Below, piece by piece: positions 1-20,903 of a DNA stretch of 20,903 bases (positions are counted from its first letter, which is position 1; the number at the start of each line of letters is the position of its first letter). A program made the position numbers and the translations under genes. The stretch is from a virus. The notes beneath the pieces were generated by a model. The model searched no databases. It was not told the DNA's origin and saw nothing but the letters and a program-made list of their open reading frames with translations. The stretch lies in the IMG/VR virus record IMGVR_UViG_3300042565_001895, positions 1-20,903 of that record, one strand, 5' to 3'.

Positions 1-455
1 AACCAATTACCATTGAAGAGGCAGTAGCAGACATAATTGCTGAGGCTGAGGCTAACGGTGAGGCTATTACCACAGAGGATATGGAAGAGGCTGGCATTAC
101 CCTTGCTGACCTACCTGCTGATACACCCGTCCAACTAGATAATGGTGTAGTCATTGAGGCTGGCACAGTAGTAGCCCTACAGTTATTAGAGAATCCAGCA
201 GAGTTAATCTCAGCAATCTTTGATAATCCAGCAGAGGTACTTACTGCTCTCTCAAACATAGGCGCTGATATGTCTGAAGAAGAAAGAACAGAATCAGAAA
301 ATACAATCATTGCTTCCGTTATTGCTACTCAGGCTGCTGTTAATGCAGTAGCCGTAACCTCCGCTGCTAGAACAGCCACACCTACACCTACAAGTGGAGG
401 TACTAGCGTGCCATCAAATGACAACATTAAGTTATACAAAAGGAGAAAACCTTGA
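1..455 (+). CDS. C-terminal part of a virion/tail-type protein (5' partial)
   Basis: The reading frame is open from base 3 (first full codon) to the TGA at 453-455, so the gene begins outside the window and about 150 residues are visible. The visible part is acidic and Ala/Ile-rich, with 'NPAELISAIFDNPAEV' as a short internal repeat (two NPAE units), then a Thr/Pro/Ser tail (TATPTPTSGG) ending in a basic KRRKP. No catalytic motif is visible. Placed directly ahead of the lysis genes, it is most simply the end of a tail or other structural protein; that role comes from position only. An internal ATG at 81 has no good ribosome-binding site and is not needed. Confidence 0.6.
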   Translation, partial: PITIEEAVADIIAEAEANGEAITTEDMEEAGITLADLPADTPVQLDNGVVIEAGTVVALQLLENPAELISAIFDNPAEVLTALSNIGADMSEEERTESENTIIASVIATQAAVNAVAVTSAARTATPTPTSGGTSVPSNDNIKLYKRRKP

Positions 456-619
456 AAGTACTAAGAGATATGGTTCAACAATTATGGACCTTACTAGGTA
501 TGTTTATTGCTTGGGTTGTATTGACTGGTTCTGCTAAGACTGTAGTTGGTTATGCAATCATATTAACCTTAGTAGTCTGGGCTATTACCTACCCATTGCG
601 TAACTCTAATGATGAGTAA
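452..619 (+). CDS. Small two-helix membrane protein, holin-like candidate
   Basis: A 55-residue protein starting at TTG 452, which overlaps the previous stop as TTGA and has a clear AAGGAG at 440-445, six bases upstream. After a short amphipathic start (MKVLRDMVQQ) come two hydrophobic stretches, about residues 11-24 (LWTLLGMFIAWVVL) and 31-47 (TVVGYAIILTLVVWAIT), separated by a short SGSAK-like turn, then a charged tail. Size and topology fit a small phage membrane protein such as a holin or antiholin, and it lies about 1 kb before the endolysin. Function is inferred; translation is well supported by the overlap and ribosome-binding site. Confidence 0.7.
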   Translation: MKVLRDMVQQLWTLLGMFIAWVVLTGSAKTVVGYAIILTLVVWAITYPLRNSNDE

Positions 620-1193
620 AGCAGACAACTTTCCTAAATGGTTTTATGACAATGCTACTGTCCAAGATTTTGAGAATGGATTAGCAGAGTTTAAGGGTAA
701 GAAGAATCTTAAGTTCCTGCAGATAGGTGTCTTTACTGGCAACGCATCTGTTTGGTTACTTGAGAATATACTTACAGACCCATCATCCTTATTAGTAGAT
801 ATAGACCCTTGGTGTGGCAATTTGCAACACGAATCAATCTATGACTGGAATGATATACAACAAGCCTACAAAGAACAGACGGAATCACACGGCAAAAAGG
901 TTCAAGCACATAAAGCATTTAGTGGAGACTGGTTAAAGAATAACCGTGAGGTTAAGTATGACTTTATCTATATCGATGGAGACCATCTACCTGAATCAGT
1001 GACTTTAGATGCTGACCTATCTTGGGATTTACTCAAGCCTGGTGGTGTTATGGCATTTGATGATTATGAGTGGGACCATCCAGATGGTACAGATAAAAAC
1101 CCTAAGCCAGCAATAGATGCGTGGTTATTAAAACATAAGAATGATATTGAGATAACTCGTAAGGGATGGCAAGTATGGATAAGAAAGAAATAG
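609..1193 (+). CDS. Class I SAM-dependent methyltransferase (Methyltransf_24-like)
   Basis: A 194-residue Rossmann-fold methyltransferase. Visible motifs are the SAM-binding loop (FLQIGVFTGNAS, about 37-47), the acidic end of strand 2 (VDIDPW, 63-68), strand 4 (DFIYIDGDH, 117-125) and the post-motif LKPGGVMAFDDYEW (141-154). The IDGDH and LKPGG pattern is typical of the Methyltransf_24 group, whose substrates vary (sugars, small molecules, sometimes glycans). The start overlaps the previous gene by 11 bases with no good ribosome-binding site, so translation is probably coupled; ATG 612 is an alternative. Its place between virion and lysis genes could suit modification of a virion or surface glycan, but the substrate is unknown. 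Confidence 0.85.
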   Translation: MMSKADNFPKWFYDNATVQDFENGLAEFKGKKNLKFLQIGVFTGNASVWLLENILTDPSSLLVDIDPWCGNLQHESIYDWNDIQQAYKEQTESHGKKVQAHKAFSGDWLKNNREVKYDFIYIDGDHLPESVTLDADLSWDLLKPGGVMAFDDYEWDHPDGTDKNPKPAIDAWLLKHKNDIEITRKGWQVWIRKK

Positions 1194-1318
1194 ATAATAA
1201 TTGTGGAGACTGTGGATGTAAGACTAATGACATCTGCTGGCCACAACAAAATGAACTTAGGGAAAAATGGTTAATAGATAACCCTGACTCTAAATATTTA
1301 GGCTGGATGTCAATTTAA
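1175..1318 (+). CDS. Cys-rich mini-protein, possible zinc-binding
   Basis: A 47-residue reading frame starting at ATG 1175, inside the end of the methyltransferase gene (19-base overlap), with AAGGGATGG just upstream. Four cysteines lie at residues 10, 13, 15 and 21 (NCGDCGCKTNDIC), a spacing that could bind one zinc. The rest is polar, with WPQQNELREKW and a terminal GWMSI. No family recognised. It fills the otherwise empty gap before the next gene, which supports it being real. Confidence 0.55.
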   Translation: MDKKEIDNNCGDCGCKTNDICWPQQNELREKWLIDNPDSKYLGWMSI

Positions 1319-1337
1319 CTATAGATAAGGAAATAAA

Positions 1338-1649
1338 ATGGCCTCACTTAACAATGTGTTAATGCGTATCGTTGCTGTCTTTGCAGCATCAGGTCTGTCT
1401 GTGATTGGTGCTGGTGCTATCGCTGGCGTTGACACAATGACAGCAGTAACTGTGGCTGGCCTTACAGCAGTAGCAGCAGTAGTAGAAAAGTTAGCCCGTG
1501 CATTTATGGATGATGGCAGACTATCTCTTGATGAAATTAATGCCGCATTCTCAACAGTAGACAAAGGCGCAAAGACAGTTGCTGATACAGAAGTAGAGAA
1601 TCGTCAGGCTGCAGATAAGCAAGCAAAGATTGACCCTAACTACAACTAA
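1338..1649 (+). CDS. Small membrane protein upstream of endolysin, possible holin component
   Basis: A 103-residue protein with AAGGAA at 1327-1332 ahead of ATG 1338. The first half is hydrophobic and Ala/Gly/Val-rich (about residues 8-30, VLMRIVAVFAASGLSVIGAG, and 33-48), giving one or two membrane helices. The second half is polar, with an EF-hand-like acidic stretch (DDGRLSLDEINAAF, about 58-71) and a charged tail. It sits ten bases before the endolysin gene. Position and topology suggest a lysis role, but no signature motif proves it. It could also be a virion membrane-interacting protein. Confidence 0.7.
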   Translation: MASLNNVLMRIVAVFAASGLSVIGAGAIAGVDTMTAVTVAGLTAVAAVVEKLARAFMDDGRLSLDEINAAFSTVDKGAKTVADTEVENRQAADKQAKIDPNYN

Positions 1650-1658
1650 GGAGTAACA

Positions 1659-2399
1659 GTGACTGAGAAGAATACAGTCGCAGCATTAGTTGAGGTTGCG
1701 AAGAATGAAGTAGGAACCATTGAAGGTCCTAAAGATAATCAAACCAAGTATGGAGCCTTTACTAAGGCAAACTTTCTACCTTGGTGTGGCTCATTTGTTA
1801 TGTGGTGCGCTAATCAAGCGGGAGTAAAAGTACCTAATATGGTATCTACTGTTGCTGGTGCTGGTGCCTTTAAGAAGATGGGCGTCTGGACTGATGCTAA
1901 GAATGCTAAGCCAGTACCTGGCGATATTGCTTTTTTTGATTTCCCTGGAGATAATGTAGATAGAATCTCTCACGTTGGTATTGTAATTGAAAACAACGGA
2001 GATGGAACTGTTACTTGTATCGAGGGTAATACTGCTGGCAATGCTAGAGGAGACCAACGCAATGGTGGTGAAGTAGCAGTAAAGGTTCGTGGCTACATTA
2101 AAAATAAAAAGAAAGTTATGGTAAGCGTAGTTGGCTTTGGTCGTCCTAATTACACGGGTAACGAAGTTAATGTTGCTGTACCAGTATCAGATACACCAGA
2201 ATTTCCTGGCACTATTAAGCCTGGAGATAGAAGCAATGGCGTAAAGATTGTACAGAAAGCCCTTGCTTTAAGTGCTGATGGAATCTATGGTCCAAAGACC
2301 AAGGCTGCTGTGGTTAAATTCCAAGACAATCACGACGGTATTGATTCCAATGGCATCATCGGTCCAAAAACTTGGGCTGAGTTAGTTAAGTTCCTCTAA
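1659..2399 (+). CDS. Endolysin: CHAP-type amidase/peptidase with peptidoglycan-binding domain
   Basis: A 246-residue cell-wall hydrolase. The start is GTG 1659 with AAGGAG at 1648-1653. The N-terminal domain (about 1-165) has the cysteine-peptidase pattern of CHAP or NlpC/P60-like enzymes: nucleophile Cys43 in PWCGSFVMW, His105 in ISHVGIVIE, and Glu122/Asn124 in CIEGNT as third polar residue, with the usual PGDIAFFDF before the His strand. The C-terminal domain (about 185-246) is a PG_binding_1 domain: PGDRSNGVKIVQKAL, then DGIYGPKTKAAVVKFQ and GIIGPKTWAEL. No signal peptide is seen, so export probably depends on a holin; holin-like genes flank it on both sides. It would cleave peptidoglycan stem peptides or amide bonds at lysis. 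The exact bond is not predictable here. Confidence 0.93.
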   Translation: MTEKNTVAALVEVAKNEVGTIEGPKDNQTKYGAFTKANFLPWCGSFVMWCANQAGVKVPNMVSTVAGAGAFKKMGVWTDAKNAKPVPGDIAFFDFPGDNVDRISHVGIVIENNGDGTVTCIEGNTAGNARGDQRNGGEVAVKVRGYIKNKKKVMVSVVGFGRPNYTGNEVNVAVPVSDTPEFPGTIKPGDRSNGVKIVQKALALSADGIYGPKTKAAVVKFQDNHDGIDSNGIIGPKTWAELVKFL

Positions 2400-2408
2400 G
2401 GAGAAAAA

Positions 2409-2603
2409 ATGTTTGACAAAGAAAAAGTAAAACAAATTGCCCTCTCATACCTTCGTGCTGCTGCAGCATCTGCAGTTGCGCTATATACGGCAGGACAACG
2501 TGAGCCAAAGGTATTGGCAGCAGCATTCATTGCTGGCCTAGTAGGACCTATTTTAAAGGCACTAGACAAGTCAGCACCAGAGTTCGGACGCACAGAGAAG
2601 TAG
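2409..2603 (+). CDS. Holin-like small membrane protein downstream of endolysin
   Basis: A 64-residue protein with a strong AAGGAG (2398-2403) ahead of ATG 2409, nine bases after the endolysin stop. A basic amphipathic start (MFDKEKVKQIALSYLR) leads into a hydrophobic segment (AAAASAVALYTAG, about 17-29). After a short polar turn (QREPK) a second segment follows (VLAAAFIAGLVGPILKAL, about 35-52), then a charged tail. The pattern SYLRAAAA, a two-helix core and a terminal charged tail resembles small proteins that commonly follow actinophage endolysins and are called holins. It is the last gene before a strong terminator. Confidence 0.75.
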   Translation: MFDKEKVKQIALSYLRAAAASAVALYTAGQREPKVLAAAFIAGLVGPILKALDKSAPEFGRTEK

Positions 2604-2642
2604 CCCTAATCGGGCTTTAAACGCCCATTTAAGACACAAATA

Positions 2643-2681
2643 ACCCCCGACCTAGTAGAGATACTGGGAAGGGGGTCTTTT
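2643..2681 (+). terminator. Hairpin terminator closing the lysis cassette
   Basis: ACCCCC (2643-2648) pairs with GGGGGT (2671-2676). After a GA/AA internal loop, CCTAGTA (2651-2657) pairs with TACTGGG (2662-2668) around a GAGA tetraloop (GNRA type). CTTTTG follows. A smaller hairpin, AGCCC/GGGCT (2602-2606 with 2612-2616) followed by TTT, starts at the stop codon of the preceding gene and may be a first weak terminator. Together they separate late lysis transcription from the replication operon. Confidence 0.85.
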
Positions 2682-2780
2682 GTCGTTCATTATTGTGTTT
2701 TTAATTGGTGTGTCTATGGCTTCCATATGTCAGGTGCTTGTGTTAATATTCATCTACCAGCAATGGTGGGGGCTTTCCTA

Positions 2781-2809
2781 AATCTAATTACCCGACAGGG
2801 TAGTATAAT
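2781..2809 (+). promoter_or_regulatory. Candidate promoter with operator-like palindrome, replication operon
   Basis: A perfect TATAAT lies at 2804-2809. No good -35 hexamer stands at the standard distance (AATCTA at 2781-2786). Immediately upstream, and reaching to 2802, is the 14-bp dyad TACCC-GACA-GGGTA (2789-2802). A palindrome in the spacer of a promoter lacking a -35 box suggests control by a bound protein. The 2682-2780 stretch before it holds no gene and no clear signal. Confidence 0.5.
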
Positions 2810-2824
2810 TAAATATAAATAAAT

Positions 2825-2896
2825 TTAGATAACTCTCTTGTGTTGAGTACTCTCCTGTCCTCCGCAGGAGGGTTATCTAATTCAATAGACAGGAGA
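2825..2896 (+). promoter_or_regulatory. Structured 5' leader with anti-Shine-Dalgarno, exonuclease operon
   Basis: TTAGATAAC (2825-2833) pairs perfectly with GTTATCTAA (2872-2880). Between them lie a small ACTC/GAGT hairpin (about 2832-2848) and CTCCTG (2852-2857) pairing with CAGGAG (2865-2870), which together make a three-way junction. TCTCCTGTC (2851-2859) is also the exact 9-base complement of GACAGGAGA (2888-2896), the ribosome-binding site of the gene at 2901. The two pairings exclude each other, the arrangement expected of a translational switch. No ligand or partner is known. Confidence 0.55.
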
Positions 2897-2900
2897 AACT

Positions 2901-3089
2901 ATGCTTAAACTTGATGGATATGAACTGCCTGCACATATATCTTATTCAGCATTTACAACTTATTTAACTTGTGGTTATCAGTATTACTTAGGAAGATTAT
3001 TACAAGTACCTGAGGAACCATCCATCTGGTCTGCAGGTGGCAGAGCATTCCACGCAGCAACAGAAATGTGGGACCTAGAAAATGAGTAA
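2901..3089 (+). CDS. Cas4/RecB-type exonuclease, N-terminal fragment (split gene)
   Basis: A 62-residue product with a strong GACAGGAG ribosome-binding site at 2888-2895. It matches only the N-terminus of PD-(D/E)XK exonucleases of the Cas4/RecB type: ISYSAFTTYLTCGYQYYL carries the first Fe-S cysteine (Cys24), and GGRAFHAATEMW carries the motif-I histidine (His51). The frame stops at TAA 3087-3089. The rest of the enzyme is in the +1 frame, starting at ATG 3082, eight bases before the end of this frame. Related phage enzymes are single proteins of about 260 residues. So this is a genuine two-subunit split, a programmed +1 shift, or a one-base sequence error. Alone it lacks the catalytic Asp and Lys. 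Confidence 0.8.
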   Translation: MLKLDGYELPAHISYSAFTTYLTCGYQYYLGRLLQVPEEPSIWSAGGRAFHAATEMWDLENE

Positions 3090-3681
3090 TGCTTTATGGG
3101 ATATTGCTTGGTTAAAAGAAACAAAAGATTTAGATTTAAGCAAAGCACGTATTGCGGGTCGTGCAACTAAAGCCAATCCAGATAAAGAAGATGCTGTCTG
3201 GTGGGAAGAACAGGGTTCCAAGTGGGTAGACAACTACATCTCTTGGCGCAAGAACAATAAAAACTGGAAAATATGGACTACCCCTCAGGGTGTTCGTGCT
3301 ATCGAGTTGGAGTTAAATCCCATAATTGCTGACGTGCCAGTGAAAATGTTTATTGATAGGATATTTGAAGTTAACGGACAACTTGTGATTGTCGACTTGA
3401 AAACATCCTCTCGTAAGCCAGTGTCGGATTTACAATTAGGCTTTTATAAAGTCGGTGTAGAGATGATGCTTGGTGTTAAAGTCAATCTAGGTAATTACTG
3501 GATGTCTCGTGAGTCAGGGACAGGGGAAATGATTGACCTTAGTAGATATACACTAGATACATTAGAATATTTTGTGTCAGGCTTTGATAAGGCTCGCAAG
3601 GCTGGTATATTTCTACCGAACCTACAATCGTGCAGTTACTGTGGACTCACAGAACACTGCCAATTTACGAAGGATAAATAA
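3082..3681 (+). CDS. Cas4/RecB-type exonuclease, catalytic C-terminal part (split gene)
   Basis: A 199-residue product carrying the core of a PD-(D/E)XK exonuclease: RATKANPDKEDAVWW, IELEL (Glu75/77), FIDRIF (Asp92), the catalytic VDLKTSS (Asp105, Lys107), the QLGFY motif (Gln118, Tyr122) and three C-terminal cysteines (Cys184, Cys187, Cys193) of a Cas4/AddB-like Fe-S cluster. The fourth cysteine and the motif-I His are in the preceding frame. The ATGAGTAA overlap would allow coupled re-initiation. A weak GTGGGA is the only upstream ribosome-binding sequence. Likely role: DNA end resection in phage replication and recombination, beside the zinc-ribbon and ATPase genes. Confidence 0.85.
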   Translation: MSNALWDIAWLKETKDLDLSKARIAGRATKANPDKEDAVWWEEQGSKWVDNYISWRKNNKNWKIWTTPQGVRAIELELNPIIADVPVKMFIDRIFEVNGQLVIVDLKTSSRKPVSDLQLGFYKVGVEMMLGVKVNLGNYWMSRESGTGEMIDLSRYTLDTLEYFVSGFDKARKAGIFLPNLQSCSYCGLTEHCQFTKDK

Positions 3682-4080
3682 ATGGCAAACGAAGACTGGA
3701 AGTTACAAGTCTCTTATAAAACTCCATCTGGAGACTTGATTAATATACGTGCAAATACTTCTGAAGAACTATCAGTGTTGCTTGAAGGTGTGAGTGATTA
3801 CTCTACACAGATTGCAGCAACTGGAAAGTTAATTCAAGGTGCTTACACTGTCGCCCCTTTGGGGACCACTGGTTCAACAGTAGGCATAGCGCAGTCGCCT
3901 ACCTCCACAACCGCCCCGCAATCGCCTCCATCCGCTACGGGAGGTCTCTCAACCCCGACGTGTATACACGGAGCAAGAATCCATCGCAGTGGAGTAAGCA
4001 AAACGACGGGGAAACCTTACGCATTCTGGGCTTGCCCAACCCCGCAGGGGACACCAGACCAATGCAAACCAGCAAACTAG
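3682..4080 (+). CDS. Zinc-ribbon protein of the replication cluster, possible ssDNA-binding
   Basis: A 132-residue protein starting directly after the exonuclease stop, with GAAGGA at about 3667-3672. Residues 1-55 form a small folded domain (WKLQVSYKTPSGDLINIRA, then SEELSVLLEGVSDY). About 60-92 is a Thr/Ser/Pro linker. The C-terminus holds a probable metal site: CIHGARIH (Cys94, His96, His101), WACPTPQG (Cys118) and DQC (Cys128). Proteins with this C-terminal pattern commonly accompany the exonuclease in actinophages. A nucleic-acid-binding role is likely but not proven by any motif seen here. Confidence 0.7.
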   Translation: MANEDWKLQVSYKTPSGDLINIRANTSEELSVLLEGVSDYSTQIAATGKLIQGAYTVAPLGTTGSTVGIAQSPTSTTAPQSPPSATGGLSTPTCIHGARIHRSGVSKTTGKPYAFWACPTPQGTPDQCKPAN

Positions 4081-4147
4081 TTCAACAAGAACTAGAATAA
4101 GAATTGGCGGAGGGGTAGTAGCAAGGGGAAGATATTATCCCTCCTCC
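4077..4147 (+). promoter_or_regulatory. Two hairpins in the leader of the ATPase gene
   Basis: CTAGTTC (4077-4083) pairs with GAACTAG (4089-4095) around AACAA, overlapping the previous stop codon. A larger hairpin follows: 15 bases at 4106-4120 pair with 4133-4147 with a single mismatch (C4108/T4145) and two G-T wobbles, around a 12-base purine-rich loop. No T-run follows, so it is not a standard terminator. The gene at 4167 has GACAGGAAACTA as ribosome-binding region right after it. Possibly an mRNA processing or translational control site. Confidence 0.5.
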
Positions 4148-4166
4148 AACTTAAGACAGGAAACTA

Positions 4167-4952
4167 ATGAGAACGCTTGTTCGTAGCGTAGGCAGAAAAG
4201 ATATTGGTGGAGAACCTTTACCCTCTGTATTTAAAACATTTGAAAGTAATAAAATTATATTTCGTAGAGCAGAAGTCTCTATGCTTGCAGGAACCCCAGG
4301 TGTGGGTAAGTCAACTCTTGCATTAGCCTTAGCATTAAATATGAAAGTTCCTAGTTTATATATATCTGCTGACACTAATGCTCACACTATGGCTATGCGA
4401 TTAGCCTCAATGATTTCAGGTAAGAATCAAACTGATGTAGAAGAGTTAATGAATACTGACCAAGGTTGGACTCGTGCTGTGTTAACAAAGGGCGCCCATA
4501 TTGTTTGGTCATTTGAATCTAGTCCTACGTTGCAAGATATAGACGAAGAAGTTCAAGCCTTTGAAGAACTATGGGGTTGTCCACCCGTAGCAATCTTTGT
4601 AGATAATCTTATGGACATTGCAACTGACGGAGGCGAAGAGTTCGCATCTATGAGGGCTATTATGAAGGAGTTGAAATACCTTGCTCGTGCTACTAACGCT
4701 GCTATTATTATTTTGCACCATACTTCTGAGGCTGTACTTGGTACTCCTTGTCAACCTCGCTCGGCTCTTCAGGGTAAAGTGGCTCAACTTCCTGCGCTTA
4801 TTTGCACTCTTGGAGTTGTTGGCACTTCTATGGCTGTTGCTCCTGTGAAGAATAGATACGGACGGGCAGATGCTAATGCTAATTTAAACTGCTGGTTATC
4901 TTTTAATCCTGAGTTTATGTTTATGTCTGACATACCAGAGAATGGTGGTTAA
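4167..4952 (+). CDS. RecA/DnaB-like ATPase (AAA_25-type), replication
   Basis: A 261-residue P-loop ATPase. Walker A is AGTPGVGKST (41-50), Walker B is VAIFVDNL (141-148) after a long variable region, then YLARATNAAIIILHHTSE (171-188), whose His pair is typical of RecA/DnaB/RepA-like folds. A late VKNRYGRAD (227-235) could be an arginine-finger loop. Length and architecture fit phage single-domain helicase or recombinase-loader ATPases; a DnaB-type helicase N-domain is absent. It follows the exonuclease and zinc-ribbon genes and precedes the resolvase and primase. Ribosome-binding site GACAGGA ends about six bases before the ATG. Confidence 0.85.
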   Translation: MRTLVRSVGRKDIGGEPLPSVFKTFESNKIIFRRAEVSMLAGTPGVGKSTLALALALNMKVPSLYISADTNAHTMAMRLASMISGKNQTDVEELMNTDQGWTRAVLTKGAHIVWSFESSPTLQDIDEEVQAFEELWGCPPVAIFVDNLMDIATDGGEEFASMRAIMKELKYLARATNAAIIILHHTSEAVLGTPCQPRSALQGKVAQLPALICTLGVVGTSMAVAPVKNRYGRADANANLNCWLSFNPEFMFMSDIPENGG

Positions 4953-4956
4953 TTAA

Positions 4957-5154
4957 TTGACTAAAGATATAGGTAGTATGTCTATAACTATTGGGTTTAA
5001 TACTATACATTGTTTTGGTATTGGATATGAAAAGTATCCTTTGATAGATATGAAAGAGAATAATTTAAATACTATAGTAGCAAAGGTAAATAGATTTGAT
5101 TTCTTGTTTTTCTTTATTAACTTTACTAGATACCCTAAGGTTGCTTGGCGTTGA
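4957..5154 (+). CDS. Small hypothetical protein
   Basis: A 65-residue frame from TTG 4957 (or ATG 4978, which gives 58 residues), four bases after the ATPase stop. It is hydrophobic/aromatic in the middle (FNTIHCFGIGYEKYP) and near the end (RFDFLFFFINFTRYP). No family recognised. The upstream ribosome-binding sequence is weak, but its stop overlaps the next start as TTGA, the same coupling used elsewhere in this phage. That supports it being a gene. Confidence 0.5.
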   Translation: MTKDIGSMSITIGFNTIHCFGIGYEKYPLIDMKENNLNTIVAKVNRFDFLFFFINFTRYPKVAWR

Positions 5155-5630
5155 TAGTATCTTTAGATAAAGATGAGGTCAGGGTTGCCACTATTCTTGC
5201 AGTAGAAAGATGGTTAGCCAAGTTTGGTTCAGTAGATAAACCTAACTACGCTAAAGGTAAGATAGATGGCAAGTTAGAGCACGAATTGCTGTCCAATATC
5301 AGAGCAAATGTATGTGAGTGGGCAGTAGCCAAGCAGTATAACCAGTCTTGGAATGTCCCTTGGTACCCTAATAGTCTTCATCCTCAACGTAAAGCATTGG
5401 CTGATGTAGGGGCAAACTATGAGGTTAGGTCTATAAGAACCCAGACTTCTATACCCTTTTGGAAGAAAGACATCAACAACTATATTTTTGGGGCTAAGGT
5501 ATTAGACACTGAGTATTACTCTGAAGTTGAGGTATATGGACACATTGCGCCTACCGACTATATGACTGACGAATGGTATGATTCATACATTGAAGGCTGG
5601 CGAGTGCCAGTCGAACAGTTTAAGGAGTGA
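5151..5630 (+). CDS. Phage protein, possible PD-(D/E)XK-like nuclease
   Basis: A 159-residue protein when started at TTG 5151, which overlaps the preceding stop as TTGA; AAGG lies at 5137-5140. TTG 5145 would add two residues. It begins SLDKDEVRVATILAVERW; the middle has a conserved-looking ALADVGANYEVRSIRTQ and a KKDINNYIFGAKVLD, followed by EVEVYGHI. A DVG then EVR spacing after a helical N-terminus recalls the Asp...Glu-x-Lys core of restriction-type nucleases, with Arg in place of Lys. This is only a structural hint. It lies among replication and nuclease genes. Confidence 0.65.
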   Translation: MIVSLDKDEVRVATILAVERWLAKFGSVDKPNYAKGKIDGKLEHELLSNIRANVCEWAVAKQYNQSWNVPWYPNSLHPQRKALADVGANYEVRSIRTQTSIPFWKKDINNYIFGAKVLDTEYYSEVEVYGHIAPTDYMTDEWYDSYIEGWRVPVEQFKE

Positions 5631-5632
5631 GT

Positions 5633-5830
5633 GTGATTAGAGAAGAAGAAGATGATATGACACAGGAGATTCGTCGTCTTGTTTTGCTTGAGGTTAACGC
5701 AGAACTAAAAGATTTTATTACCAAGATTGAAGAAAGAAAGATTAAACCTACCGATGAGTGGGGTGATGGACTTAATCAAGGATTAGATTGGGCTGTTCGC
5801 ATTCTTAGGAAAGATAAGAGTGCGTACTAG
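5633..5830 (+). CDS. Small acidic helical protein
   Basis: A protein of 65 residues starting at GTG 5633, placed five bases after TAAGGAG (5621-5627). GTG 5627 (67 residues) overlaps the previous stop as GTGA but would lie on the ribosome-binding site itself, so 5633 is preferred. Sequence is charged: REEEDDM, then QEIRRLVLLEVNAELKDFITKIEERK and a Trp-containing DGLNQGLDWAVRIL tail. It is probably all-helical. No family recognised. Confidence 0.6.
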   Translation: MIREEEDDMTQEIRRLVLLEVNAELKDFITKIEERKIKPTDEWGDGLNQGLDWAVRILRKDKSAY

Positions 5831-6177
5831 TGCCATCTCAATCCCGTAAACATAGGGGATACCGTAGCCAAAAAGTAGTGGCTGAATACTTAGCACTTAA
5901 TGGATTCCCATATGCAGAATCTACTGGTGCAGGTCGTAGTGGTACAGATATAACTGGGTGTGTTGGTATAGATTGGGAAGTCAAAGCACGAACTGGGTTC
6001 AATCCATCTAGTGCTATTAAGCAATTAAAAGAACGTGCTAAGACTGGCATACTTGGCTTAGTTTGTTTAAGACTTAATGGTCAAGGTGAAGAAAGAATTA
6101 AAGATTGGGTTGTAGTGTTGAGGTTAGAAGATGTTGTTAATCTTTTAAGAGAGGCAGGATATGGTGAGAAGAAATGA
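5830..6177 (+). CDS. Holliday junction resolvase-like PD-(D/E)XK nuclease
   Basis: A 115-residue protein starting at GTG 5830, which shares its first base with the previous TAG. It shows the compact resolvase/VRR-like nuclease core: helix RGYRSQKVVAEYLALNGF (10-27), then AGRSGTDITG with catalytic Asp40, and DWEVKAR with Glu50 and Lys52, followed by a helix (SAIKQLKERA) and a strand (LGLVCLRL). The GRSGTDI...WEVKAR pattern is typical of actinophage resolvase-type endonucleases that cut branched DNA before packaging. It overlaps the primase gene by 17 bases. Confidence 0.85.
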   Translation: MPSQSRKHRGYRSQKVVAEYLALNGFPYAESTGAGRSGTDITGCVGIDWEVKARTGFNPSSAIKQLKERAKTGILGLVCLRLNGQGEERIKDWVVVLRLEDVVNLLREAGYGEKK

Positions 6178-6541
6178 CAATGACTTACCAAGCATTAGAG
6201 AAATCCTTTTGCACTACGGAGCAAATCTACGACAAGACCACGGGCAAGTTAATCTCAAGTGCCCTTTCCACTCCGATACGCACCAATCAGGAACTGCGAA
6301 TCTTGACAATAATATATTCTTCTGTTTCGCCTGCGGAGTGCAAGGTAACAGTTTACAAATAATAAGCCAACAAGAAGGAGTTAATATACGTGAAGCAGAG
6401 CGCATCGCAGAAGGAATTACTGGACAAAGCAGCAGCACGTTACGGGGAAAACATTTATCGGGCGGAAGATTACCTAAAAAGCAGAGGCATTCCATTGGAG
6501 GTAGCACGGCTGGCGCAATTAGGCGTAGTCGTGGAGCCTGA
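6161..6541 (+). CDS. DnaG-type primase, CHC2 zinc-finger part (split gene)
   Basis: A 126-residue frame. Residues 9-85 are the CHC2 zinc-binding domain of DnaG-type primases: LKCPFHSD (Cys34, His37), FFCFACGVQGNSL (Cys55, Cys58), then IISQQEGVNIREAERIAEG. From about residue 90 (SSSTLRGKHLSGG onward) it no longer looks like a primase and is probably frame-shadow sequence, because the family-like continuation (KAAARYGENIYRAEDYLKS) is in the +1 frame. So either the zinc-finger protein has an accidental tail, or the two frames make one primase by a +1 shift near 6430. AGGCAGGA precedes the ATG. Confidence 0.8.
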   Translation: MVRRNDNDLPSIREILLHYGANLRQDHGQVNLKCPFHSDTHQSGTANLDNNIFFCFACGVQGNSLQIISQQEGVNIREAERIAEGITGQSSSTLRGKHLSGGRLPKKQRHSIGGSTAGAIRRSRGA

Positions 6542-7010
6542 AGTTGGACACGAAGCATTCCAAGGAAGATTATCCATACCGTATATTACCAAGACTGGTG
6601 CAGTCGATTTGCGTTTTCGCAGTCTTAATCCTGCTGTTGAACCTAAATATATGGGAATGACTGGTGCTGATACCAAAATGTATAACGTATTAGACATAGA
6701 CAAGGCAAGCGATTACATTGGAGTGTGTGAAGGTGAACTCGATACTATTACTCTTTCTGCTTGTGTTGGTATTCCTTGTATCGGTGTTCCTGGGGCTAAT
6801 AGTTGGAAGAAACATTACACTCGCTTACTTGCGGACTTTGAAAGAGTATTTGTTTTTGCCGACGGGGACCAACCAGGCACGGAGTTCGCACGCTCATTGG
6901 CTAGGGAACTCCCCGTTACTATTGTGCAACTGCCAGAAGGAGAAGATGTCAACTCAGCCTACGTTAAATTCGGAGCAGGATATATAAGAGAGAAGGCTGG
7001 GCTTGAGTGA
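6390..7010 (+). CDS. DnaG-type primase, TOPRIM catalytic part (split gene)
   Basis: A 206-residue protein starting at GTG 6390, inside the zinc-finger gene and in the +1 frame, with its own AAGGAG at 6375-6380, nine bases upstream. Residues 10-100 match the primase N-terminal core (YLKSRGIPLEVARLAQLGVV, GRLSIPY, LRFRSL). The TOPRIM domain follows: VCEGELD (Glu114), GVPGANSW, VFADGDQPG (Asp158, Asp160) and PEGEDVNS (Glu184, Asp186). It would make RNA primers, with the zinc finger supplied by the overlapping gene or by fusion through frameshifting. Confidence 0.85.
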   Translation: MKQSASQKELLDKAAARYGENIYRAEDYLKSRGIPLEVARLAQLGVVVEPEVGHEAFQGRLSIPYITKTGAVDLRFRSLNPAVEPKYMGMTGADTKMYNVLDIDKASDYIGVCEGELDTITLSACVGIPCIGVPGANSWKKHYTRLLADFERVFVFADGDQPGTEFARSLARELPVTIVQLPEGEDVNSAYVKFGAGYIREKAGLE

Positions 7011-7372
7011 TAGACCCAATTGACCCAGACTATCTGAAGTGTCACGATTGTGGTCAAGTGTTTGATAATTCATTTGATTTAATAGACCATACCTTGGAAA
7101 ATGATGATGACTTTGACCCTTATCTAATACTTCCTAATGGCTACAGATTAATGCTTGGTTCTTTGTTAAAATTTATTTACGACAATTCGGACAACACGGA
7201 ACAAATAAGACATATAGCACAATCTACATATGTTACACTTTTTGCAGCAGAAAATGGCTATGACTTAATTGACACGTTGATTGAGGATATGATAGTCAAA
7301 TCTTCTTTACAGAATTTTGACGAATCACTTCAGCAATTACTAACTGAAGGTGACAAAGAGAATGGGGAGTGA
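7007..7372 (+). CDS. Acidic protein with an N-terminal zinc-finger-like motif
   Basis: A 121-residue protein starting at GTG 7007, overlapping the primase stop as GTGA. Near the N-terminus, LKCHDCGQVFDNSFDLIDH (Cys12, Cys15, His28) resembles a C2H2 finger lacking one clear ligand. The rest is acidic and helical (GSLLKFIYDN, EQIRHIAQSTYVTLFAAENGYDLIDTLIEDM). No family recognised. Position in the replication operon is the only hint of function. Confidence 0.65.
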   Translation: MIDPIDPDYLKCHDCGQVFDNSFDLIDHTLENDDDFDPYLILPNGYRLMLGSLLKFIYDNSDNTEQIRHIAQSTYVTLFAAENGYDLIDTLIEDMIVKSSLQNFDESLQQLLTEGDKENGE

Positions 7373-7378
7373 AGAAGT

Positions 7379-7762
7379 ATGGCAGATTATAACCCACTTG
7401 GAACGGCAAGGTTTCCATATAACATCAACAAAGATACAGGACAATCAATTGATACTACAAATTACAGTGCCCCTGCTCTCGACCCCAAGTTTGCAATAGC
7501 GGTCAGTGAAACCTTTGATGAACTCAAACAATTACTCATCAAGAAACATCTTGATTATGGCCCGAAGAATATCTCCGAATCACCAGGTGGACCTCTTAAT
7601 GGATTACGAGTGCGTATGCACGACAAACTTGCCCGCATTAATAACCTTGTTGACAAAGGCGCAACACCACAATACGAATCACTTGAAGACTCCTTTAAAG
7701 ATATGGCAAACTACTCAATCATAGCCCTGTTAGTCTTGAGGCATAAGTGGGATACTGAATGA
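7379..7762 (+). CDS. Nmad1/DUF1599-like nucleotide-modification-associated protein
   Basis: A 127-residue protein. The C-terminal 80 residues match the DUF1599 / 'nucleotide modification associated domain 1' pattern: ELKQLLIKKHLDYGPKN (48-64), GLRVRMHDKLARINNLV (75-91), YESLEDSFKDMANYSIIAL (99-117). The conserved polar residues (Lys56, Asp59, Asp82, Lys83, Glu100, Asp103, Asp108) suggest a MazG-like all-alpha nucleotide-binding or hydrolysing site. Family members occur near DNA-modification genes in phages; the biochemical role is not settled. GGGGAG lies about ten bases before the ATG. Confidence 0.8.
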   Translation: MADYNPLGTARFPYNINKDTGQSIDTTNYSAPALDPKFAIAVSETFDELKQLLIKKHLDYGPKNISESPGGPLNGLRVRMHDKLARINNLVDKGATPQYESLEDSFKDMANYSIIALLVLRHKWDTE

Positions 7763-8148
7763 AAGAACAAGAGTTATTCGATTGGTTAAAGACTGGACAC
7801 TATTCTGATTTAGAAAAGTCTTCTAATGAATATGATGGATTTGATTGCACTAGTAGTCATTTCAAAATGTTTATTGAACTTAAGTCTAGGCTTACTCATT
7901 ACGATACTCTTTTACTGGAAAGAAAAAAGTTTGATTTTTTAGTTGTGACTGCAAAAATTTTGGACTATGAACCTTGGTATATAAACTCCACACCTCTTGG
8001 TGTCTGGGCTTTCCCTCTTAACTCGGTAGTAAAAGATTTAGAATGGGTTGATAAATGGCTACCAACTACTACTGAGTTTCAAGATAAGTCAAAGACAACT
8101 AAATTAGTTACATTTTTACCAGTAGAATTGGGCATAAAACTAACGTGA
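7759..8148 (+). CDS. Small PD-(D/E)XK-like endonuclease candidate
   Basis: A 129-residue protein whose ATG overlaps the previous stop as ATGA. The N-terminal half has a nuclease-like layout: helix KEQELFDWLKTG, then EYDGFDCTS (Asp26 or Asp29), FKMFIELKSRLTHY (Glu40-Leu-Lys42), and a helix with basic residues (TLLLERKKFDFLVVTA). Asp followed by Glu-x-Lys on the next strand is the core of PD-(D/E)XK nucleases. The C-terminal half (WYINSTPLGVWAFPL, KWLPTTTEF, VTFLPVEL) resembles the strand layout in such enzymes. Substrate unknown; recombination or host DNA attack are both possible. Confidence 0.65.
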   Translation: MKEQELFDWLKTGHYSDLEKSSNEYDGFDCTSSHFKMFIELKSRLTHYDTLLLERKKFDFLVVTAKILDYEPWYINSTPLGVWAFPLNSVVKDLEWVDKWLPTTTEFQDKSKTTKLVTFLPVELGIKLT

Positions 8149-8795
8149 TTGAATGGAATAGAATACAAAAGTGGGACTACATTGTGGACTCCGTTGCCTC
8201 TGAATATCAACTTAAATTTAAGATTGATATACAAGATATAAAACAAAATCTATATCAATGGTTTGTTGAGCACCCAAATAAACTAGATACTTGGGAAGCA
8301 ATAGGTGAGAAAGATGCAAAGAATTTAATCTATCGTTCGCTTCGCAATCAAGCACTAGATTATTGTCAGGCTTGGAAAGCAAAGACAGGTGGGTATGAAA
8401 CCTCTGACCTATTCTTTTACCAAGCAGATATGATTGAAGCCTTGTTGCCCTCTGTCTTAAGGGGTGAGATAAACCTTGCACATAAATTAAATCTTGGTGG
8501 CACTGCTCGTCCCTCTGCTCCCTCCGAAGGAGGAAATCTAATGGCAATGATGATTGAAATTGATGCAGGATTTTGGAAGTTAGGCAAAGAAGATAGGAAA
8601 TTATTGTTCCTTCGCTACTCTGAGAGTATGGACTTCCAAGCAATTGCAGATGAGATGAAACTACCGAGTGAAGACACTGCTCGTATGAGAAATAAACGTG
8701 CAATAAAGAAATTGATTAATAAAGTTGGAGGGTTTAAACCTTTTCGTGATGAAGACTTATCTGAAGCAGTGGAGAATACTGAAAGACAAGAATAG
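8145..8795 (+). CDS. Sigma-70-like phage transcription factor
   Basis: A 216-residue protein starting at GTG 8145, overlapping the previous stop as GTGA. Residues 25-75 resemble sigma region 2 (IDIQDIKQNLYQWFVEHP, LIYRSLRNQALDYCQ). A linker with SAPSEGG follows. Residues 145-195 resemble region 4 with an HTH (EDRKLLFLRYSESM, FQAIADEMKLPSEDTARM, RNKRAIKKLI). The layout is that of small sigma-like proteins found at the end of replication operons in actinophages. As last gene of the early operon it is a reasonable candidate for switching on late genes, though which promoter it uses is not shown. Confidence 0.75.
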   Translation: MIEWNRIQKWDYIVDSVASEYQLKFKIDIQDIKQNLYQWFVEHPNKLDTWEAIGEKDAKNLIYRSLRNQALDYCQAWKAKTGGYETSDLFFYQADMIEALLPSVLRGEINLAHKLNLGGTARPSAPSEGGNLMAMMIEIDAGFWKLGKEDRKLLFLRYSESMDFQAIADEMKLPSEDTARMRNKRAIKKLINKVGGFKPFRDEDLSEAVENTERQE

Positions 8796-8800
8796 ATAAA

Positions 8801-8818
8801 CCCCTGCCGAAACAGGGG
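8801..8818. terminator. Hairpin between convergent operons
   Basis: CCCCTG (8801-8806) and CAGGGG (8813-8818) form a perfect six-base-pair stem around CCGAAA, five bases after the sigma-like gene and 15 bases from the end of the leftward operon. T-rich sequence follows mainly in the leftward direction (TTTATCTATTCTT). A shared terminator for both convergent operons is the simplest reading. Confidence 0.75.
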
Positions 8819-8832
8819 CTATCCATATACAA

Positions 8833-9000
8833 TTAATGTGCTAGGTTTTTAACAACCCCACAACCCTCTTGATGCCCTTCTGGGTGTTCTTCTGGACAAC
8901 CACAATCTCTTACTGTCCATATAGGTTCATCACATTGATTACCTGAACAGTTATGACAAAAACAATATGCTTTAATAACTGTATGATTACAGCATTTCAT
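8833..9000 (-). CDS. Cys-rich mini-protein (nine cysteines)
   Basis: A 55-residue protein when started at the ATG at 9000-8998, with AGGAG (complement of 9008-9012) seven bases upstream; an upstream start at 9027 lacks such a site. Cysteines lie at 3, 4, 13, 15, 18, 23, 33, 35 and 47 (KCCNH, YCFCHNCSGNQC, DCGCPEEHPEGHQEGC), together with several His, enough to bind two or more metals. No family recognised. It is the last gene of the leftward operon. Confidence 0.7.
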   Translation of the reverse strand: MKCCNHTVIKAYCFCHNCSGNQCDEPIWTVRDCGCPEEHPEGHQEGCGVVKNLAH

Positions 9001-9023
9001 TTTATTTCTCCTATCATATATCA

Positions 9024-9055
9024 CCAACCAATTTGATTGGCTTGGTATAAGTATA
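9024..9055 (-). promoter_or_regulatory. Inverted repeat and possible leftward -10 upstream of 8833-9000
   Basis: CCAA-CCAAT (9024-9032) pairs with ATTGG-C-TTGG (9036-9045) around TTG, nine base pairs with one bulged base. Read leftward, TATACT (complement of 9050-9055) stands next to it and could be a -10 box; no good -35 box is visible in the T-rich tract 9066-9087. An operator or an mRNA hairpin specific to the last gene is possible. Confidence 0.35.
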
Positions 9056-9126
9056 TTAATCAGGATTTTTTAATTTTATTTTTTTGATTAAATCTAAACG
9101 GCAACACTCCCGAAAAACAATTAAAC

Positions 9127-9145
9127 TTGACAGTATAAAATACTG
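9127..9145. promoter_or_regulatory. Inverted repeat after the FmdB-like gene
   Basis: CAGTAT-AAA-ATACTG (9131-9145) is a perfect six-base-pair dyad starting four bases after the leftward gene at 9149. TTGACA (9127-9132) overlaps its left edge on the + strand, but no -10 box follows at normal distance. It is either a weak leftward terminator or a protein-binding site. The remaining 9056-9126 bases are AT-rich with no gene. Confidence 0.35.
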
Positions 9146-9148
9146 ACT

Positions 9149-9316
9149 TTAGCCACCTGTAGAATAAAATCCACCTGTCTTAAAAATGGTAGGAGTGGCA
9201 GACCATAAACGTGTCATACCTGTATCACAACAAACAGGTATTGTCTCGTCGTCGTGCGCCTTACTAAGTTCTTGTTGCCCACCACATACATTACATTTAT
9301 ATTCATATGTTGGCAT
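9149..9316 (-). CDS. FmdB-type zinc-ribbon mini-protein
   Basis: A 55-residue protein. The start MPTYEYKCNVCGGQQE is the classic FmdB/CxxC regulatory zinc-ribbon opening; the first metal pair is Cys8/Cys11 and the second is a variant VCCDTG (Cys29/Cys30), where the family usually has CPxCG. The tail TIFKTGGFYSTGG is also typical (family tails read ...FKGSGFYxTD). Its ATG overlaps the stop of the upstream gene as TAATG. Cellular and phage FmdB-like proteins are mostly of unknown role; regulatory binding is presumed. Confidence 0.85.
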   Translation of the reverse strand: MPTYEYKCNVCGGQQELSKAHDDETIPVCCDTGMTRLWSATPTIFKTGGFYSTGG

Positions 9317-9492
9317 TAATCACACCCATCTATCTCTGTCGGAGCGGTGGCTATAGCCCCACACTCATCACATACTTGGTCTAACAAATACATTCCTACT
9401 TGTCTGGTCTCGCTATCCCACATAACTTTTAAGTTCCACATCTTCGAACCACACACACATACAAATGCTGGCTCACCTCGTAAGTCAAACAT
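9316..9492 (-). CDS. Zinc-ribbon mini-protein
   Basis: A 58-residue protein started at the ATG at 9492-9490, which overlaps the upstream stop as TAATG; a longer GTG start at 9534 lies inside that gene and is not needed. Two metal-binding pairs, VCVCGSK (Cys12, Cys14) and VCDECGA (Cys41, Cys44), frame a beta-rich middle (MWNLKVMWDSETRQVGMYL), consistent with a zinc ribbon. It ends DGCD. Function unknown. Confidence 0.75.
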   Translation of the reverse strand: MFDLRGEPAFVCVCGSKMWNLKVMWDSETRQVGMYLLDQVCDECGAIATAPTEIDGCD

Positions 9493-9956
9493 TAATAATA
9501 ATTGTGTTTGATATGGAACCGCCAAGCAGAACACGGATTTTTATACCTGTGTTGAACATATTTATAGGTATGTAATATCTGAACCATAGGTTCTTTGCTG
9601 GTTTCTTTAAGCCTTTGTCCAATTCCAAATGCACTTGAACCAGATTTGTTCTTTGCCAAATGGTCATACTTCGCCTCTTTAACAAAAATTTTATCAAGAC
9701 AAGCCCACTCTTTATCTTTCCAACCATACCCAACCCAAGCAATCTTTTTAGCCAACGCTTTGTTAGCCTTCTTCTGCTCCATTGTAGCCTTAGTTGGCTC
9801 TGGAGTGGGGGATTTGTGAGGTGAGGTAAGTTTTTGTATGGGAAAAAAGATTAGGGTGATGACTAACAAGGCTATAGCCACCACCCGTTTTCTTATTAAC
9901 TTGCCTTTTTCCTTGACCTTACTCTTCGTCTGTCGTGCTCTGTAAGTCCGCCCCAT
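9492..9956 (-). CDS. Membrane-anchored lytic-transglycosylase-like protein
   Basis: A 154-residue protein. A basic cytoplasmic start (GRTYRARQTKSKVKEKGK) leads to one membrane helix (about 25-41, VVAIALLVITLIFFPI). A Ser/Pro/Thr and Lys-rich linker follows, then a C-terminal wall-hydrolase-like domain (about 80-154): KEWACLDKIFVKEAKYDH, SGSSAFGIGQ, PCSAWRFH. Glu94 is in the position of the catalytic Glu of SLT-type transglycosylases, and Cys86 with Cys142 could form a disulphide. The ATG lies 61 bases inside whiB with only a weak AAAGG. Placed in the leftward operon, not the lysis cassette, it is more likely a cell-envelope modifier than the main lysin. Confidence 0.75.
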   Translation of the reverse strand: MGRTYRARQTKSKVKEKGKLIRKRVVAIALLVITLIFFPIQKLTSPHKSPTPEPTKATMEQKKANKALAKKIAWVGYGWKDKEWACLDKIFVKEAKYDHLAKNKSGSSAFGIGQRLKETSKEPMVQILHTYKYVQHRYKNPCSAWRFHIKHNYY

Positions 9957-10147
9957 ATGCCAAACCTTTCATTATTCTGTAGCGAATACTCAAGGCATTC
10001 TACCCTGACGCTACAGGCTTTACATATCTGCTTAACATAGGCCACTTTATCTCCCTTGTTAGGGAAAAATATCTCAGGGTCTACCTCAGCACACAACGCC
10101 TTCTTAGTCCACTCAGGTGGCATTAACACCTCAGCAATTATACTCAT
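9896..10147 (-). CDS. whiB: WhiB-family Fe-S transcriptional regulator
   Basis: An 83-residue protein with all WhiB hallmarks: W13...LCAEVDPEIFFP with Cys19, then ICKACSVRVEC with Cys42, Cys45 and Cys51 (spacing C-x22-C-x2-C-x5-C), the FGIWGGLTE turn (62-70) and a basic RRRVRSRKK tail for DNA contact. WhiB proteins are confined to actinobacteria and their phages and bind a 4Fe-4S cluster and the main sigma factor. Phage copies such as that of mycobacteriophage TM4 are known to interfere with host WhiB2-dependent division and to give superinfection exclusion. GGAGGAC lies just before the ATG, and its start overlaps a tiny upstream gene as ATGA. Confidence 0.95.
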   Translation of the reverse strand: MSIIAEVLMPPEWTKKALCAEVDPEIFFPNKGDKVAYVKQICKACSVRVECLEYSLQNNERFGIWGGLTEHDRRRVRSRKKAS

Positions 10148-10233
10148 CTAGTCCTCCAACTTCTCCAATAGGTAAGCCATTTTCTGTGGTATCTGAGCAC
10201 AAGTAATAGGAGGAAGAATACTGTTATGCTCAT
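10144..10233 (-). CDS. 29-residue single-helix membrane microprotein
   Basis: A 29-residue frame overlapping both neighbours by the same four-base ATGA junction: its ATG (10233-10231) with the stop of the upstream gene, and its TGA (10146-10144) with the whiB start. The product has a hydrophobic N-terminal helix (ITVFFLLLLVL, residues 3-13) followed by a strongly basic, Trp-rich tail (RYHRKWLTYW, RSWRTR). It has no own strong ribosome-binding site, so it is probably translated by coupling. The double overlap, in an operon built that way throughout, is the main evidence for it. Confidence 0.65.
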   Translation of the reverse strand: MSITVFFLLLLVLRYHRKWLTYWRSWRTR

Positions 10234-10520
10234 CTTAATTCTTGTATCTGGACTACATCACCTCTATCTACATCTTTCCATTTGTAGTTTACATAATCTT
10301 GGTTCTCAAATAACCATTCATCTTTAGCCTGCATTGTCCAACTATCCCAATCCTCTGGAATACCGACGCCCTCAGGTAGGAATACTCTTACACATTCCGT
10401 CCCTTTGGTTTCATAGACAACATCAAAAGCATTTCTTAGAACAACCACATTACTAGGTGGGTCGCCTAAAAATCTTTCACCATTGCTATCTGTTCTAACT
10501 ACCCTGCTTGTTCCAATCAT
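10230..10520 (-). CDS. Hypothetical protein
   Basis: A 96-residue protein started at the ATG at 10520-10518, which overlaps the upstream stop as TAATG; a longer start at 10580 would lie inside that gene. The sequence is beta-rich (SRVVRTDSNGERFLG, NVVVLRNAFDVVYETKG, CVRVFLPEG), then Trp-rich and acidic (PEDWDSWTMQAKDEWLFENQ). No family recognised. Confidence 0.65.
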   Translation of the reverse strand: MIGTSRVVRTDSNGERFLGDPPSNVVVLRNAFDVVYETKGTECVRVFLPEGVGIPEDWDSWTMQAKDEWLFENQDYVNYKWKDVDRGDVVQIQELR

Positions 10521-10654
10521 TATGCATTCTCCATTTCTTTTTCTTTTTCTAAATACATATCCATATTGCAATCGTCGCAAAATGGTTTCTGATTATAGTA
10601 GTTATACCAAGCAGGATTTTTTATTTCCCACCCACAAAATTGGCATATGTCCAT
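10520..10654 (-). CDS. Two-CxxC zinc-ribbon mini-protein
   Basis: A 44-residue protein with AGGAGG (complement of about 10665-10670) nine bases before the ATG at 10654-10652. Cysteines form two CxxC pairs (ICQFCGWE: Cys4, Cys7; FCDDCN: Cys26, Cys29) 18 residues apart, the layout of a single zinc ribbon, with Trp/Tyr residues between and a helical charged tail (MYLEKEKEMEN). Function unknown. Confidence 0.7.
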   Translation of the reverse strand: MDICQFCGWEIKNPAWYNYYNQKPFCDDCNMDMYLEKEKEMENA

Positions 10655-10656
10655 TG

Positions 10657-10770
10657 TTATTTTACCTCCTCTACTGCGTGCCACACAAACCCATCTTGAT
10701 ACCTAGTAATCTGCCCTAGAATATCAAACCATTGGCTATCAACCTCTGCGGTTATTTGATACTTAACCAT
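10657..10770 (-). CDS. 37-residue hypothetical protein
   Basis: A 37-residue frame with ATG at 10770-10768, overlapping the upstream stop (ATGGTTAA). It is preceded by GACAGGAG (complement of 10780-10787), nine bases from the start. Sequence MVKYQITAEVDSQWFDIL, then GQITRYQDGFVWHAVEEVK: it looks like one beta-alpha unit. No family recognised. It fills the gap between its neighbours exactly. Confidence 0.6.
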   Translation of the reverse strand: MVKYQITAEVDSQWFDILGQITRYQDGFVWHAVEEVK

Positions 10771-11122
10771 TCTTTTTCTCTCCTGTCAATTGAATTAATC
10801 TTTCTGCCGAAGATACTAAGTCATCAAATAAGTCAGGATTATTTCGACTTGGTTTCCATTGGTAAGTAAGTTCATCTAAGTAATGACCAAAACTCATTCC
10901 TTCGTGCTCGTCCTCATCCCAATTTACCACCCAATCTGGGGCTTCTTGAGAGTTAATCAAACCACTTTCGGAGTTTTTCCAATAGATTTCATACCCATTG
11001 AACTCATCCCAAAATAATATGACTACATATTCTTTACCTTGATATTCAAAATAAACATATCTTTTCCAAGATAATTCTTCGTGCTCTTTACCAGTAATTT
11101 TTATTTCTTGTGTTGCGTTCAT
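10763..11122 (-). CDS. Hypothetical acidic protein
   Basis: A 119-residue protein started at the ATG at 11122-11120, directly after GACAGGAGAAGCA (complement of 11123-11135); the upstream ATG at 11140 would lie ahead of that site. The N-terminal half is beta-rich (QEIKITGKEHEELSWKRY, VYFEYQGKEYVVILFWD, YEIYWKN). The C-terminal half is acidic and helical (WDEDEHEGMSFGHYLDEL, NPDLFDDLVSSAERLIQL). No family recognised. Confidence 0.7.
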   Translation of the reverse strand: MNATQEIKITGKEHEELSWKRYVYFEYQGKEYVVILFWDEFNGYEIYWKNSESGLINSQEAPDWVVNWDEDEHEGMSFGHYLDELTYQWKPSRNNPDLFDDLVSSAERLIQLTGEKKNG

Positions 11123-11144
11123 TGCTTCTCCTGTCTCCATTGGT

Positions 11145-11330
11145 TTATTTTATTCTGATTGTGTCTGAATTGGCAAGGTTATCCCAATCAATCGAGAGAA
11201 CATACCAACTCTCTTCATCATCCTTTGCAAGAAACCAACTTTTATCTGCGTCGGTTGCTCTGTTGCGTTGCCGTAGTTTAACCGTTGCGGTTATTGTGTG
11301 TTCCCATTCTGGTATATCTTCATCTAACAT
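11145..11330 (-). CDS. Hypothetical small beta-rich protein
   Basis: A 61-residue protein starting directly after the stop of the upstream gene (TAAATG), with GGGAG in front. It reads IPEWEHTITATVKLRQR, then ADKSWFLAKDDEESWYVLSI and a short DTIRIK end, an alternation of short strands with acidic turns. No family recognised. Confidence 0.65.
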   Translation of the reverse strand: MLDEDIPEWEHTITATVKLRQRNRATDADKSWFLAKDDEESWYVLSIDWDNLANSDTIRIK

Positions 11331-11459
11331 TTATTTTTCTCCCATCTTTCGTTGCCATTTCATTTCGTCATACCAACAATCACCGCATATGGATACGGTC
11401 TTGCGTCCAACTTTGTGTGCTAAGTATGCACCATCACACCCACATAAATTGCAATTCAT
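11331..11459 (-). CDS. Zinc-ribbon mini-protein
   Basis: A 42-residue protein whose ATG (11459-11457) overlaps the upstream stop as ATGA. Metal ligands are CNLCGCD (Cys3, Cys6, Cys8) and ICGDCWYDE (Cys25, Cys28), separated by a basic loop (LAHKVGRKT). The tail is basic (KWQRKMGEK). It resembles the other CxxC mini-proteins in this operon in size and spacing. Confidence 0.7.
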   Translation of the reverse strand: MNCNLCGCDGAYLAHKVGRKTVSICGDCWYDEMKWQRKMGEK

Positions 11460-11611
11460 TTATCACACCCACAAATCTCGATAGTGTTAAAGCAAAATCC
11501 CGTGCCCGTCCACCAGATACGGGTTGCGATTAGATAAAAGATAACAAGCACGCCAAGCGCAAACAACGCCCGCACTATTGTGCGTGTGCGGTAATAGGTA
11601 GGAGATTTCAT
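11456..11611 (-). CDS. Single-helix membrane protein with Cys-containing C-terminus
   Basis: A 51-residue protein started at the ATG at 11611-11609, which overlaps the upstream stop as TAATG and has GGAGG six to eight bases before. A basic start (KSPTYYRTRTIVR) precedes one membrane helix (about 14-30, ALFALGVLVIFYLIATR). After it comes WWTGTGFCFNTIEICGCDK with three cysteines, predicted outside by the positive-inside rule. No family recognised. Confidence 0.65.
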   Translation of the reverse strand: MKSPTYYRTRTIVRALFALGVLVIFYLIATRIWWTGTGFCFNTIEICGCDK

Positions 11612-12057
11612 TATGCCTCCACCAATTCGTCTTGATTTGTATTTTGAAATGCTTGGTCTACTACTGCGTCCCATACCATACGCTTTGCCACGAATAAATA
11701 AAGGCTCTGCAAAGTTGTAAGTTTTGGTTCTATATCTGACGCTAACTCTGCCACCCCTTCGTCAATTTCATTACTAGCCCATAGGCTCAAGGCTTGCACC
11801 TCGTCATTTATGTTTTTGTAATAGGTTTCACATTGCCCGTTTGCATACTCGTGCCCGTAATCTCTAAGGTCATCTATGCTGTAATCCTCGTTGGCATTAA
11901 CATAACCTTGGACATACATTGCGGTATCCTTGATTTCATCTAACCACACGCTACCCCCTGCAATATCTGGCAACAGGTTAAAGATGTCGTAAGTTTCTCC
12001 GCCTTTAATTTTCTCAAGCGTAGCCAATAACTCCACGCCCTTTACTTTATTTTCCAT
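11611..12057 (-). CDS. Hypothetical acidic helical protein
   Basis: A 148-residue protein with GACGGGAGAC about ten bases before the ATG. It is strongly acidic and mainly helical: KGVELLATLEKIKGG, DIFNLLPDIAGG, DEIKDTAMYVQGYVNAN, SIDDLRDYGHEYANGQ, LSLWASNEIDEGVAELA and a long C-terminal helix LYLFVAKRMVWDAVVDQAF. The high negative charge recalls phage DNA-mimic or anti-restriction proteins, but no family motif confirms this. Confidence 0.7.
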   Translation of the reverse strand: MENKVKGVELLATLEKIKGGETYDIFNLLPDIAGGSVWLDEIKDTAMYVQGYVNANEDYSIDDLRDYGHEYANGQCETYYKNINDEVQALSLWASNEIDEGVAELASDIEPKLTTLQSLYLFVAKRMVWDAVVDQAFQNTNQDELVEA

Positions 12058-12097
12058 TTTGCTAGTCTCCCGTCTAGTCTTGCAAGGTTAGGCATTC

Positions 12098-12149
12098 GCC
12101 TTACCCCGTGCCCTATGGTGTCTTGCTCACCGTGCCCCCGTCAAGGGTT
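12098..12149 (-). repeat. Structured element, copy C
   Basis: On the + strand: GCCTTACC (12098-12105), GTGCCC (12108-12113), hairpin GGTG-TCTTGCT-CACC (12117-12131), GTGCCC (12132-12137), then GGGTTA. The second GTGCCC starts exactly 24 bases after the first, as in copy A. It fills most of the gene-free gap 12058-12176 between leftward genes and would be transcribed as its complement. The rest of the gap holds only the next gene's ribosome-binding site. Confidence 0.6.
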
Positions 12150-12176
12150 AGGGCTTTGTTTCTTATAACAATTTCG

Positions 12177-12335
12177 TTATTTATCCCGCCACCTTCTCCA
12201 AATCTTAAGCCCCGTAATTACAAGCAGGCCAAGGATTAGAGTGCGCCAAGGAATATAAACATCTCCGAAATACCCTTGAACTACCAAGCCATAATCGTCT
12301 AACGAAATGGTGAATAAGTTCTTTAAGTCAATCAC
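12177..12335 (-). CDS. Small membrane protein with C-terminal helix
   Basis: A 52-residue protein started at GTG 12335-12333, overlapping the upstream stop as GTGA with GGTGGGAG just before. An N-terminal beta-like part (LFTISLDDYGLVVQGYFG) leads to a membrane helix (about 32-46, TLILGLLVITGLKIW) and a basic end RRWRDK. A longer ATG start at 12368 would lie inside the upstream gene and has no ribosome-binding site. Function unknown. Confidence 0.6.
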   Translation of the reverse strand: MIDLKNLFTISLDDYGLVVQGYFGDVYIPWRTLILGLLVITGLKIWRRWRDK

Positions 12336-12451
12336 GCTCCCACCTCGCAATCGTGTCCATAAGCCCATTCTTGGGCGTCTAACTCTTGGGAGAGGTCAAA
12401 CAATCTCCCACATTCCACGCATATGGTTAGCGGTCTTTCTTTGGTCTTCAT
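12332..12451 (-). CDS. CxxC mini-protein
   Basis: A 39-residue protein with GACAGGGG (complement of 12457-12464) before the ATG at 12451-12449, and a GTGA overlap with the next gene. ICVECGRLFDLSQELDAQEWAYGHDC is zinc-finger-like (Cys11, Cys14, then His34, Cys36), the pattern of a small treble-clef or C2HC finger. Function unknown. Confidence 0.65.
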   Translation of the reverse strand: MKTKERPLTICVECGRLFDLSQELDAQEWAYGHDCEVGA

Positions 12452-12479
12452 TCTTTCCCCTGTCTTTCTTTTAAGGTCT

Positions 12480-12557
12480 GCGGGTGTCTCCCGCCTTACC
12501 TTGTGCCCCGCTCAGGTCTTGAGCCTGTGCCCTCTGGTTAAGGAGGCGGGGCGGTGT
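12480..12557 (-). repeat. Structured element, copy A
   Basis: On the + strand: GCCTTACC (12493-12500), GTGCCC (12503-12508), hairpin AGG-TCTTGAG-CCT (12514-12526, also GCTCA/TGAGC as alternative), GTGCCC (12527-12532), GGTTAAGG, and a GC-rich GGCGGGGCGGTGT end (12545-12557). CCTTACC can pair with GGTTAAGG to close the element. A second small hairpin, CGGG/CCCG, lies at 12481-12493. It occupies most of the gene-free 12452-12559 gap upstream of the gene at 12332-12451. Confidence 0.65.
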
Positions 12558-12559
12558 TG

Positions 12560-12733
12560 CTAGTTTTCTTCCGTCTCCGTCCATATTTCGGAGGCTTGTG
12601 CACCTATATCTGCCTCAATTAAGCCCCATTCAATTAGCACGCTTATAGCGTTATCGAAATCCTTAAAGCCTTGCATATTGTCCGCCAAGTCCATCATTAG
12701 GTGATGGCTCTGGTTGTCGGGATTGTATGTCAT
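12560..12733 (-). CDS. Hypothetical small acidic protein
   Basis: A 57-residue protein started at the ATG at 12733-12731, which overlaps the upstream stop as TAATG. Sequence TYNPDNQSHHLMMDLADN, then GFKDFDNAISVLIEWGLI and an acidic end SEIWTETEEN. It is probably two or three helices. No family recognised; the gene pair with its upstream neighbour is translationally coupled. Confidence 0.6.
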   Translation of the reverse strand: MTYNPDNQSHHLMMDLADNMQGFKDFDNAISVLIEWGLIEADIGAQASEIWTETEEN

Positions 12734-12897
12734 TAGTTCACCCCGCAAGCGGTTAGAAACATTTCCCGATTAAAGCGGGGGTTAGTGGTTTCTAACTTGT
12801 CCGCCATATTGTGGGAGAGTTGGAATTTTAACTCCCCATTGCCGTGCCAACTTGTAGCGATAACCTCTGCTATAAGTTCAAAGTCTTTGCGTGTCAT
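12733..12897 (-). CDS. Small conserved actinophage-type protein (MTRK...NPRF motif)
   Basis: A 54-residue protein with GACAGGAG (complement of 12904-12911) before the ATG at 12897-12895. It begins MTRKDFELIAEVIA and ends LETTNPRFNREMFLTACGV, a start and end pattern common to many short proteins of actinobacterial phages and plasmids (MTRK.FE.IA... through ...NP.FDR..F..ACG). The family's function is not known to me. Helical throughout. Confidence 0.75.
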   Translation of the reverse strand: MTRKDFELIAEVIATSWHGNGELKFQLSHNMADKLETTNPRFNREMFLTACGVN

Positions 12898-12936
12898 TTC
12901 TTGCTCCTGTCTTCTTGCAAATCCTGAGCGAGTATT

Positions 12937-13009
12937 TCCCGCCTAGGTAATTGCGTGCCCCCTGTCGGTCTTGAGCCGTCGCCGTCGTTAGCGGGCGGGG
13001 GGCGGTGTT
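12937..13009 (-). repeat. Structured element, copy B
   Basis: On the + strand: CCCGCCTAGGTAA (12939-12951), GTGCCC (12955-12960), hairpin CGG-TCTTGAG-CCG (12966-12978), TCGCCG where the other copies have GTGCCC (12979-12984, again exactly 24 bases after the first), GTTAGCGGGCGGG. CCCGCC and GGCGGG ends can close the element. It shares the GGGGCGGTGTT-type end with copy A. It fills the 12898-13010 gap. Confidence 0.6.
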
Positions 13010-13010
13010 T

Positions 13011-13241
13011 CTATAATTCGCCGTTAATGGCCTTAATTACGCCGTCCATATTGTCGGTGAATATCTTCACACTGTCGAGATTGATACCGCTTGAATAATC
13101 GCACTCCTTGTTAAGGAAGAAAGTCTCGACACCGTAATGCTCCGTCAAGATAAAGCGGGCTAGTGGCTCGTAGTCTGTGTTTCCTGTTGCCATTACATAC
13201 ATTTTTGAAACTGTCTTGATGATGTCTTTTTGTGTCTTCAT
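13011..13241 (-). CDS. Hypothetical protein, first gene of the leftward operon
   Basis: A 76-residue protein with GACAGGAG (complement of 13248-13255) before the ATG at 13241-13239. Sequence KTQKDIIKTVSKMYVMATG, then YEPLARFILTEHYGVETFF and a polar end DSVKIFTDNMDGVIKAI: a small alpha/beta protein. No family recognised. As promoter-proximal gene of the leftward operon it would be among the first proteins made from it. Confidence 0.65.
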   Translation of the reverse strand: MKTQKDIIKTVSKMYVMATGNTDYEPLARFILTEHYGVETFFLNKECDYSSGINLDSVKIFTDNMDGVIKAINGEL

Positions 13242-13289
13242 TTGGTGCTCCTGTCCTGCCCTTGCGTGGTTGCTTGGGCTAGTGAATGA

Positions 13290-13318
13290 AGAATGACACG
13301 GGGCGGGGTGGGTGTCAA
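13290..13318 (-). promoter_or_regulatory. Candidate leftward promoter for the accessory operon
   Basis: Read leftward, a perfect TTGACA (complement of 13313-13318) is followed after 17 bases by CATTCT (complement of 13290-13295), a weak -10 box. The spacer is very GC-rich (CCCACCCCGCCCCGTG). It ends about 50 bases before the first leftward gene. The phased repeats at 13335-13377 lie directly upstream of the -35 box, a usual place for an activator or repressor. Confidence 0.4.
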
Positions 13319-13334
13319 GCGATTATGGGCATTA

Positions 13335-13377
13335 TTTGATAACGATTTGATAACGATTACCTGAGGATTACCTGAGA
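13335..13377. repeat. Two tandem 11-bp phased repeats
   Basis: TTTGATAACGA occurs twice in tandem (13335-13345 and 13346-13356), followed by ATTACCTGAGG (13356-13366) and ATTACCTGAGA (13367-13377). Both pairs have a period of 11 bases, close to one helical turn, so identical faces are presented. This suits cooperative protein binding, as an operator or origin iteron. Confidence 0.7.
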
Positions 13378-13382
13378 GGATT

Positions 13383-13413
13383 GTCTCAATATGTGAGACC
13401 TTGTGCCCTCTGG
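13383..13413. repeat. Hairpin with sequence shared with structured element copy A
   Basis: GTCTCA-ATATG-TGAGAC (13383-13399) is a perfect six-base-pair hairpin. It runs into CCTTGTGCCC (13399-13408) and TGTGCCCTCTGG (13402-13413), both found exactly in copy A (12499-12508 and 12526-12537). It may be a degenerate fourth copy ahead of the leftward operon. Confidence 0.5.
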
Positions 13414-13449
13414 ATTATTGATTAAACCTTTTCTAATTCCATTTATAAC

Positions 13450-13474
13450 GGGGGGATAAGTGCAGGGGGGATAG
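13450..13474. repeat. Direct repeat of GGGGGGATA
   Basis: GGGGGGATA occurs at 13450 and again at 13465, exactly 15 bases apart, in an otherwise AT-rich stretch. A CCCCCC tract flanked by ATA lies at 13669-13674 in the opposite sense. Meaning unknown. The stretch 13414-13540 otherwise holds no gene or clear signal. Confidence 0.4.
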
Positions 13475-13540
13475 ACGCACGCCATAAGTATTTATTTATT
13501 ACCCCAAGAAAAGTCTTTAAAACCTAGCCAACTGCTAACG

Positions 13541-13584
13541 GTCAGGTCATAAGCAGGGGTCAGGTGTATGTCTAACCGTCAGGT
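13541..13584. repeat. Three GTCAGGT direct repeats (iteron-like)
   Basis: GTCAGGT occurs at 13541-13547, 13559-13565 and 13578-13584, spaced 18 and 19 bases. Two are preceded by AAC(C/G). An AT-rich stretch (13610-13670) follows on the right. Short regularly spaced repeats next to AT-rich DNA are seen at origins and at multi-site operators. No initiator gene is identified here. Confidence 0.45.
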
Positions 13585-13682
13585 AGAGGTCTAGAGTTTT
13601 GACCCACGGTTATTTAATCTGCGTGCAATACTATACTGTACTCTTCCTCCAAAATTTTCTGTTATATACCCCCCAGAATATA

Positions 13683-13860
13683 GGCACAAAGTGCCACAAA
13701 TAGGACATTTTTAAAAATATATACGAACCTAGTGTTCGGTTTTAGCCCTTCGAACAGGTTATCTTATATAGTAGTTAAAACTACAGAGTTCAAACGAACT
13801 CGTCGTTTTGGCTCCTCGTTCGTTGAATATAATATATAAATATTTAACCTACGAAGTAGG
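13683..13860 (+). promoter_or_regulatory. Inverted-repeat cluster and promoter upstream of terminase
   Basis: Perfect hairpins occur in close succession: GGCAC-AAA-GTGCC (13683-13695), CGAAC-CTAGT-GTTCG (13724-13738), GTAGTT-AA-AACTAC (13771-13784), GAGTTC-AAAC-GAACTC (13786-13801), CCTAC-GAA-GTAGG (13848-13860). CGAAC or GTTCG occurs at least five times in 13724-13822. A perfect TATAAT lies at 13828-13833 without a clear -35, so a rightward late promoter needing a phage factor is plausible. Being next to terminase, this stretch could also hold the packaging start. 13242-13920 contains no gene. Confidence 0.5.
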
Positions 13861-13920
13861 AGACGACCACAGTTATGCCGTTTAACGGGTAGCGTTATAT
13901 GACCGATATTAGGGACGTAA

Positions 13921-15789
13921 ATGGGACGCAAGCCAGGGATACAAAATATACCAAAGGGCGAGGCCCAAGAAAAAGTTTTAATACAACTGCAACAAGGTTC
14001 TACCATCACAGCCGCTATGGCATCTGTTGGTCGTAATGATGTTACCTTCCGCCAATGGTCGATGCAAGACCCCGCCTTTAAGGAGAGAGCCGACAAAGCC
14101 CGCCTTATGGGTAAGGGAGTTATCGCTGACTTAGGGGATTTGAAATCTATAGCCTTTCCTGACTTCTCAGAGCAGTTCTTAGATACTAAGTTGTTTGAAC
14201 ATCACCTTGATTGGATTGACCTGATTGAGGGTAGGACTCCTAGGTGGCTACATCCATCTATGACCTACGAGCCAGGTGCTGACAACCGTGTGTTGATTAA
14301 CGTACCCCCTGAACACGCTAAGTCTACAACCGTAACCATAAATTACGTTTTATATAAAATTGTTACCAACCCTAACTCAAGAGTAATTATTGTCTCTAAG
14401 ACTCAGGGTATGGCTAGAAAATTTTTAGGTGCGATTAAGACTCGTCTTAGCCACCCCGCTTTTATTAAACTCCAGACCGCCTTCGGTCCTAATGGAGGAT
14501 ATAAGGCTGACGCTACTCAATGGTCAGCAGATATGATTTACCTAGGCACTGGAAGAGATTCTGGTGAGAAGGACCCTACGGTACAGGCTTTAGGATTTGG
14601 GTCTCAGATTTACGGTGCTCGTGCCGACCTGATTATCCTAGATGACGTTGTGATGAACTCAAATGCCCACGAATGGGAAAAGCAAATTGAATGGCTTCAA
14701 AAAGAAGTTATCACACGTTTGGGGCGACACGGAAAACTGCTAGTAGTAGGAACCCGTGTCTCCTCAATTGATTTATATAAAATGATTAGAGATGGCGGAC
14801 AGTGGACTGGAGGCAAGTCTCCTTTCACATACTTCGCTCAACCAGCAGTTTTAGAATTTGATGAAAAGCCAGCCAATTGGAAAACCTTATGGCCTTGGAC
14901 TGATAGACCAGAGGGCGAAAAAGATGAAGCAAATGAGGAAGGGCTGTTCCCTAAGTGGGACGGACCCTCGCTATTTACCAGACGCTCTGAAGTGGCGCCA
15001 TCTGTCTGGGCTATGGTCTACCAACAAGAAGATGTCACAGAGAATTCAATCTTTTCTCCAACCTGTGTCGCAGGTAGCGTTAATGGAATGCGAAAAAGAG
15101 GACCTCTCAAGCCTGGAGTCCCAGGACATCCGAAGCATTGTGAATCTACATATACAGTTATTGGCCTCGACCCAGCAATGGCGGGAGCAACAGGAGCGGT
15201 AGTTTGTTCTTATAACCGTGCTGATGGAAAGATTTATATTTTAGATTGTATTAATATGACAGACCCTACACCAGCCAAGATTCAAAACTTGATTGAAGAG
15301 TGGGTCCCTAAATACAAGCCACAAGAAATACGAATTGAAATTAATGCCCACCAGAAGGCTTACGCTCTGGATGATAATTTAAGAAACTACTTAGCCCAAT
15401 ACGGTTGCCAACTTAACTCACACTTTACTGGCAAGAATAAGTGGGATGTCGGATTCGGTGTAGCATCTATGGCAAGCCTTTTTGGCTCAACCAGAGATGG
15501 TAGATTTCAAGATAACAATATAATAGAATTACCAAGCAATGAAGGTTCTGAAGGTCTTAAGACTTTAGTTCAAGAACTTATTACTTGGAAGCCTGACACC
15601 AAGAACCCTACTGACTGTGTAATGGCTTTATGGTTTGCGATTATACGCATACGTGAATTAATGCAACAATCAACACGAATTGGGCAATACCAAAATAATC
15701 GATGGGCTACAAGAGCGCAACAGTCAAGACGTGGTTCACTTAATTTAGACGAAGCCTTTGCAGAGCAATGGGCTGGAACTTACAACTAG
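13921..15789 (+). CDS. terL: Terminase large subunit with N-terminal HTH domain
   Basis: A 622-residue packaging motor. Residues 10-60 form an HTH-like domain (AQEKVLIQLQQGSTITAAMA, VGRNDVTFRQWSMQDPAF) of the kind found in small terminases. The ATPase has a variant Walker A VPPEHAKSTT (128-137), followed by VSKTQGMARKFLGAIK, and Walker B DLIILDD (236-242). The nuclease domain has VIGLDPAMAG (Asp417), IRIEINAHQ (Glu473) and NPTDCVMALW (Asp565). It cuts concatemeric DNA and drives it into the prohead through the portal encoded next. AGGGA lies a few bases before ATG 13921. No separate small terminase is seen in the window. Confidence 0.95.
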   Translation: MGRKPGIQNIPKGEAQEKVLIQLQQGSTITAAMASVGRNDVTFRQWSMQDPAFKERADKARLMGKGVIADLGDLKSIAFPDFSEQFLDTKLFEHHLDWIDLIEGRTPRWLHPSMTYEPGADNRVLINVPPEHAKSTTVTINYVLYKIVTNPNSRVIIVSKTQGMARKFLGAIKTRLSHPAFIKLQTAFGPNGGYKADATQWSADMIYLGTGRDSGEKDPTVQALGFGSQIYGARADLIILDDVVMNSNAHEWEKQIEWLQKEVITRLGRHGKLLVVGTRVSSIDLYKMIRDGGQWTGGKSPFTYFAQPAVLEFDEKPANWKTLWPWTDRPEGEKDEANEEGLFPKWDGPSLFTRRSEVAPSVWAMVYQQEDVTENSIFSPTCVAGSVNGMRKRGPLKPGVPGHPKHCESTYTVIGLDPAMAGATGAVVCSYNRADGKIYILDCINMTDPTPAKIQNLIEEWVPKYKPQEIRIEINAHQKAYALDDNLRNYLAQYGCQLNSHFTGKNKWDVGFGVASMASLFGSTRDGRFQDNNIIELPSNEGSEGLKTLVQELITWKPDTKNPTDCVMALWFAIIRIRELMQQSTRIGQYQNNRWATRAQQSRRGSLNLDEAFAEQWAGTYN

Positions 15790-15799
15790 AGGAGATAAA

Positions 15800-16108
15800 A
15801 TGGCAGCCAAAAAACGTCCAGATGTGTCTTGGGTTAACCCAGGCGCTAAAGGCAGTAATGCAGAAAAATATAAAGAAGCAGTACAAACTATTTCAGAAAC
15901 TTCAGAAACTAAAAAAGATATATCCAGTGGCCCTAGTTTAATTGCTGCTGTTGGTGCAAAATATAAACAAAATCCTACAGCCGCTATTGCAAGATTTAAA
16001 AAATCTTTTGTTAAGAACAATCCAAATAATACTCCAGTATCTTGGCGTGCTACTACTGGTATTAGTAATAAAGAAGTAAATAAAATGTACCGCCCAATGG
16101 GTGACTAA
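15800..16108 (+). CDS. Small basic protein between terminase and portal
   Basis: A 102-residue protein started at ATG 15800 with AGAGGAG upstream; a longer start at 15758 lies inside the terminase gene. It is rich in Lys, Asn and Ala: AAKKRPDVSWVNPGAKGS, AEKYKEAVQTISETSETKK, a Gly/Ser linker, GAKYKQNPTAAIARFKKSF and a terminal NKEVNKMYRPMG. Probably a small virion or DNA-contacting protein. No family recognised. Confidence 0.7.
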   Translation: MAAKKRPDVSWVNPGAKGSNAEKYKEAVQTISETSETKKDISSGPSLIAAVGAKYKQNPTAAIARFKKSFVKNNPNNTPVSWRATTGISNKEVNKMYRPMGD

Positions 16109-16134
16109 TTCAATTTTCTATCGTTAGGACATAA

Positions 16135-17913
16135 ATGGCATTAACAATTGAACAGATATCAGCACGGGTTCAATCCCTGCGTTATCGTAATAGCGAGAGA
16201 GATGCTCGCAACTTAGATGTTCTTGCTGTGCGTAAAGGAAAAATTGCTGAAGTTTATCCTGATTTTTTTCCAGATGGCGTAGATGCTAATGTCGTTGCAA
16301 ATTTTATTGATGTTGTTGCCAGGGACCTTTCAGAGGTTATGGCTCCTCTCCCAGCAGTCAACTGCTCGGCGGCTAATGCGGTTAATGACCGTGCTCGTTC
16401 TTTTGCCGATAAGCGTACTCGTATTGCTAGCAATTATTTCCAACACTCTGATTTATCTGTTCAGATGTATTCGGGAGCGGACTGGTATATAACATATGGA
16501 TTTATTCCATTCGTAATTGAATTAGATGATGATGCAAAAATGCCTCGCATTCGTATTGAAAATCCAATTGGCTCATACCCAGAGTTTGACCGATATGGTC
16601 GTTGCGTAGCATTTGCTAAAAGATATACATTGACATTAGGCGAACTGGTAACTCAATTCCCAGAGTATGATTCCACAATCCTTGGACAAGATGGATACAA
16701 ACAAGATTTAAATGGTCAAGTAGAAATGATTCGTTATTATGATAAAGACCAATCAGTTGTTTACTTACCAGCAAAAGATAATTTAATTCTATCACGGGCC
16801 AAGAATCCTTTTGGTAAGATGATGGTAGTTGTAGCACGTAAACCATCTATTGATAGCGAACTACGTGGACAATTTGATGACGTACTTGGAATTCAGTTAC
16901 TTCGTAATCGTTTTGCTTTACTTGCAATGGAGGCTGCAGAGAAATCTGTCCAAGCACCTATTGTTCTTCCACAAGATGTACAAGAACTACAGTTGGGTGG
17001 AGATGCGGTTATCCGTACTGCCAACCCAGCAGGTGTCCGTCGTGTAGAACTTACACTGCCGCAAGGCGCATTTACAGAACAAACATTACTTAACCAAGAA
17101 CTTAGAGTTGGTGCTCGTTATCCAGAATCACGTACTGGTAACATTGACGCATCTATCGTTACTGGTCAAGGTGTACAGGCTCTTATGGGAGCATTTGACA
17201 CTCAAGTTAAATCAGCCCAAGCAATCTTTGCAGCAGCACTTCGTGACGTAATTCGTTTATGTTTTGAAATTGATGAAATAATTTTTCCAGAAGAAAAAAC
17301 AATCCGTGGTGTTGATTCTGGTTCACCATATGAAATTACCTATAAACCAACTAAAGACATCAAGGGTGATTATTCAGCCGATGTCCGTTACGGAATGCTT
17401 GCTGGTCTTAACCCAGCCCAAGGTCTTATCTTTATGTTGCAAGCACTTGGTGGTGGATTAATCTCTAGAGATATGGCTATGCGTGAATTGCCATTTACAG
17501 TTAACGTAACACAAGAACTCGAAAAGATTGAAATTGAAAATATGAGAACATCTTTACTTGGTTCTCTAACAGCATTAAGTCAAGCAATTCCTCAGATGGT
17601 TGCAGGTGGACAAGATGCATCTGGTATAGTAAATAAAATTGCTGCGGTTATCAAGGCTCGTCAAAAGGGTCAAGCATTAGAAGATGCAATTGAGGCCACA
17701 TTCGCTCCGCAGCAACCAGTTCCTCCTGCTGGAGTTTCTACATCTATGGTTGAGCAAACGTCCCCTGCTCCCTCTGGTGCTCCAGTAGGAGGCGCTCTTC
17801 CACCTGGACAAGGCGGAGAAATGGTTCCACAACAGGCTCCAGATATTCAAACAATTCTTTCAAGTTTAACCGCAAGCGGAAAAGGTAATGCACGAGTAGT
17901 AACTAGAAGTTAA
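16135..17913 (+). CDS. Portal protein
   Basis: A 592-residue protein with TTAGGA before ATG 16135. Its length, place after the terminase and composition fit a phage portal. It starts with a helical clip region (QISARVQSLRYRNSERDARN) and has VDANVVANFIDVVARDLSE (about 49-67), YITYGFIPFVIELDD, then a beta-rich wing (PRIRIENPIGSYPEFDRYG). In the C-terminal third, helical crown sequence (LNPAQGLIFMLQALGGG) is followed by a Pro/Gln/Gly-rich tail after about residue 530. The GTGQGVQALMG-like motif VTGQGVQALMGAFDTQV (about 343-359) is typical of portals of this group. It forms the ring through which DNA enters the capsid. Confidence 0.88.
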   Translation: MALTIEQISARVQSLRYRNSERDARNLDVLAVRKGKIAEVYPDFFPDGVDANVVANFIDVVARDLSEVMAPLPAVNCSAANAVNDRARSFADKRTRIASNYFQHSDLSVQMYSGADWYITYGFIPFVIELDDDAKMPRIRIENPIGSYPEFDRYGRCVAFAKRYTLTLGELVTQFPEYDSTILGQDGYKQDLNGQVEMIRYYDKDQSVVYLPAKDNLILSRAKNPFGKMMVVVARKPSIDSELRGQFDDVLGIQLLRNRFALLAMEAAEKSVQAPIVLPQDVQELQLGGDAVIRTANPAGVRRVELTLPQGAFTEQTLLNQELRVGARYPESRTGNIDASIVTGQGVQALMGAFDTQVKSAQAIFAAALRDVIRLCFEIDEIIFPEEKTIRGVDSGSPYEITYKPTKDIKGDYSADVRYGMLAGLNPAQGLIFMLQALGGGLISRDMAMRELPFTVNVTQELEKIEIENMRTSLLGSLTALSQAIPQMVAGGQDASGIVNKIAAVIKARQKGQALEDAIEATFAPQQPVPPAGVSTSMVEQTSPAPSGAPVGGALPPGQGGEMVPQQAPDIQTILSSLTASGKGNARVVTRS

Positions 17914-17927
17914 TTAGGTAGGGGACA

Positions 17928-18470
17928 ATGACAACAATTATCGGTTTAGAATATAAAGACCGCTGCTTTATAGTTGCTGATAGTCAGACTACTGATGCTG
18001 ATGGTAGAATTTATACTCACCCTGAAGTTAAAAAGATTTCAGAGAGTGGTATGTTTTTAATTGCTGGTTCTGGAGAAACACTTCCCTGCGATATTGCACA
18101 ACATATTTGGGAACCACCAGTTCCAACCAAACAAGACAGGGAAGACTTGTATCATTTTATGATTGTGAAGGCTATGCCTTCTCTTCGTAAGTGTATGTCA
18201 GATAATGGTTACAACTTTGATGAAGATACAAAAGAAAATAGATTTCAATTTATTATGGCTATTGGTGGAGAAATATTTGATGTCGACCAAGAGTTATCAA
18301 TAAGCAAATCTGCAGACGGGGTATATGCTGCAGGCTCTGGTGCTACATATGCACTAGGTGCTCTATACGCTGGAGCAGATGCATATGAAGCAATGGAAAT
18401 TGCATCTAAACTTACAGCATTTACAGCAGGTCCATATATATCAAAAGAACAACCTAGAAAAATTAAGTAG
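17928..18470 (+). CDS. Proteasome beta/HslV-like Ntn hydrolase, probable head protease
   Basis: A 180-residue protein of the proteasome-beta/HslV fold. After removal of Met1 the chain begins TTIIGLEYKDRCFIVADSQ. With that Thr as residue 1, Asp17 lies in ADSQ as in HslV and proteasome beta, and a Lys-Lys pair (VKKI, 34-35) follows, equivalent to Lys33 of the family with a two-residue insertion. A strand GMFLIAGSGE and late YAAGSGATYALGALYAGAD match HslV's IGSGGPYAQAAA. No propeptide is present. HslU is not encoded here. Between portal and probable capsid genes, it most likely replaces the usual prohead protease. AGGTAGGGGACA precedes the ATG. Confidence 0.88.
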   Translation: MTTIIGLEYKDRCFIVADSQTTDADGRIYTHPEVKKISESGMFLIAGSGETLPCDIAQHIWEPPVPTKQDREDLYHFMIVKAMPSLRKCMSDNGYNFDEDTKENRFQFIMAIGGEIFDVDQELSISKSADGVYAAGSGATYALGALYAGADAYEAMEIASKLTAFTAGPYISKEQPRKIK

Positions 18471-18478
18471 GAGGAATA

Positions 18479-18892
18479 ATGGCTGAGAATCGTGGAGGAA
18501 TGCGCCCAACGGCGCCACAAAATAACCCAGCAAACGTTTCCGCAACTGGTGGAGCGGGACAATCTGGAACTCAGGCTGCAAGATATATTCCTGGAATGAG
18601 TCAATTAGGTTCTACTGGTGTAGAAACAATGGCTCAACAACAATCTGCTCCTATGGCAGGCCCAAGTCAATCTACACCTACTATGCCACCTATTGTTCCT
18701 TTAACTTCTCCAACCGAAAGAGTTAATGAACCAATTACAACTGGTATGGATTTTGGCCCAGGCGCAGGAAGTGAAGCATTAAACCTTCCTCGTGAGCGAA
18801 GCCTTTCTGAAATTCTTGCATCAATGATTGATGTTGACCCAACTGGGGATGTTCAAGAACTTTATAACTATGTAGCGTCAAGAGGTTTATAA
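18479..18892 (+). CDS. Pro/Gln/Gly-rich protein of the head module
   Basis: A 137-residue protein with AGGAGGA before ATG 18479. The first 95 residues are low-complexity (Gly, Pro, Gln, Ser, Thr: RPTAPQNNPANVS, GGAGQSGTQAAR, MAQQQSAPMAGPSQS, PTMPPIVPL). The last 30 are folded (LSEILASMIDVDPTGDVQELYNYV), probably a helical hook. Such a disordered arm plus short helical end occurs in scaffolding and minor head proteins, and it follows the protease that could process it. No motif proves this. Confidence 0.7.
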   Translation: MAENRGGMRPTAPQNNPANVSATGGAGQSGTQAARYIPGMSQLGSTGVETMAQQQSAPMAGPSQSTPTMPPIVPLTSPTERVNEPITTGMDFGPGAGSEALNLPRERSLSEILASMIDVDPTGDVQELYNYVASRGL

Positions 18893-18893
18893 G

Positions 18894-20903
18894 TTGAGCA
18901 ATCCAATAACTACAATTGCTGGCTTGTCTCCTGGTGTCGCCACCGCTGCAGTCCAGTCTAATTTGTCTAATTCAGAAAAACAACAATTAGCCGCTTTTAC
19001 CGAGTTGAAAAAAACACACGATTTTCTTACAACATTGCCACAAAATGATGCATATAAAAGTTTTAGTAATTTAACTCCAGAATGGCAGTCAGCCCTTAAG
19101 TCTTACTTTAGCCCTAAATATGTTCAAGAAGATAGAGGCTTTTTTGGAAATATTGGAAGAAGTTTAAGTTCATCTGCAGATTACGCTGTACAAACTTTTA
19201 AAGAACTTGGTATGCAAATTGCTGGATTACCAATTACCCCTACAACATCTGTAAACCCAGCAGAAGCAATTTTAACTCTTGCTACTGGAACACCTGTTGC
19301 TGTAAATAAAGAAACTGGCGTTGCGTCTGGTGCTGGAAGAGTTCTTGAATCTTTGGTTCGCCCACAAGAAAAACTTCTTAAGCAACCATATAGAGCGTCA
19401 AGAATAGCCCAAGAAGAAGGCGATACTGCAGAATTTCTTTTTGAAAGATTTTTTGTCGAAGGATTTAAAGAACTTTTACCAGGTGGGGAAGATGCAACAG
19501 TAGAAGATAATTCTCAAAACTGGAAAAAATTTTGGGAACAAGCATCTGATAAAGAAAACGTATTTGATAAGAGTGAAGTTGAAAAGATTAAACAAACACT
19601 TACTCCAGAGGTCGCTTATGTTGCACAGTTGCTTGCTGGTAGAAAAAACTTTATAGATTATTATGACAAATTATTAACCGACCCTAAGGCTCTTAATATT
19701 GTCAATCGATTTACAAGCGGTTTACCAGAAGATGAAGAAATAAGAAAATCAGTTGGTAGTGCAGTTGCTAGTTTTGAAAAGGCTAAAATCAGCCCAGGAA
19801 GAGATGTTGCACGTTCTTTAGTTAGTCTATTTCCGTTTGAAGCCGAAAAAGCAATTATGGGCGACGGTAAAGCCAGTTTGTTTTTTAATTCAATTTCTGG
19901 CGGTATTGACTTTAGCGTAACGTTTGGCTTGGACCCATTAATTATTGCAGGTAAGGCTAAACGTACCGCTGATATTGCACGTTTTGGTTTAATTAAACTA
20001 GGTGAGAATCCAGCAAATCTTGAAAAGGCGTGGAGAAATCGCAGTGTTCGTAGATACTGGGACAACTTAGGTAAATTATTTCAAGAGTATAACCTTGGAG
20101 ATATTGCCACCAAGGGTAAAGTATTAACTCGTGTTCAAGAACGTTTCCCTGAAATTAATTTAGATGTTGCAAGATATATGGCGCCTAATATTAAAGACGC
20201 AGATACTGCCTTAGAGTTTTTTAGAGGCGGAGATATTATTGATGATATTGTTAAAGGCAATGCTGGACTACGCAGAGACCCATTAATACCACGCTACACC
20301 TGGGGTCGTAGCCTTACAAACACAGTTCGTGATGCGCTTACTAAAAATTTACCAAATTCAAAATATTCGTCATTAAATCTTCCTGACACGGTAGATGATA
20401 TTGCTCGCTTACTTGATGAAAACCCAGTTGGCTGGGCAGATAAAATTGGTTACAAAGAAGTAACTGGCAGAGGGTTAACTGGTTTTGACAAGGGTAAAAG
20501 ATTCAAGTCTAAAGATGCTAGTACTGCCGCTAAGATTGATTCACTATTTCGTCAATTTTCAATTGCACCATCTCAAGAACGTTTAATATCTTTAACAGAT
20601 ACGACAAGTGCTGACCAAGTATATCGTTTAATGCGAACAGTTGTAGATAAAGGTTCTGCATCTACATTTCGTGCTGCTTGGATTGCAGCAACCGAAGGTC
20701 AACGTTTACTTATGTATAAGGGTATGTTAAAAACCCTTGCTTATGGAATGGGTTTAGACCTTACTGCTGGTGGTAAAAAGTTTATTGATGAAATTGATGT
20801 TATGTCAAAAGAACTTTATTCAGTAAACCAAAGTGCTCTTGACCTGGGAGAGTTTTCAAGAATATTAGGAACTGCTAATCCAGTTGGCTTGCCAGCCCCA
20901 GAG
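18894..20903 (+). CDS. Very large virion protein (3' partial), possible DNA-ejection protein
   Basis: From TTG 18894, one base after the previous stop, the frame is open to the end of the window (670 codons, no stop). No ATG or GTG in this frame fits better near the start; the first ATG codon is about 100 codons in, and GAGG lies in AAGAGGTTTATAAG just upstream. The protein is mainly helical: SNSEKQQLAAFTELKKTHDF, GNIGRSLSSSADYAVQTFKE, RASRIAQEEGDTAEFLFERF, then a hydrophobic stretch SLFFNSISGGIDFSVTFGLD followed by PLIIAGKAKR. Such size in a head module fits an internal or ejection protein, or a large polyvalent protein. Function is inferred. Confidence 0.75.
   Translation, partial: MSNPITTIAGLSPGVATAAVQSNLSNSEKQQLAAFTELKKTHDFLTTLPQNDAYKSFSNLTPEWQSALKSYFSPKYVQEDRGFFGNIGRSLSSSADYAVQTFKELGMQIAGLPITPTTSVNPAEAILTLATGTPVAVNKETGVASGAGRVLESLVRPQEKLLKQPYRASRIAQEEGDTAEFLFERFFVEGFKELLPGGEDATVEDNSQNWKKFWEQASDKENVFDKSEVEKIKQTLTPEVAYVAQLLAGRKNFIDYYDKLLTDPKALNIVNRFTSGLPEDEEIRKSVGSAVASFEKAKISPGRDVARSLVSLFPFEAEKAIMGDGKASLFFNSISGGIDFSVTFGLDPLIIAGKAKRTADIARFGLIKLGENPANLEKAWRNRSVRRYWDNLGKLFQEYNLGDIATKGKVLTRVQERFPEINLDVARYMAPNIKDADTALEFFRGGDIIDDIVKGNAGLRRDPLIPRYTWGRSLTNTVRDALTKNLPNSKYSSLNLPDTVDDIARLLDENPVGWADKIGYKEVTGRGLTGFDKGKRFKSKDASTAAKIDSLFRQFSIAPSQERLISLTDTTSADQVYRLMRTVVDKGSASTFRAAWIAATEGQRLLMYKGMLKTLAYGMGLDLTAGGKKFIDEIDVMSKELYSVNQSALDLGEFSRILGTANPVGLPAPE

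Follow-up and report, generated by a model that had tools for sequence, protein, structure and literature searches.

In mitochondrial transcripts tRNAs act as punctuation between genes, and in phage T7 RNase III sites are found between the early genes. Among actinophages, the early terminators of phiC31 are reportedly hairpins that lie in gaps and do without poly-U. SAS/ESAS of Cluster K mycobacteriophages are described as a 13-bp sequence (GGGATAGGAGCCC) and 17-bp inverted repeats adjoining the start codon (PMC3203893), and PMC4351075 describes 17-bp dyad repeats in Cluster O mycobacteriophages with one invariant 7-3-7 inverted repeat, about one third of them inside genes and with no covarying stems. 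The repeated element described here shares with SAS/ESAS a multi-copy conserved sequence near the starts of a subset of actinophage genes, and with the Cluster O repeats the presence of many copies per actinophage genome, many of them intergenic. As is said of the phiC31 terminators, it places hairpins in the gaps of an actinophage early region. It is like the T7 sites in being a repeated structured site between early phage genes, but differs in its approximately 11-12 stacked layers, its conserved loop and junction and its fold. It is like mitochondrial punctuation in placing tRNA-shaped units between genes of one transcript, but the phage units would be mimics and not tRNAs, and their cutting is inferred.

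The stretch of DNA analysed (the window) comprises an entire IMG/VR virus record (20,903 bases). Its products include a WhiB protein (Pfam Whib, E 3e-23), a CHAP-domain protein, a terminase (Terminase_6C) and, by a weak match only, a portal protein, with further ORFs for a DnaB-like helicase, a primase, a RusA-like resolvase and a sigma-factor-like protein. Comparison with 50,697 phage records using megablast gave two matches, Planktophila phages LanE43AprF5 and LanE43AprE7, whose hosts are 'Ca. Planktophila' of the order Nanopelagicales (PMC10202952). As these are its two matches, the window is probably an actinophage of the Planktophila-phage group. The end of the WhiB gene (9896-10147) overlaps the next ORF (9492-9956) of a leftward operon. 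Ahead of the first gene of this operon, a TTGACA at 13313-13318 on the minus strand, which is absent from the list of the consensus promoter scan, suggests a promoter for the operon.

Three gaps of the leftward operon were each found to hold one copy of the element (W1 to W3, Table 1). On the minus strand, each copy is predicted to fold in the order of a closing stem P1 enclosing hairpins P2 and P3, an unpaired A-C, a further hairpin P4, an RBS and a start codon. The ORF that ends before W1 may have its true start further inside.

Table 1. Predicted element copies and neighbouring genes in the leftward operon of the window, in the direction of transcription
Feature	Position	Strand	Details
First leftward gene	13011..13241	-	76 aa, without a phrogs match; stop ends 7 nt ahead of P1 of W3
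Copy W3	12955..13003	-	R1 53.1 bits, E 5.3e-7; minimum-energy folds; P1 GCCCCC 13003-12998 / GGGGGC 12962-12957; P2 hairpin about 12994-12982; P3 hairpin 12978-12966, loop CUCAAGA; unpaired A-C 12956-12955
W3 P4 hairpin	12917..12954	-	Folds; starts directly 3' of A-C
Gene after W3	12733..12897	-	54 aa, MTRKDFELIAEVI..; phrog_19432, unknown function
ORF overlapping end of preceding gene	12560..12748	-	Stop ends 7 nt before P1 of W2
Copy W2	12503..12552	-	R1 50.9 bits, E 1.4e-6; minimum-energy folds; P1 GCCCCGC 12552-12546 / GCGGGGC 12511-12505; P2 12544-12530; P3 12527-12513, loop CUCAAGA; A-C 12504-12503
W2 P4 hairpin	12473..12502	-	Folds; AAGGU..GCGGG..CCCGC..ACCUU
Gene after W2	12332..12451	-	39 aa, MKTKERPLTICVECG..
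ORF	12177..12368	-	63 aa; stop ends 22 nt before P1 of W1
Copy W1	12108..12154	-	R1 26.4 bits, E 0.086; minimum-energy folds; P1 GCCCUA 12154-12149 / UAGGGC 12115-12110; P2 12147-12136; P3 12131-12117, loop AGCAAGA; A-C 12109-12108
W1 P4 hairpin	12083..12108	-	Folds; first pair takes up C74
Gene after W1	11611..12057	-	148 aa; no Pfam or phrogs match

The first-pass annotation had described these gaps as sharing two GTGCCC boxes 24 bases apart, and these were located at 12108/12132, 12503/12527 and 12955/12979 (the last reading GTCGCC), with a TCTTG loop in all three gaps. Its inner stems (AGG/CCT, CGG/CCG and GGTG/CACC) were correctly drawn and correspond to P3. The layout had been placed on the plus strand, whereas the RNA lies on the minus strand, that of the leftward genes; the plus-strand boxes correspond, as reverse complements, to the 3' strand of P1 with the A-C (GGGGCAC) and the 3' strand of P2 with the junction (GGGCAC). 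The outer arms proposed to close the element had to be reassigned, as GGTAAGGCGGG is the 5' arm of the separate hairpin P4 in minimum-energy folds, and the conserved closing stem is GCCCCNN/NNGGGGC. The statement that no T-run terminator is involved agrees with a scan of 11900-13950, where none of six terminator-like sites fell inside the three gaps. P4, the stop-codon spacing and the tRNA-like layout were features beyond that earlier view.

The single-sequence folding energies of the window copies are only moderately low (z of -2.1, -2.5 and -2.1), and four of seven copies from relatives gave z between -0.7 and -1.2; the case for the fold therefore rests on comparison. Related loci were taken as the best 80 of 592 confirmed terminase matches, and a sequence pattern added 13 stretches, a part of which are coding sequence that fits the pattern by chance. 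Model R1 was built from six copies on five other contigs, first recognised by eye, with the window and locus L071 withheld. MAFFT alignments A1, A2 and A4 were rejected for misplacing P1 or P4, and alignment A5 with a hand-drawn structure was adopted and refined through R1. One seed copy (L083) is 48/50 identical to W3, so that the score of W3 is not independent; no near-copy of W1 or W2 was seen in the seed alignment.

Searching the window and 89 loci (1.08 Mb, both strands) with R1 gave 98 matches at E<=10, every one on the minus strand, with E values of 5e-7 for W3, 1e-6 for W2 and 0.09 for W1, and a score of 39.6 bits for the withheld copy of L071. The presence of the element in the window beyond chance was confirmed by comparison, as R1, built from other contigs, scores all three window copies (bit scores in Table 1). 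Matches were found in 44 of the 80 terminase loci (the best 80 of 592), many of the remaining loci ending near the terminase. The proposal of the first-pass annotation to build a covariance model and search relatives was thereby carried out, and further copies with compensated stems were found.

Among the 98 matches (73 distinct), 93.6% of cells pair and 212 cells are double-changed, against 55 in shuffled and 15-29 in slid versions; in a larger sample of 153 matches from 88 chosen sources, 150 of them aligned, the 130 distinct copies gave 93.1% paired cells and 408 double-changed cells, against 111.6 in shuffled and 39-84 in slid versions. Each alignment had been fitted to the structure, a bias in its favour, and cells count sequences and not events. 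The excess of 408 double-changed cells over about 112 in shuffles indicates that pairing is kept by compensation. G-U pairing is also used, with 45 U-G cells at one P2 pair, for example. A hand-written script descriptor found 78 minus-strand sites and no plus-strand site in the same best 80 of 592 loci. An RNA structure between gene units, one of the options first suggested for the gaps, is strongly supported by the R1 matches, the covariation and these one-strand sites, and on such comparative grounds it is practically certain that the structured RNA itself is real.

Across the 130 distinct copies, the predicted element is a three-way-junction RNA made of P1 (usually 7 bp, with a G1-C72 pair), the variable hairpin P2 and the hairpin P3. 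The 5' strand of P1 occupies 7 nt of seven model columns in 103 copies and 6 nt in 27, and starts with G in 125, C in 128 and C in 126; the first pair is G-C in 117 and G-U in 8. G1 is preceded by A or C in 123/130, and as N-1 could pair with N73 in only 2/130, the end of P1 is sharp. J1/2 measures 2 nt in 106/130 and C42 after P2 is kept in 123/130. P3 has 3-4 bp (the fourth pair being non-standard in 70/130) and a 7-nt loop, which is UUCACGA in 61/130, followed in order by CUCAAGA, UUCAAGA, CUCACGA, UUCACAA, UGCGAGA and others. P3 and the 3' strand of P1 are separated by at most 1 nt, and P1 is followed by A73 (125/130) and C74 (130/130). Position 75 is C in 8/130, a departure from the RCC(A) of RNase P substrates, and CCA is missing in most copies. 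The loop fits UUCRA in 11/130 and position 58 is C in 93/130, so the U54-A58 pair of a T-loop is usually missing. No conserved complementary partner for a pseudoknot of the P3 loop with the flanks was seen by eye.

A 48-kb record with five copies carries head genes related to those of Streptomyces Camvirus phages, and a sister element was identified in the leftward early gaps of phages Joe and phiScoe55. In its predicted fold, a 5-bp P1 is combined with a side loop of 11 nt that has a conserved GGC, a 6-bp T arm and an A-C, then a hairpin. The T-arm loop is UUCGAG followed by U or C, with UUCGAG in 16/16 aligned copies. In this alignment (16 copies, 15 distinct, from two related phages) all cells pair and 38 are double-changed, against 10.9 in shuffles; pair types are less telling (15 against 12.5, a value reached by 43 of 500 shuffles). 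Model R3, built from Joe and phiScoe55, gave 46 matches at E<=2e-4, all on the minus strand: 8 in Joe, 11 in phiScoe55, 8 in Endor1, 9 in Amela and 10 in phiCAM, the last three searched in their right 11-12 kb only. In 25 sources, seven further R3 matches had E of 0.005 to 0.87. Among 45 sister contexts, 20 have a stop codon that ends between -6 and -8, and in 40 the next hairpin begins 0-3 nt after the A-C, its stability being above shuffles in only 76%.

The two types are bridged by several sites. A copy of an 89-kb phage with loop UUCGAGU scores with both model R2 (E 0.004) and R3 (E 0.005), a Micromonospora prophage site with loop UCCGAUU scores with R3 (E 0.1), descriptor sites of locus L069 have loops UUCGAGU, UUCGCUA and UUCAACC, and one phiCAM sister copy has a weak R2 score (E 0.38). 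P1 and P3 together form approximately 11-12 stacked layers in both types, counting a mismatched or unpaired position, divided as 7 plus 3-4 in the main family and 5 plus 6 in the sister; in tRNA, the acceptor and T arm form 12 layers. P3 is read as a T-arm mimic, though the main-family loop usually has no A58, because of this common stack length, the UUC in both types, A73-C74 and the same genomic place. Like tRNA and tRNA-like structures (mascRNA-menRNA RF01684, the tRNA domain of tmRNA and viral TLS), the element would set an acceptor-like stem on a T-arm-like hairpin, with G1-C72, A73 and C74, and the sister resembles tRNA further in its canonical T-loop and the GG of its side loop. Unlike those structures, the element has no anticodon arm or CCA, its main loop is mostly UUCACGA, and it occurs in multiple copies inside an mRNA.

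No Rfam 15 family matched the window at gathering, and the region 11950-13500, at E<=5, gave three matches only, each far under the cutoff; the first-pass annotation knew of no family with this layout. In six further loci at E<=1, the matches were two to miRNAs, far below cutoff, and a tRNA beside the terminase of L056. This tRNA (RF00005, 47.4 bits, 2472-2543, plus strand) lies just before the terminase of an element-bearing phage. The element is not detected as a tRNA gene by ARAGORN or RF00005, and has no anticodon arm. In phage Joe, the only Rfam match at E<=1 was mascRNA at a sister copy (26.2 bits, E 0.36, cutoff 42.5). The SAS 13-mer gave one match with two mismatches in the window, at 16340, which is chance level. 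No prior description of such an element was found in the titles and abstract starts of the literature searched, which did not cover phiC31-terminator or phiCAM actinophage papers; the phiJoe paper (PMC5311408) uses neither intergenic nor stem-loop, terminator or tRNA, and the terms sought for such an element are likewise absent from PMC10656467.

The gene context was compiled for 186 distinct main-family contexts, in which two probable false positives (L102:6077 and L186:9483) were kept. An upstream stop codon on the same strand ends 6-9 nt before G1 in 105/186, compared to 9/1110 random positions, and 10-25 nt before G1 in 52/186, often with a small hairpin between. Many of the remaining 29 are closely preceded by the end of a short ORF or show a small hairpin (P0) beside the stop; two seem to be false matches. 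P4 begins within 2 nt after C74 in 168/186, and the 45 bases after C74 fold more stably than mononucleotide shuffles in 89% of the 186. The next start codon lies 27-61 nt past the element in 158 of 187 contexts, and the downstream genes differ between copies. A loose promoter scan flagged 15/186 contexts; by inspection, a TTGACA and a -10-like hexamer directly follow the element at L066, L062, L051, L077, L123, L146, L149 and L139, the other flagged sites lying in an RBS or coding sequence or being weak. The element seems to be tied to the end of the upstream gene, given the stop spacing, the promoter-like sites after copies and the first gene of the window operon, ahead of which the R1 search of the window matched no P1-P3 element.

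Several further features were observed near copies. Palindromes of the form TGTGA-N6-TCACA, which we take to be CRP/GlxR-like sites, occur at most 40 nt upstream of 14/186 copies and at most 60 nt downstream of 21/186 (e.g. L146, L139, L126 and L019), with 66 in 1.1 Mb of related loci and none after one shuffle; some of these may also act as RNA hairpins close to the stop. Two divergent minus-strand copies (L069:3964 and L044:7672) have a side hairpin with TATACTATGGTATA-like sequence and a TTGAC just before the element, and a promoter may overlap them. Copies L015:8563, L017:8589 and L061:350 have additional downstream sequence (..CGCAAACGCTAGACA..) in common, ahead of a next called start at a distance of 76-121 nt.

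A pattern of P3 plus P1 occurred in at least 120 stretches of viral contigs. Nine pattern loci were left out, their contigs having been searched before, and 77 of the 109 searched had an R1 match at E<=1 among the matches listed; the other pattern loci look like chance matches of the pattern. Among 28 genome loci from a related pattern, strong R1 matches were found in Salinispora pacifica CNR114 (four) and Micromonospora sp. CB01531 (two), both of which resemble prophages, having terminase and integrase genes close by, and one weak match in a Cellulomonas locus (E 0.83). A whole-record search with R2 at E<=0.1 matched 19 of 26 records, with 12 copies in the 89-kb virus record (all on the minus strand), 5 in the 48-kb record, 3 in LanE43AprE7, 1 in LanE43AprF5, 4 in Salinispora and 3 in Micromonospora; a Franconibacter match (E 0.099) was taken as chance. 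A cellular survey with R2 at E<=0.001 matched 1 of 396 genomes in the phylum of Salinispora, this being the control genome itself, and 0 of 200 in that of Franconibacter, a weak negative given the strict filters and the 15-30 candidates scored in the genomes listed. The element seems to be rare in cellular genomes.

R1 matched nothing in seven relatives whose sequence extends 4.7 kb or more to the left of the terminase. R2, run on 16 loci with matches in 3, or the descriptor gave copies or likely copies in L025, L040, L044 and L069, and no copy was found with R1, R2 or the descriptor in the long window relatives L043, L049 and L050. BLAST against named phages returned chance matches for two element regions, none for L161 and L095 and only short ones for L275 and L279. 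The named Streptomyces phages covered, several in part, were Joe, phiScoe55, Endor1, Amela, phiCAM, Issmi, BartholomewSD, R4 and phiC31, together with TM4 and the two Planktophila phages. R2 gave no match at E<=5 in Joe, phiScoe55, the left 12 kb of Endor1 or phiC31, and one in BartholomewSD (E 0.87). The best R3 matches had E of 0.33 in BartholomewSD, 0.5 in phiC31 (a single match) and 0.87 in R4, with none at E<=1 in Issmi; no match was convincing in phiC31, or in BartholomewSD and R4 (first 50,000 bases each) or Issmi (38000-50643), and bases 1-50000 of the 52797 of TM4 had no R2 or R3 match at E<=1.

The sequence comparisons establish the fold, its strand, a place close behind a stop codon in most copies, a following P4 and a sister type in Camvirus. 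Our tentative proposal, given a chance somewhat short of even, is that the element is a mimic of the tRNA acceptor and T arm that punctuates the early operon, probably as a processing or 3'-end site. P1 would mimic the acceptor stem, with the T-arm-like P3 stacked on its 3' strand, P2 as a D-arm-like side hairpin and A73-C74 after P1. The polycistronic leftward mRNA would be punctuated at each element, the mimic being recognised and cut by tRNA-type or other endonucleases, for which the candidates are RNase P before G1 and/or RNase Z or an actinobacterial RNase E around A73-C74. Each gene unit would obtain its own mRNA, the upstream one ending just past its stop codon, either bare or capped at its 3' end by the mimic, and the downstream one starting with P4 as a 5' cap. 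Such a model would account for the abrupt end of the stem, the lack of pairing between N-1 and N73, the placing of A-C between two helices, the proximity of the stop and P4.

The likeness to tRNA is based on G1 (125/130), A73 (125/130), C74 (130/130), the unpaired N-1/N73, the T-loop of the sister, the bridging sites and the mascRNA match. RNase P normally favours RCCA, and RNase Z as a rule cleaves after N73 where CCA is absent. A73-C74, with its C in 130/130, also fits the site sequence of actinobacterial RNase E: the mycobacterial enzyme cuts before C at single-stranded positions with a weak bias to a preceding purine, its in vitro sites being unexplained by predicted structure (PMC10641625), and RNase P is described in PMC11143913 as cutting model substrates made of acceptor, T-stem and T-loop and some mRNAs. 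Speaking against cutting are the mostly non-canonical loop, the missing RCCA, the patchy distribution, the failure of ARAGORN and the Rfam tRNA model to see the element, and the RNase E sites that structure does not explain.

The fixed stop spacing also fits a role in translation termination or reinitiation, in which P1 would stand at the front of a ribosome whose A site holds the stop codon and control release, recycling or transfer to the next RBS. We consider this reading unlikely: it is favoured by the stop position in both families (6-9 nt before G1 in 105/186, -6 to -8 in 20/45 for the sister), but the next start usually lies 27-61 nt on, behind P4 (158/187), eight copies are directly followed by a promoter-like site, and the stop-P1 gap widens to 10-25 nt, often with a small hairpin, in 52/186. 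The tie to the upstream stop, the two stacked stable helices and the copies ahead of promoter-like sites would also suit a 3'-end element that is not cut, namely a U-less terminator or attenuator, such as are reported for phiC31, or a 3' stabiliser setting downstream transcription. A terminator, however, needs no conserved loop, junction bases or A-C, the folded gaps of phiC31 itself hold other hairpins and, in one gap, a tRNA, and twelve strong terminators on one strand of one phage would lose transcription stepwise, making this explanation improbable.

The invariant bases, the constant loop on variable stems and the up to 12 copies per record are what would be expected of a riboswitch, or of a site bound in RNA by a protein of phage or host, that controls several early genes jointly; this too has a low probability, as no regulator was identified, the downstream genes differ, and many copies per genome are unusual for a riboswitch. 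The protein-bound DNA operator raised in the first-pass annotation, or a recombination site with an incidental RNA fold, would explain multiple intergenic copies in mosaic genomes, some adjoined by CRP-like palindromes. It is rendered very improbable by the strict strand (98/98 with R1, 78 against 0 with the descriptor), the G-U pairs, the compensatory changes and the stem sequences that differ from copy to copy.

The element constitutes a strongly covarying RNA family that reaches 12 copies in one record and has no Rfam match, present in isolated phages of 'Ca. Planktophila', which are abundant freshwater actinobacteria, with a sister type in Streptomyces phages. The Camvirus phages of Streptomyces coelicolor with sister copies allow an easy direct test. 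If the mimic serves in processing, it would reveal how these phages control the levels of their many small early genes and would offer a portable intergenic part for actinobacterial operons. A broader reading, possible but rather doubtful, is that these copies belong to an undescribed, widespread superfamily of tRNA-top-half mimics in actinobacterial phage early operons, which host tRNA-processing enzymes would excise to leave separately capped gene units. If true, this would be a phage counterpart of mitochondrial tRNA punctuation, made of mimics instead of tRNAs.
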